A stretch of 48,693 nt of DNA from an uncultured bacterium (GTDB lineage: Bacteria; Bacillota; Clostridia; Oscillospirales; Oscillospiraceae): contig CASFCW010000009.1 in assembly GCA_949293165.1 (NCBI GenBank), positions 1 to 48,693 of the forward strand, read 5' to 3'. The position numbers and the translations under genes are program-made. Under the pieces are notes generated by a model, which was given only the letters and a program-made list of their open reading frames with translations, searched no databases and had not been told where the DNA came from. Every line of letters starts with the position of its first letter. The stretch's first letter is position 1. Shown here piece after piece: positions 1 to 48,693 of the stretch.

Positions 1-53
1 TATAGATCCGCTGGTCTGACACTGAAATTGACAGAAAGGAAGGAGTGGAGAAA

Positions 54-107
54 ATGGTAAAAAAATGGGGCAGGAAGCTGCTAAGGTATATGGGAACTTT
101 GTCTTGA
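54..107 (+). CDS. Possible 17-residue cationic leader peptide
   Basis: A short frame encodes MVKKWGRKLLRYMGTLS. It is preceded by AAGGAAGGAG at 37-46, a plausible ribosome binding site 7-9 bases before the ATG. The peptide is strongly basic and amphipathic (K3, K4, R7, K8, R11). It lies about 100 bases upstream of the S-layer-homology gene on the same strand, so it could be a leader peptide or the remnant of a small secreted peptide. No family is recognised. A chance frame is quite possible because the frame is so short. Confidence 0.3.
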   Translation: MVKKWGRKLLRYMGTLS

Positions 108-203
108 CGAAAGCCCCGAAAAGAGAGCAAAGGGATATTACGGGAGAAAAACCCGCGATAGAATAAAATCAAAGGTGTGAAGAAAAGGACAGGAGGACAG
201 ACC

Positions 204-2846
204 ATGAAACCAAAAAGCAAACTACTAAGTTTACTGCTTACAATCTGCCTTGTTGTAGGACTTATGCCGACAGCGGCGTTTGCGGCAGGAACAGACACAG
301 GAAAGGCAATCCAGCTTGTAGACAGCGGAACTGCCGCAAATATCGGCGGCGGGCAGGCGGACAACATTTATTTTGGTACCTATCAGCAGAGCAGCGACGG
401 CAGCGGCGGCTATAACACCGACCCAATCAAGTGGCGGGTGCTGGAAAATGCAAATGGACAGTTGTTTCTGCTTTCCGACCAGAACCTGGATGTATTTCAG
501 TATCACACGGATAGAGAAAGCGTCACATGGGAAAAGAGCACCATGCGCTCTTGGCTCAACGGGTACAGCGCGTCGCATAATACCGGCGGCAGCAGCGGTA
601 CGGATTATACAGGCGATAATTTTATCGGCGCCGCTTTTTCGGAGAAAGAGCAGGGGGCTATCGCGGATACAACCGTTGTCAATGACAATAACCCAACTTA
701 TGGCACAGAGGGCGGCGAGAATACAAACGATAAAATCTTTCTTTTGTCGATTGCGGAAGCGCAGAACAGCAGCTATTTTGCCGATAACAGCAGCCGTATC
801 GCGACCAATACCGCCTATGTAGCAGGCGGCGGGAAAATCGGTTTAAGCTCTATGTACGGTGTCGGCAAAGCCGACAACTGGTGGCTGCGCTCCCCCGGCG
901 TCGATGATGACATCGCGGCGTATGTGAATGACAACGGCGGCGTGCGTAGCTTCGGCCCTAATGTGGACTTCGTTATCACCGCCGTTCGTCCCGCTTTTAA
1001 TTTAGATCTGACCTCTGTCCTCTTCACATCTGCCGCCGTAGGCGGCAAAATCCCCGCCGCTTCCAGCGACGGTAATCAAGGCGGCGAAGCCGACGCGATT
1101 TTTGAAATTGGCGATTATGACGGCAGCGAATGGAAGCTGACGCTTTTGGATAATAGCCGCAATTTTGCCGTAACGGAAGAAGCCGCCAGCGGCAAGCCCG
1201 GCGATACCATTACGCTGAATTACACCGGGGCAACCACCGGAACAAATGAATATATCTCCGTTATCATTGCGGATAGCAGCGGCGCACAGTATTATGGCAG
1301 AGTGGCGCAGCCGACCGCTACGGACGGCAAAGTGGAGATTACCATTCCGAGCGGACTTGCAGACGGAACCTATACCCTATATGTGTTCAGCGAGCAGTAC
1401 AACGGCGGCGAACAAGACGATACCAAACTGACTGATTACGCCAGCGCGTTTGAAACGGTTGCACTTACCGTTTCCAGCGATACCACCGCGTCCCCGGCTG
1501 CGCTGGACTTTGGCAGTAAAACAGTAGGCTATACGGAAGCCCCCGCCGCGCAGACGGTAACGCTCACAAATACGGGAAACCAAAATGTAACGGTAACTTT
1601 GCCCGCCAGCGCGAACTATACCATTACGGCGGGAGAGGGCTTTGCGAATAGCACCGCCACCCTTGCCCCGAATGGGACAGCGGCCTTTACCGTCCAGCCG
1701 AACACTGGGCTTACCGCGGGCGACTATGATGAAACGCTGATCGTTTCCGGCGGCAGCGATGTGAGCGCCAGCATAGAACTCTCCTTTGAAGTGCTTGAAA
1801 CCTATACCCTTACGGTCGATCTGAACGGCGGCAGCGGCAGCACGATAGGCGGCGAATATACCGAGGGCGCGGTTGTCAATATCGACGCGGGAAGCCGCAG
1901 CAATTACCGCTTTGCTGGGTGGACATCTACCAATGGCGGCGCCTTTGCCGATGCTTCCAGCGCAAGCACCACCTTTACCATGCCCGCAGCCAACACGACG
2001 ATTACGGCAGCTTGGAGTTATATTGGCGGCGGTGGAAGTACGACGGATTATTACCGCCTGACCTTTGAAACAAACGGCGGCAGCGAGATTAGTTCCATTC
2101 GACGCGCCGAGTATACGACAATCGACCTCACCGACTATACCCCGACCCGCGAGGGTTACGAGTTTACAGGCTGGTATGCAGACGAGAATTTGACGGAAAA
2201 AATCACGAGTATACGCCTTACCCGCAACACGACGGTTTATGCGGGCTGGGAAGAAATCAAGGAAAATCCAAGTACAGGCTTTGAAAATCCGTTTACCGAT
2301 GTTTCCGAAAGCGACTGGTTTTTCAATGATGTGAAGTTTGTCTACCAAAACGGCCTGATGAATGGAACGAGTGCCACCACGTTCAGCCCGGAGGGTACTA
2401 CCAGCCGGGGCATGATCGTCACCATCCTCTGGCGTATGGCAGGAAGCCCCGACATGGAGGACAAGATTTGGGGCTACCCCTTTGCCGATGTGGACGCCAC
2501 GGCCTATTACGGCACAGCGGTCTACTGGGCGCGGCTAAACGGCATTGCGGGCGGCTATGACGATGCTACCTTCGGCCCCAATGACCCCATCACCCGGGAG
2601 CAGATGGCGGCCATCCTCTACCGCTACGCCCAGTACAAGGGCTATGACGTAAGTGCAAAAGCAGATCTGAACAAATTTACAGATGCGGACGAGATCAGCA
2701 ACTACGCCCTTGAGGCCCTCCAGTGGGCCAACGCGGAAGGGCTGATCAACGGCAAGGGGGACGGCGTTTTGGATCCCAAGGGCCAGGCCACCCGCGCCGA
2801 GGCGGCAGTCATCCTCACGCGGTTTAATGAGGTCGTGGCGGAATAA
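204..2846 (+). CDS. Secreted multidomain surface protein with three S-layer homology (SLH) domains
   Basis: 880-residue exported surface protein. The start is placed at ATG 204, not the upstream in-frame GTG at 177, because AGGAGG at 191-196 lies 7 bases before it. Residues 1-27 form a signal peptide (basic head, LLSLLLTICLVVGL core, A-F-A cleavage motif). Residues about 40-275 resemble the DUF6273-type module of gut Firmicutes (YFGTY start, IKWRVL, WWLRSPG, VRPAFNL). Then come an Ig-like stretch, an ASH-like beta domain (about 430-530), two InlB B-repeat / Listeria-Bacteroides repeats (about 540-690, FAGW and FTGWY motifs) and three SLH domains (about 690-880, each with F-x-D-V/A and a TRxxxxxIL-type core). 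SLH domains bind secondary cell-wall polysaccharide, so the protein is probably displayed on the envelope as an adhesin or carbohydrate binder. No catalytic motif is visible. Its substrate is unknown. Confidence 0.9.
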   Translation: MKPKSKLLSLLLTICLVVGLMPTAAFAAGTDTGKAIQLVDSGTAANIGGGQADNIYFGTYQQSSDGSGGYNTDPIKWRVLENANGQLFLLSDQNLDVFQYHTDRESVTWEKSTMRSWLNGYSASHNTGGSSGTDYTGDNFIGAAFSEKEQGAIADTTVVNDNNPTYGTEGGENTNDKIFLLSIAEAQNSSYFADNSSRIATNTAYVAGGGKIGLSSMYGVGKADNWWLRSPGVDDDIAAYVNDNGGVRSFGPNVDFVITAVRPAFNLDLTSVLFTSAAVGGKIPAASSDGNQGGEADAIFEIGDYDGSEWKLTLLDNSRNFAVTEEAASGKPGDTITLNYTGATTGTNEYISVIIADSSGAQYYGRVAQPTATDGKVEITIPSGLADGTYTLYVFSEQYNGGEQDDTKLTDYASAFETVALTVSSDTTASPAALDFGSKTVGYTEAPAAQTVTLTNTGNQNVTVTLPASANYTITAGEGFANSTATLAPNGTAAFTVQPNTGLTAGDYDETLIVSGGSDVSASIELSFEVLETYTLTVDLNGGSGSTIGGEYTEGAVVNIDAGSRSNYRFAGWTSTNGGAFADASSASTTFTMPAANTTITAAWSYIGGGGSTTDYYRLTFETNGGSEISSIRRAEYTTIDLTDYTPTREGYEFTGWYADENLTEKITSIRLTRNTTVYAGWEEIKENPSTGFENPFTDVSESDWFFNDVKFVYQNGLMNGTSATTFSPEGTTSRGMIVTILWRMAGSPDMEDKIWGYPFADVDATAYYGTAVYWARLNGIAGGYDDATFGPNDPITREQMAAILYRYAQYKGYDVSAKADLNKFTDADEISNYALEALQWANAEGLINGKGDGVLDPKGQATRAEAAVILTRFNEVVAE

Positions 2847-2853
2847 GATTGGA

Positions 2854-2879
2854 CCTGGGGCCGGAAATCCGGCCCCAGG
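2854..2879 (+). terminator. GC-rich hairpin after the SLH gene
   Basis: CCTGGGGCCGG and CCGGCCCCAGG form a perfect 11-bp stem with an AAAT loop, 7 bases after the SLH stop codon. No T-run follows, so it is either a weak terminator or an RNA-stabilising 3' hairpin. Confidence 0.6.
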
Positions 2880-2899
2880 CTGTATATAGGAGAATTGCG

Positions 2900-3345
2900 T
2901 TGCAAAAAGATAATCAACGCCGCCTGCTCCTGCTGCTGAAACTGCTGTATGAACAGACGGATGAAACCCATTTCGTATCCGGTGCGGATATCCTGAGATA
3001 TTGGGAAGATGCGAGCATCCGTGCCAACCGGAAGAATGTGTACGGAGATATCCGGCTCCTGCTGGACGCCGGCCACGATATTATCTGCGTGAAAAGCAAA
3101 CAGAACCGCTACTTTATCGGTTCCCGTATTTTTGAACTGCCGGAACTGAAGCTGCTGGCGGACGCTGTGGCGTCCTCCCACCTTGTCACGGAGAAGAAGA
3201 GTGCGGCCCTGCTCCAAAAGCTCGGCCGGCTTACCAGCGTCCACAATGCGGGACATCTGAACCGCCCCGTCTATATGGAGGGTACAACCAAGCCGGACAA
3301 CGAGGCCATCTACTATGCCATTGACGCTATCCAGACCGCCATCCA
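2900..3345 (+). pseudogene. WYL-type transcriptional regulator, N-terminal fragment
   Basis: About 148 residues of a WYL-family regulator. The likely start is TTG at 2900, with AGGAG (2888-2892) 7 bases upstream. The fragment starts MQKDNQRRLLLLLKLLYEQT and continues with a DeoR-like winged helix (SGADILRYWE, VYGDIRLLLDAG) and the linker to the ligand-sensing domain. Homology stops at about 3345, at the first helix of the WYL domain (IYYAIDAIQTAI). From there the frame runs antisense through an unrelated minus-strand gene, so the WYL domain is missing. Full-length relatives are typically about 300 residues and bind nucleic acid or small ligands through WYL. The break coincides with the truncated end of the opposing HTH gene, which points to one recombination event. 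A residual DNA-binding peptide could still be made. Confidence 0.75.
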
Positions 3346-3754
3346 TATGCATTGGATTTCCCGATACCGGGTTTTCCGACGTTGGATTATCCGATGTTGG
3401 ATTTTCCAACACCGGGTTTTCCAATCCCGGCTGTTCTCCCTGTGCTGCCTCTGGCCGGGGCTGGGGCTGTTCGTAGATGGTATAAACCATGTCGGCCATC
3501 TTGCCCCTGCCGTCCCGGTTCTGCTGGCGGGTGATGTACCTGGCCTTTTCCAGCTCCCACACCGCTGTCCGTATGGCGTCGATGCTTTCCCGGTTGATAA
3601 GGGACAAGCCTTTCAGCGTATAGTCCCAATCTTCCGGCAGGGACAGCATTTGCGAAAGCAGGCCCTTGGCTTTCAGGGACAGGTCTTTGTTCCGCAGGTG
3701 ATGGTTGGACATCACCGTGTAGCCCCGGTTTTTCTCTACACGAAAAACTGCCAT
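3346..3754 (-). pseudogene. Replication-initiator-like helix-turn-helix protein of a mobile element, 3' truncated
   Basis: Starts at ATG 3754 with AAAGGAG (3766-3772) about 11 bases upstream. The product begins MAVFRVEKNRGYTVMSNHHL and continues with LSLKAKGLLSQMLSLP and a winged-helix core (LINRESIDAIRTAVWELE), then a repetitive ENP/SENP linker. This N-terminus is characteristic of replication-initiator/HTH proteins carried by conjugative elements of gut Clostridia. After residue about 136 the homology ends and the frame continues antisense to the WYL fragment and SLH gene without a stop until 2702. The native C-terminus is therefore lost and any product would carry a foreign tail. It is in frame with the Cys-rich module upstream. 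The family assignment rests on recognition of the N-terminal motif. Confidence 0.65.
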
Positions 3755-3988
3755 CTCGTCGTCAACTCCTTTCACTTGGAATAAAACCGCGTCGTAGGCG
3801 GTCAGCTTGCCCGGCTGGTAGGGACACTCTGCATACACGCAAAACTGATACTTCCAGCCGGGGCGGTAGAAACGGCAGTCGCCGCAATCCTCCGGCGCTC
3901 CGGCCTCGCCGCTGTCGTAGTGGTCGAAACCGGGCTTGCCTTGCATGAGATGTTCAAAGGCGCGGTCGCTGCCGGAAGTGAAATACAT
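3755..3988 (-). CDS. Small Cys-rich mobile-element protein, in frame with the downstream HTH gene
   Basis: Starts at ATG 3988, with GGAGG (3996-4000) 7 bases upstream. The roughly 78-residue module begins MYFTSGSDRAFEHLM and contains APEDCGDCRFYRPGW and QFCVYAECPYQPG. The five cysteines in CxxC...C...C spacing suggest a metal-binding knuckle. Similar small Cys-rich proteins sit immediately upstream of replication-initiator genes in integrative elements. No stop codon separates it from the HTH gene, which begins at 3754 with its own ribosome binding site. Either the two are made as a fusion with internal re-initiation, or a stop codon was lost here. Function is unknown. Confidence 0.5.
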
Positions 3989-4017
3989 GGCGTCGCCTCC
4001 TTTCTGGTTTTGGGCGC

Positions 4018-4066
4018 AAAAAAGCGGCGTCCTTTTCTCCCTCAAGGGGATCAGAGAACGCCGCTT
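4018..4066 (-). terminator. Rho-independent terminator downstream of the RecQ-like gene
   Basis: On the minus strand AAGCGGCGT (4066-4058) pairs with ACGCCGCTT (4030-4022), followed by a run of six T (4023-4018). The loop has a further partial TCTC/GAGA pairing. It lies between the helicase stop codon and the Cys-rich gene. Confidence 0.75.
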
Positions 4067-4118
4067 CTGCGGTGTCGTATTCAATTTTAATCTGATGTGC
4101 TGTCTGGGACGGAGCATT

Positions 4119-6584
4119 TCACGGGAAGTAGTAAGCGTGTCGAGGCTCATTCCAAAAGTAGTAATTTGCAAAGTGATTCTCCCAGAGTTCCCCCATTTGA
4201 ACAGAATAAATCTTACCATGATTTCTGATTCGGATGTCTGATCCTCGTGAGGGGTTACGGCTCGCCTCAACCCGATCACTGACAAAACCAAGCGGGGTTG
4301 CATAATTACCGAACGCAGCAAGAAACTCCTGTTCAATCTCTGGCGGGACATTTACATAGTTTTTTGTGAGCATTGCTTTGGGACGAACGATCAAAATAGG
4401 GATGCCATACTTGTTCTTAAGATCCTTGGCTAAGAGAATAAAACCGCTTTTCGTTCTGTTTTCCAGATCGCTGTCTTCAAAGAGATAAGCGAAAGAATCT
4501 GGAGCCACAAGTAGATTCCTGTGATTTTTAACACTGTATATACTATACAACTTCTTTAACATTTCACGAAGCTGATATTGCTTCATTTCGGAAATGCCAT
4601 TCAAGCTCTTTACATAGCGCATATCACTGCTGAAGAAATCCATGTGTGCTAAGCCAACAATACTATTATCACGAGCTGCACGACCCACTTCCTGCACATA
4701 ATCAGAGAGGTTTCCCGATGGTACAAAGTGGATAATGTGCTTTATATCTTTGACATCTATGCCCATTCCAAAGGCTTTCGTACAAATCAATGCAATTGCT
4801 TTGCCATCTCGATAGTCCCGTTCTGTTATTTTGCGTTCAGCGTCATGGATCTTTGAATGATACCTCCGGATCTTGATCTTATATTCGGTTGGCAACGCAC
4901 CATAAATGGAATCTACTTGCGAACGGTAGGGACAATAAACAAGAGTTTTTTCTCCTTTAGAAACATATTTGATTAGCCGCTCGATAATCAATTCTTGTTT
5001 AACGGTTTCAACTCTTTTCCCACTACCGTCCTGAACACCGGGCTTGATTTCGAAGTTGATATTATCCCGTTTCACGTTACCAAGATGTAGGATTGGATTG
5101 TGAAGATCCAGTTCGGCTATTGTGTCATTGACAACATCATCAGGGCCAGAATATACAGCGGTAGCAGTTAAGCATAGAAGAGGGAATCGCTGACCTGTAC
5201 GTTTAATTGTCTTCAAAAAATCTCCCAGGAAACAATAGTCAGGTCTAAAATCGCGTCCCCAAGAAGTTACCGTGTGAACCTCGTCAATTACTAACAGTCC
5301 AACGCTTCTTTCACCAACAATTGGCTGAAGGCCAGAAGCCAGCAACAACTCGGGAGCCAGATAGATAATAGACTTCTTTCCATCGTGGATCTCTTGAATC
5401 CGTTGCTGACGTTCCTCAAATGTTATTTTCGAATTGAGAAACGTCGCATTCTTGACGCCTCGTTCTCGTTCAAGCTGCGCAACTTGATCATGCATGAGGG
5501 CAACCAATGGTGTAACAACAATTGTAATAAGCCCATACTTCTCCGCCATATAAAGTGCCGGCAGCTGAAAGAGCAAAGATTTACCAGCTCCAGTCGGTGC
5601 TGTGATGAAAATATCTCTATAAGTACAGTCTTCATCCCGAGCAGCTTCACATTGATCTATTATTTCGCTGACTAACGCACCCTGAGAAATAATTGTAATT
5701 TCCTTGGAAACACTTGGCTGCTTATAGAACTTTAACTCCCGGAATTTTGCCTGAGGCCCCCAATACCGTCGAAGGTACTTTTCAAATTGCGAGTCATCAT
5801 ACTCCATCTCCGGAATTCGAGTGTCAACGCGGCGAATGCTATGCGGAATGGACAGCGCAGCGAGGACTGTGAATAGTCCCTTTTCTAGATTGTGTGGGCA
5901 GACACTATCAACTACATACACAATTTCATTTGCTGCTCCGCTCATGACCGAGAATCTATACAACCAATCTTCCGAAGACCCTTCCAGTATTTCATCGGCG
6001 GGCTGATTTATCATCGCCATTTCAGTCAGATCCTTGTTATCAAAAAGCGGGAGGCGTAGGTAATGCGTATCTTCGTGGACATTTGCCAGAGCCACCAATA
6101 CATGTTCAGCATCAAGGAAATTAACTTCGTGGTAATACCTATTGAGCACCTCTAAGGTATCATTCTCGGTCTTGCCATCTGTCTGCATATACTCAAACAA
6201 GGCAACCGCCTGCTCAAGAGACAGTGGGCTAGGGACATTTGATTCGAAAAGCGGATTATCGATGATAACAATTTCACCATCAAAAACGAGAGATACATCC
6301 TTGACAGCAGAGGAGATCGCGACCAACTCTTCATAGAACCCAACAACAGAATCTTCCGCCAGAGCAAGCTGTTTCACTAACGCCCGCTTATTTGCTTCAA
6401 TTTTCTGAATTTGCAGACAATCATCCTCAATGAAGTCTTCGTTCATATATAGGCTGGTTTTATGTCTAATAAGAAACTCGATTTGTTTGGGCAAAAAACC
6501 ACGGAAAAAGAATGCCCGGTGCTTATTATTAGCGGAAAGAAGTTTATCCACTTGTGCCTGAAAAAGTTTGTCAAATGGGCTCAT
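4119..6584 (-). CDS. RecQ-like superfamily 2 DNA helicase with a long N-terminal extension
   Basis: 821-residue SF2 helicase. The start chosen is ATG 6584, 8 bases after AAGAGG; the in-frame TTG at 6590 is too close to that site. The helicase core begins near residue 325: Walker A TAPTGAGKS (about 328-336), motif Ia TPLVALMHDQ, DEVH box (about 431-434), motif III LTATA, and RecQ-type C-lobe motifs YHSKI, TKAFGMGIDVKD, HFVPSG and QEVGRAARD (about 630). The first 320 residues match no domain I know, and no zinc-binding RQC or HRDC domain is evident at the C-terminus, which ends abruptly at HAYYFP. RecQ enzymes unwind DNA 3'-5'. Large RecQ-like helicases with unusual extensions are common in defence islands and mobile elements. 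This gene sits among mobile-element fragments, so an element-maintenance or anti-phage role is possible but unproven. The C-terminus may be truncated. Confidence 0.85.
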   Translation of the reverse strand: MSPFDKLFQAQVDKLLSANNKHRAFFFRGFLPKQIEFLIRHKTSLYMNEDFIEDDCLQIQKIEANKRALVKQLALAEDSVVGFYEELVAISSAVKDVSLVFDGEIVIIDNPLFESNVPSPLSLEQAVALFEYMQTDGKTENDTLEVLNRYYHEVNFLDAEHVLVALANVHEDTHYLRLPLFDNKDLTEMAMINQPADEILEGSSEDWLYRFSVMSGAANEIVYVVDSVCPHNLEKGLFTVLAALSIPHSIRRVDTRIPEMEYDDSQFEKYLRRYWGPQAKFRELKFYKQPSVSKEITIISQGALVSEIIDQCEAARDEDCTYRDIFITAPTGAGKSLLFQLPALYMAEKYGLITIVVTPLVALMHDQVAQLERERGVKNATFLNSKITFEERQQRIQEIHDGKKSIIYLAPELLLASGLQPIVGERSVGLLVIDEVHTVTSWGRDFRPDYCFLGDFLKTIKRTGQRFPLLCLTATAVYSGPDDVVNDTIAELDLHNPILHLGNVKRDNINFEIKPGVQDGSGKRVETVKQELIIERLIKYVSKGEKTLVYCPYRSQVDSIYGALPTEYKIKIRRYHSKIHDAERKITERDYRDGKAIALICTKAFGMGIDVKDIKHIIHFVPSGNLSDYVQEVGRAARDNSIVGLAHMDFFSSDMRYVKSLNGISEMKQYQLREMLKKLYSIYSVKNHRNLLVAPDSFAYLFEDSDLENRTKSGFILLAKDLKNKYGIPILIVRPKAMLTKNYVNVPPEIEQEFLAAFGNYATPLGFVSDRVEASRNPSRGSDIRIRNHGKIYSVQMGELWENHFANYYFWNEPRHAYYFP

Positions 6585-6653
6585 ATTCAAGGCCTCTTCT
6601 CTTTAGCATTTTTTCTCTACATATAAAAGCTTGATGGGCAAAACAAATATGCT

Positions 6654-7106
6654 TTACGGTTCACCATCGAAGGCAAACAGGTGTTCTTTCTCCAAAAGTA
6701 ATCTCAGTTTGTCGGAGATCACATCAAGAAAAGGATGGAATTTTCGTAACATGGGCCCTGTATAACGAAAAACTTCGCCCGTTGTGTTAAACAACTCCAG
6801 ATTCCAAATTGGTACATCAGTTGCCATACCGATAAGTTCGTTCTCGGCAAAGTGAGTGGAAATCTGCTGGAACAAAGATTCCACGCAACGGCTGTCCACC
6901 GAGAACTGCTTACGGCTCATGAGCCTATTACACATGGTATCGTGAAAGGAATAGCGGGAGAGCAATACCTTACCCTCTCGGGTCATCGTTAGCCGCTGCT
7001 CCACCTCCTCGTCGGGAGCTGGAAGCGGACCATAGCCCATATTATTGGCAATGAGGCGTATCTTCTGAAGTTCTCCATGGAAGGGGACATTTTCGCATGA
7101 GCCCAT
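6654..7106 (-). CDS. Conserved-looking hypothetical protein (150 aa)
   Basis: Starts at ATG 7106 with GGAGG (7116-7120) 9 bases upstream. The protein is soluble, with no signal peptide or membrane segment. Visible features are TMTREGKVLLSRYSFHD near the middle and a C-terminal half rich in hydrophobic/charged alternation (DVISDKLRLLLEKEHLF). I do not recognise the family. It is the first gene of a minus-strand row of small accessory genes and lies 69 bases upstream of the RecQ-like helicase with the same orientation. The two could be co-transcribed, making it a possible partner of the helicase. Confidence 0.65.
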   Translation of the reverse strand: MGSCENVPFHGELQKIRLIANNMGYGPLPAPDEEVEQRLTMTREGKVLLSRYSFHDTMCNRLMSRKQFSVDSRCVESLFQQISTHFAENELIGMATDVPIWNLELFNTTGEVFRYTGPMLRKFHPFLDVISDKLRLLLEKEHLFAFDGEP

Positions 7107-7136
7107 CTCCGAACACCTCCCCTGTGCATCACCTAT

Positions 7137-7157
7137 CTATGGTAAAGGATACCATAG
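7137..7157. promoter_or_regulatory. 8-bp inverted repeat upstream of the 6654-7106 gene
   Basis: CTATGGTA-AAGGA-TACCATAG is a perfect inverted repeat 30 bases upstream of the minus-strand start at 7106. There is no T-run. It may be an operator or a small transcript hairpin. Confidence 0.35.
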
Positions 7158-7198
7158 CGGGGCTACCACGTCAAAATGAATACATCCATCCAGAGGGA

Positions 7199-7399
7199 TT
7201 ATCGCACCTTTTTAAGACAGGCGGCGAGCACCATGACCGGAAAGAACACCACAATCAGCAGACCCAGCAGCATTGCGTTATAGGATGACCAGTCCACATA
7301 GTGTCCGCTTCCGGCCAACCCGATCTGAAGCAGCAACTTCAACACAAACAGCACGCAGAGGAGACCTGCAAAGCCTGACCATATGTAGAGAAAAGTCAT
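7199..7399 (-). CDS. Small membrane protein (66 aa, two predicted TM helices)
   Basis: Starts at ATG 7399 behind a GGAG motif. Two hydrophobic segments, FLYIWSGFAGLLCVLFVLKLL (residues about 3-23) and MLLGLLIVVFFPVMVLAACL (about 43-62), are separated by a polar loop containing GHYVDWSSYN. It ends in the basic tail KKVR, consistent with a two-helix inner-membrane protein with a cytoplasmic C-terminus. No family is recognised. It lies in the row of accessory minus-strand genes, 19 bases downstream of the 7418-8026 gene, so the two are probably co-transcribed. Confidence 0.6.
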   Translation of the reverse strand: MTFLYIWSGFAGLLCVLFVLKLLLQIGLAGSGHYVDWSSYNAMLLGLLIVVFFPVMVLAACLKKVR

Positions 7400-7417
7400 G
7401 ATATGTCACTCCATTTC

Positions 7418-8026
7418 TCAAACGACAGTTCGGGTTTGATTTTGTGCGGACAGAGAGTCAATGATGCTTAGTACATTCCAGACGGCAGCCTTCTTCGCCT
7501 TCCGCTTTTCCCTGGCCTGCGCTTTACGGTACCGCTTCGTACCTTTCACTGGAGCTGGTTTCGGCTGCGGCGCAGGATACAGAGGGTGCATCATGCGGTA
7601 GTAGTCGTGATCAATAATGTAGCCCAAATATTCCTGGAGCGTGGCATAGTTGACATGCTGGTCATGGTATCCCGCCACAGGCCCCGATTGCTTTGGCCCG
7701 AAGTCATTGCGGTGGTAAAGTTTTGTGTGATTGCGATTATCGTCGGCAAGGATCCGCCAACTGCTCCAGGGTGAAGAAATGGAAATGAAGTTTCTGCGGA
7801 GACTGATTGAGAGCCCCTTCTGCCGGCAGATCTCCATCAACGTTTCCTCCTCAGCATGGAAGATGCCGACAAGGGGATTGCAGACTTTGCACAGACGATA
7901 GCCGGCTGCGTGAGCTTCCACCAGCGTCTGGAAAGTGCCCAGGTGCTCCTCCCTGATTGCCAGGTGATACCTGCAATCTTCTGTGTGAATGATTTTAGTT
8001 CTGCTATTTTTGCTGTAATAGTACAT
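7418..8026 (-). CDS. Hypothetical protein with an Ada-like Cys/His zinc-binding motif
   Basis: 202 residues. The start is set at ATG 8026, 6 bases after GGAGGT (8032-8037); longer in-frame versions lack such a site. The N-terminus (HTEDCRYHL, then GYRLCKVCNPL) has the C...C-x-x-C arrangement of Ada-type metal-binding repeats, here with H and C before a 30-residue helix-loop and CxxC after it. The middle is rich in Trp, His and Asn (SSPWSSWRIL, NHTKLYHRNDFG) and the C-terminus is highly basic (KGTKRYRKAQAREKRKAKK), suggesting nucleic-acid contact. The function is not known. A second protein with the same Cys module is encoded 1.3 kb upstream (8780-9232). Confidence 0.65.
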   Translation of the reverse strand: MYYYSKNSRTKIIHTEDCRYHLAIREEHLGTFQTLVEAHAAGYRLCKVCNPLVGIFHAEEETLMEICRQKGLSISLRRNFISISSPWSSWRILADDNRNHTKLYHRNDFGPKQSGPVAGYHDQHVNYATLQEYLGYIIDHDYYRMMHPLYPAPQPKPAPVKGTKRYRKAQAREKRKAKKAAVWNVLSIIDSLSAQNQTRTVV

Positions 8027-8121
8027 TGGGACACCTCCTTTGAATTCTGGCATCAGAATATCATCTTTGGTGTCCCATTTTCAGTACATCATCAAACGGC
8101 AGGCGTCTTGCGTCGTTGATG

Positions 8122-8319
8122 CTAAATGAATATAGCTATCACAGCCAGCAAGATAAGAATTGCTATGCATATCGTCATAATCGGATGATTCATAACCATG
8201 TAGTCGATAAATGATAAATCCCGATTATACACTGCTTTCTGTGCATGCCACGCGGCCTTGTATCCATTCATCGCATCATTCATTAACCAGAGAGCTACTA
8301 TGATAAACAAAATTTCCAT
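8122..8319 (-). CDS. Small membrane protein (65 aa)
   Basis: Starts at ATG 8319 (MEILFIIVALWLMNDAMNGY) after a GGGGG stretch about 7 bases upstream. An in-frame start further upstream lacks a site. There are two hydrophobic helices, residues 2-13 and about 43-65 (MTICIAILILLAVIAIFI at the extreme C-terminus), separated by a polar segment with several aromatics. It is unrecognised. It belongs to the minus-strand run of small accessory genes. Confidence 0.5.
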   Translation of the reverse strand: MEILFIIVALWLMNDAMNGYKAAWHAQKAVYNRDLSFIDYMVMNHPIMTICIAILILLAVIAIFI

Positions 8320-8394
8320 ATAATCCCCCTTCAACACAGGTGAGCGAATCCAGTGTAAAGATAGGCCGCAGATCACACATTCACTTCATTTTAG

Positions 8395-8724
8395 TTAATC
8401 CAATAACGCAATCTGGTCCTCAAGTTCTTGGACTTGATCCGTGAGTTCATCTCGTTGCGCCTCCCAACGGTCATGGGCAGCGCTGAAAAAGTCTCCCGGT
8501 TCAGCAAGTTCCAAATTGAACAGCCTGTCATTCAGTTCATCCAGCTGCGTCTGCAAATCCTCAAGCTCTCCAATGCAGGCGCCACCATCCCCCTTGATCT
8601 CTTCTTCGTCATCTTCAAAAAGATCCTGCATGATGGCAAATCCAAGTCCTGCTTCGAACATATCGGTATGGCCATCACTATTAAAGTCAAAGAGTCCTCC
8701 AAACGGATTATCAAAAAAGCCCAT
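8395..8724 (-). CDS. Small acidic protein with EF-hand-like loop and coiled coil
   Basis: 109 residues from ATG 8724, with GGAG 8 bases upstream; the in-frame GTG 9 bases earlier overlaps that site. The N-terminus MGFFDNPFGGLFDFNSDGHT contains DFNSDGHTDMFE, which fits the calcium-binding EF-hand/dockerin loop pattern D-x-N-x-D-G-x-x-D-x-x-E. An acidic stretch (EDDEEE) follows, then a predicted coiled coil over residues about 54-109 with leucines at heptad spacing (ELEDLQTQLDELNDRL, ELTDQVQELEDQIALL). It has no signal peptide. Metal binding is inferred from the loop alone. Function unknown. Confidence 0.65.
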   Translation of the reverse strand: MGFFDNPFGGLFDFNSDGHTDMFEAGLGFAIMQDLFEDDEEEIKGDGGACIGELEDLQTQLDELNDRLFNLELAEPGDFFSAAHDRWEAQRDELTDQVQELEDQIALLD

Positions 8725-8779
8725 AAAGCACACTCCAATCAGACATTTCTTTTTGTATGGTCATCTTGCAGGATCTGGC

Positions 8780-9232
8780 TTAGGGATTACAGCGCTTGCA
8801 GGGATCATAGCCACGGGCAATCAGATCCTCGCGTGAGCCGAAATAGTCCTCACGGTTGGGGTCCTTGATATCATCCGCGCTGGAGCAGGACGGCAGGTGG
8901 AACTTCTTTGTGTTGTTGTTCAAGACATAGTCTGCCTCAGCGGTTGATGTCCCGATCTGAGTATCAGTAGTGGGATCCTGGACAACCGGTGGGGCCATTG
9001 GTTCTGAAGCGGAAGTGGCCCCATCCAGCGCACTGTCTCCTGTTGCATAGTTGATCGTTACACCCGGCTGCACATTGTAAGCATAGACACAGAAACAGAT
9101 TTCGGCGCCTTCATCTTCCACGGAATAGCCTTCCATAAGGACTCCACTGGCCAGAAGGTTCTCTCCCTCAAAGACGGGGGTAACACGATAGAGGACATGG
9201 TTATTGGTTTCCTGGACATAGTCTGCGACCAT
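8780..9232 (-). pseudogene. DNA/RNA non-specific endonuclease, C-terminal fragment
   Basis: About 151 residues matching the end of a NucA-type DNA/RNA non-specific endonuclease of gut Clostridia: VADYVQETNNHVLYRVTPVF, a beta-rich core ending AYNVQPGVTINYATG, a linker, then a C-terminal Cys module (FHLPSCSS ... GYDPCKRCNP) like Ada metal-binding repeats. The catalytic H-N-H part normally lies upstream of VADYV and is absent. Homology stops exactly at 9232, where a truncated recombinase begins on the other strand. The fragment therefore cannot be an active nuclease. Full-length relatives are about 250-300 residues and often carry a signal peptide. Confidence 0.7.
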
Positions 9233-9460
9233 AAGGTGACTCCGCATATCCTACGACACACATACATCACGAACCTGCTGCTTAAGGGCGTAGATATCAA
9301 AACCGTCCAGTATCTTGCTGGGCATGAACGCGCAAAGATCACCCTTGATATCTATGCCCATCTCACATATAATCGCCCCGAAGATTTGCTCCTGGTGCAG
9401 TTACGGGGAATTGACACGTTTTCTAAGAAAAGCCTGGAACTCGCCTATGATTCCTGTTAG
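9233..9460 (+). pseudogene. Tyrosine recombinase/integrase, C-terminal catalytic fragment
   Basis: The reading KVTPHILRHTYITNLLLKGV, then VQYLAGHERAKIT and LDIYAHL, carries the last part of the phage/ICE integrase active site: H-x-x-R (HILR), the GH histidine and the tyrosine nucleophile in DIYAHL. It is about 75 residues long and ends with a normal C-terminus at TAG 9458-9460. The core-binding and SAM-like N-terminal domains and the first catalytic Arg are missing. The fragment has no start signal of its own and abuts the nuclease fragment with no spacer. It marks the remains of an integrative element; the corresponding att site would be expected just beyond 9460. Confidence 0.75.
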
Positions 9461-9595
9461 GGTCCATGGGCGAGTTCTTTTTCACTAACGATCTGATAAA
9501 TAGGTTCATGTATGCGCATCCAAAACATTCAAATATTACGCATATTTAAGTAATGCTGTTGATGAATGGATACTTGCGAAAAGCTCAGCACGATG

Positions 9596-9634
9596 AAAAT
9601 AACCTCAATATTGAGGTTACAGTAGAGGTTATTT
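9596..9634. promoter_or_regulatory. Perfect 20-bp palindrome plus third half-site
   Basis: TAACCTCAATATTGAGGTTA (9600-9619) is a perfect palindrome. A third arm GAGGTTATTT (9625-9634) pairs equally well with AAATAACCTC (9596-9605). It lies about 140 bases after the integrase fragment. It could be a recombinase/excisionase arm site, an operator, or a switchable RNA hairpin. Confidence 0.4.
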
Positions 9635-9692
9635 CAGATTTCAAAGTGAAAAAAGCCAGTGTTTTCAATGGTTTCAAACGACAGACTACAAA

Positions 9693-9776
9693 AAGTACGG
9701 CCTGAAGGCTGCCCGTCGGGCTCCCCAGTTCAGCAAGCGCTGATTCAACTGCCGGACGAATCAAAATGCCGCCCAA
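9693..9776. repeat. 84-bp direct repeat, copy 1
   Basis: Starts AAGTACGGCCTGAAGGCTGC and ends ATGCCGCCCAA. It matches 9928-10011 at a constant offset of 235 bases, with a single visible difference (TCGGG versus TCTGG). Internal inverted parts (CAGTT...AACTG) suggest structured RNA. Confidence 0.9.
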
Positions 9777-9786
9777 GCTCCTTCCC

Positions 9787-9918
9787 CCCCGCCACAGGCG
9801 GGGCGGCCCTGCGGGCCGTACAAGCGTTTTGCGAAAGCAAAACCTTGGCATGGGGACAATTCAGTTGTCCCCATGCTGAAAAAAGAGCGGGGCCCCCGGG
9901 AGGCAGCAGCCTCCTGGG
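9787..9918. repeat. Cluster of perfect hairpins between the direct repeats
   Basis: Successive inverted repeats: CCCCGCC/GGCGGGG (9787-9803), GGCCC/GGGCC (9805-9817), GTTTTGC-GAAA-GCAAAAC (9826-9843), GCATGGGGACAA/TTGTCCCCATGC (9848-9876), and CCCGGGAGGC/GCCTCCTGGG (about 9895-9918). No reading frame explains the conservation of so many stems, which points to an intergenic repeat element. Confidence 0.75.
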
Positions 9919-9927
9919 GCGCGCAAG

Positions 9928-10011
9928 AAGTACGGCCTGAAGGCTGCCCGTCTGGCTCCCCAGTTCAGCAAGCGCTGATTCAACTGCCGGACGAATCAAA
10001 ATGCCGCCCAA
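9928..10011. repeat. 84-bp direct repeat, copy 2
   Basis: Second copy of the 9693-9776 repeat. Its end merges into the terminator hairpin at 10003-10020, so the repeat and the terminator of the yitT-like gene share bases. Confidence 0.9.
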
Positions 10012-10026
10012 ACGGGCGGCATTTTT
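10003..10026. terminator. Terminator hairpin downstream of the yitT-like gene
   Basis: GCCGCCC-AAAC-GGGCGGC (10003-10020) followed by ATTTTT on the plus strand. On the minus strand it is followed by ATTTTGATT. It is a probable bidirectional terminator, 60 bases past the minus-strand stop at 10080. Confidence 0.7.
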
Positions 10027-10079
10027 CTTGCTTTTTTAGAGAAACCGGAAGTGCGCCTGGGCCGGGAGGAAACCGGGCG

Positions 10080-10934
10080 TTATTTTTTGGCCGCCCGGAC
10101 CTTGGGCTGGTAGCGCAGATCGCTGACGGTGTAGACGGTCACAAAAGCCTTGGGGTCTACCGCGCGGATAAAATCCATCAGCCGGCGGTATTCCTGTTTG
10201 TCCACAATGGTAATCATCTCTGTGCGGGTGGCATTGTCGTAGGCGCCGGTGAGCTGATAGAGGGAGGCGCCGCTGTGGAGCTCCTGAAGGACGAAGCCAG
10301 TAATTTGTTCCAGGCGTGTGGAAATCACGCAGACCCTCCGCTTGACGTTTAGACCGAAGATGAAGTGATCCACGATCATACCGCCGAAGTAGGTGCCAAG
10401 CAGGCTGAGGACCACCGTCTTGGTGTCGTAGCAAAAAGCGGAGGTGAGGGCCACCACCATACCGGCGATGGCTCCGGCGCGGCCCAGTTCTATGTTCAAA
10501 TACTTGTTCATAATCTTGGAGACGATGTCCAAGCCGCCGGAGGAGGCGTTGCAGAGAAAGAGGATTGCCATACCCATACCCACCACCAGGATATAGCACA
10601 GCACATCCAGGAGGGAATCCTGGGTGAGGGACTGGAAGTTGGGGAACAGCAGCTCAAATGCGCCCATGATAACAGGAATCAGGACGGAGGTGTAAATGGT
10701 TTTGACGCCAAATTCGGGGCCAATCAGCAAAAAGCCGATCAGCAGCAGGATGCCGTTAAAGGCCAGGGTGATGAGGGACACCGGCAGGGGAACAAAGTTG
10801 CTCAGCACCATGGCCAGGGCGGACACGCTGCCCACTGCCACGTGGCTGGGCAGCATAAAAAAGTAAATGGCAGCCGCGGCCAGAAAGGAACCAAAGGTAA
10901 TCAGCAGGAAATCCTTTACGGTACGATAGATCAT
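10080..10934 (-). CDS. YitT-family membrane protein (DUF161/DUF2179)
   Basis: 284 residues, start ATG 10934 with GAGGAGA upstream. Five hydrophobic segments lie in residues about 8-180 (starting FLLITFGSFLAAAAIYFFML, later LDVLCYILVVGMGMAILFL), with the conserved family stretch SSGGLDIVSKIM near residue 130. They are followed by a soluble C-terminal DUF2179 domain (VCVISTRLEQITGFVL, GAYDNATRTEMITIVDKQEY). The family is widespread in Firmicutes as inner-membrane proteins of uncertain transport or sensing role. It is transcribed alone, away from the etf operon, and ends at the hairpin at 10003-10020. The length matches the family norm (270-290). Confidence 0.9.
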   Translation of the reverse strand: MIYRTVKDFLLITFGSFLAAAAIYFFMLPSHVAVGSVSALAMVLSNFVPLPVSLITLAFNGILLLIGFLLIGPEFGVKTIYTSVLIPVIMGAFELLFPNFQSLTQDSLLDVLCYILVVGMGMAILFLCNASSGGLDIVSKIMNKYLNIELGRAGAIAGMVVALTSAFCYDTKTVVLSLLGTYFGGMIVDHFIFGLNVKRRVCVISTRLEQITGFVLQELHSGASLYQLTGAYDNATRTEMITIVDKQEYRRLMDFIRAVDPKAFVTVYTVSDLRYQPKVRAAKK

Positions 10935-11060
10935 GCGCTCTCTCCTCTCATCCTGGCGGGGCTTTATTGGCTGGCAAGGGGAATACGCCCCGGCGACGGT
11001 TCATTCTACACCTACTGCCGGCGCGGTGTAAAGCCCCATTTGCATGTGGCGGAGGGGCAG

Positions 11061-11094
11061 AAAAAAGGATCGGATGCCAAAAGGCATCCGATCC
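11061..11094 (-). terminator. Rho-independent terminator of the hbd-bcd-etfBA operon
   Basis: On the minus strand GGATCGGATGCC (11094-11083), a TTTT loop and GGCATCCGATCC (11078-11067) form a perfect 12-bp stem, followed by six T (11066-11061). It lies 22 bases after the etfA stop codon. Confidence 0.92.
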
Positions 11095-11115
11095 TTAAAT
11101 CGTGCAAACCGGGTC

Positions 11116-12255
11116 TTACTTCGCGGCCTTGGCAGCCTTGATGGCCTCGATCAGCATGGGGGTGACCTTGAACAGGTCGCCGCAGATGCCGTAGTCGGCA
11201 ATCTCGAAGATGGGAGCGGTGTCGTTCTTGTTCACGGCGATGATGCACTCGGAATCCTGCATGCCAGCCTTGTGCTGGATGGCGCCGGAGATACCCAGAG
11301 CAACATAGATCTTGGGGTGAACGGTCTTGCCGGTCTGGCCAACCTGATGGTCGGCAGACAGCCAGCCGGAGTCGATGGTGGCACGGGAGCCGCCGACGAC
11401 GCCGCCCAGGACCTCAGCCAGCTCCTCAGCCAGCTTGATGCCGCCCTCGACGTCCTTGGAGATGCCGCGGCCCACGGAAACGACCACGTCGGCGCCGATC
11501 AGGTCAACCAGCTTCTTGGCAGCCTTGACGACCTCGACGACCTGGGTCTCCATATCGGCCTCGGTCAGGGAGAACTGGGGCTTAATGATCTCGCAGGCGT
11601 CAGCCTTGCCCTGATCGAAGGGAGCCTTCTTCATCACGCCGGGACGCACAGTGGCCATGGCGGGACGGAAGCGGGGGCAGATGATGGAAGCCATCAGGTG
11701 GCCGCCGAAGGCAGGACGGGTCATCTTCAGGTCGCGGGACACGTCGTGCTTCTCGCCCAGGACGATAGCGGTGTTCAGGCCGCTGATCTTCTCCTCGCCC
11801 AGAGTGGAGGCCTCACGCAGGAAGTCCTTGTAGATGCCCATGTCCACGTCCAGGTGGGTACAGTCGGCGCACAGGCCGGTGTGCAGACGAGCGGCACAGC
11901 GGGGGCCCAGGTCGCGGCCGATGTTGGTGGCGCCGATGAGCATGATCTCGGGCTTGTACTGCTCCACCACGTCGCAGATGACCTTGGTGTAGCCGTCAGT
12001 GGTGTAGTTCTCCAGCAGGGGATGGTCGCAGACGTACACGCCGTCGGCGCCGTAGCCGCCCAGCTCCTTGGCAATGCCCTCGATGTTGTGGCCCAGCAGG
12101 ATGCCGTACAGCTTGGTGTTCAGCTCGTCGGCCAGCTTCCGGCCCTCAGAGATCAGCTCGAAGGAGGTGGACATCATCTGGCCCTGGCGCTGCTCGCAGA
12201 ATACCCACACGCCGCCGTTGAAGGCAGCGATATCAGCACTGTTATAAGTAGACAT
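11116..12255 (-). CDS. etfA: Electron transfer flavoprotein alpha subunit
   Basis: 379 residues. Start ATG 12255 is preferred; the in-frame TTG at 12264 sits almost on the GGGAGA site. EtfA carries FAD and passes electrons between EtfB and the acyl-CoA dehydrogenase. The N-terminal half is the ETF alpha/beta Rossmann-like domain (VWVFCEQRQGQ, ATNIGRDLGPRCAARLHTGL). The C-terminal FAD-binding part has VVSVGRGISK, GGSRATIDSGW, the SGAIQHKAGM motif and the family-typical IAVNKNDTAPIFEIADYG. It is the last gene of hbd-bcd-etfB-etfA, 21 bases after etfB, and is followed by a strong terminator. In clostridial butyrate metabolism Bcd-EtfAB can bifurcate electrons to ferredoxin; that it does so here is an inference from context. 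Confidence 0.96.
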   Translation of the reverse strand: MSTYNSADIAAFNGGVWVFCEQRQGQMMSTSFELISEGRKLADELNTKLYGILLGHNIEGIAKELGGYGADGVYVCDHPLLENYTTDGYTKVICDVVEQYKPEIMLIGATNIGRDLGPRCAARLHTGLCADCTHLDVDMGIYKDFLREASTLGEEKISGLNTAIVLGEKHDVSRDLKMTRPAFGGHLMASIICPRFRPAMATVRPGVMKKAPFDQGKADACEIIKPQFSLTEADMETQVVEVVKAAKKLVDLIGADVVVSVGRGISKDVEGGIKLAEELAEVLGGVVGGSRATIDSGWLSADHQVGQTGKTVHPKIYVALGISGAIQHKAGMQDSECIIAVNKNDTAPIFEIADYGICGDLFKVTPMLIEAIKAAKAAK

Positions 12256-12276
12256 ATTCTTCAATTCTCCCTTCTA

Positions 12277-13077
12277 TCAGATCAGATGCTTGCCAGCCAG
12301 AATGCCGGCCAGCTTCTCACAGGTAGCCTTGTCGGCACCCTCCAGCATCATGCCGGCGCCCTTCTGAGGAGGCGTGAAGGAAGTCAGGATGTTGGTGGGA
12401 GAGCCCTTCAGACCGATGGTGGCGGGATCGATCAGGGGATCGTCCTTCAGAGCCTCGTAGTCCAGCACCTCGTAAGGCTTCTGGTAGCACTCAAAGATGC
12501 CGCCAACGCTCATGTAACGGGGAGCGTTCAGCTCCTTGATGCAGGTGATCAGGCAGGGAGTGTTGACCTTGATGGTCATGTAGCCATCCTCCAGCATCCG
12601 CTTGATGGTGAGGGTCTTGCCCTCCTTGGTGATCTCAGCGGCGTAGGAGACCTGGGGGATGCCCAGCTTCTCGGCGATCTGAGGACCAACCTGAGCGGTG
12701 TCACCGTCGATGGCCTGACGGCCGCAGAACACGATGTCCTCATCCTCCAGGCCGATCTTGTTGATGGCAGCGGCCAGGATCTGGGAGGTAGCATAAGTAT
12801 CGGAACCGCCGAACTCACGGCCGGACACCAGCACAGCACGATCCACACCGCGGGCGATGATCTCACGCAGCATGCCCTCGGCAGGAGGGGGGCCCATGGA
12901 GACAACGATAACCTCGGCGCCGGTCTGCTCCTTCAGGACCAGAGCGGCCTCAACGGCGTTCAGGTCATCGGGGTTGGTGATGGTTGCCATGGAGGCACGA
13001 TTCAGAGTACCATCGGGATTCACGGCCACCTTACCAGAGGTATCGGGGACCTGCTTGACACAAACAATGATTTTCAT
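12277..13077 (-). CDS. etfB: Electron transfer flavoprotein beta subunit
   Basis: 266 residues from ATG 13077 with GGAGG upstream. It starts MKIIVCVKQVPDTSGKVAV, the signature ETF beta N-terminus, and has NPDDLNAVEAAL, EVIVVSMGPPPAE, the FCGRQAIDGDTAQVGPQIAE signature near residue 120-140 and a C-terminal TNILTSFTPPQKGAG. EtfB accepts electrons from NADH (in bifurcating systems it binds a second FAD) and delivers them to EtfA-Bcd. It is encoded 18 bases after bcd and 21 before etfA, so stoichiometric co-expression is expected. The length is normal. Confidence 0.96.
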   Translation of the reverse strand: MKIIVCVKQVPDTSGKVAVNPDGTLNRASMATITNPDDLNAVEAALVLKEQTGAEVIVVSMGPPPAEGMLREIIARGVDRAVLVSGREFGGSDTYATSQILAAAINKIGLEDEDIVFCGRQAIDGDTAQVGPQIAEKLGIPQVSYAAEITKEGKTLTIKRMLEDGYMTIKVNTPCLITCIKELNAPRYMSVGGIFECYQKPYEVLDYEALKDDPLIDPATIGLKGSPTNILTSFTPPQKGAGMMLEGADKATCEKLAGILAGKHLI

Positions 13078-13095
13078 TTCCTTCTGCCTCCTATC

Positions 13096-14244
<1,149 letters not shown>

Positions 14245-14263
14245 TTTCCAGTCCTCCTATTTT

Positions 14264-15103
14264 TTACTTCTTGGAATAATCGTAGAAGCCCTTACCGGAT
14301 TTGACGCCCAGCAGACCACCGCGGACCATCTTCTTCAGCAGCAGGGCAGGACGATACTTGGAATCGCCTGTCTCGTTGTACAGGGTGTTCATAATGGCCA
14401 GGCAGATATCCAGGCCGATAAAGTCGCCCAGCGCCAGCGGGCCCATGGGGTGGTTGGCGCCCAGACGCATGGACTTGTCGATGTCCTCCACCGAGGCGGT
14501 GCCGGACTCCACCAGGCCAATGGCGTCGTTAATCATGGGGATGAGCAGCTTGTTGACCACGAAGCCGGGGGCCTCGGCCACCTCGACAGGCTCCTTGCCG
14601 ATGTTGTGGGCCAGCTTGTAGACAAAGTTGAAGGTCTCATCAGGGGTGTTGACGCCGCGAATGATCTCAATCAGCTTCATGCTGGGCACGGGGTTGAAAA
14701 AGTGCATACCGATGAGGGGATGCTTCAGACCGTGGCCCATCTCCGTAATGGACAGGGAGGAGGTATTGGAAGCGAATACAGCCTCGGGCTTGCACAGCTC
14801 GTCCAGCCGGCGGAACAGCTCCTGCTTGGGGCCCATCTCTTCCAGGATACACTCGATCACCAGGTCGGCGTCGGCAGCGGCCGCCTCGTCCTCCACCAGC
14901 ACGTTGGCCATGAGGAGATCCTTGGCGTCCTGGGTCATGCGGCCCTTATCCACTCGCTTCTGCAGGGAAGCGTCCAGCTGCTGACGATGATTCTCGGCGG
15001 AGGCTTTGCTGCTGGCGTACATCAGGGCGACGTGTCCGTTTGCGGCGAAAACCTGGGCAATGCCGCGGCCCATGGTGCCAGCACCAAAAATTGCAACCTT
15101 CAT
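14264..15103 (-). CDS. hbd: 3-hydroxybutyryl-CoA dehydrogenase
   Basis: 279 residues, start ATG 15103 with GGAGG 7 bases upstream. It reduces acetoacetyl-CoA to 3-hydroxybutyryl-CoA with NAD(P)H. The Rossmann dinucleotide motif [11 protein letters not shown] begins at residue 7. The catalytic histidine is in [19 protein letters not shown], and the C-terminal domain has [34 protein letters not shown] and the family-typical end [11 protein letters not shown]. It is the first gene of the butyrate operon, behind a strong promoter, a structured leader and a candidate Rex site. Thiolase and crotonase, which complete the pathway, are not in the window and must be encoded elsewhere. Confidence 0.96.
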
Positions 15104-15169
15104 CTTGTTTCCTCCTAATAATAAGGTATAGCGGCGCTGATGGAAAAATCAGCTAAAATACACGAAGAA

Positions 15170-15187
15170 TCGTTATAAAATTAACAA
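15170..15187 (-). promoter_or_regulatory. Candidate Rex (redox repressor) operator upstream of hbd
   Basis: On the minus strand TTGTTAATTTTATAACGA matches the Rex consensus TTGTTAA-N4-TTAACAA at 7/7 and 5/7 arm positions. It lies 67 bases before hbd. Rex senses the NADH/NAD ratio and is known to control butyrate genes in clostridia. No rex gene is in this window. The match is by eye. Confidence 0.55.
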
Positions 15188-15197
15188 TCTGAGGCCG

Positions 15198-15236
15198 GAA
15201 AAAGCGCAACAGAGGGGGCAAATCCCTGTTGTTGCG
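15198..15236 (-). terminator. Terminator-like hairpin in the hbd leader
   Basis: On the minus strand CGCAACA pairs with TGTTGCG and an inner CAGGG/CCCTC-type stem extends it; CTTTTT follows (15203-15198). It lies about 30 bases downstream of the predicted start of transcription and about 95 upstream of hbd. It could be an attenuator or the end of a short leader RNA. Confidence 0.45.
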
Positions 15237-15272
15237 GTACCTTTCACAAACCACTGTCGTGTATCTTTTTAG

Positions 15273-15301
15273 ATTATATCCTGTTTTACTGGGAGAAGCA
15301 A
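15273..15301 (-). promoter_or_regulatory. Sigma-A promoter for the hbd operon
   Basis: On the minus strand TTGCTT (15301-15296), a 17-base spacer and TATAAT (15278-15273). It predicts a transcript starting near 15266 and a leader of about 160 bases before hbd. Confidence 0.7.
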
Positions 15302-15546
15302 GAGGGAATATAATCGTCATTTCTAACAGTTTTTACCCGTTATATTTGTAAGAAAGAGACAAAAAAAGACTCCTAAATTTTGGAGCTTTTGGGCTGCTTA
15401 GAAAAGGGAAAAATATCCGTCTGATGGGAGGCGGATGCGGGCGGGGAAATGGCTGTGTGACAGGGGGATTTGGGCTGTCTCAGCGGGGACATGCCCCACT
15501 TTTCAAGGCGGGCGGGATGTGGTAAACTGGGGATGGTGATGTATGT
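15302..15546. other. Intergenic region upstream of the FAD-dependent dehydrogenase
   Basis: It holds no supported gene. It contains a weak CTCC/GGAG hairpin flanked by A- and T-runs (15361-15390), a GGGG-ACATG-CCCC hairpin (15485-15497) and a possible plus-strand promoter TTTTCA (15500-15505), 17 bases, TAAACT (15523-15528) just before the gene at 15547. Confidence 0.4.
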
Positions 15547-17127
15547 ATGATACGGATTCAAGGGATCAACCTGGCGCTGGGGGAAGGGCCGGAGCAGCTG
15601 GCTGCCAAGGCGGCCCGGACGCTGGGGATTCGTCCGGGCGACATTGAGCGGCTGGTGCCTGTGCGCCAGTCCATTGACGCCAGAAGGAAACAGGATGTCC
15701 ACTATGTATATACGGTGGATGTGGAGACCAAGGGGGAGGCCCGGCTGGTAAAGCAGGTGGGAAAGCCCTCTGTTTCTCTGGTGACTCCGGAGCGGTATGT
15801 GTTTCCCAGGGTGGGACGAAGCTCGCCCCATATGCCTGTGGTGGTGGGAATGGGCCCGGCCGGCCTGTTTGCCGCGTTGTATCTGGCCCGGGCGGGAATC
15901 CCGTCGGTGGTGCTGGAGCGGGGGGAGGCGGTGGAGCAGAGAGCCGCCCAGGTGGAAGCCTACTGGGCCACAGGGCGGCTGAACCCCGCCTCCAACGTGC
16001 AGTTTGGGGAGGGCGGGGCCGGCACCTTTTCCGATGGAAAGCTGACCACCGGCACCCACGACCCCCGGATTTCCGCGGTGATGGAATCCCTGGTGGAGGC
16101 GGGCGCCCCCCGGGACATTTTGTGGTCCCACAAGCCCCACATCGGCACCGATGTCCTCCGGCAGGTGGTGCGGACCATCCGACGGGAGCTGATCTCCCTG
16201 GGGTGCGACGTGCGCTTCGGCCATCGTTTGACGGGGCTGGAGCAGGAAAATGACCGGCTGACCGCCGTGCATGTGGAAAGCGGGGCGGGGACGTATACTC
16301 TCCCCTGCGACGCGCTGGTGCTGGCGCCCGGCCACTCCGCCCGAGACACCTTCCGGATGCTGGAGCAGGCCGGGCTGCCCATGGAGCAGAAGCCCTTTGC
16401 CATCGGGGTGCGGATTGAACAGAGCCAGCAGGCCATCTCCCAGGCCCAGTACGGCCCCGCCTGGGCCCAGCTGCCGCCGTCGGATTACAAGCTGGCCTGC
16501 CACCTGCCCAGCGGCCGCTCCGCCTTTACCTTCTGCGTCTGCCCGGGAGGGGTGGTGGTGGCCTCCGCCTCCGACCAGGGGCAGGTGGTGACCAACGGTA
16601 TGAGCTACCGGGCCCGGGATGGCCGGAACATCAACGGCGGATTTCTGGTGGGGGTGGGCCCGGCCGATTTCCCCGGGGACGATCCCCTGGCGGGGATGCG
16701 GTTCCAGGAGCGGTGGGAGGCCGCGGCCTTCCAGGCGGGAGGCGGGAATGCCTGCGCCCCCGCACAGCTGGTGCGGGACTTTATCCGCCGGGTCCCTTCC
16801 AGGGGGCCTGGGGCCATCCTGCCCACCTACCGCCCGGGGGTGGCCTGGGGGGATCTGGCCGGGAGCCTGCCCGGCCAGGTGGCCGACACCCTGCGGGAGG
16901 CCCTGCCCCTGATGGACCGGAAGCTGCGGGGATTCGCCGCCCCCGAGGGGGTGCTCACCGGGGTGGAGACCCGCTCCTCCTCCCCCGTCCGGATTTTGCG
17001 GGATGAAAGCCTGCAATCCGCCCTGCGGGGGGTCTATCCCTGCGGGGAGGGGGCGGGCTATGCCGGCGGGATTGTGTCCGCCGCCGTGGATGGAATCCGG
17101 GTGGCGGAGGCGGTGGCCCGGGGCTGA
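15547..17127 (+). CDS. FAD-dependent dehydrogenase of the COG2509 type
   Basis: 526 residues, start ATG 15547 preceded by a G-rich weak site. Residues 1-90 form a ferredoxin-like N-terminal domain (IRIQGINLALGEGPEQLAAK) typical of this family. The dinucleotide fold starts at VVVGMGPAGLFAALYLARAG (GxGPAG near 101-106) with VVLERGEAVEQRA. The family signatures are NVQFGEGGAGTFSDGKL and LVLAPGHSARDTF, and the C-terminus has CGEGAGYAGGIVSAAVDGIR. Members are uncharacterised flavoprotein oxidoreductases found across Firmicutes and Bacteroidetes; a substrate is not known. It is a single-gene unit, divergent from the hbd operon and convergent with bofA, whose 3' end is only 6 bases away. Length is as expected (about 520-540). 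Confidence 0.9.
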   Translation: MIRIQGINLALGEGPEQLAAKAARTLGIRPGDIERLVPVRQSIDARRKQDVHYVYTVDVETKGEARLVKQVGKPSVSLVTPERYVFPRVGRSSPHMPVVVGMGPAGLFAALYLARAGIPSVVLERGEAVEQRAAQVEAYWATGRLNPASNVQFGEGGAGTFSDGKLTTGTHDPRISAVMESLVEAGAPRDILWSHKPHIGTDVLRQVVRTIRRELISLGCDVRFGHRLTGLEQENDRLTAVHVESGAGTYTLPCDALVLAPGHSARDTFRMLEQAGLPMEQKPFAIGVRIEQSQQAISQAQYGPAWAQLPPSDYKLACHLPSGRSAFTFCVCPGGVVVASASDQGQVVTNGMSYRARDGRNINGGFLVGVGPADFPGDDPLAGMRFQERWEAAAFQAGGGNACAPAQLVRDFIRRVPSRGPGAILPTYRPGVAWGDLAGSLPGQVADTLREALPLMDRKLRGFAAPEGVLTGVETRSSSPVRILRDESLQSALRGVYPCGEGAGYAGGIVSAAVDGIRVAEAVARG

Positions 17128-17133
17128 CGCCCG

Positions 17134-17400
17134 TTAGCCGCCCCGCACCATCCACTGGAGCATCAGCAGCAGGCCGAAGCCGGGCACGCCCAGCGCGCCC
17201 AGGATCAGGGCGTTGACCAGATTGACCCCCAGGGTAATGCCCAGGTGGGGGCCGATTTGGCTGAAGGCGGCCAGAACGGCCAGACCCAGGGAGGAGCGCA
17301 CCGCCAGACGGAGCAGTCGCCCCACCGGGCGGTGAAAGAGCGCCAGGCCGGACAGCAGCAGAAGCAGCGTCAGGGCCCAGGGGGTGGACAGCCCGTTCAT
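17134..17400 (-). CDS. bofA: BofA-family pro-sigma-K processing inhibitor
   Basis: 88 residues from ATG 17400, which overlaps the stop of yaaL (ATGA arrangement). It is a small membrane protein with hydrophobic segments at residues about 7-22, 30-46 and 55-85 and the characteristic BofA end NLVNALILGALGVPGFGLLL. In Bacillus, BofA holds the SpoIVFB protease inactive in the mother cell during sporulation, which fits with gpr in the same window. The yaaL-bofA pairing is conserved in Firmicutes and supports the call. Whether this lineage uses it for sigma-K control is not shown. Confidence 0.85.
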   Translation of the reverse strand: MNGLSTPWALTLLLLLSGLALFHRPVGRLLRLAVRSSLGLAVLAAFSQIGPHLGITLGVNLVNALILGALGVPGFGLLLMLQWMVRGG

Positions 17401-17642
17401 GGCACACGCTCCAGTTCTTTGATCTGGCGAAGCAGATAGTCGTACCGGGACTGGAGGGCCTTGATCTCAAAGACATAGGACTCCACCAAATCCTGGTCGC
17501 TGGCGAGGTTGAAGCCGCAGTAGGCCTGGTGGAGCTGGGCCTGTGTGCTGGCCAGCGAGGCCCGGAGGGTCTTGCGCTCCTCCTCCCGCTGTTTCCGCCC
17601 GGCCTGTTTGCGCTGGTGGAACAGGGATGCCCGTTGTTCCAT
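17397..17642 (-). CDS. yaaL: YaaL-like DUF2508 protein
   Basis: 81 residues, start ATG 17642 with GGAGG 8 bases upstream. A basic, helical N-terminus (HQRKQAGRKQREEERKTLR) is followed by the DUF2508 core FNLASDQDLVESYVFEIKAL and RYDYLLRQIKELE. The function of the family is unknown; it is regularly encoded directly before bofA, often after recR. No recR is seen here. Its stop codon overlaps the bofA start by four bases, so the two are translationally coupled. Confidence 0.85.
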   Translation of the reverse strand: MEQRASLFHQRKQAGRKQREEERKTLRASLASTQAQLHQAYCGFNLASDQDLVESYVFEIKALQSRYDYLLRQIKELERVP

Positions 17643-17712
17643 GGCAGCCGCCTCCTTTTTTCCTGGTTTTGGTTGTATCCTATGTGTAGTTTGGACAAAT
17701 ATGCCAAGGATT

Positions 17713-17763
17713 AAACCGCTCCGCCCCCGGAACAGAAGCGTTCCGGGGGCGGAGCGGTTTTTT
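17713..17763. terminator. Very strong terminator hairpin between yaaL and the sodium:solute symporter gene
   Basis: A perfect 21-bp stem (17713-17733 with 17740-17760), loop AGAAGC, then T-rich on the plus strand (17758-17763). It lies just past the minus-strand stop at 17771, so it probably ends the symporter transcript and insulates yaaL-bofA. Confidence 0.85.
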
Positions 17764-17770
17764 GAAGGAA

Positions 17771-19276
17771 TTACCGGATTTCACGGAAGGAGAATACACA
17801 GTCCACCAGCTCCTCACCGGGCTTGGGGGTGACCAGGGAGACTACCGGCACGATGACCAGCCCGGCCAGCATACAGAAGGCGCCGGCGTTAATGGGGGAT
17901 TTGAGCAGGGGCGGGAAGATCTGGGGGACCAGTATGTTGGCCACCATGAAAACGGTGGCAAACAGGAAGCATACCCAGCAGGCCTGGGGGGTGGTGCGCT
18001 TCCAGTACAGGCCATACAGGAAGGGGGCCAGGAAGGCGCCGGCCAGCGCGCCCCAGGAAATGCCCATCAGCTGGGCGATGAAGGTGATGCTGGAGTGGTA
18101 CTGCACCAGGGCGATGACCACGGAGATGGCGATGAATACCACGATGAGCAGGCGGATAATCAGCAGCTGCCGCTTCTCATCCATATGGGGCGCAAAGGTG
18201 CCCTTGATAACGTCCAGGGTCAGGGTAGAGCTGGAGGTGAGCACCAGGGAGGACAGGGTGGACATGGAGGCGGACAGCACCAGAATGACCACCACCGCGA
18301 TGAGGATGTCGGACAGGCCGGACAGCATGGTGGGGACGATGGCGTCGTAGCCGCTGACAGCCACATCCACCTGGCCGCTGTACAGTCGGCCGAAGCCGCC
18401 CAGGAAGTAGCAGCCCCCCGCCACCACCAGGGCGAAGAGGGTGGAGATCACCATGCCCTTGTGGATGGCCGCCTGGTTCTGGATGGCGTAGAATTTCTGC
18501 ACCATCTGGGGCAGGCCCCAGGTGCCCAGGGAGGTGAGCAGCACCACCCCCAGCAGGCTGACGGGGTCGGGGCCGAAGAAGGAGGCAAAGACGCCGGGGG
18601 CCTGAGACACGGCGGGGTCCTCCACCCGGGCCAGAGCCTCCAGGGCGGAGAGGAACCCGCCGTTTTGGTTGAGCACAGCCAGGATGACGGCGCAGATGCC
18701 GAAAATCATAATCACGCCCTGGATGAAGTCGTTGATGGCGGTTGCCATGTAGCCGCCGGCGATGACGTATACGCCGGTGAGCACGGCCATCACCAGCACG
18801 CACACGCTGTAGTCCACGTCAAAGGCCATGGCGAACAGGCGGGACAGGCCGTTATACAGGGAGGCGGTATAGGGAATCAGAAAGAGGAAGGTAACGGCGG
18901 AGGCGGCCAGGCGCAGGCCGTCGGAGCCGTACCGCCGGCCGAAAAACTCCGGCATGGTGGCGCTGTCCAGATGCTGGGACATGACCCGGGTCCGGCGCCC
19001 CAGCACCGCCCAGGCCAGCAGGGAGCCCAGAATGGCGTTGCCGATGCCCGCCCAGGTGGCGGAGATGCCGTACTTCCATCCGAACTGCCCGGCGTAGCCC
19101 ACAAAGACCACGGCGGAGAAGTAGGAGGTGCCGTAGGCAAAGGCGGTCAGCCAGGGGCCCACCGCCCGCCCGCCCAGCACAAAGCTGTTGACGTTGGCGG
19201 CGTGCTTCCGGCAGTGAATGCCGATGCCCACCATGACGGCAAAAAATAACAGCAGCAATCCCAGTTTGATTCCCAT
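17771..19276 (-). CDS. Sodium:solute symporter (SSS/SLC5 family)
   Basis: 501 residues. The start is placed at ATG 19276, 11 bases after GGAG; the in-frame GTG at 19288 overlaps that motif. About 13 hydrophobic helices run through the protein. Family motifs include the N-terminal FVLGGRAVGPWLTAFAYG with YFSAVVFVGYAGQFGW, then GGYMATAINDFIQGVIM in the middle and SASMSTLSSLVLTSSSTLTL near the sodium site. SSS proteins import sugars, amino acids, carboxylates or vitamins with sodium; the sequence does not reveal the substrate. A sigma-A promoter (19315-19343) drives it alone. It is divergent from ptb-buk. Confidence 0.9.
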   Translation of the reverse strand: MGIKLGLLLLFFAVMVGIGIHCRKHAANVNSFVLGGRAVGPWLTAFAYGTSYFSAVVFVGYAGQFGWKYGISATWAGIGNAILGSLLAWAVLGRRTRVMSQHLDSATMPEFFGRRYGSDGLRLAASAVTFLFLIPYTASLYNGLSRLFAMAFDVDYSVCVLVMAVLTGVYVIAGGYMATAINDFIQGVIMIFGICAVILAVLNQNGGFLSALEALARVEDPAVSQAPGVFASFFGPDPVSLLGVVLLTSLGTWGLPQMVQKFYAIQNQAAIHKGMVISTLFALVVAGGCYFLGGFGRLYSGQVDVAVSGYDAIVPTMLSGLSDILIAVVVILVLSASMSTLSSLVLTSSSTLTLDVIKGTFAPHMDEKRQLLIIRLLIVVFIAISVVIALVQYHSSITFIAQLMGISWGALAGAFLAPFLYGLYWKRTTPQACWVCFLFATVFMVANILVPQIFPPLLKSPINAGAFCMLAGLVIVPVVSLVTPKPGEELVDCVFSFREIR

Positions 19277-19314
19277 TGTGTACCACACTCCGATTTAATG
19301 GTTTTATGCGTTGA

Positions 19315-19343
19315 AGTGTAACGGATAAAAGCGATAAAGTCAA
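19315..19343 (-). promoter_or_regulatory. Sigma-A promoter for the sodium:solute symporter gene
   Basis: On the minus strand TTGACT (19343-19338), a 17-base spacer and TACACT (19320-19315), 38 bases before the chosen ATG. Confidence 0.7.
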
Positions 19344-19415
19344 GGGATTTTTTTCTATACTTTTCTTCCCCACCCTGGTAAAATAATAAAAAAGGGACGA
19401 AAAGGGGGGGAAGAT

Positions 19416-20342
19416 ATGGAATGTTCCAACTTTAGGGAGCTGATAAAAGGGATAAAAAATTTCACGCCGCCCAGGGCTGTGGTGGCCGCCGCGGGGGACG
19501 CCCACACCCTGGAGGGGGTGTTCCGCGCCGCGGCGGACGGGCTGATCCGGCCGCTGCTGGTGGGGCGCGAGGCGGACATCCCGGCCCGGTGCCGGGAGCT
19601 GGGCCTCCCCGTTTCCCGGGACAATATTGTGGAGGCCGACGGGCCGGAGGACTGCGCCCGGAAAGGGGTGAAACTGATCCGGCAGGGTGAGGGGGAGCTG
19701 CTCATTAAGGGCCTGCTGCCCACAGGCACGCTGCTGAAGGAGGTGGTCAGCCGGGAGCGGGGAATCCGGGCGTCGGAGCTGCTGTCCCACGTGGCCATCC
19801 TCCAGGTGCCGGCCTACCACAAGCTGATTTTCCTCACCGACGGGGGCATGGTGACCGCCCCCGACCTGGACCAGAAGCGGGCGATTTTGTCCAACGCCCT
19901 GTCCCTGTGCCGGTTTTTGGGGTACGGCTGCCCCAAGGCGGCTGTCCTCTGCGCCGCGGAGACGGTAAACCCCAAAATGCCGGAGACGGTGGACGCCGCC
20001 GCCCTGAAAGAGGAGGCGGCCCGGGGGGACTTTGGCCCCTGCCTGGTGGAGGGGCCCATCTCCCTGGACCTGGCCACCGACCGGGAGGCCGCCCGGATTA
20101 AGGGCTATGAAAGCCCGGTTGCGGGGGATGCAGATGTATTTTTGGCGCCGAATATTACGGCGGGGAATCTTCTGGGGAAGGCGCTGTACGGCTTTGCCGG
20201 GGGGAAAATGGCCGGCGTGGTGATGGGTGCCGCGGTGCCCATCACCGTCAATTCCCGGGCGGCCAAGCCGGAGGAAAAATATGATTCCATTCTGATTGCC
20301 GCGGCCATGGCCGCGGGAAGGAGGGGAGGCAGCCATGGCTGA
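19416..20342 (+). CDS. ptb: Phosphate butyryltransferase
   Basis: 308 residues from ATG 19416, preceded by AAAAGGGGGGG. It converts butyryl-CoA and phosphate to butyryl phosphate. It belongs to the phosphate acetyl/butyryltransferase family: AVVAAAGDAHTLEGVFRAAA at the N-terminus, then PLLVGREADI, the LIKGLLPTGTLLKEVVS stretch, ILSNALSLCRFLGYGCPKAA, GPISLDLATDREAAR and FLAPNITAGNLLGKALYGFA. Phosphate acetyltransferase (Pta) is the close alternative, but pairing with buk and the 308-residue length favour Ptb. It overlaps buk by 8 bases, so the two are coupled. Together with buk it conserves energy as ATP at the end of the butyrate pathway supplied by hbd-bcd-etfBA 4 kb away. Confidence 0.93.
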   Translation: MECSNFRELIKGIKNFTPPRAVVAAAGDAHTLEGVFRAAADGLIRPLLVGREADIPARCRELGLPVSRDNIVEADGPEDCARKGVKLIRQGEGELLIKGLLPTGTLLKEVVSRERGIRASELLSHVAILQVPAYHKLIFLTDGGMVTAPDLDQKRAILSNALSLCRFLGYGCPKAAVLCAAETVNPKMPETVDAAALKEEAARGDFGPCLVEGPISLDLATDREAARIKGYESPVAGDADVFLAPNITAGNLLGKALYGFAGGKMAGVVMGAAVPITVNSRAAKPEEKYDSILIAAAMAAGRRGGSHG

Positions 20343-21435
20343 GCGGCTGTTGATCTTGAATCCTGGCTCCACCAGCACCAAGGCGGCGGTGTACCAGGGC
20401 GTACAACAGGAGCGGATGAAGAACTTCGCCCACTCCAACCGGGACCTGGAGCCCTTCCCCACCCTGTACGACCAGCTGGATTACCGGGTGGGGCTGGTGC
20501 GGGCCTGGCTGGAGGAGGAGGGGGAGGAGCTGACCGGCCTGTCCGCCGTGGTGGGCCGGGGCGGGATCATCCCCAACATCGTCAGCGGGGGCTATCTGGT
20601 GGATGATAACCTGGCCGATTGCCTGCGGCACTACCCGGTGTTTGACCACGCCTCCAACCTGGGCGGGCTGATGGCGCTGGCCTTTGCCCGGCCCCTTGGC
20701 ATCCCGGCCTATATTTACGACGCGGTGACCAGCGACGAGCTGCTGCCGGAGGCCAGGGTTACCGGCTTTCGGGAGGTGCGGCGCACCAGCTTCTGCCATG
20801 TGCTCAATGCCCGGGCCACCGCCCACAAATACGCCCAGTCCCTGGGGCGGCGGTATGAGGATATGAACCTGGTGGTGGCCCATCTGGGGGGCGGCATCTC
20901 CATCTCCGCCCACTGCCATGGGCGGATTATCGACTCGGTGTCCGACGACGCCGGCCCCTTCTCCCCGGACCGCTCCGGCAGCCTGAACATGCTCTACGTG
21001 GTGGAGCTGTGCTATTCCGGGCAGTACACCAAGAAGGAGATGCTGAAAAAGCTGCGGGGGGAGGGGGGCATGTCCGCACTGCTGGGCACCCACGACTGCC
21101 GGGAGGTGGAGCGGCGCATCCAGCAGGGGGACCAGTGGGCCGCCCTGGTCTACCGGGCCCAGGCGCTGCAAATTGCCAAGGGGGTGGGGATCATGCTGGG
21201 GTGCTTTACCCAGCCCCTGGACGGGGTGATCCTCACCGGCGGGCTGGCCCACTCCAAGCTGCTCACCGGCATGGTGGAGGAGTACCTGTGCCACCTGGTG
21301 AAGGTGATTGTCCTGCCGGGGGAGAATGAGATGGAGGCCCTGGCTCTGGGCGGGCTGCGCCTGCTCAGCGGGGAGGAGGAGACCCACCGGTTTACGCCTG
21401 CCTGCGCCATCAACGGGGAGCGGCCGGAACCATAA
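20335..21435 (+). CDS. buk: Butyrate kinase
   Basis: 366 residues. The start is ATG 20335, 5-6 bases after GGAGGGGAGG and overlapping the ptb stop. It transfers phosphate from butyryl phosphate to ADP. It has the ASKHA fold: LLILNPGSTSTKAAVYQG at the N-terminus, GRGGIIPNIVSGGY, PVFDHASNLGGLMALAFA, VAHLGGGISISAHCHGRIID (phosphate loop), DDAGPFSPDRSGSLN and GVILTGGLAHSKLL. These match butyrate / branched-chain fatty acid kinases rather than acetate kinase. It is followed by a strong terminator, so ptb-buk forms a two-gene operon. Confidence 0.95.
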   Translation: MAERLLILNPGSTSTKAAVYQGVQQERMKNFAHSNRDLEPFPTLYDQLDYRVGLVRAWLEEEGEELTGLSAVVGRGGIIPNIVSGGYLVDDNLADCLRHYPVFDHASNLGGLMALAFARPLGIPAYIYDAVTSDELLPEARVTGFREVRRTSFCHVLNARATAHKYAQSLGRRYEDMNLVVAHLGGGISISAHCHGRIIDSVSDDAGPFSPDRSGSLNMLYVVELCYSGQYTKKEMLKKLRGEGGMSALLGTHDCREVERRIQQGDQWAALVYRAQALQIAKGVGIMLGCFTQPLDGVILTGGLAHSKLLTGMVEEYLCHLVKVIVLPGENEMEALALGGLRLLSGEEETHRFTPACAINGERPEP

Positions 21436-21456
21436 AAGAAGATATGACCAGCCAGG

Positions 21457-21493
21457 CCGGGCCGGGACGCAAAAACGTCCCGGCCCGGTTTTT
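21457..21493 (+). terminator. Rho-independent terminator of ptb-buk
   Basis: CCGGGCCGGGACG and CGTCCCGGCCCGG form a perfect 13-bp stem (21457-21469 / 21476-21488), followed by TTTTT. Confidence 0.92.
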
Positions 21494-21699
21494 GCGCATT
21501 TTGCGGCGAAATGGGGGAAATCTGTGGAATTTTCGCCCAAACGGGGGACGGACAGGCTGTGAGCGGGGACAGCGGGCAAAAGTTTTGGCTCTGCCGCTAT
21601 AATTCCGCCGGATTTGGTCAACCATAGGATGCATACGAAGAAAACCACACGCCCGGTTACGGGCGCGGGAAATGCCGCAGGCAGATGGAGCGTGGACGA

Positions 21700-23631
21700 A
21701 TGGCAGCACGGGAACGGATATCGCTGATGGAAAACTGGCTCTTTTACGGGCCCAACGGGCAGAAAAAGCGGGTGGATCTGCCCCATACCTGGAACAATAT
21801 CGACGGCCAGGACGGCGGCAATGATTACTGGCGGGGGTGCTGTACCTATGAGCTGACCTTCCCCTGCCCCGCCTTTGACCGGGAGAGGCAGGCGGTGTAC
21901 CTGGAGTTCCAGGGGGTAAACGCCTCCGCCAACGTGGAGATCAACGGCGCAATCCTGACGCGCCATGACGGCGGGTACTCCACCTTCCGGAAGGAGGTCA
22001 CCGGCCTGCTCCGGGAGGAAAACCGGCTGGTGGTGCGGGTGGACAACAGCGTCAACGACCAGGTCTATCCCCAGAAGGCGGACTTCACCTTCTATGGCGG
22101 CATCTACCGGGAGGTTGCCCTCCTGGTGGTGGGCAAAAAGCACTTTGACCTGGACTTTTACGGCGGCCCCGGCCTGCGGATTACCCCCACCCTGTCCGGC
22201 GATACCGGCCTGGTGCGGGTGGAGAGCTGGGCCAATACGGACAACCCCCAGGTGGAAATCACCCTGGAGGACGCCCTGGGGCAGCCGGTGGCCCAGGGGA
22301 GAGGCGCCGACGCCACCCTGGAGATCCCCCATGCCCATCTTTGGGATGGGGTGGACGACCCCTATCTGTATACCGCCCGCCTCCGCCTGGTGGAGGCGGG
22401 GCAGGTTTGGGATGAGATTGCCAGCCCCTTTGGGGTGCGCACCTTCCGGGTGGACCCCAAAAAGGGCTTCTTCCTCAACGGGCGGCCCTACCCCCTCCGG
22501 GGGGTGTCCCGGCACCAGGACCGGAAGGGCCTGGGCAGCGCCCTGCTGCCGGAGCACCACGAGGAGGATATGGCCCTGATCCGGGAGATGGGGGCCAACT
22601 CCATCCGGCTGGCCCATTACCAGCACGACCAGTATTTCTATGACCTGTGCGACCGGTACGGCATGGTGGTCTGGGCGGAGATCCCCTACATCTCCCAGCA
22701 CATGCCCCAGGGGCGGGAAAACACCATCAGCCAGATGAAGGAGCTGATCGTCCAGAACTATAACCACCCCTCCATCCTCACCTGGGGCCTGTCCAATGAA
22801 ATCACCATCTCCACCTGGGACAAGGCGGACATGCTGGACAACCACCGGGTGCTCAACAACCTGTGCCATGAGATGGATTCCACCCGGCCTACCACCCTGG
22901 CCTGCTATGCCATGTGCAGCCCATGGAACAGATCGGCCCACATCTCCGACCTGGTGGCCTGGAACCTGTATCTGGGGTGGTATGTGCCCGGCCTGTTCCT
23001 CAACGACTGGTGGATCGGCCTGTTCCACCTGCTCTACCCCAAGCGGTGCCTGGGGTATTCGGAGTACGGCTGCGAGGGGATGCCCAACCTCCACGCCTCC
23101 CGGCCCCGGCGGGAGGATCACACGGAGGAATACCAGGCCCGCTATCACGAGTATCTGCTGGCCTGCTTCCAGCGCCACCCCTACCTGTGGAGCACCTACG
23201 TGTGGAACATGTTTGACTTTGCCGCCGATGCCCGGGACCAGGGAGGCGAGCCGGGGATGAACCACAAAGGGCTGGTTACCTTCGACCGGCGGGTGAAAAA
23301 GGACAGCTTCTACCTCTATAAGGCGTGGTGGAGCAAGGACCCCTTTGTCCACCTGTGCTCCCGCCGCTATGTGGACCGCCCCGAGGCGGTGACCACGGTG
23401 AAGGTGTACTCCAACCAGCCCAGGGTAAGCCTGTACGCCGACGGGAAGCTGGTGGGGGAGAGCGCCGGGAAAAACCACGTGTTCACCTTCCGGGTGCCTC
23501 TGTCCGGCCAGGTACGGCTGGAGGCGGCGGCGGGCACGGCCAAGGACTGCTGCACCATCCGCAGGGTGGCCGCCCCCAACCCTGCCTACCGGCTGCAAAA
23601 GGGGAAAAGCAAGAGCCAGAACTGGGTCTGA
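21700..23631 (+). CDS. Glycoside hydrolase family 2 protein (beta-galactosidase/beta-glucuronidase type)
   Basis: 643 residues from ATG 21700, 9 bases after GGAG (21687-21690); an in-frame ATG at 21685 lacks a site. No signal peptide, so probably cytoplasmic. GH2 layout: jelly-roll sugar-binding domain (VDLPHTWNNIDGQDGG, YRGCCTYELTF-like start, PQKADFTFYGGIYREV), an Ig-like domain (about 155-260), then the TIM barrel (NGRPYPLRGVSRHQD). The predicted acid/base is Glu367 in WGLSNEITIS and the predicted nucleophile Glu455 in GYSEYGCEG. The TIM barrel is followed by WNMFDFAADARDQGG and a C-terminal beta domain. A -10-like TATAAT lies at 21598-21603. With GH3 and the GPH symporter downstream it forms a glycan-use unit. 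The exact sugar (galactoside versus glucuronide) cannot be read from sequence. Confidence 0.9.
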   Translation: MAARERISLMENWLFYGPNGQKKRVDLPHTWNNIDGQDGGNDYWRGCCTYELTFPCPAFDRERQAVYLEFQGVNASANVEINGAILTRHDGGYSTFRKEVTGLLREENRLVVRVDNSVNDQVYPQKADFTFYGGIYREVALLVVGKKHFDLDFYGGPGLRITPTLSGDTGLVRVESWANTDNPQVEITLEDALGQPVAQGRGADATLEIPHAHLWDGVDDPYLYTARLRLVEAGQVWDEIASPFGVRTFRVDPKKGFFLNGRPYPLRGVSRHQDRKGLGSALLPEHHEEDMALIREMGANSIRLAHYQHDQYFYDLCDRYGMVVWAEIPYISQHMPQGRENTISQMKELIVQNYNHPSILTWGLSNEITISTWDKADMLDNHRVLNNLCHEMDSTRPTTLACYAMCSPWNRSAHISDLVAWNLYLGWYVPGLFLNDWWIGLFHLLYPKRCLGYSEYGCEGMPNLHASRPRREDHTEEYQARYHEYLLACFQRHPYLWSTYVWNMFDFAADARDQGGEPGMNHKGLVTFDRRVKKDSFYLYKAWWSKDPFVHLCSRRYVDRPEAVTTVKVYSNQPRVSLYADGKLVGESAGKNHVFTFRVPLSGQVRLEAAAGTAKDCCTIRRVAAPNPAYRLQKGKSKSQNWV

Positions 23632-23671
23632 CCGGGCGGCGCCCAGGTATACGAGGAGGAAACGACTTGCC

Positions 23672-26600
23672 ATGAAGAAGAAAACCTTTGGACGAGCATT
23701 GGGCAGGGGGCTGACCAGCGCGGGCTGCTTCACCCTGTCCCTGTCCCTGGTGCTGGGCGGCATTTTGGAGGCCAATGCCGGCACAGTGGACACCTATCTG
23801 GGGACGGCCAGCCGGCTGCTGGTGTCGGACAACACGGAGGAAAACCCGCTGTACGACAAATTCGTGCCGCCGGCCCAGCTGCTGAACGAGGACGGCAGCG
23901 GGAATTCCGCCGCCCTGATCCAGGCCGCCATCGACCTCAACCGCCGGGAGGTGGCTGAGGGCTCCGTACTGCTGAAAAACGACAACGGGGCGCTGCCCCT
24001 GGACAGCGGCTCCAGCGTCACCCTGCTGGGCATCCGCTCCCACGCCAACCTGCTGGGGTCCAGCTTCGGCGTCAAGGCCCAGGGCCCCTACATCAGCCTG
24101 GAGCAGGCCCTGAGCCAAAACCGCACTGATTTTGCCCACACCATCGCCTGGTCCGAGGGGTCCATGAGCGCCTCGTCAGGGGCCACCACCGGGGAGTGGA
24201 AGGGGGAGGAGTTTGCCTTTGAGGGGGCTGGCTTCCAGCTCAACCCGACCATGATCGACATCTATGAGCGGCTGGGCCAGACCTACGTCCACTATGAAAA
24301 CGAGTCCGCCGCCGAGGTGTACGACCCCGGCGAGCCGTCCCTGGCGGAAATCGCCGCCGTCAACGGCAGCTATCAGGACAGCTTTGCCCAGTACGGGGAC
24401 GCGGCCATCGTGGTCATCGCCCGGCCCAGCTGTGAGCAGGTGGACTATCTGCCCGGCGGCGTGGCGGAGGGGCTGGACTTTGAGCATGGGGAGCCCCTTT
24501 CCCTGACCCGGAACGAGCGGGACGCCATCGAGCTGGCCAAGGCCTGTTCCGACAGGGTGATTGTCCTGCTGCAAAGCGCCTCCTCGGTGGAGATCGGGTC
24601 GCTGAAGGACGACCCGGAGGTGGACGCCATCCTGTGGATTGGCGCGCCGGGATGCTATGGGATGCTGGGGGTGGCCGACTTGCTGTGCGGCCGGGTCAGC
24701 CCCTCCGGCGGCCTGTTTGATATCTTTACCGCCTATAACCTGTCCGCCCCGGCCATGCAGAACATGGGGAAGATGTACTACACCAATACCGATGAGGTTA
24801 TCACCCGCACCGGCGGCGTGCTGGGCTTCACCCCCGGGGCCTATACCATTGAAGCGGAGGACATCTATGTGGGCTACCGGTACTACGAGACCCGGTATTA
24901 CGACGCCGTGGCCGGCCAGGGCAACGCCTCCTCGCCGGTGGGGGCGTGGGGATCGGACACGGAATGGGATTATGACAAGGAGGTCACCTATGGGTTTGGC
25001 TACGGCCTGAGCTATACCCAGTTTGCCTATGAATTTGACGGGGAGCCTGTTTTTGAGATTGCCGTGGACCAGGAGACCGGGGCGCCCAGCGCCTATGCGG
25101 TGTTCCAGGTCAAGGTGACCAACGTGGGGGACAGGGAGGGCAAAACCCCCGTCCAGATCTACGGCCAGGCCCCCTATATCCAGGGCGGCGTGGAGAAGTC
25201 CGCCATCCAGCTGCTGAATTTTGAGAAAACCGGCGTGCTGGCCCCCGGCCAGTCCCAGGTGGTGCCCGTCCGGGTGGATTTGCAATATATCGCCAGCTAT
25301 GACGAGACCTACGACAACGGCGACGGCACCACCGGCACCTATATCCTGGACCCCGGCAGCTATTATTTTGCCGTGGGCAACGGCGCCCACGACGCCCTGA
25401 ACCATATCATGGCCGCCCAGGGCATGGATGGGGACAAAATGTCCGGTACAGGCAACCCGGCCCAGGCTTACCGGAAGGATGTGACGGAGGACTTCCTTTC
25501 CAAAACCCTGTTTTCCGTATCCAAGACCGGCTACGCCGTCTCCAACCAGCTGCCCTACGCCGACTGGAACTATTACCAGCCCGGCCAGGTCACCTATCTC
25601 AGCCGCAGCGACTGGGCGGGCACCTTCCCCAAGACCTATGACGCCATGACCCTGACCAACGAACAGCTCATCCGCAACCTGAACGGGCAGACCTACACCC
25701 TCCACACCGACGACGACACCTCCGGCATTTTGTGGGGGCAGGACAACGGCGTGAAGTTTTATGAGATGTACGGCGTCCCCTATGACGATCCCAGATGGGA
25801 CGAGCTGCTGGATCAGCTGACGTTGGAGGAGGCCATGTACCTGTTTACCTTCGGTGGGCCCTCCATCCCCGGGGCGGAATCCATCGGCACCCTGGAGGCC
25901 TATATGGCGGAAAACGCCGGCAACGGCATTGCCGTAGCCCTCAACGCCACCAAGGACCCCGGCGCCCCCTGGGCCATCCCCTCCGACGATCCCAACAACA
26001 CCTGGCACCCCGAGGTGTTTGCCAGCGCCCCTGTGGGGGCCTCCACCTTCAACCCGGAGCTGATGTATGAGCTGGGGGTATTTACCGGCATTGAATCCCT
26101 GTTCACCGGCATCAACATCCTGTGGGGCCCCGGCCTGAACACCCATCGCCACGCCTACAACGGCCGCAACGGGGAGTATTACTCCGAGGACCCCGTCCTG
26201 TCCGGCGTGGCCGCCATGGAGTTTGCCATCGGGGCGTTGGAGTACGGCCTGGTGGCCGCCCCCAAGCATTTCGCCTTCAACGACCAGGAGTCGGAGCGGG
26301 GCGGCGTCTCCCCCTATATGACGGAGCAGCGGGCCCGGGAGGTGGAGCTGCGGGCCTATCAGATCGCCTTTGAGGCCACCAAGTACGACACGGAGGACTA
26401 TGACGCCGGTATGCGGGGGCTGATGACCTCCTTCTCCAAAATCGGCTCGGTGGAGTGTACCGCCAGCGAGGGCCTGATGACGGAGATCCTGGCCAACGAG
26501 TGGGGCTTTATCGGCTACGCCGTCACCGATATCTACGACGACGTGGATCTTTGGACGGCGGTGCTCAACGCCGGCACCACCTGCTTTGATACCCGGGGCC

Positions 26601-26920
26601 AGTCCGGCTTCTATACCACCACCACCCTGGAAAGCTCCAACCTGTTCCGTCACCTGATCGAGGGGGTGGGGCTCAGCCCCAACCTGATCGACGGGGACGC
26701 CAACCTCCAGCAGAAGCTGAAGGAGGCCGTCCACAAAAATATCTACGCCTGGACGGAAAGCCACCTGATGAACCGCTACAACGCCACCACCCGGGTGGAA
26801 AGCCGGGTGACCTGGTGGCGGGCGGCCTACGGCGCGGCCGCCGGGATATCCGCGGCGGTGATGGCGGTGGGCGCCGCCCTGTATGTGACCGCCTACCGGC
26901 GGGGACGGGAGGAATTCTGA
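23672..26920 (+). CDS. Membrane-anchored glycoside hydrolase family 3 with reversed domain order
   Basis: 1082 residues from ATG 23672 with GGAGGAAA upstream. The N-terminus is a signal or anchor helix (CFTLSLSLVLGGILEANAG). The domains appear swapped: the GH3 C-terminal (alpha/beta sandwich) domain comes first (VAEGSVLLKNDNGALPLD at about 90-110, TLLGIRSH), then a fibronectin-III-like domain (about 445-575, VKVTNVGDREGKTPVQIYG), then the catalytic barrel (LTLEEAMYLFTFGG, GPGLNTHRHAYNGRNGEYYS, KHFAFNDQE). The predicted nucleophile is Asp953 in YAVTDIYDD. The C-terminus has a transmembrane helix (AAAGISAAVMAVGAALYVTA) and a basic tail. Reversed GH3 enzymes are known from Ruminococcus and Butyrivibrio beta-glucosidases. 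It probably cleaves glycosides outside the cell. Its stop is one base before the next gene. Confidence 0.88.
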   Translation: MKKKTFGRALGRGLTSAGCFTLSLSLVLGGILEANAGTVDTYLGTASRLLVSDNTEENPLYDKFVPPAQLLNEDGSGNSAALIQAAIDLNRREVAEGSVLLKNDNGALPLDSGSSVTLLGIRSHANLLGSSFGVKAQGPYISLEQALSQNRTDFAHTIAWSEGSMSASSGATTGEWKGEEFAFEGAGFQLNPTMIDIYERLGQTYVHYENESAAEVYDPGEPSLAEIAAVNGSYQDSFAQYGDAAIVVIARPSCEQVDYLPGGVAEGLDFEHGEPLSLTRNERDAIELAKACSDRVIVLLQSASSVEIGSLKDDPEVDAILWIGAPGCYGMLGVADLLCGRVSPSGGLFDIFTAYNLSAPAMQNMGKMYYTNTDEVITRTGGVLGFTPGAYTIEAEDIYVGYRYYETRYYDAVAGQGNASSPVGAWGSDTEWDYDKEVTYGFGYGLSYTQFAYEFDGEPVFEIAVDQETGAPSAYAVFQVKVTNVGDREGKTPVQIYGQAPYIQGGVEKSAIQLLNFEKTGVLAPGQSQVVPVRVDLQYIASYDETYDNGDGTTGTYILDPGSYYFAVGNGAHDALNHIMAAQGMDGDKMSGTGNPAQAYRKDVTEDFLSKTLFSVSKTGYAVSNQLPYADWNYYQPGQVTYLSRSDWAGTFPKTYDAMTLTNEQLIRNLNGQTYTLHTDDDTSGILWGQDNGVKFYEMYGVPYDDPRWDELLDQLTLEEAMYLFTFGGPSIPGAESIGTLEAYMAENAGNGIAVALNATKDPGAPWAIPSDDPNNTWHPEVFASAPVGASTFNPELMYELGVFTGIESLFTGINILWGPGLNTHRHAYNGRNGEYYSEDPVLSGVAAMEFAIGALEYGLVAAPKHFAFNDQESERGGVSPYMTEQRAREVELRAYQIAFEATKYDTEDYDAGMRGLMTSFSKIGSVECTASEGLMTEILANEWGFIGYAVTDIYDDVDLWTAVLNAGTTCFDTRGQSGFYTTTTLESSNLFRHLIEGVGLSPNLIDGDANLQQKLKEAVHKNIYAWTESHLMNRYNATTRVESRVTWWRAAYGAAAGISAAVMAVGAALYVTAYRRGREEF

Positions 26921-26921
26921 T

Positions 26922-27347
26922 ATGAAGCGCTGTGCCATTGCCTGCTATCTTAACGCCATTGCCGCCGCCGCTGGAACCGCCGGGGTGATCCTCACCGTGC
27001 TCAGCAGCACCGCCACCCCCGACAACACCCTCAGCGGCCTGGGCCTGACGGTGGCCGCCGGAGTCGCCGCGGTGGCCCTGGTGCTGCTGGCCATCTGGCT
27101 GCCCACCCGGAGGGGGAACCATGACCCGGTCTCCACCGTGTCTGTGGTGGCCGCCATCGCCCTGTTCACCTATGTGCTGGGGCAGGTGGTCAGCCAGCGG
27201 ATCATGCTGATTGCGGGCCTGTTTTCCTTCAACGCGGGCAACGCCGCCGGATGGGGGGTGTTCCGCCTGGTGGTGGCGGCCGCGGTGTGCCTGCTGGCTG
27301 CCGACGTGCTGCTGGTGGCGGGCTCCTTCAACCGGTCTGTGAAGTAA
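26922..27347 (+). CDS. Four-helix membrane protein next to the GH3 gene
   Basis: 141 residues from ATG 26922, one base after the GH3 stop and behind GGGAGGAATT, so it is translationally linked to GH3. Four hydrophobic segments are visible (about 5-27, 40-61, 72-92 and 110-134), with short loops such as PTRRGNHD. There are no catalytic motifs and I do not recognise the family. Its linkage suggests a partner of the membrane-anchored GH3, for example helping anchor or position it, or a regulator of the transporter downstream. That role is inference only. Confidence 0.75.
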   Translation: MKRCAIACYLNAIAAAAGTAGVILTVLSSTATPDNTLSGLGLTVAAGVAAVALVLLAIWLPTRRGNHDPVSTVSVVAAIALFTYVLGQVVSQRIMLIAGLFSFNAGNAAGWGVFRLVVAAAVCLLAADVLLVAGSFNRSVK

Positions 27348-27384
27348 GCCGTCCCGGCCAATCCGGGATAGAATCAAGCCGTCA

Positions 27385-27418
27385 GGCCCATGCCGGTTGG
27401 GCATAACCGGCATGGGCC
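27385..27418. promoter_or_regulatory. Perfect 14-bp hairpin between the 4-TM gene and the GPH symporter
   Basis: GGCCCATGCCGGTT-GGGCAT-AACCGGCATGGGCC without a T-run, 22 bases before the symporter ATG. In the transcript it may stabilise or separate expression of the glycosidase and transporter parts. Confidence 0.55.
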
Positions 27419-27440
27419 GCGGTGAAAAGAGGGATCGCCT

Positions 27441-29030
27441 ATGAGCAAGCATGATTCGCCCGCCTCCGGCAGCCCGGGGGTGAACCGGGCCAAGCCCTAT
27501 CAGCTGGTGCTGTTCCCCCTGAACAACGGCGCCACCAATGTGTATTACGTGCTGATCCTCACCTATATCGCCACCTTCGGCAATGTGGTGCTGGGGCTGG
27601 CCATGGTGTTTGCCTCCTTCCTGGTAACGGGGATGCGGGTGTTCGACGCCATTACCGACCCGGTCATCGGCGCGCTGATGGACCGCACCAACGGCCGGTT
27701 TGGCAAATTCCGCCCCTTTATGGTCATCGGCTGCGTCATCATGGCCCTGTCCGTCACCGCCCTGTATGTGCTGACCCCCTATATCCCGCCGGAGTGGATG
27801 GCCCTGCGGTACACGGCCTTTGTGGTGCTGTACGCCGTTTGGGTGATCGGCTATACCTTCCAGACCTCTGTCACCCGGGCGGCCCAGGCGGTGCTCACCG
27901 ACGACCCCAAGCAGCGGCCCCTGTTCACCATCTTCAACACGGTGGGCTCCCTGGCGGGCATGGGGGTGATGCAGCTCATCGGCCCCATCCTGGCCAGGGA
28001 CGACCTGCTGGGGGACTATAACCGCTCCTGGTTCGCTGTGATGACGCCCATCGGCATCGCCGCGTCGGTGCTGCTGACCATTCTGGCGGTAATCGGTATC
28101 TGGGAGAAGGACCAGCCCAAATACTTCGGCCTGGGAGGGGAGCAGAAACAGCGGGTGCGCCTGTCCCAGTACCTGGCCATCATCCGGGCCAACAAGCCGC
28201 TGCAGCGGCTGATGGTGGCCGGCGGCGGGTGCAAGCTGGCCTTGTCCATCGCCACCAACCTGACGGTGCTGTCCATGCTGTACGCCTCCATGATGGGCCG
28301 GTACGACAGCCTGTACCTGCCCATGATGGTGTGGGGGTATGTATGCGCCGTCCCCTTTTTCCTGCTTACCGTCCGCACAGCGCAGAAACACGGGCAGCGG
28401 GCCTCCCTGATGCGGTATGTGGCGGTGGCCCTGGCCTGCTACTGCGTGGTGCTGGTGCTGCTGCTCCTGTGGCGGCCGGACAACCCCGCCGTCCAGCTGA
28501 ACCTGTACTCCACCCAGGGGGGCTTTCACCTGACGGTGAACCTGTACACCATTTTGTTCATGGCCTTCTTCGGCGTGGGCTACGGCGCATACTATGCCAC
28601 CGCCGACATGCCCATCCCCATGGTGGCAGACTGCTCCGATTATGAGACCTACCGCACCGGCAGTTTTGTCCCCGGCATTATGGGCACCCTGTTTTCCCTG
28701 GTGGATAAGCTGGTGTCCTCCCTGTCCGCTACGGTGGTGGGGGTGGCGGTGTCCCTCATCGGGCTGGACACCCTGCCCACCAAGGTGACCCCCTATTCCC
28801 AGGGGATGAAGTGGGTGGTAATCCTCCTGTTCTGCGTCATCCCCATGATCGCCTGGGCCGTCACCCTGGCGGCCATGGGGGGCTACTCCCTCACGGGGGA
28901 GCGGATGAAGGAAATCCGCACGGTCAACGCCGCCCGGAAGGCCGCCGTGGCCCGGGGGATGACTGTGGAGCAGGCTATGAAGGCCTTCCAAACCCTGGAG
29001 CAGGTGCCCCCGGAGTTCCGGGAGGGGTAG
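27441..29030 (+). CDS. GPH-family (glycoside-pentoside-hexuronide) cation symporter
   Basis: 529 residues from ATG 27441 with GAGGG 7 bases upstream. A major-facilitator fold with about 12 helices. The family signature lies near residues 60-95: RVFDAITDPVIGALMDRTNG followed by RFGKFRPFMVIG. Other typical segments are YFGLGGEQKQ in the central loop and DCSDYETYRTGSFVPGIMG in the second half. GPH transporters import di- or oligosaccharides or glucuronides with H+ or Na+. Encoded directly after GH2 and GH3, it most likely takes up the sugars released by them. It is the last gene of the unit, ended by a strong terminator. Confidence 0.92.
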   Translation: MSKHDSPASGSPGVNRAKPYQLVLFPLNNGATNVYYVLILTYIATFGNVVLGLAMVFASFLVTGMRVFDAITDPVIGALMDRTNGRFGKFRPFMVIGCVIMALSVTALYVLTPYIPPEWMALRYTAFVVLYAVWVIGYTFQTSVTRAAQAVLTDDPKQRPLFTIFNTVGSLAGMGVMQLIGPILARDDLLGDYNRSWFAVMTPIGIAASVLLTILAVIGIWEKDQPKYFGLGGEQKQRVRLSQYLAIIRANKPLQRLMVAGGGCKLALSIATNLTVLSMLYASMMGRYDSLYLPMMVWGYVCAVPFFLLTVRTAQKHGQRASLMRYVAVALACYCVVLVLLLLWRPDNPAVQLNLYSTQGGFHLTVNLYTILFMAFFGVGYGAYYATADMPIPMVADCSDYETYRTGSFVPGIMGTLFSLVDKLVSSLSATVVGVAVSLIGLDTLPTKVTPYSQGMKWVVILLFCVIPMIAWAVTLAAMGGYSLTGERMKEIRTVNAARKAAVARGMTVEQAMKAFQTLEQVPPEFREG

Positions 29031-29034
29031 CGCC

Positions 29035-29067
29035 CAGGGGCCCGCTGTCCGGCGGGCCCCTGTTTTT
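29035..29067 (+). terminator. Terminator of the glycosidase/GPH operon
   Basis: CAGGGGCCCGC / GCGGGCCCCTG (29035-29045 with 29052-29062), then TTTTT. Confidence 0.92.
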
Positions 29068-29181
29068 GCGGAGCGGGAGGGGGAAAAGGCCCCTTTCCGC
29101 TTTTCATTTTTTCCATTTTGTGCTACACTGAGAAAAAGCGCTGCACGGCGGGCGACCGCCGGTGAGAGAGGGGAGAAAACC

Positions 29182-32100
29182 ATGCAGGAAAAACGGATGA
29201 GACAGATTACGCTGCAGGTGGCGGAGGCCTTGACAGCCCAGAAGCTCTCCTTCGCCCCCACCAGGCGGGCCGCCATTGAGCTGCTGCGGACGCCGGGGTG
29301 GACGGAGGAGCTGCTGTCCCTGCTGCCCATCCGCAGCCGGTTGGAGTGCGGCCAGATTCTGGATCTGTGCGCCCCCATTCTGCCCAAGCTGTCCCCGGCG
29401 CCCCCCGACGGCTGGATGGCATTCTGCTACCGGTATATCCGGGACATCCTTTTCCCCGCCGGCGGCTTCGCCCCCGACAAGGAGGAGTACGAGGCTGGGG
29501 CCCGGTTTTACCTGACGGTGCTGCAGATCATGCTGGACCAGGAGCGGCAGGCCCTGCCCTTCGACCCCCTGGTGGACCTGGAGCTGCTGACGCCGGAGGT
29601 TTACCAGGGCTGCGACTGCGCGGCGGAGTATGGCCGCTTTTTGGAGCGGTACCGCCAGGAGTATGTCTATGAGCTGATGCGCCTGGGCCAGGAGGTCACC
29701 CCCTTCCGTACCCTGGGCCACATTGCCGGGGTGCACCACATCGCGGTGACGGTAGCCCGCGGGCTGAAGGACGCCGGGGTGGAGGTGGATCTGGCCCTGG
29801 CCTCCTCCGCCGCCGCCGCCCACGACATCGGCAAGTACGGCTGCCGGGCGGGGGAGCGGGTGCCCTACCTCCATTACTACTACACCGACCAGTGGCTCCA
29901 GGACCGGGACATGCCGGGCATCAGCCACATTGCGGCCAACCACTCCACCTGGGACCTGGAGCTGGAGTCCCTGTCGGTGGAGTCCCTGTGCCTGATCTAC
30001 GCCGATTTCCGCTCCAAGCAGGATCGGGACAAGGACGGCAACGAGATTACGGTGCTCTACCCCTTGGACGCCTCCTTCCAGGTGATTTTGTCCAAGCTGG
30101 ATAATGTGGACGCCAGCAAACGCCGCCGGTATGAGATGGTGTATGGCCGGCTCCACGATTTCGAGGATTACATGCGCTCTCTGGGGGTGGATGTGGAGCT
30201 CACCGGCCATCCCCAGCCGGTGGCAAAGGCCACGGACCCCTCCCTGATGAACCCCCAGGAGACGGTGGAAGGGCTGGCCCTGCTGTCGGTGGGGCACAGC
30301 CTGCGGCTGATGCATCTGCTGTCCAACGAGCGGAAGTTCGGCAATATCATCGAGGCGGCCCGCTCCACCAAGGACTGGAAGCAGCTGCGGGCCTACCTGA
30401 ATGTTTTCCAAGAGTACCTGACCTATCTGTCGGTGAAGCAGAAAACCCAGGCCCTGGCCTTCCTCTATGAGCTGCTGGTCCATCGTGAGGGCGACATCCG
30501 CCGCCAGGCGGCGGCCATCATGGGCCAGATGATCGCCCAGTTCCATCTGGTTTACCGGAAGGAGCTGCCCGCCGACGCCCTGGAGGACCCCTCGGAGCAG
30601 GTGCCCTTCGACCTGTGGAGGGAGTACCTGGAGCGGATTATCCACCCCGATCACAAGACCACCCAGCAGCAGCGCAGCCACATCAGCTACACGCTGAAGC
30701 TGGTGCTGTCCGCCATGCTGGAGTACGCCAGCCCGGAGGACATCCCCAAATTCCTGACGGAGCTGTTCCGGTATTACCAGAATCCCCGGCAGACGGAGGC
30801 GGATACCGCCTTTACGCTGCTGGACGCCGCCTGCTACCTGCCCGCCCAATACTGCGGCCAGGAGGTGCGGGAGCAGCTGATTGAGTTTGCCGCCCACTGG
30901 GCGGCCTCCCGGGACCTGCGGATGGAGACGGCGGCGCTGCTGTTCCTCCGCCGGGCGGAGCGGTCCCTCCCCCGGGAACACCCCCAGCTGCGCCGGATTG
31001 TGGAGGCGGCCCGGGCCGTCCCCCCCAGCAGCCTGACGGTGACCTTCCTGCAATACCGCATCCTCCGCCGGGCCGGGGAGGATGTGTCCTACCACAAACA
31101 TGTGCTTTACGACCAGGATGTGACCAGCGAGGTCTTTCTGGACAACCTGAAAACCGCCACCCCGTGGATCGTCAAATCTGTGGGCGTGGAGCTGCTGCGG
31201 GACCAGGTGGAATACGGCCTGATGGAGCATATCCTGCATATCTGCACTCATTTTTCCAACCTGGTCAAGGTGTCGGAACGGGTGGTGGTGCGCCACGAGG
31301 CCGGCGCCGCCCTGGTGCGGATTCTCCCCCTCCTCCGCCGGGATCAGCGCAACGAGGTGGTGGTGGAGCTGGGCAAGGGCCTGGAGATGGGGCAGTATTC
31401 CATCTCCAAATACATCCCCCAGTACCTGGGGCAGGCGGCGCTGTTCCTTTACCCCAGCGAGCTGGATGAGCAGGTGCTGTGGCTGAAAACGCTGCTGGGC
31501 TCCCCCAACGACTCGGCGGTGTCCGGCGCGCTGAACACCATCGCCGTGCTGCTGCAGCACTATCCCGCCTACCGCGCCCGGTTCAACGAGACGGAGGCCG
31601 ATTTTGAAAACCGCCGCCAGGAGCTGCTGGGACTGCTGCTGCTGGGCCTGGCCCACTACCGCACCTCCGTGCGGCAGGAGGCGCTGCTGGTCACCGGCAA
31701 GCTGCTGTATGAAAGCAACGTGCTGCCCATGGAGGAGAAGGCCCATCTCTTCTCCCTCAGCTACCGCAAGCTGCTGTTCCTGATCCAGGAATCCGCCGGC
31801 AGCGCGGACGACCTGACCTTCTTCTACCGTTCGGCGGCCCTGGCCCATATCAGCCGGTTTATCTCCCTGTGGCGGCTGGACCACGGCCCGTTCACCTTCA
31901 CCCCGCCCCAGCGCATCGCCTTCTTCCCCGGCACCTTTGACCCTTTCACCCTGTCCCACAAGGGGATCGTCCGGGCCATCCGGGATCTGGGCTTTGAGGT
32001 GTATCTGGCGGTGGATGAATTTTCCTGGTCCAAAAAGGCCCAGCCCCACCTGATCCGGCGGCAGATCGTTAACCTGTCGGTGGCGGGGGATTTCCACGTC

Positions 32101-33984
32101 CACCTGTTCCCGGACGACGTGCCGGTGAACATCGCCAACCCCGCCGATTTGAAGCGGCTGCGGGAGCTGTTCCCCAACCAGGAGCTGTATCTGGTGGTGG
32201 GCAGCGACGTGGTGAGCCATGCCTCCTCCTACCAGGCGCCACCCCAGCCCTGGTCCGTCCACTCCATGAACCACATTATCTTCCACCGGGCCGGGGAGGC
32301 GCCCCTGCCCCAGGTGGACCAGCTGCCCATCACCGGCGAGGTGATCCAGCTGCAGCTGCCGCCCCACCTGGAGGATATCAGCTCCACCCGCATCCGGGAA
32401 AATGTGGATATGAACCGGGATATCTCCAACCTGATTGACCCGGTGATCCAGGACTTTATCTATCAGAACGGGCTGTACCTCCGGGACAGCCAGAACAAGC
32501 CGGTGCTGGGCGCGGGAGACTGGGAATTCCAGTGGATAGACGACCCGGACCCCATGCTGGTGTACGACCTGACCGCCGGACAGCCGGACCGGGACGCGGT
32601 GCGGGCCGGTATCCTCCAGTGGGGGGACCGGATTCTCACCCTGCGCTGGCGCAGCGACGGCCGAATCCTGGGGTATATCAGCTTCCGGTACCTGTCCGCC
32701 AGCCACCTGTTCGGCGCCCTGCGGGATACGGAGCTGGCCAACCGCATCCGTCTGCGCTCGGCGGGCACCACCCTGGTCATCACCTCTCTGGCCGCCGACC
32801 GCTCTGACCCCCTGAGGGATAACATGCAGCTGCTGCTCACCGAGGTGCTGGCCCAGGCCCTGGCTGACGACTGTATCTACGGGCTGTACCGGCCCCACGG
32901 AAACCTGCCGGACCACACCCTGGAGGACGCGCTGGTGCGCCAGGGCTTCTTCCGCCAGGAGAAGGACGCGCCCCTGTGGGAGGTGGATATGAGCGCCCCC
33001 TCGGTGCTGATTCAGAATCTGGAAACCACCATCCAGGACCCCCTGAACCGCAACCCCAAGGTGCTGGCCGCCATCCAGGAGGGCCACCGCCGCCTCCAGC
33101 GCACCCTGACCAAGCTGTTCCCCGGGTTCCTGGTGCTGACCATCTCCTCCGACGTCATCCACCAGCGGCTGCTGCAGATGATTACCACCTACAACGAGGT
33201 GCCCGCCGAACCCACGGAGCCCAGGCGGCTGGGGAAGAACATGTGCGTGCCCTACGGCAAGCTGCTTCGCGGCAAGACGGTGCCCAATACCGTGACCAAA
33301 ACCATCCACACCGACAAGGTGTTCACCCCCGACCTGTCCCAGAACACCATGGAGGCCTTCCCCTACTACTCCCCCATCCCCAGCCAGATCCGCACCATCA
33401 AGTCCTTCAACCGGCCGGTGATCCTGGTGGACGACCTGATGCATCCCGGCTTCCGCATCAAGGCCCTGGACCCCATTTTGCGGGAGGAGCAGGTGGACAT
33501 CCGTATGGTGCTGGTGGGCCTGCTGTCCGGCCACGGCCGGGATCTGATGGACTCCTACGGCTGGCCGGTGGACAGTGTGTACTTCCTCCCCCGGCTGCGG
33601 GAGTGGTTCGTGGAATCCACCCTGTACCCCTTCATCGGCGGCAACACCGTCCGGCGGGACGCCTCGCCGGTGCCCGGCCTGCTGCCCGGCATCAACCATA
33701 TCCTGCCCTACGCCTCCCCCCTCTTCCGGGGACAGTGCAGCGAGGAGGCGGTCTTTGAGATGTCCCGGTGCTGCCTGGAGTCCGCCCGGGATGTGATCCT
33801 TACCCTGGAGCAGGAGTACCGGAGCCTGTACGGCCGGAACCTGACCCTCAGCCGCCTGCCGGAGGCGGTGATCCTCCCCCTGTGCCCGGACAAGGGCACC
33901 TGCCTGGGGTATGACCCCTCTCTGGCAGCCTCCGTCTATCTGGAAAATGACCTGGAGCAGCTGCTGCGTACCTACCGGGTATAG
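29182..33984 (+). CDS. 1600-residue multidomain protein: HD hydrolase, helical repeats, NadD-like nucleotidyltransferase, GNAT-like, PRTase-like
   Basis: Starts at ATG 29182 with GAGAGGGGAG upstream; TGCTACACT (29121-29129) is a possible extended -10. The domains are read by eye. An HD-type domain (about 170-330) has GHIAGVHHIA (H185/H186), AHDIGKYG (H214, D215) and ANHSTWD. A helical, repeat-like region spans about 370-890. A nucleotidyltransferase (about 910-1100) has FFPGTFDPFTLSHKG (914-928) and the NadD/CoaD-type ISSTRIRENV (1066-1075). A GNAT-like region (about 1110-1330) has ILGYISFRYLSASHLF. A phosphoribosyltransferase-like end (about 1340-1530) has PVILVDDLMHPGFR. The order suggests an enzyme that handles nucleotides, possibly a cofactor precursor. 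Similar large proteins are often labelled cytidylyltransferase in Clostridia databases; the true reaction is unknown. Its two downstream neighbours are tightly linked. It is a continuous frame with no breaks. Confidence 0.8.
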   Translation: MQEKRMRQITLQVAEALTAQKLSFAPTRRAAIELLRTPGWTEELLSLLPIRSRLECGQILDLCAPILPKLSPAPPDGWMAFCYRYIRDILFPAGGFAPDKEEYEAGARFYLTVLQIMLDQERQALPFDPLVDLELLTPEVYQGCDCAAEYGRFLERYRQEYVYELMRLGQEVTPFRTLGHIAGVHHIAVTVARGLKDAGVEVDLALASSAAAAHDIGKYGCRAGERVPYLHYYYTDQWLQDRDMPGISHIAANHSTWDLELESLSVESLCLIYADFRSKQDRDKDGNEITVLYPLDASFQVILSKLDNVDASKRRRYEMVYGRLHDFEDYMRSLGVDVELTGHPQPVAKATDPSLMNPQETVEGLALLSVGHSLRLMHLLSNERKFGNIIEAARSTKDWKQLRAYLNVFQEYLTYLSVKQKTQALAFLYELLVHREGDIRRQAAAIMGQMIAQFHLVYRKELPADALEDPSEQVPFDLWREYLERIIHPDHKTTQQQRSHISYTLKLVLSAMLEYASPEDIPKFLTELFRYYQNPRQTEADTAFTLLDAACYLPAQYCGQEVREQLIEFAAHWAASRDLRMETAALLFLRRAERSLPREHPQLRRIVEAARAVPPSSLTVTFLQYRILRRAGEDVSYHKHVLYDQDVTSEVFLDNLKTATPWIVKSVGVELLRDQVEYGLMEHILHICTHFSNLVKVSERVVVRHEAGAALVRILPLLRRDQRNEVVVELGKGLEMGQYSISKYIPQYLGQAALFLYPSELDEQVLWLKTLLGSPNDSAVSGALNTIAVLLQHYPAYRARFNETEADFENRRQELLGLLLLGLAHYRTSVRQEALLVTGKLLYESNVLPMEEKAHLFSLSYRKLLFLIQESAGSADDLTFFYRSAALAHISRFISLWRLDHGPFTFTPPQRIAFFPGTFDPFTLSHKGIVRAIRDLGFEVYLAVDEFSWSKKAQPHLIRRQIVNLSVAGDFHVHLFPDDVPVNIANPADLKRLRELFPNQELYLVVGSDVVSHASSYQAPPQPWSVHSMNHIIFHRAGEAPLPQVDQLPITGEVIQLQLPPHLEDISSTRIRENVDMNRDISNLIDPVIQDFIYQNGLYLRDSQNKPVLGAGDWEFQWIDDPDPMLVYDLTAGQPDRDAVRAGILQWGDRILTLRWRSDGRILGYISFRYLSASHLFGALRDTELANRIRLRSAGTTLVITSLAADRSDPLRDNMQLLLTEVLAQALADDCIYGLYRPHGNLPDHTLEDALVRQGFFRQEKDAPLWEVDMSAPSVLIQNLETTIQDPLNRNPKVLAAIQEGHRRLQRTLTKLFPGFLVLTISSDVIHQRLLQMITTYNEVPAEPTEPRRLGKNMCVPYGKLLRGKTVPNTVTKTIHTDKVFTPDLSQNTMEAFPYYSPIPSQIRTIKSFNRPVILVDDLMHPGFRIKALDPILREEQVDIRMVLVGLLSGHGRDLMDSYGWPVDSVYFLPRLREWFVESTLYPFIGGNTVRRDASPVPGLLPGINHILPYASPLFRGQCSEEAVFEMSRCCLESARDVILTLEQEYRSLYGRNLTLSRLPEAVILPLCPDKGTCLGYDPSLAASVYLENDLEQLLRTYRV

Positions 33985-34012
33985 CTGAAAAAAGATTCCG
34001 AGGTGTAATATC

Positions 34013-35251
34013 ATGTTCTATTATTACGAAAAGGCGGGAAAAACCCTGGCTTCCTTCCGGGATGACCTGCCCTATGCCAAGTGTTCCGCCCCTGGGGAGG
34101 GCCCCATCTTTTTCCTGGTGGAGGGAGACCCGGTGCTGGGCCGGGGCTCCTTCCGGGTGGCCCATCCCGGCCAGCTCCGCTGCCCACACGGGCTGGAGGT
34201 GCTGGACGCCGGCCGCCTGCCCCAGGTGGAGCTGGACGGCCCCCTGTCCGCCGCCATGGCGGCGGGGCGTCTGACCGCCGTCAACATGGACCGCGCCGGC
34301 TGGGAGGAGATGTTAACCGCCGTGCCCAAGCCGGGGAAGAAGCGGGTGAACATCCTGGCCATCGGAGATGTGGGCTCCACCCTGCTGACGGGGCTGAAGC
34401 TGCTGGGCGGGGACGTGATTGAATCCATCGGCATCTGCGATCTCAGCGACGCCATCACCGCCCGGTGGGAGTTCGAGATGGGGCAGATCAACCTGCCCTG
34501 GGACTACAACGTGTTCCCGGAGGTGGAGGTCATCCCCCCGGAGAAGCTGTTTGACTGCGACCTGTTTGTCTTTGTGGCCTCCCGGGGGATTCCGCCGGTG
34601 GGCTCCCAGGTGAAGGATGTGCGGATGGCCCAGTTTGAGACCAACGCCGCCATTGTGAAGCAGTACGCCCGCATGGCGCGGCAGGCGGGGTTCCAGGGCC
34701 TGTGGTGCGCCGTGTCCGACCCGGTGGACCCCCTGGCCAAAACCGCCTATCTGGAGAGCAACAGGGACGAAAACGGCGTGTGGGACGGCAAGGGCCTGCG
34801 CCCGGAGCAGGTGCAGGGCTTTGGCCTGGGCGTAATGAACGCCCGGGCGGCCTATTTCGCCAAGCGGGACAGCCGGTTTGCCTCCTTCCTGACGGAGGGC
34901 CGCTCCTTCGGGCCTCACGGCACCGGGCTGACGGTGGCCAATTCCATCGACCACTATGACGACGCCCTGTCCCAGGAGCTGACCCACCTCACCGTGACCG
35001 CAAACCTGAAGATGCGGGAGATCGGGTTCAAGCCCTACGTGGCCCCCGCCCTGTCCTCCGGCGCTTTGTCCCTGCTGCTTACCCTGCGGGGGGAGTGGCA
35101 CTGCGGCTCGGTGTTCCTGGACGGCATCTATATGGGCGTGAAAAACCGCTACACCCCCGCCGGGGTGGAGACGGAGCTGCTGCCCCACATCCCCGACGCC
35201 CTGTATGGCCATATCCAGGCGGCGGCGGAGCATCTGAAGGAGATCCTCTGA
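34013..35251 (+). CDS. Lactate/malate dehydrogenase-like protein
   Basis: 412 residues from ATG 34013 (GAGGTG about 9 bases upstream), 28 bases after the 1600-residue gene. The first 105 residues are a separate domain (MFYYYEKAGKTLASFRDDLP) not found in ordinary LDH. The Rossmann part begins NILAIGDVGSTLLTGLKLLG (GDVGS at 118-122). It keeps the LDH/MDH-type motif SDPVDPLA, equivalent to NPVD, and SFGPHGTGLTVANS, where His302 would be the catalytic histidine. The fold is therefore 2-hydroxyacid dehydrogenase-like, but the N-terminal extension and operon context argue against a housekeeping lactate dehydrogenase. It might oxidise or reduce a product of the neighbouring enzyme. The substrate is unknown. 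Confidence 0.75.
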   Translation: MFYYYEKAGKTLASFRDDLPYAKCSAPGEGPIFFLVEGDPVLGRGSFRVAHPGQLRCPHGLEVLDAGRLPQVELDGPLSAAMAAGRLTAVNMDRAGWEEMLTAVPKPGKKRVNILAIGDVGSTLLTGLKLLGGDVIESIGICDLSDAITARWEFEMGQINLPWDYNVFPEVEVIPPEKLFDCDLFVFVASRGIPPVGSQVKDVRMAQFETNAAIVKQYARMARQAGFQGLWCAVSDPVDPLAKTAYLESNRDENGVWDGKGLRPEQVQGFGLGVMNARAAYFAKRDSRFASFLTEGRSFGPHGTGLTVANSIDHYDDALSQELTHLTVTANLKMREIGFKPYVAPALSSGALSLLLTLRGEWHCGSVFLDGIYMGVKNRYTPAGVETELLPHIPDALYGHIQAAAEHLKEIL

Positions 35252-35279
35252 CCATCCCCGGAAAACGAAGGTGAACGAT

Positions 35280-36356
35280 ATGTCCCTGATTTTGGTAGCC
35301 CCCGACCTGGGCCAGCCTCAGCGGCAGGCCCGGCTGGAGGAGGTTTTGGCGCCCCTGGCACAGCGGGGGGATGTTTGCCGGGTGGGGCGGGCGGAGGAGC
35401 TGTCCCCCCGGCCTGGCGACCGGCTGGTCTTTGCCCTTGCCCTGGATGATACGGGGCTGAACCAGCAGTATCTGCCCTTCCTGGCCCGGCTGCGGCGGGA
35501 GCGGGCGCTGCTGGAGGGCTGCACCGGCGGGATGATTGTGGATGGGCCTGGGGAACTGTATACCAAATCCACCGCCGCCAATCTGGCCCTGGCCATGAAC
35601 GGGGCGGGCTGTGCCCTCATCGGGCGGCCCCTGGTGGAGGCCACCGGCTCCCTGGCCAACTTCGCTGTCCAGGCCCAAAACCTGGGCACCGACCTGCCGG
35701 GCGCCTACCGGGCCGCCGCCGCCCAGCTCATCCAGCGGCTGGAGACGGAGACCTTTCCCCGGCGCAGACGGCCCAAGCTGTTGGTGCTCCACGCCTCCAG
35801 CCATCACACCTCCAACACCATGGCCCTCTGGGGCCAGATCCGCCGCCGGCTGGGGGAGGGCTGGGAGGTGCGGGAGATCGGGCTGCGCAACGGGACCATT
35901 TCCGACTGCTCCGGCTGCCCCTATACCATGTGCCTCCATTTTGGGGAGCGGGGGGGCTGCTTTTACGGCGGGGTGATGTCCCAGGAGGTCTATCCCGCCG
36001 TGCGGTGGGCCGACGCCCTGGTGCTTTTGTGCCCCAACTACAACGACGCCCTGTCGGCCAACCTCACCGCCTTTATCAACCGCCTTACCTCCCTGTTCCG
36101 CCAGACCCGCTTTTATGACAAGGCGGTGTTTGCCCTGGTGGTGTCCGGCTACTCCGGGGGCGACCTGGTGGCCAGGCAGGTGGTGTCCGCCATGAATATG
36201 AACAAGTCCTTCTACCTGCCCCCCTACTTCGCCATGCTGGAGACGGCCAACCGGCCGGGGGAGGCATTGGCCGCCCCGGGAATCCAGCAGCGGCTGGACG
36301 ACTTTGCCCGGCGGATGGAGGAGACGCTCCTGCTGCCCAGCGGTTCCACAGTATAA
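35280..36356 (+). CDS. Flavodoxin-fold NAD(P)H-dependent oxidoreductase with N-terminal extension
   Basis: 358 residues. The start is ATG 35280, 7 bases after AAGGTG; an in-frame GTG at 35271 is inside that site. It lies 28 bases after the LDH-like gene and is the third member of the set. Residues 1-160 form an unassigned domain (MIVDGPGELYTKSTAANLAL, GRPLVEATGSLANFAVQ), possibly a degenerate second flavodoxin-like half. Residues about 165-350 are an NADPH-dependent FMN reductase-type domain: LLVLHASSHHTSNTMALW (FMN phosphate loop), ISDCSGCPYTMC with nearby GGCFYGG (cysteines at CxxC...C spacing, as in iron-sulfur flavoproteins), and LVLLCPNYNDALSANLTAFI. It probably binds FMN; a metal cluster is possible but unproven. 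Confidence 0.8.
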   Translation: MSLILVAPDLGQPQRQARLEEVLAPLAQRGDVCRVGRAEELSPRPGDRLVFALALDDTGLNQQYLPFLARLRRERALLEGCTGGMIVDGPGELYTKSTAANLALAMNGAGCALIGRPLVEATGSLANFAVQAQNLGTDLPGAYRAAAAQLIQRLETETFPRRRRPKLLVLHASSHHTSNTMALWGQIRRRLGEGWEVREIGLRNGTISDCSGCPYTMCLHFGERGGCFYGGVMSQEVYPAVRWADALVLLCPNYNDALSANLTAFINRLTSLFRQTRFYDKAVFALVVSGYSGGDLVARQVVSAMNMNKSFYLPPYFAMLETANRPGEALAAPGIQQRLDDFARRMEETLLLPSGSTV

Positions 36357-36478
36357 AACAAAGGGAGAGCGGCCTGAGAAAACATGTCCAAAGACTGCGA
36401 GAGTACATACGTGGCCGATAGAGAAACGACGCGAAATCTTCAAGGGGTATTGTAGAAAAAATAACTCGGAGGGATTTC

Positions 36479-37468
36479 ATGATGGATAAAAAGAGCAAGG
36501 TTGGGTCCATAGTCTCAAACGCTGGGAAAGCGGCAAAAAATTTGTTGGACAATGCCATACAAGCGGTAGACCAGAACGAGGACGGAAAGTTCGACTTTGT
36601 AGATGTTTCCACATTTGCAGAATCCGTCGGAACCACGGTCAAAAACAGCGCGTCAGCGGTCAAGGAAAGTGCGGAAGAAAAAGCGAGAGAGCTGGAACGG
36701 AAGCTATTGCAGCCGATTTTCCCGGATTCTCTGGATTGTGCTGACTTTCTTATGCCAAAGTTTGTGCGGATTGTGGAGCGGGATAAAAAATATGCGGAGA
36801 GTGAAGTTTGTCAGGGATCAATTGGCTATGGGTCCGACCAAAAAGGGCTGCACATGGTAAACATATTTCGAGATTCCGTCGAAGCATTTGGGTTGATGTT
36901 CTACCCGGATCAAGGCTGCGAATTTTATTATGCAGACCCCAGTGAAAGAAACAGTTATATTGCGCTGGATGAATATTTCGGTTATCTCAAGATGGCACGG
37001 GTAAACGAATTGAAAAAGATTGCCCAAGATCTTGGGGCGAAGCATTTCAAGGTGACATACAGGGAGGAACAAACATCCTTTTCCGAGAGAAAGGTGAAGG
37101 TACGTTCCAAAATGGCAGATGTCGGTACTGTGGATGGAGACAGTGAGCTCACGCAGAAGAAATATGCAACGGTTGATGTCGAAGCGGAAATGATATTTCC
37201 AGGACATTTGCCAATTAAGCCGCGGCTGAAATACTTGCAGTGAGACCCGAGCATTCAAACGCTGGTTGCCATGCGGATGGATGAGAATGCGCCACTCCTG
37301 CGAGAGAAGTATATGCTGAAAATGAGTAATTCTTCTGGAATGAAGGAGAGCGACGCGATCAAAATTGACGCTATTCTTAAGGGGTTGAAATGCTCCGGAA
37401 ATGCAAGTGTAGCAAGTGAAGCGAAAAATGAATCCAGAAGATATTTGGAGTATGATATTGAATTTTAA
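36479..37468 (+). pseudogene. AT-rich orphan gene with EF-hand-like loop, split by an in-frame TGA
   Basis: Starts at ATG 36479 (or 36482) after GGAGGG. The first part has 254 codons up to TGA at 37241-37243, and the same frame then continues without a break (DPSIQTLVAMRMDENAPLL) for 74 more codons to TAA 37466-37468. The joined product would be about 329 residues. It contains DQNEDGKFDFVD, an EF-hand-like loop, near residue 31-42, a long helical stretch (ESAEEKARELERKLL) and a conserved-looking middle (GSDQKGLHMVNIFRD). The base composition is clearly more AT-rich than the genes on either side, consistent with transfer. The shorter 254-residue product may be made. Function unknown. Confidence 0.65.
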
Positions 37469-37524
37469 TTGATGCGGCACCTGTGTAATGGTACGGATTT
37501 CGGCTATAGATAGGTAGTTATACG

Positions 37525-37572
37525 AAAAAAGTCATCGAACATCGCTTGCTTGCAATGCTCGATGACTTTTTT
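37525..37572. terminator. Bidirectional terminator between the split gene and yihY
   Basis: AAAAAAGTCATCGA and TCGATGACTTTTTT form a perfect 14-bp stem with A- and T-runs on both sides, so it serves either strand. The loop itself is partly palindromic. Confidence 0.88.
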
Positions 37573-37591
37573 TGGCTTTTTACGGTTGAAT

Positions 37592-38473
37592 TTAATGATT
37601 TTCTGGGTGCCGCTGAACCCACACCCGGCCCAGCACGGCGCCCAGCATGAGGATGTTTCCACAGAAATACAGCCACACCAGCAGGATGATAATGGAGGCC
37701 AGGGAGCCGTATACCAGGGAGTAGCGGGAAGACATGTCGATGAACCAGGAAAACAGGACGGAGCAGGCCACCATGCCCAGGGCGGAGATGGTGGCGGTCA
37801 GGCGCAGCATCCCCCGCCGTCGGCCGCGGATGGCCCGGGGAGTGCCCGCCCGGTAAATGACCAGCACCAGCAGCAGCACCACGCAGAACAGCAGCAGATA
37901 GCGCAGCCACCGCCACACCGCCGACAAAGAGGGGAGGGGGGGCAGCAGCACCAGCAGGGGCTTGGGCAGCAGGTCGTTCAGGGCCTGGAAGAACCATTCA
38001 CCGGTGAAGATAACCACAATGGACAGGTAGATGGTCAGCAGGAAAATGAGGGACAGGGCCACGCTGAATATCACCCGCTGGACGGGTTTTTCCCCGGCGC
38101 GTTCGTAAAGCTCGTCCATGGCCTGGAGCAGGGTGCGCATGCCGGCGGAGGCGGACAGGACGATGGTAAACAGGCAGGCCAGCAGCAGGGGGACGGTTTG
38201 GCTCTGGGGGATGTCGGACACGTAGGTGAGGTAATCCAGGATGATGTTCAGGCTGTCGCGGGGCAGCAGGGGGTCCAGCACGGAAAAAATCTGCTGGGCG
38301 TCCAGGGGCAGCAGGCCGATGAGGTAGTTGACGCACATCAGCAGGGGGAACAGGGTCATAATCAGGTAGTAGGACAGTGCCGCGGCGGTCCGGGCCATAC
38401 CCACCCGGCCGTAGACGTCCGCGGTCTCCAGCGCAAAGGATATGGGGGGCCATTTTTCCAGGGCGCGGAGCAT
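37592..38473 (-). CDS. YihY/virulence factor BrkB family membrane protein
   Basis: 293 residues from ATG 38473, 8 bases after GGAGG; the in-frame GTG at 38482 abuts that site. Six hydrophobic segments. The family signature near residues 30-45 is ARTAAALSYYLIMTLFPLLM. The C-terminal part has AIRGRRRGMLRLTATISALG and SLVYGSLASIIILLVWLYFC, which is typical of BrkB/YihY proteins. They were once called ribonuclease BN, which is now known to be wrong; their role is probably membrane transport or envelope function, not established. It is transcribed alone between two terminators. Confidence 0.9.
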   Translation of the reverse strand: MLRALEKWPPISFALETADVYGRVGMARTAAALSYYLIMTLFPLLMCVNYLIGLLPLDAQQIFSVLDPLLPRDSLNIILDYLTYVSDIPQSQTVPLLLACLFTIVLSASAGMRTLLQAMDELYERAGEKPVQRVIFSVALSLIFLLTIYLSIVVIFTGEWFFQALNDLLPKPLLVLLPPLPSLSAVWRWLRYLLLFCVVLLLVLVIYRAGTPRAIRGRRRGMLRLTATISALGMVACSVLFSWFIDMSSRYSLVYGSLASIIILLVWLYFCGNILMLGAVLGRVWVQRHPENH

Positions 38474-38559
38474 GCGCCGCACCTCCTCTCCGGAAGGGGC
38501 TGCCTTCCCCCCACAGTGTACCAGATTTTCCGGCGGAATGCCATCGCTTTCTGGAAAGC

Positions 38560-38587
38560 AAAAAGCCGTCTGCGGTTGCAGACGGCT
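38560..38587 (-). terminator. Rho-independent terminator of rpsT
   Basis: On the minus strand AGCCGTCTGC-AACC-GCAGACGGCT (38587-38564) then TTTT (38563-38560), 27 bases past the rpsT stop codon. Confidence 0.92.
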
Positions 38588-38613
38588 CGTTTCACTTGCT
38601 TTGGAGCAGACAA

Positions 38614-38877
38614 TCAGGCCAGCTTGTTCAGCTTGATGGTCATGCTGCTCTTCTTGTTGGCAGCGTTGTTCTTGTGCAGCAGACCCTTGGCAGCGGCCTT
38701 GTCCACGGCCTTCACAGCCACCTTGTAAGCGACATCGGCCTCGCTGCGGTTGCCTTCGGCCACCGCCGCCTCAAACTTCTTGATCTCGGTCTTCAGCGCA
38801 GACTTAGCGGCCTTGTTCTGCATGGCCTTGGTCTGAGCAACCAGGACACGCTTCTTTGCAGACTTGATATTCGGCAA
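38614..38877 (-). CDS. rpsT: 30S ribosomal protein S20, TTG start
   Basis: 87 residues. The start is the TTG at 38877, because GGAGG (38886-38890) lies 8 bases upstream and the protein then begins with the canonical S20 sequence (M)PNIKSAKKRVLVAQ. The rest fits: NKAAKSALKTEIKKFEAAVA and the C-terminal GLLHKNNAANKKSSM. S20 binds 16S rRNA in the small subunit. A non-ATG start is a recurring feature of rpsT and in enteric bacteria is linked to autoregulation of translation. It is divergent from gpr, an arrangement common in Firmicutes. Confidence 0.95.
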   Translation of the reverse strand: MPNIKSAKKRVLVAQTKAMQNKAAKSALKTEIKKFEAAVAEGNRSEADVAYKVAVKAVDKAAAKGLLHKNNAANKKSSMTIKLNKLA

Positions 38878-38942
38878 ACCAAACACCTCCTCCGATTCTG
38901 CAATCGTCAAAATTAGAGCACATAAACCCTGTGCGGATATGT

Positions 38943-38971
38943 ATTATAACACCTGCCCCCTGGAATTGCAA
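38943..38971 (-). promoter_or_regulatory. Strong sigma-A promoter of rpsT
   Basis: On the minus strand TTGCAA (38971-38966), a 17-base spacer and TATAAT (38948-38943), with TGT immediately before the -10. It predicts a leader of about 60 bases before the TTG start. Confidence 0.85.
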
Positions 38972-39068
38972 CTCTTTTTTTGAAATTTTTTGCCCGCCGG
39001 TTAAGCCCCGCTTCCCGGGGCAATCTAAGGGGGAGAGCGTCCGTATTTTTGGGAAAACAGGAGGGCAT

Positions 39069-39950
39069 ATGGCACAGATTCGTACCGATCTGGCGTTGGA
39101 GGCAAAGGCTTTGTGGCAGGAGCGGGCGGGGGAGATGACCCGCCTGGAGGGGGTGGAGGCCGTGGAGTCGTCCCGGGAGGGGTTCCCCTGTACGCTGGTC
39201 CGCATCACCAATGCCAGAGGGGCAGGGGCGCTGGGCATGCCGGAGGGCCGGTATGTGACCCTGACCATGGACGGCCTGCTCCGCCGGGAGGAGAACGCCT
39301 TCTCCCGGGGGGTGGCCGCCATCGCCAGGGAGCTGGAATCGCTGATGGACGGCCTGCCGGAGGATGGGCCGGTGCTGGTGGTGGGGCTGGGCAACGGGGC
39401 CATTACCCCTGACGCTATCGGGCCCAGGGCCCACCGGTACACCCTGGTGACTCGCCATCTGGTGGAGGGGCTGCCGGAGCAGTTTGGCGCCTTCCGCCCG
39501 GTGAGCGCCCTGGCCCCCGGCGTGCTGGGCACCACGGGGATGGAGAGCGGGCAGGTGGTGCAGGCGGTGTGCCGGGAGCTTCACCCCGCCTGCGTGGTGG
39601 CGGTGGACGCCCTGGCCGCCCGCTCCGTCAGCCGGCTGTGCCGCACCGTCCAGCTGGCGGACACAGGGATCGCCCCCGGGTCCGGCATCGGGAACCGCCG
39701 GGCAGCTCTGAACCGGGAGACCCTGGGCGTCCCTGTCCTGGCGGTGGGGGTGCCCACGGTGGTGGACTGCGCCACACTGGCTGCGGACCTGGCCCCGGGG
39801 GCGGCCCTGGCCCACAGCGGGGATCTGCTGGTAACGCCCAAGGATATCGACAGCCGGGTGGACGACCTGTCCAAGGTGGTGGGCTACGGCATCAGCATGG
39901 CCCTGCAGCCCGGGCTGACGGTGGAGGAGCTGGATCTCCTGCTCACCTAG
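39069..39950 (+). CDS. gpr: Germination protease (GPR)
   Basis: 293 residues from ATG 39069 with AGGAGG about 4 bases upstream. GPR degrades small acid-soluble spore proteins when spores germinate; it is made as a zymogen in the forespore. It begins AQIRTDLALEAKALWQER, the conserved segment around the self-cleavage site. Core motifs are VVGLGNGAITPDAIGPRA and CVVAVDALAARSVSRLCRTV with the two aspartates (in TPDAIG and VDAL) thought to be the catalytic pair, then GIAPGSGIGNRRAALN. It ends KDIDSRVDDLSKVVGYGISM. The protein is shorter than the 320-370 residues of Bacillus GPR. Its presence shows a spore-forming lineage. No clear sigma-G promoter was found. Confidence 0.94.
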   Translation: MAQIRTDLALEAKALWQERAGEMTRLEGVEAVESSREGFPCTLVRITNARGAGALGMPEGRYVTLTMDGLLRREENAFSRGVAAIARELESLMDGLPEDGPVLVVGLGNGAITPDAIGPRAHRYTLVTRHLVEGLPEQFGAFRPVSALAPGVLGTTGMESGQVVQAVCRELHPACVVAVDALAARSVSRLCRTVQLADTGIAPGSGIGNRRAALNRETLGVPVLAVGVPTVVDCATLAADLAPGAALAHSGDLLVTPKDIDSRVDDLSKVVGYGISMALQPGLTVEELDLLLT

Positions 39951-40038
39951 GAATGGACTGGATCAGCAAAATCAGGCTGATGTTGGTCAGATACAGCACC
40001 AGGAATTCCCCTACGGTTCGTTTCATCCATGCATCCAT
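39943..40038 (-). CDS. Possible 31-residue membrane peptide overlapping the gpr 3' end
   Basis: ATG 40038 with AGGAGG (40046-40051) 7 bases upstream. It encodes MDAWMKRTVGEFLVLYLTNI followed by SLILLIQSIPR, i.e. one hydrophobic helix after a basic start. The stop codon (39945-39943) lies inside the end of gpr on the opposite strand. The ribosome binding site is excellent and the composition is that of a small single-pass membrane peptide. No family is recognised; conservation would decide whether it is real. Confidence 0.5.
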   Translation of the reverse strand: MDAWMKRTVGEFLVLYLTNISLILLIQSIPR

Positions 40039-40162
40039 CTTCACCCCTCCTTCCCCCTACCATACGGGAGGGGGAAATGGAATATACCGGCAAAAAACGG
40101 GACAGACTATTGCCAGAGCAGGGAAGCACAGATTGCTTTCCATCGGAAAGGATGAACCGTCT

Positions 40163-40447
40163 ATGGTGAAAGGTATCACCCGCCAGGTGATCTTGGTGAA
40201 ATCTCCCGACCCCAAGCTGTTTGAGGAGGCCATCTTTATTGTAAAGGAGGAGGCGCTGGCCCGTCAGGGCGTTACCGCCGACCAGGTGCTGCGCCAGGCC
40301 CGCCAGGCGGCGGACGGCTATTTAAAGGGCAGCCGGGCCTGGAACAGGAGGCTGGACGGGCTGTGGCGGCTGTCCGGCCCGCTCTGGTGCTGCGGCGGGG
40401 CGGCCGTCGCCTCCCTGGCCTGGTACGCGGCATTGTTCCTGCTGTAG
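40163..40447 (+). CDS. Small conserved-looking protein with C-terminal membrane anchor (94 aa)
   Basis: Starts at ATG 40163 after AAAGGAT about 10 bases upstream. The N-terminal 55 residues are soluble and highly charged (VKGITRQVILVKSPDPKLFE, EAIFIVKEEALARQGVTADQ). A basic stretch (KGSRAWNRRLDG) follows, then a hydrophobic C-terminal helix (CCGGAAVASLAWYAALFLL), so it would be a tail-anchored or single-pass membrane protein. I recall similar short proteins in clostridial genomes but no function. It is on the same strand as gpr and upstream of the ABC transporter, with its own start region. Confidence 0.7.
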   Translation: MVKGITRQVILVKSPDPKLFEEAIFIVKEEALARQGVTADQVLRQARQAADGYLKGSRAWNRRLDGLWRLSGPLWCCGGAAVASLAWYAALFLL

Positions 40448-40502
40448 AAAAACTTCTGTCTTTCTTAATAAAATCAAAAGAAAACCTTTCGGGAAACTGC
40501 GC

Positions 40503-40531
40503 AAACTGTATGCTATCCTTTCATACAGTTT
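40503..40531. promoter_or_regulatory. 10-bp inverted repeat upstream of the BceAB-type transporter
   Basis: AAACTGTATG-N9-CATACAGTTT is a perfect inverted repeat 35 bases before the ATPase ATG. No T-run follows the second arm, which favours a regulator binding site over a terminator. Confidence 0.5.
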
Positions 40532-40566
40532 AGGCCGGAGCCATCCGGCCGGAGGAGAGTGATCGC

Positions 40567-41337
40567 ATGTCTGATTTGCTGCAAGTGACCGATTTGGTGA
40601 AGGTCTATGGCCGCCGGGGTGCGGCGACCCGGGCGCTGGACGGGGTGAGCCTGTCCCTGTCGGCGGGGGAGTATGTGGGCATTATGGGGGCCTCCGGTTC
40701 AGGGAAAACCACCCTTCTGAACTGTGTGTCCACCATTGACCGCCCCACCTCCGGCTCCATCCAGGTGGATGGGCGGGAACTGACCAAGCTCCGGGGCAGG
40801 GAGCTGACCCGCTTCCGCCGGGAGCGGCTGGGCTTTATTTTTCAGGACTGCAACCTGCTGGATACCCTGACCGCCTTTGAAAACATCGCCCTGGCCCTGT
40901 CCATTGTGGGGGCAGCCCCAGGGGAGGTCAGGGACCGGGTGGAGGAGATGGCCGCCCTGCTGGGGATTGACGACTGCCTGGAAAAGTACCCCTACCAGAT
41001 GTCAGGGGGCCAGCAGCAGCGGTGCGCCGCCGCCCGGGCCATGGTCACCCACCCAGCCCTGGTGCTGGCGGACGAACCCACCGGCGCACTGGATTCCCGG
41101 TCCGCCCGGATGCTGCTGGAGCGGCTGGAGGTGCTCAACCGGGAGCGGGGCGCCACCATCCTTATGGTCACCCACGACGCCTTCACCGCCAGCTGCTGCC
41201 GCCGGGTGGTGTTCCTCCGGGACGGCCAGATCTTCCAGCAGCTGCGCCGGGAGGAGGGGGAGGGGCGCCGGTCCTTTTTCCAAAAGATTATCCGGGTGGT
41301 CACCCAGCTGGGAGGAGAGATGGAAGATGTTCTGTAA
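40567..41337 (+). CDS. BceA-type ABC transporter ATPase (peptide antibiotic resistance/sensing family)
   Basis: 256 residues from ATG 40567 with GGAGGAGAG upstream. Walker A is GIMGASGSGKTTLLN (about residues 36-50), the Q-loop is in FIFQDCNLLDTLTAFENIAL, the signature MSGGQQQRCAAARAM, Walker B LVLADEPTGALDS and the H-loop VTHD. The FIFQDCNLLDT stretch and overall size place it in the MacB/BceA subgroup. BceAB systems detect or detoxify cell-wall-active peptides such as bacitracin, usually together with a histidine kinase and regulator. No such two-component pair is present in the window. The gene overlaps the permease by 11 bases. Confidence 0.93.
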   Translation: MSDLLQVTDLVKVYGRRGAATRALDGVSLSLSAGEYVGIMGASGSGKTTLLNCVSTIDRPTSGSIQVDGRELTKLRGRELTRFRRERLGFIFQDCNLLDTLTAFENIALALSIVGAAPGEVRDRVEEMAALLGIDDCLEKYPYQMSGGQQQRCAAARAMVTHPALVLADEPTGALDSRSARMLLERLEVLNRERGATILMVTHDAFTASCCRRVVFLRDGQIFQQLRREEGEGRRSFFQKIIRVVTQLGGEMEDVL

Positions 41338-43186
41338 GCTGGCCTTACGCAATGTGCGCCGGTCCTTCCGGGATTACGGGGTGTATCTGCTCACCCTCAC
41401 CTTCGGCGTATGCCTGTTCTACACCTTCAACTCCCTGGATGGCCAGGGGGCCATCCTGTACCTGGCCAAGAACGGCAACCCCATGGCGGAGGTGATCCTG
41501 TCCTGCATCCGCGTGTTCTCCGTCTTTGTGGCGGTGGTGCTGGCCTGCCTGATGGTGTATGCCAACCGCTTCCTGCTGCGGCGGAGGAAGCGGGAGCTGG
41601 GTACATACCTGCTGCTGGGGCTGGGCCAGGGCCAAGTCTCCCTGATCCTGATGCTGGAGACGGGGCTGGTGGCCCTGGCGTCCATGGCCCTGGGGCTGGG
41701 ACTGGGGGTGCTGGCCTCCCTGGGCCTGTCCCGGCTGACCACATCCATGTTTCAGACCTCGGTGGACGATCTGCTGGGGCTGCGGTTTTCCCCGGCTGCG
41801 GCTGGGAGGACCGCCCTCTATTTCGGGCTGATTTTCCTGATTATGATGGTGCTCAGCGGGGTGCAGGTGTCCCGGGCGAAGCTGCTGGACCTGATGCAGG
41901 GGGGACGGCGCAACGAGCCTTTGAAGCAGCGCCCCCTGAAATGGGCCGTGGCCCAGTGCGTCTTTGGGGTCTTGTGCCTGCTGGCGGCTTACGGGCTGCT
42001 GCTCTGGTTCGGCATGGGCGTGGCCATTACCCTGCTGCCCATCTGTGTGCCCATGCTGGCTTTGGGCACCGTGGGCACCCTGCTGATTTTCCGGTCCCTG
42101 TCCGGCTTTGTGCTGCGGCTGGCCCAGGCCCGGCCCAGGTTTTACTATAAAAACCTGAACCTGTTCACCCTCCGGGAGTGGATGAGCAAGGTCCACTCCA
42201 CCTACCTGGCCCAGACGGTGATCTGCCTGCTCCTGCTGCTGGCTATGGGCATTACCGCCAGCTCCATGGGGCTCAATTCCACCCTGGACGCCAACGCCCG
42301 GGCTCGCTCCCCTTTTGATGTGACGGTGCAGAACTACCGGGGGGACGTCACCCTGCTGGATTTTGAGGGTGAGCTGAACCGGGCGGGCTTTCCCACCGGG
42401 GAGAAGCTGGCCTGGCAGCGGGAGGTGCTGATCTACTACGGGGATGAGTCCGTGGTGGGGCTGAGCACCACCGGGGTGATGGGGCTTGCCGACTACAACG
42501 TCCTGCGCCAGCGGCAGGGGGAGCAGCCCTATACCGGGGCCCTGCCTGCCTATATCCCATGGGAAGAATGCGAGGGCCTGGTCACCGGCGGGCTGATGAT
42601 GGATTTGGCGGTGGTGGAGGATTCCGTGCTGGAGCGGCTGGAGGTCCGCCGCCAGCTGTGGATGGCCGACTATGCCGGGGACAGAGAGAAAACGGAGGCG
42701 GAGCTGACGGCCGCGCTGAACCGGCTGCCCCCGGATTGCGTTACCCTGATCCACAGCCGGATCAGCCTCTATCAGGACCTGATGGGCAACAAGATGCTGG
42801 CCCTGTTCCTGGGGCTTTATCTGGGGCTAACCTTCCTGCTGGCTGCGGCGGCGGTGCTGGCATTGCAGCAGCTGAGCCAGGGGGCGGACAACGCCGGCCG
42901 GTACGTCATCCTCCGCCGCCTGGGCGCCCAGGAGGCTATGGTGTCCCGGTGCGCTGTGGAGCAGGTGGCCCTGGCCTTCCTGCTGCCCCTGGCCCTGGCC
43001 CTGATCCACTGCGCCGTGGGCATGAAGGCGGCCAACGACCTGATTGCCCAGGCGGGGCAGGTGGACGCCCTTCAAAGCGCGGTTTTTACCGGGCTGATGC
43101 TGCTGGCGGTATACGGCGGTTACTTTCTGGCCACCGCCCTGGCCTGCCGCCGACTGGCGCTGCAGGGGACGGGGGAGCGGCGCTGA
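41327..43186 (+). CDS. BceB/FtsX-type ABC transporter permease
   Basis: 619 residues from ATG 41327, overlapping the ATPase end. It starts MFCKLALRNVRRSFRDYGVY, typical of BceB permeases. Ten helices are predicted in the family layout: one N-terminal helix, a group of helices up to about residue 310, then a large extracellular domain (about 320-490, RSPFDVTVQNYRGDVTLLDF) between the later helices and a final three helices with AAAAVLALQQLSQGADNAGR and RYVILRRLGAQEAMVSR. The big extracellular loop is the part that recognises the peptide or lipid-linked target in BceB proteins. It is slightly shorter than Bacillus BceB (about 646). A terminator follows. Confidence 0.92.
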   Translation: MFCKLALRNVRRSFRDYGVYLLTLTFGVCLFYTFNSLDGQGAILYLAKNGNPMAEVILSCIRVFSVFVAVVLACLMVYANRFLLRRRKRELGTYLLLGLGQGQVSLILMLETGLVALASMALGLGLGVLASLGLSRLTTSMFQTSVDDLLGLRFSPAAAGRTALYFGLIFLIMMVLSGVQVSRAKLLDLMQGGRRNEPLKQRPLKWAVAQCVFGVLCLLAAYGLLLWFGMGVAITLLPICVPMLALGTVGTLLIFRSLSGFVLRLAQARPRFYYKNLNLFTLREWMSKVHSTYLAQTVICLLLLLAMGITASSMGLNSTLDANARARSPFDVTVQNYRGDVTLLDFEGELNRAGFPTGEKLAWQREVLIYYGDESVVGLSTTGVMGLADYNVLRQRQGEQPYTGALPAYIPWEECEGLVTGGLMMDLAVVEDSVLERLEVRRQLWMADYAGDREKTEAELTAALNRLPPDCVTLIHSRISLYQDLMGNKMLALFLGLYLGLTFLLAAAAVLALQQLSQGADNAGRYVILRRLGAQEAMVSRCAVEQVALAFLLPLALALIHCAVGMKAANDLIAQAGQVDALQSAVFTGLMLLAVYGGYFLATALACRRLALQGTGERR

Positions 43187-43206
43187 ATTGCAAAAAATGC
43201 CTATGG

Positions 43207-43233
43207 GCCCATGGGGACCATGGGCATTTTTTT
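43207..43233 (+). terminator. Terminator of the BceAB-type operon
   Basis: GCCCATGG-GGA-CCATGGGC then ATTTTTTT (43226-43233). Flanking AAAAATGCC/GGCATTTTT can form an alternative longer stem. Confidence 0.88.
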
Positions 43234-43343
43234 AGAGAAATTTCATCTGTTCAAGGCCCGGGTCCCGGTTTTATAATAATGCGAGATTCTGAAAGCATAT
43301 CTGCCCGGCCCCAGGCGGGAGGGCGTTTAAGGAGCGCGCGCGT

Positions 43344-44696
43344 ATGACCAAGGACCTGACCAACGGCAGCCCCATGAGGCTGATTGTGGGCTTTACCATC
43401 CCCACTTTGCTGGGGATGCTGTTCCAGCAATTCTACAATATGATGGATACCATGATTGTGGGCAAGCTGTTGGGCGCCTCCGCCCTGGCATCCGTGGGGG
43501 CTACGGGCTCCATCAATTTCTTCGTCATCGGGTTTTGCATGGGGGTGTGCAACGGCTTTGCCATCCCCGTGGCCCAGCGGATGGGCGCGGGGGATTACAG
43601 CCAGCTGCGCCGGTGCGTGGCAAATGCCGGGTGGCTGTCGGCCCTGTTCGCCCTGGTGCTCACCACAGCTACCTGCCTGCTCTGCCCCCAGATCCTCACC
43701 CTGATGCAGACGCCGGCGGATATTTACAAGGGCTCCTACCAATACATCTTTATCATCTTCCTGGGGATTCCCACCACCTTCTTATATAACCTGCTGGCGG
43801 GCATCATCCGCTCCCTGGGGGACAGCAAAACCCCGGTTTATTTCCTGGCTATGGCCTCCTGCCTGAATATTGCGCTGGATCTGGTGCTCATCCTGTTCTG
43901 CAACACCGGCGTGGCCGGGGCGGCCATCGCCACCGTCATCTCCCAGGGGGTGTCCGGCGCGGCGTGCCTGATATACATGATCCGGAAGTACCCCATCCTG
44001 CGGATGAGCCGGGAGGAGCGGCGGATGGACGGACGCACCTGCCGGATGCTGTGCTACATGGGTGTGCCCATGGGACTGCAATATTCCATCACCGCCATCG
44101 GCTCCATCATCCTCCAGTCCGCTGTCAACCAGCTGGGCAGCGGCTATGTGGCCGCTGTGGCCGCCGGCACGAAGCTGTTTCAGGTGATTTGCTGCCCCTA
44201 TGAGGCCATGGGAGCCACCATGGCTACCTACTGCGGCCAGAATGTGGGTGCGTTGAAGCTGGAGCGGCTGGGCCAGGGGGTGCGCTCCTGCATTTTGCTT
44301 GGGTTTGGGTACGCCGCCCTGGCGCTGGGGACCCTGCTCCTGTTCGCCCCCCAGCTGGCGCTGCTGTTCCTGGATGCGGACGAGGGGGATCTCATCGGCT
44401 ATACCGCCCAATATATCACCATCCTGGGCATGTTTTTCTGCCTCCTCGCGCTGGTGAATATCCTCCGGTTCTCCATCCAGGGCATGGGGTACAGCAACTT
44501 TGCCATGATTGCCGGAGTGCTGGAGATGGCGGCCCGGACGGCGGTGGGCCTGCTGCTGGTGCCGGCGGTGGGCTTCATCGGCGCCTGCTTTGCCTCCCCC
44601 GCCGCCTGGCTGATGGCCGACCTGTTCCTGGTGCCGGCCACTGTGGGGTGTATCCGGGCGCTGAAAAAACGGTACGGCCAGGGCGTACCGGCATAA
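43344..44696 (+). CDS. MATE-family multidrug/cation exporter
   Basis: 450 residues from ATG 43344, with AAGGAG 9 bases upstream. Twelve hydrophobic helices in two similar halves. Family motifs are the N-terminal RLIVGFTIPTLLGMLFQQFY, YNMMDTMIVGKLLGASALAS, CMGVCNGFAIPVAQRMGAGD and, in the second half, MGVPMGLQYSITAIGSIILQ. MATE proteins export drugs or metabolites in exchange for Na+ or H+; the substrate is not predictable. It may form a stress-response neighbourhood with the BceAB-type transporter, but a terminator lies between them. It converges on the alcohol dehydrogenase gene at a shared terminator. Confidence 0.93.
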   Translation: MTKDLTNGSPMRLIVGFTIPTLLGMLFQQFYNMMDTMIVGKLLGASALASVGATGSINFFVIGFCMGVCNGFAIPVAQRMGAGDYSQLRRCVANAGWLSALFALVLTTATCLLCPQILTLMQTPADIYKGSYQYIFIIFLGIPTTFLYNLLAGIIRSLGDSKTPVYFLAMASCLNIALDLVLILFCNTGVAGAAIATVISQGVSGAACLIYMIRKYPILRMSREERRMDGRTCRMLCYMGVPMGLQYSITAIGSIILQSAVNQLGSGYVAAVAAGTKLFQVICCPYEAMGATMATYCGQNVGALKLERLGQGVRSCILLGFGYAALALGTLLLFAPQLALLFLDADEGDLIGYTAQYITILGMFFCLLALVNILRFSIQGMGYSNFAMIAGVLEMAARTAVGLLLVPAVGFIGACFASPAAWLMADLFLVPATVGCIRALKKRYGQGVPA

Positions 44697-44699
44697 TCC

Positions 44700-44733
44700 A
44701 AACGGGCCGCGTCCTGTTGGACGCGGCCCGTTT
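44700..44733. terminator. Bidirectional terminator between the MATE and alcohol dehydrogenase genes
   Basis: AAACGGGCCGCGTCC-TGTT-GGACGCGGCCCGTTT, a perfect 15-bp stem with TTT or A/T-rich flanks on both strands, placed between convergent genes. Confidence 0.85.
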
Positions 44734-44735
44734 CG

Positions 44736-45905
44736 TTATTTGCATTCCATGAAAATGTCCAGGATCTCCTGGTGGGTCAGCCTGCGGAAGCTGCCGGAGA
44801 CGATGGAGCAGGAGTCAGCCACCGCCTTCAGATCCAGGCTGTCGTCCACGCCCAGCTCCCGGAGGGTGGTGGGCAGGCCCAGCTCCCGGATAAAGCCGGC
44901 CAGGGCCTCCACGCCCGCCAGGGCGGTCTCCTCCCGGGTCTTTCCCTCCGGAGAGATGCCCCAAACCTGGACGGCAAAGGCATAAAACTTCTCCAGCCCG
45001 TCCTTGTAAATCCGGCGGTAGTAGGCGGGATGGAGCACCGCCAGGCCCTCGCCGTGGCTGCAATTGGTATAGGCCCCCAGCTGGTGCTCCATCTGGTGGC
45101 ACTGGAAGTCCAGCTTCTTGCCCAGCTTGAGGATGCGGTTTTCCGCCATGGCGGCAATCCACATGATGTCGCTGCGGGCGTCGTAATTTCTGGGGTCGGC
45201 CTTGGCCGCCCGGAGGCTGCGGATCAGGCTGCGCATCAGGGCCTGGGAAATTTCGTCGGAGATATTGTCCCCCTGGGGCTCGCTGAAATAAATCTCCATA
45301 ATGTGGGAGAGGATGTCAAAGCCGCTGGCCAGCATAGGCTTCATGGGCACGCTGTAGGTGTACTCCGGGTCCAGCAGGGCGAAACGGGGGTTGCACCGGG
45401 GATAGTCGTGGCCGGTTTTCATGTGCTTTTCCTCGTGGGTGATGACGGCGTCGCCGTTGACCTCGCTGCCGGTGCCGGACAGGGTGACCACCACCCCCAA
45501 AGGCAGGGGGTCAAAGGTGACGGGGCTGATGTTTTCCCAGTAGTCCGTCCACAGATCCCCCTGGTAGACCGCGCCCATGGACACCGCCTTGCAGCAGTCC
45601 ATCACCGAGCCGCCGCCCACCGCCAGGATCAGGTCGATCTGGTTCTCCTTCACCAGGCGCACCCCTTCCAGCACCTTGGCATAGGTGGGGTTGGACATGA
45701 TGCCGGAAAACTCCGTCACCCGCTTCCCCGCCTGCTTCAGCACCCCCATGATCTCGTCATAGACGCCGCTGGCCTTTACAGAGCCGCCGCCGTAGCCCAG
45801 CAGCACGTTGGGGCCGTACTGGGCCAGCAGGCCGGGCAGATGCTCCCGGGCGCAGCCCGGGCCAAAGCAGACCTTGGTGCTGTTTTCAAACACAAATGCA
45901 TTCAT
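44736..45905 (-). CDS. Iron-containing alcohol dehydrogenase (butanol dehydrogenase/YugJ-like)
   Basis: 389 residues from ATG 45905, after AAAGGAT. It starts MNAFVFENSTKVCFGPGCAR, the usual N-terminus of NADH-dependent butanol dehydrogenases (BdhA/B, YugJ). The nucleotide-binding region has LLGYGGGSVKASGVYDEI and LILAVGGGSVMDCCKAVSMG. Metal ligands are expected in ASGFDILSHIMEIYF (Asp and His), in HQMEHQLGAYTNCSHGEGLA and at the AVLHPAYYR histidine. It would reduce an aldehyde such as butyraldehyde with NAD(P)H, or act on another alcohol; no aldehyde dehydrogenase is nearby to fix the substrate. It is a single-gene unit. Confidence 0.9.
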   Translation of the reverse strand: MNAFVFENSTKVCFGPGCAREHLPGLLAQYGPNVLLGYGGGSVKASGVYDEIMGVLKQAGKRVTEFSGIMSNPTYAKVLEGVRLVKENQIDLILAVGGGSVMDCCKAVSMGAVYQGDLWTDYWENISPVTFDPLPLGVVVTLSGTGSEVNGDAVITHEEKHMKTGHDYPRCNPRFALLDPEYTYSVPMKPMLASGFDILSHIMEIYFSEPQGDNISDEISQALMRSLIRSLRAAKADPRNYDARSDIMWIAAMAENRILKLGKKLDFQCHQMEHQLGAYTNCSHGEGLAVLHPAYYRRIYKDGLEKFYAFAVQVWGISPEGKTREETALAGVEALAGFIRELGLPTTLRELGVDDSLDLKAVADSCSIVSGSFRRLTHQEILDIFMECK

Positions 45906-46018
45906 GGTGTTCCCATCCTTTCTCCGGGCCAACCCCTGGAAGGCCCCTCATTCCCTTGGGGGAATTATACGTCACATTCCGGTGCATGTCCATAGCGCGG
46001 GAACGCTTGGAGGGGGGA

Positions 46019-46035
46019 TATCCCACTGCGGGATA
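46019..46035. promoter_or_regulatory. Small inverted repeat in the ADH/amino acid ABC intergenic region
   Basis: TATCCC-ACTGC-GGGATA, a perfect 6-bp repeat about 65 bases upstream of the predicted plus-strand promoter. It is a possible operator and may be a chance match. Confidence 0.25.
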
Positions 46036-46099
46036 AGTTATATGACAAAAGAAACAAAAACAGACGAGTATGTGCAGTTTCCTTTGTGTATATTTTCAA

Positions 46100-46128
46100 T
46101 TTACACTTTTGATTTAGCGTGATAAACT
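46100..46128 (+). promoter_or_regulatory. Sigma-A promoter of the amino acid ABC operon
   Basis: TTTACA (46100-46105), a 17-base spacer and TAAACT (46123-46128) with TGA before the -10. A GCGGCG/CGCCGC hairpin (46143-46160) then lies in the short leader before the ribosome binding site GGAGG. Confidence 0.65.
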
Positions 46129-46174
46129 ACTAATACGATTAAGCGGCGGCCCAACGCCGCAGTTGGAGGATTGA

Positions 46175-46984
46175 ATGATGAAAAAGACGCTTGCACTGCT
46201 CCTGTCCGCGGCGATGGCCCTGTCTCTGGCCGCCTGCGGCAATTCTGACAGCGGTTCCGGCTCCCAGTCCAATGTAGAGGAAAAGATCGTTTATGCCGTG
46301 GAGGCTGGCTCCGCCGGCGAGGCTGTGGCCCAGGAGAAGGGCTTTGAGTACAGCTCCGTGGCCTCCCAGGCCGACGCCCTGATGGAGGTTGCCTCCGGCA
46401 CCTCCGACGCCGCCATTATCGACCTGCTCATGGCCGGCGCCATGATCGGCGAGGGCACCAGCTATCCCAACCTGGTTCAGGGCGAGGAGCTGACCACCGA
46501 GGAGTACGGTGTGGGCTGCCGCCAGGGCAGTGACCTGGCTGAGTACATCAACTACGTCTTCTCCCAGGCCTATGCCGACGGCACCATGCAGGAGCTGGCC
46601 GAGACCTACGGCGTGCAGAAGGTGCTGCTGGAGCAGGGCGAGGTGGCTGAGCCCACCATCGCCGCCGACGGCGACATCGCTTACATCCAGGGCAAGGGTA
46701 CCCTGGTGGTGGGTATCACCAACTTCGCCCCCATGGACTACAAGGACGACAACGGCCAGTGGATCGGCTTTGACGCTGACATGGCCCGGGTTGTGGCGGA
46801 GAAGCTGGGCGTCACCGCCGAGTTTATCGAGATCGACTGGGACAACAAGATCATGGAGCTGGACTCCAAGGGCATCGACGTGGTGTGGAACGGCATGACC
46901 CTCACCGACGAGGTCACCTCCTCCATGGAGTGCACCAACGCCTACTGCCAGAACGCCCAGGTGATTGTGACGCCCGGCGAGTAA
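46175..46984 (+). CDS. Polar amino acid ABC transporter substrate-binding lipoprotein, apparently circularly permuted
   Basis: 269 residues; GGAGG lies 7-8 bases before ATG 46175. The signal peptide has lipobox LAAC with Cys21. In the ordinary family the mature protein starts with GTLVVGITNFAPMDYKD, continues to WNGMTLTDEV and NAQVIV, and only then FAVEAGSAGE, DALMEVASGTSDA, LMAGAMIGEGTSY, EEYGVG and a YADGTM-type end. Here the second half comes first (VYAVEAGSAGEAVA at about 39-52 through YADGTMQELAETYGV at about 135-149), then a linker, then the normal first half (GTLVVGITNFAP at about 175 to NAQVIVTPGE at the end). The order is swapped with all motifs kept and no duplication. It should still bind an amino acid. 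It is followed by an intercistronic hairpin and its permease. Confidence 0.88.
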   Translation: MMKKTLALLLSAAMALSLAACGNSDSGSGSQSNVEEKIVYAVEAGSAGEAVAQEKGFEYSSVASQADALMEVASGTSDAAIIDLLMAGAMIGEGTSYPNLVQGEELTTEEYGVGCRQGSDLAEYINYVFSQAYADGTMQELAETYGVQKVLLEQGEVAEPTIAADGDIAYIQGKGTLVVGITNFAPMDYKDDNGQWIGFDADMARVVAEKLGVTAEFIEIDWDNKIMELDSKGIDVVWNGMTLTDEVTSSMECTNAYCQNAQVIVTPGE

Positions 46985-47011
46985 CGAATAAAAAGCTGTG
47001 CTGAATCCAGC

Positions 47012-47041
47012 AAAGGCAGGGAGCGGACGCTCTCTGCCTTT
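47012..47041 (+). terminator. Intercistronic hairpin after the substrate-binding protein gene
   Basis: AAAGGCAGGGAGC pairs with GCTCTCTGCCTTT (one G-U pair). The TTT is short, so partial termination or mRNA stabilisation is likely. This is typical where a binding protein is needed in excess over permease and ATPase. Confidence 0.65.
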
Positions 47042-47109
47042 GCCCGGTTTGTCAGAACCTTCCATTTTGTGGGCCGGGCCCACCATTACCACATGACGGG
47101 GGATCATCC

Positions 47110-47763
47110 ATGCTGCTAGACGTAACGCTCACATTGCTCACCGGAATGGCCACTACATTCCAGATCTTCATTCTCACCCTGGTGTTTGCCCTGCCCTTGG
47201 GGCTGGTGGTGGCCTTCGGCACCATGAGCTCCATCACCCCCCTGCGCCAGGGGTGCAATCTCCTGGTCTGGATTGTCCGGGGTACGCCGCTGATGCTCCA
47301 GCTCATCGCCTTTATGTACATCCCCGGCATCATGGGCTACAACATCTGGCCCAGCGGCGACGCGGGGCGGATGATGGCCACGGTGGTGTCCTTCTCCCTG
47401 AACTACGCCTGCTACTTTTCCGTGATTTATCGGGGCGGCATCCAGGGGGTCCCGGTGGGCCAGCGGGAGGCCGGCCAGGTGCTGGGCCTGACCAAGCGCC
47501 AGATTTTCTTCCAAATCACCCTGCTGCAGATGATTAAGCGCATCGTGCCCCCCATGTCCAACGAGATCATCACCCTGGTGAAGGATACCTCCCTGGCCCG
47601 GATCATCGCCGTGTACGAGCTGACCTTCACCGGCTACTCCTACATGAAAAGCAGCGGCCTGGTGTGGCCCCTGTTCTATACCGGCGTGTTCTACCTGGTC
47701 TTTGTGGGGGTGCTCACCATCCTGTTCAGCTGCATCGAGCGCAAGCTGGAATATTTCCGATAA
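47110..47763 (+). CDS. Polar amino acid ABC transporter permease
   Basis: 217 residues from ATG 47110 after GGGGGAT. A HisM/GlnP-type permease with five helices. The N-terminal helix is TLLTGMATTFQIFILTLVFA, then WIVRGTPLMLQLIAFMY (RGTPLMLQL is a family signature). The cytoplasmic EAA loop is QREAGQVLGLTKRQIFFQIT, which contacts the ATPase. The end is LVKDTSLARIIAVYELTFTG and YTGVFYLVFVGVLTILF. Only one permease gene is present, so the channel is probably a homodimer. It works with the ATPase 12 bases downstream and the lipoprotein upstream. Confidence 0.95.
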   Translation: MLLDVTLTLLTGMATTFQIFILTLVFALPLGLVVAFGTMSSITPLRQGCNLLVWIVRGTPLMLQLIAFMYIPGIMGYNIWPSGDAGRMMATVVSFSLNYACYFSVIYRGGIQGVPVGQREAGQVLGLTKRQIFFQITLLQMIKRIVPPMSNEIITLVKDTSLARIIAVYELTFTGYSYMKSSGLVWPLFYTGVFYLVFVGVLTILFSCIERKLEYFR

Positions 47764-47775
47764 GGAGGGGCCGGA

Positions 47776-48561
47776 ATGCCTATTTTGGAAGTACGCAACC
47801 TGGAAAAGCACTTTGGGGCCACCACGGTCCTGGAAAATATCAGCTTCGACCTGGAGCAGGGGCAGGCGCTGGCCATCATCGGCTCCTCCGGCTCCGGCAA
47901 GACCACCCTGCTGCGGTGCCTGAATTTTTTGGAGACCCCCAGCGGCGGGCAGATCCTGGTGCAGGGCAAGACCCTGTTTGACGCCGCCGACCCCAGCACC
48001 CAGCGGGAGAGCGAGGTGCGGAAAAAGCGCCTGCATTTCGGCATGGTGTTCCAGTCCTTCAACCTGTTCCCCCAGTATACCGCCCTGGAAAACGTGACCC
48101 TGGCCAAAAAGCTGATGTGCCAGGAGCTGCCGGAATATAAGCAGAAAAAAAAGCAGATGCTGGCCCAGATCCAGGAGGAGGGGGAGGAGCTGCTGGGGAA
48201 GATGGGGCTGTCCAACCGGGCGGGGCACTACCCCCACCAGTTGTCCGGCGGCCAGCAGCAGCGGGTGGCCATCGCGAGGGCCCTGGCCATGCACCCGGAC
48301 ATCCTCTGCTTCGATGAGCCCACCTCCGCCCTGGACCCGGAGCTCACCGGCGAGGTGCTGAAGGTGATCCGCGGCCTGGCGGAGCAGAAAACCACCATGA
48401 TTATCGTCACCCATGAGATGGCCTTCGCCCGGGATGTGGCCGACCAGGTGATTTTTATGGACGGCGGCGTCATTGTGGAGCGGGGCCCGGCCCGGGAGGT
48501 TATTGAAAACCCCCGGCAGGAGCGCACCAGGCAGTTTTTGTCCCGGTACTCCGAAAACTGA
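47776..48561 (+). CDS. Polar amino acid ABC transporter ATPase
   Basis: 261 residues from ATG 47776 with AAGGAGG 8 bases upstream, 12 bases after the permease. Walker A GSSGSGKTTLLRCLNFLE, Q-loop MVFQSFNLFPQYTALENVTL, signature LSGGQQQRVAIARALAM, Walker B ILCFDEPTSALDPELTGEVL, H-loop VTHEM. This is the GlnQ/HisP group. An insertion rich in Lys and Glu (YKQKKKQMLAQIQEEGEELL) lies in the helical domain near residue 120-140. It is the last gene of the operon, followed by a strong terminator. Confidence 0.96.
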   Translation: MPILEVRNLEKHFGATTVLENISFDLEQGQALAIIGSSGSGKTTLLRCLNFLETPSGGQILVQGKTLFDAADPSTQRESEVRKKRLHFGMVFQSFNLFPQYTALENVTLAKKLMCQELPEYKQKKKQMLAQIQEEGEELLGKMGLSNRAGHYPHQLSGGQQQRVAIARALAMHPDILCFDEPTSALDPELTGEVLKVIRGLAEQKTTMIIVTHEMAFARDVADQVIFMDGGVIVERGPAREVIENPRQERTRQFLSRYSEN

Positions 48562-48566
48562 ACCGT

Positions 48567-48599
48567 GCTCCCCGCTCCTCCCGGAGCGGGGAGCTTTTT
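48567..48599 (+). terminator. Terminator of the amino acid ABC operon
   Basis: GCTCCCCGCTCC-TCCC-GGAGCGGGGAGC then TTTTT. Confidence 0.93.
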
Positions 48600-48609
48600 G
48601 TATAAAGAA

Positions 48610-48632
48610 AACCACTCGCTAGGCGAGTGGTT
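48610..48632. repeat. Perfect 10-bp hairpin near the right edge, possible IS200/IS605-type end
   Basis: AACCACTCGC-TAG-GCGAGTGGTT followed by CAAAAAAGCC, then AT-rich sequence and AGGAG (48684-48688) as if a gene starts just outside the window. A subterminal hairpin close to a small transposase gene is typical of IS200/IS605 elements, but the window ends before any transposase, so this remains a guess. Confidence 0.3.
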
Positions 48633-48693
48633 CAAAAAAGCCTAAGGCGATGAAAATGATAAAAAAACTCCCTTTGCTATAATAGGAGTGCGG

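What the first reader, a model, noticed from the sequence alone, without database searches (positions are those of the whole stretch)
46175..46984. Circularly permuted amino acid binding lipoprotein
The type II solute-binding fold normally starts with the GTLVVGITNFAPMDY part and ends with the EEYGVG...YADGTM part. Here the lipobox Cys is followed directly by the normally C-terminal half (VEAGSAGE, LMEVASGTSDA), and the normally N-terminal half closes the protein, ending at the hinge (NAQVIVTP). Both halves are complete, not duplicated, and joined by a linker around YIQGK. In the normal fold the chain crosses between lobes twice; here one crossing would be cut and replaced by new termini, so the opening and closing mechanics and the tether to the membrane may differ. 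Duplication of the gene followed by loss of outer halves would create it.
Basis: partly seen in the sequence, partly recalled or inferred. Interest (0 to 1): 0.85.

Follow-up and report, generated by a model that had tools for sequence, protein, structure and literature searches.

The report
Circularly permuted amino-acid transporter lipoprotein
A gut bacterium's nutrient-catching lipoprotein has its two halves in swapped order, it still looks like a working protein, and the same kind of swap appears to have happened many separate times in this protein family, which offers a natural experiment on how proteins tolerate being cut and rejoined.

Summary
The 269-aa ORF at 46175-46984 is a family-3 (PF00497) solute-binding lipoprotein with its halves swapped: lipobox, lobe 2, lobe-1 C-terminal helices, linker, lobe-1 N-terminal part, stop at hinge 1. 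It is not an artefact. All 80 relatives fetched (of 304 found) share the order, a permease follows in 79 of 79 checked, both halves are under purifying selection, and AlphaFold2 gives pLDDT 93.6. Canonical-order sisters (up to 70% identical) occupy the same operon slot. The 13 permuted genomes read in a 200-genome sample each lack a canonical sister. The linker is the sisters' C-terminus plus their N-terminus, so tandem duplication, fusion and trimming is the likely origin. The larger result: within Bacillota, PF00497 proteins show three cut sites in 13 lineages on a tree of re-ordered sequences; one origin was rejected in both tests made. Naturally permuted binding proteins are known in two other families (PMC4990184, PMC2395249); my ten open-library searches showed none for PF00497. 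Ligand and functional consequence are untested.

The parts
46165..46169 (+). likely ribosome-binding site GGAGG
   Evidence: sequence; motif recalled
46175..46237 (+). signal peptide and lipobox (SLAAC), lipid-anchored Cys21
   Evidence: sequence; regex lipobox before lobe 2 in 77 of 81 genes
46238..46282 (+). flexible spacer, aa 22-36
   Evidence: sequence
46283..46495 (+). lobe 2 segment, aa 37-107 (normally central), with ...SDAAIIDLLMAG...; borders approximate
   Evidence: phmmer, family alignment A1
46496..46513 (+). second hinge crossing (TEEYGV), the only covalent crossing left
   Evidence: alignment with canonical sisters; hinge assignment recalled from canonical folds
46514..46636 (+). 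lobe 1 C-terminal helices, aa 114-154, ending ...YGVQKVLLEQ = canonical C-terminus
46637..46672 (+). linker joining canonical C-terminus to canonical N-terminus
   Evidence: comparison with canonical L120 and L084
46673..46951 (+). lobe 1 N-terminal segment, aa 167-259 (DIAYIQGKGTLVVG...WNGMTLTDEV...)
   Evidence: PF00497 best stretch aa 178-267
46952..46984 (+). first hinge strand NAQVIV, now the free C-terminus, and stop
47110..47763 (+). ABC permease subunit (PF00528)
   Evidence: a permease follows the permuted gene in 79 of 79 relatives L002-L080
47776..48561 (+). ABC ATPase (PF00005), amino-acid importer type
   Evidence: ATPase follows in 77 of 79 relatives, the other two contigs end first

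Best explanation
It is the substrate-binding lipoprotein of a polar-amino-acid-type ABC importer (binding protein, one permease, one ATPase) whose gene was circularly permuted at the first hinge crossing. Shown from sequence: the order lobe 2 then lobe 1, its conservation, the operon, the nested position among canonical sisters, and the junction made of canonical C-terminus plus canonical N-terminus. Inferred: it folds into the usual two-lobed clam, closes on its ligand with one covalent hinge strand plus the new C-terminal strand lying in the old hinge place, and docks on the permease in place of the canonical protein, with its lipid tether now on lobe 2. It arose by in-frame tandem duplication or fusion of the canonical gene, followed by loss of the first lobe-1 copy and the last lobe-2 copy. 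The ligand is unknown. The Arg that in this family clamps the alpha-carboxylate (recalled) is Val or Thr here and is also absent from the canonical sisters, so a plain alpha-amino acid is not assured.
For: Inverted alignment of both halves. Same order in 80 of 80 fetched relatives of 304 found. Permease directly downstream in 79 of 79 and ATPase in 77 of 79, the two exceptions cut by contig ends. NG86 dN of 0.13-0.19 against dS of 0.49-0.80 in both halves for three relatives, and codon-position differences over 79 relatives of 0.18/0.12/0.55 (lobe-2 half) and 0.17/0.09/0.53 (lobe-1 half). AF2 pLDDT 93.6, pTM 0.85. Canonical sisters with the same neighbours; L121 is the closest canonical row for both parts (0.75 and 0.68; tied with L110 for the first). 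The 13 permuted genomes read in a 200-genome family sample each had one match only, so no canonical sister at E <= 1e-10. Our clade is one branch (100/97) beside canonical rows. Arg column: absent in 91 of 91 permuted rows (some genes counted more than once) and 41 of 41 canonical sisters, present in 23 of 23 other canonical proteins of loci L001-L082.
Against: No experiment on folding, binding or transport. The model could not be superposed on a canonical structure (no coordinates reach the script box; the VIA library was not available), and sequential Foldseek aligns only one half well. Three relatives lack a clear lipobox (L046, L053, and L047 whose regex hit looks spurious), so lipid tethering is not universal. 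No two-copy ancestor was found within our own clade. In a tree of the lobe-1 N-terminal columns alone, canonical L084 falls inside the permuted clade, on few columns and a quick search.
Confidence: 0.86

Rival explanations
1. Fusion of halves from two different binding-protein genes, not duplication of one gene.
For: L001 shows that canonical and permuted genes of this clan can be joined by recombination (or chimeric assembly): residues 1-100 match canonical L084 at 90 of 100, residues 101-282 match the window at 178 of 182. The lobe-1 tree lets L084 fall among the permuted rows.
Against: Both parts are closest to canonical L121 (0.75, tied with L110, and 0.68). Trees of the two parts put the permuted clade among the same canonical sisters: with L084 inside it in the lobe-1 tree, beside L120 and L084 in the lobe-2 tree (few columns, quick search). 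The linker is the sisters' own C-terminus plus N-terminus.
Confidence: 0.1
2. Assembly artefact: a tandem canonical gene collapsed or mis-joined.
For: The window comes from a fragmented genome (127 contigs).
Against: 80 of 80 fetched loci from other contigs have the same order, including two records titled as strains and not as MAGs (L026, L040), and the junction is conserved.
Confidence: 0.01
3. A decaying fragment or non-transport paralogue (for example a sensor) that only kept its place in the operon.
For: The canonical carboxylate-binding Arg is missing, and ligand binding is unproven.
Against: Purifying selection on both halves, strict operon conservation, no canonical sister in the 13 permuted genomes read, and the Arg is also absent from the intact canonical sisters.
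Confidence: 0.07
4. The permutation is a neutral topological accident with no effect on mechanism.
For: Canonical and permuted forms use the same operon slot, three different cut sites are tolerated, and some permutants seem to lack a lipobox.
Against: In all three kinds of cut the mature N-terminus, and so the tether, starts on lobe 2 and not on lobe 1 (order; lobe assignment inferred). This is not what random cut sites would give, but viable loops may simply lie there.
Confidence: 0.5

Closest known systems
Canonical SBP_bac_3 (PF00497) amino-acid binding proteins: T. maritima ArgBP (6svf), AncQR (4zv1), S. pneumoniae His-binding protein (4ohn)
   Same: Both halves align; PF00497 above cut-off; ABC importer operon.
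   Different: Order of halves is inverted; carboxylate Arg absent; none of the 16 PDB sequences matched at E <= 1e-20 spans the permuted order in its best stretch.
TpMglB-2 / Tp0684 of Treponema pallidum, 'Type Ic' (PMC4990184; abstract, section 6 part 1 of 2 and section 8 read)
   Same: A naturally circularly permuted, membrane-tethered ABC binding protein, shown there to bind ligand and change conformation; its authors also find relatives in Gram-positive, many of them gut, bacteria and speculate about tethering.
   Different: Type I (sugar, MglB) fold with the reordering in the N lobe and a fourth crossing; ours is type II (amino acid) with the cut at a hinge and one crossing fewer.
Glycine-betaine binding proteins OpuAC / ProX and molybdate-binding proteins (CPSARST, PMC2395249; section 11 and search passages read)
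   Same: Binding proteins (type II, recalled) related to each other by circular permutation.
   Different: Under 24% identity between them (deep, structural relation). Here permuted and canonical forms are up to 70% identical. The window protein has no OpuAC Pfam hit.
Tandem substrate-binding domains of GlnPQ (6h30)
   Same: Two copies of the domain in one chain, the arrangement expected for the intermediate; L200 is such a fused pair.
   Different: Both copies are canonical and complete (recalled).

Membership tests
SBP_bac_3 (PF00497) | profile match above the curated cut-off | tested here: met
   91.1 bits against 26.4, two stretches
SBP_bac_3 (PF00497) | lobe-1 N-terminal part first, lobe 2 after it | tested here: not met
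   inverted in the window and in 80 of 80 fetched relatives
SBP_bac_3 (PF00497) | carboxylate-binding Arg after GMTxTxx (function recalled) | tested here: not met
   Val/Thr in 91 of 91 rows; also absent in 41 of 41 canonical sisters
ABC importer binding protein | lipoprotein or secreted, beside permease and ATPase | tested here: met
ABC importer binding protein | binds a ligand and delivers it | not testable with these tools
   no experiment
Type Ic permuted binding proteins (TpMglB-2) | type I / MglB-like fold | tested here: not met
   the 16 PDB sequences at E <= 1e-20 are amino-acid binding proteins or their ancestral and dehydratase kin, type II by recall; no sugar-binding protein among the 60 rows shown
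OpuAC (PF04069) | profile match | tested here: not met
   no PF04069 hit at E <= 1 for the window protein

The most novel reading that the evidence does not exclude
PF00497 binding proteins of Bacillota are a hot spot of natural circular permutation: 13 lineages, three cut sites, close canonical relatives and tandem or fused forms still alive. In each kind of cut the tethered N-terminus moves from lobe 1 to lobe 2, so permutation is a repeatedly selected way to re-hang the receptor on the membrane and change how it opens and docks on its permease.
Probability: 0.3. Interest if true: 0.82.

Novelty: new variant of a known kind. Interest (0 to 1): 0.66.

Why it matters
Natural circular permutation is usually seen as rare and old. 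Here one family shows it many times, with permuted and unpermuted relatives up to 70% identical, in the same operon slot, in related gut bacteria, together with adjacent gene pairs and a fused tandem protein that look like the steps between. That makes 'permutation by duplication' directly testable. It also gives matched natural pairs for asking what chain order and tether position do to a binding protein, and warns that automatic annotation (PF00497 hits only) hides the change.

Tried and rejected
Rejected: collapsed tandem or assembly error (80 of 80 other loci agree). Rejected: remnants of the lost halves beside the gene. 3577 short ORFs in 160 flanking stretches gave hits in 4 loci (L027, L034, L052, L057), and in all four the coordinates show a neighbouring canonical protein there. 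Considered and dropped: L001 as a living intermediate (lobe 1, lobe 2, lobe 1'). Its first 100 residues follow canonical L084 and the rest the window, and it sits at a contig end, so it is a recombinant or a chimera. Considered: disulfide between Cys115 and Cys253/258; these Cys residues recur in the canonical sister L120, so they are not tied to the permutation; not pursued. Gene clusters beyond permease and ATPase gave no ligand hint that I could use (the listed families were read by eye, not searched). Plasmid records hold only one match, covering 47% of the query. Separate trees of the two parts are poorly resolved. Dropped rows: of 240 re-ordered rows, 6 with under 180 of 234 columns (L152, L153, L169, L207, L195, second gene of L212) were left out, then near copies were removed to 132 and to 81 for the tree; the bootstrap had not fully settled (0.986), and L199, L194 and two canonical rows are long branches. 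The 124 permuted ORFs and the 91 rows include the same gene fetched more than once (the window gene appears in L082, L115 and L164). My first count of the ATPase (78 of 79) had taken in upstream genes; one search corrects it to 77 of 79.

Full report
Observation. The ORF at 46175-46984 (269 aa) starts with a signal peptide and lipobox (SLAAC) after a GGAGG site. PF00497 matches it in two stretches (91.1 bits, cut-off 26.4). Against PDB sequences, the N-terminal part of canonical amino-acid binding proteins (4zv1 residues 9-102) aligns to query residues 174-266, and their C-terminal part (133-229) to query 49-144. So the chain runs: Cys21, spacer, lobe 2, hinge crossing 2 (TEEYGV), lobe-1 C-terminal helices, linker, lobe-1 N-terminal segment, hinge strand 1 (NAQVIV), stop.

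Not chance and not an artefact. A scan of one genome per species found 304 relatives, of which the best 80 were kept. All 80 have the lobe-2-first order (81 PERM, counting the window's own copy L082); the other 224 were not read. A lipobox stands before lobe 2 in 77 of 81 by a regex. Of the four misses, L001 and L068 are cut by contig ends, and L046 and L053 seem to have ordinary signal peptides; the regex hit in L047 looks spurious. In the 79 loci L002-L080 a permease follows directly in 79 and an ATPase in 77; the contigs of L018 and L059 end before it. The 39-row alignment A1 has 78% mean column identity, with Asp and Ile of the linker motif DxxxI invariant. Codon-position differences to the window over 79 relatives are 0.184/0.117/0.546 (lobe-2 half) and 0.169/0.088/0.528 (lobe-1 half). 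NG86 for L019, L044 and L071 gives dN 0.13-0.19 and dS 0.49-0.80. AlphaFold2 with A1 gives pLDDT 93.6 and pTM 0.85. Sequential Foldseek aligns only one half closely (ArgBP 6ggp, 83 columns, 1.5 A, 38% identity; best TMq among the 50 rows shown 0.51), as expected for a permutant. None of the 16 PDB sequences at E <= 1e-20 spans the permuted order in its best stretch. A direct superposition could not be made.

Where it comes from. L001 led to a canonical-order sister family. Of 200 genomes of the window's family, 107 match the L001 N-part at E <= 1e-10. The 30 loci fetched are all canonical (31 genes). Thirteen genomes whose match lay in lobe 2 (query start 40 or later) were read (G000, G193, G034, G088, G125; G159, G013, G146, G082, G069, G140, G083 and the more distant G101): all 13 are permuted, and each had a single match, so none carries the canonical sister at that threshold. 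The remaining matches were not read one by one. Canonical sisters sit in the same SBP-permease-ATPase arrangement where the locus is long enough to show it and are up to 70% identical to the window once it is re-ordered. L121 is the closest canonical row for both parts (0.75 in lobe 1, tied with L110; 0.68 in the lobe-2 part). The canonical L120 ends ...KYGVQDALVEQ and begins its domain ...ESDLEYIKGKGKLIVGITDF. The permuted proteins read, by majority, YGVQExLVEQ-spacer-DSDVAYIQxKGTLIVGITDF. The linker is therefore the old C-terminus plus the old N-terminus, with the loop between hinge 1 and lobe 2 lost. That is the scar expected from an in-frame tandem copy trimmed at both ends. Quick trees of the two parts put the clade among the same canonical sisters (lobe-2 part: one clade, 98, beside L120 and L084; lobe-1 part: L084 falls inside it, poorly resolved).

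It is not a single event. A profile search over 391 genomes of the class, read with half-profiles and a canonical 234-column profile, and a junction search over 398 genomes of the phylum found three cut sites. Alpha is near column 104-118 (hinge 1, as here). Gamma is near column 133, inside lobe 2 (L147-L150). Beta is near column 174, just before hinge 2 (for example L119, L122, L129, L145, L151, L154). Of 241 binding-protein ORFs in loci L001-L213, 124 were called permuted, 110 canonical, 5 split (L152, L153, L169, L207 group with permuted kin, and the sequences of L152 and L169 were read as permuted; the fifth is L001), 1 fused tandem and 1 partial (repeats of one gene in several loci included). 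Loci were chosen because they match permuted profiles, so this is not a frequency. A beta permutant also folds confidently in silico (pLDDT 91.1, pTM 0.80). Its lobe 1 plus first part of lobe 2 align in order with canonical chains over about 175 columns.

Independence. Permuted proteins were re-ordered by doubling and aligned to the canonical profile. On a tree of 81 rows, the alpha label needs 7 changes, beta 5, gamma 1 (bootstrap 5-95% ranges 7-7, 5-5, 1-1), and 14 in all with the tandem pair. Forcing the window's clade and the A' proteins (L116, L117) together is rejected (AU p = 7.8e-9), as is one clade for all beta rows (p = 1.8e-53); other joins were not tested. Ten of the 13 permuted lineages are seen in at least two genomes (counting close kin left out of the tree). 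The L197 lineage has full-length collinear matches in 9 of 41 genomes, its own included (four of the nine fetched and read as permuted). L135, L144 and L194 rest on one genome each; for L144, 41 genomes gave no second close full-length match, and L135 and L194 were not followed up. Adjacent canonical gene pairs (L099/L209, L201), a fused tandem (L200, 528 aa, placed beside the beta permutant L145 at 95/85) and permuted domains fused to a permease (L195, L225) are seen. The tree cannot by itself tell gain from loss, but canonical order is the general state of PF00497 (recalled) and permuted clades lie among canonical ones.

How it likely works. The binding protein most likely folds as a normal type II clam, with the old hinge-1 strand now the C-terminal strand. 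Ligand closure depends on one covalent crossing, and the lipid anchor hangs from lobe 2. The median Cys-to-first-profile-residue spacing is 10 residues in 77 permuted proteins and 27 in 39 canonical sisters. The Asp-containing lobe-2 motif is kept, but the Arg of GMTxTxxR is Val in 80 and Thr in 11 of 91 permuted rows and Val/Ile in 41 of 41 canonical sisters. It is Arg in 23 of 23 other canonical proteins of loci L001-L082 (22 upstream neighbours and L081), in 4 of 4 A' rows, 10 of 14 beta and 3 of 4 gamma rows. The role of this Arg in gripping the alpha-carboxylate is recalled. The Arg loss thus most likely came before the permutation in our clade and is not required for permutation elsewhere; the ligand is open.

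Against known work. TpMglB-2 is a permuted type I sugar-binding protein (PMC4990184; abstract, section 6 part 1 of 2, section 8 read). Betaine- and molybdate-binding proteins are related by permutation (PMC2395249; section 11 and passages read). The searches for permutation in solute-binding proteins showed no natural permutant of PF00497 in the listings that I saw (one search listed 25 of 50 papers). They cover an open-licence library only; most subscription papers are not in it.

Noticed in passing
L001:1-846: Gene with canonical-sister N-part (lobe 1 end and first part of lobe 2, 90 of 100 residues like L084) joined to the window-type permuted tail (178 of 182): a lobe 1 - lobe 2 - lobe 1' chain, either a real recombinant or a contig-end chimera.
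   Followed up: partly
L225:775-2376 and L195:2633-4243: Permuted binding domain fused directly to an ABC permease in one chain (534 and 537 aa; PF00528 hit in L225).
   Followed up: partly
L147-L150: Third cut site inside lobe 2 (gamma), a single clade of four genomes.
   Followed up: partly
L200:1591-3174, L201:1978-3597, L209:4476-6569: One fused tandem of two canonical binding domains, and two pairs of adjacent canonical genes whose open frames are in the same frame and separated by one stop: possible living examples of the supposed intermediates.
   Followed up: partly
22 of the 80 relatives' loci (for example L026:1805-2599, L005:2739-3539): A second, canonical amino-acid binding protein lies upstream of the permuted operon; in 14 of the 22 a permease and an ATPase of its own are also in view.
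   Followed up: no
L156:102-1109: A beta permutant that seems anchored by an N-terminal transmembrane helix and has no clear lipobox.
   Followed up: no
G983 (1149-aa open frame): Very long frame with a nearly full-length collinear match (33%) to the permuted L197 protein; may hold several binding domains.
   Followed up: no
L212:5603-6301: A second, beta-like permuted binding-protein frame about 1.8 kb after the window-type gene, cut by the locus end.
   Followed up: no
window 46139-47107 (-) and 47116-48615 (-): Long antisense open frames opposite the binding-protein, permease and ATPase genes; probably shadows of biased codon use.
   Followed up: no
window 43344-44696: ORF that looks like a MATE-type efflux protein (name recalled, not searched).
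   Followed up: no
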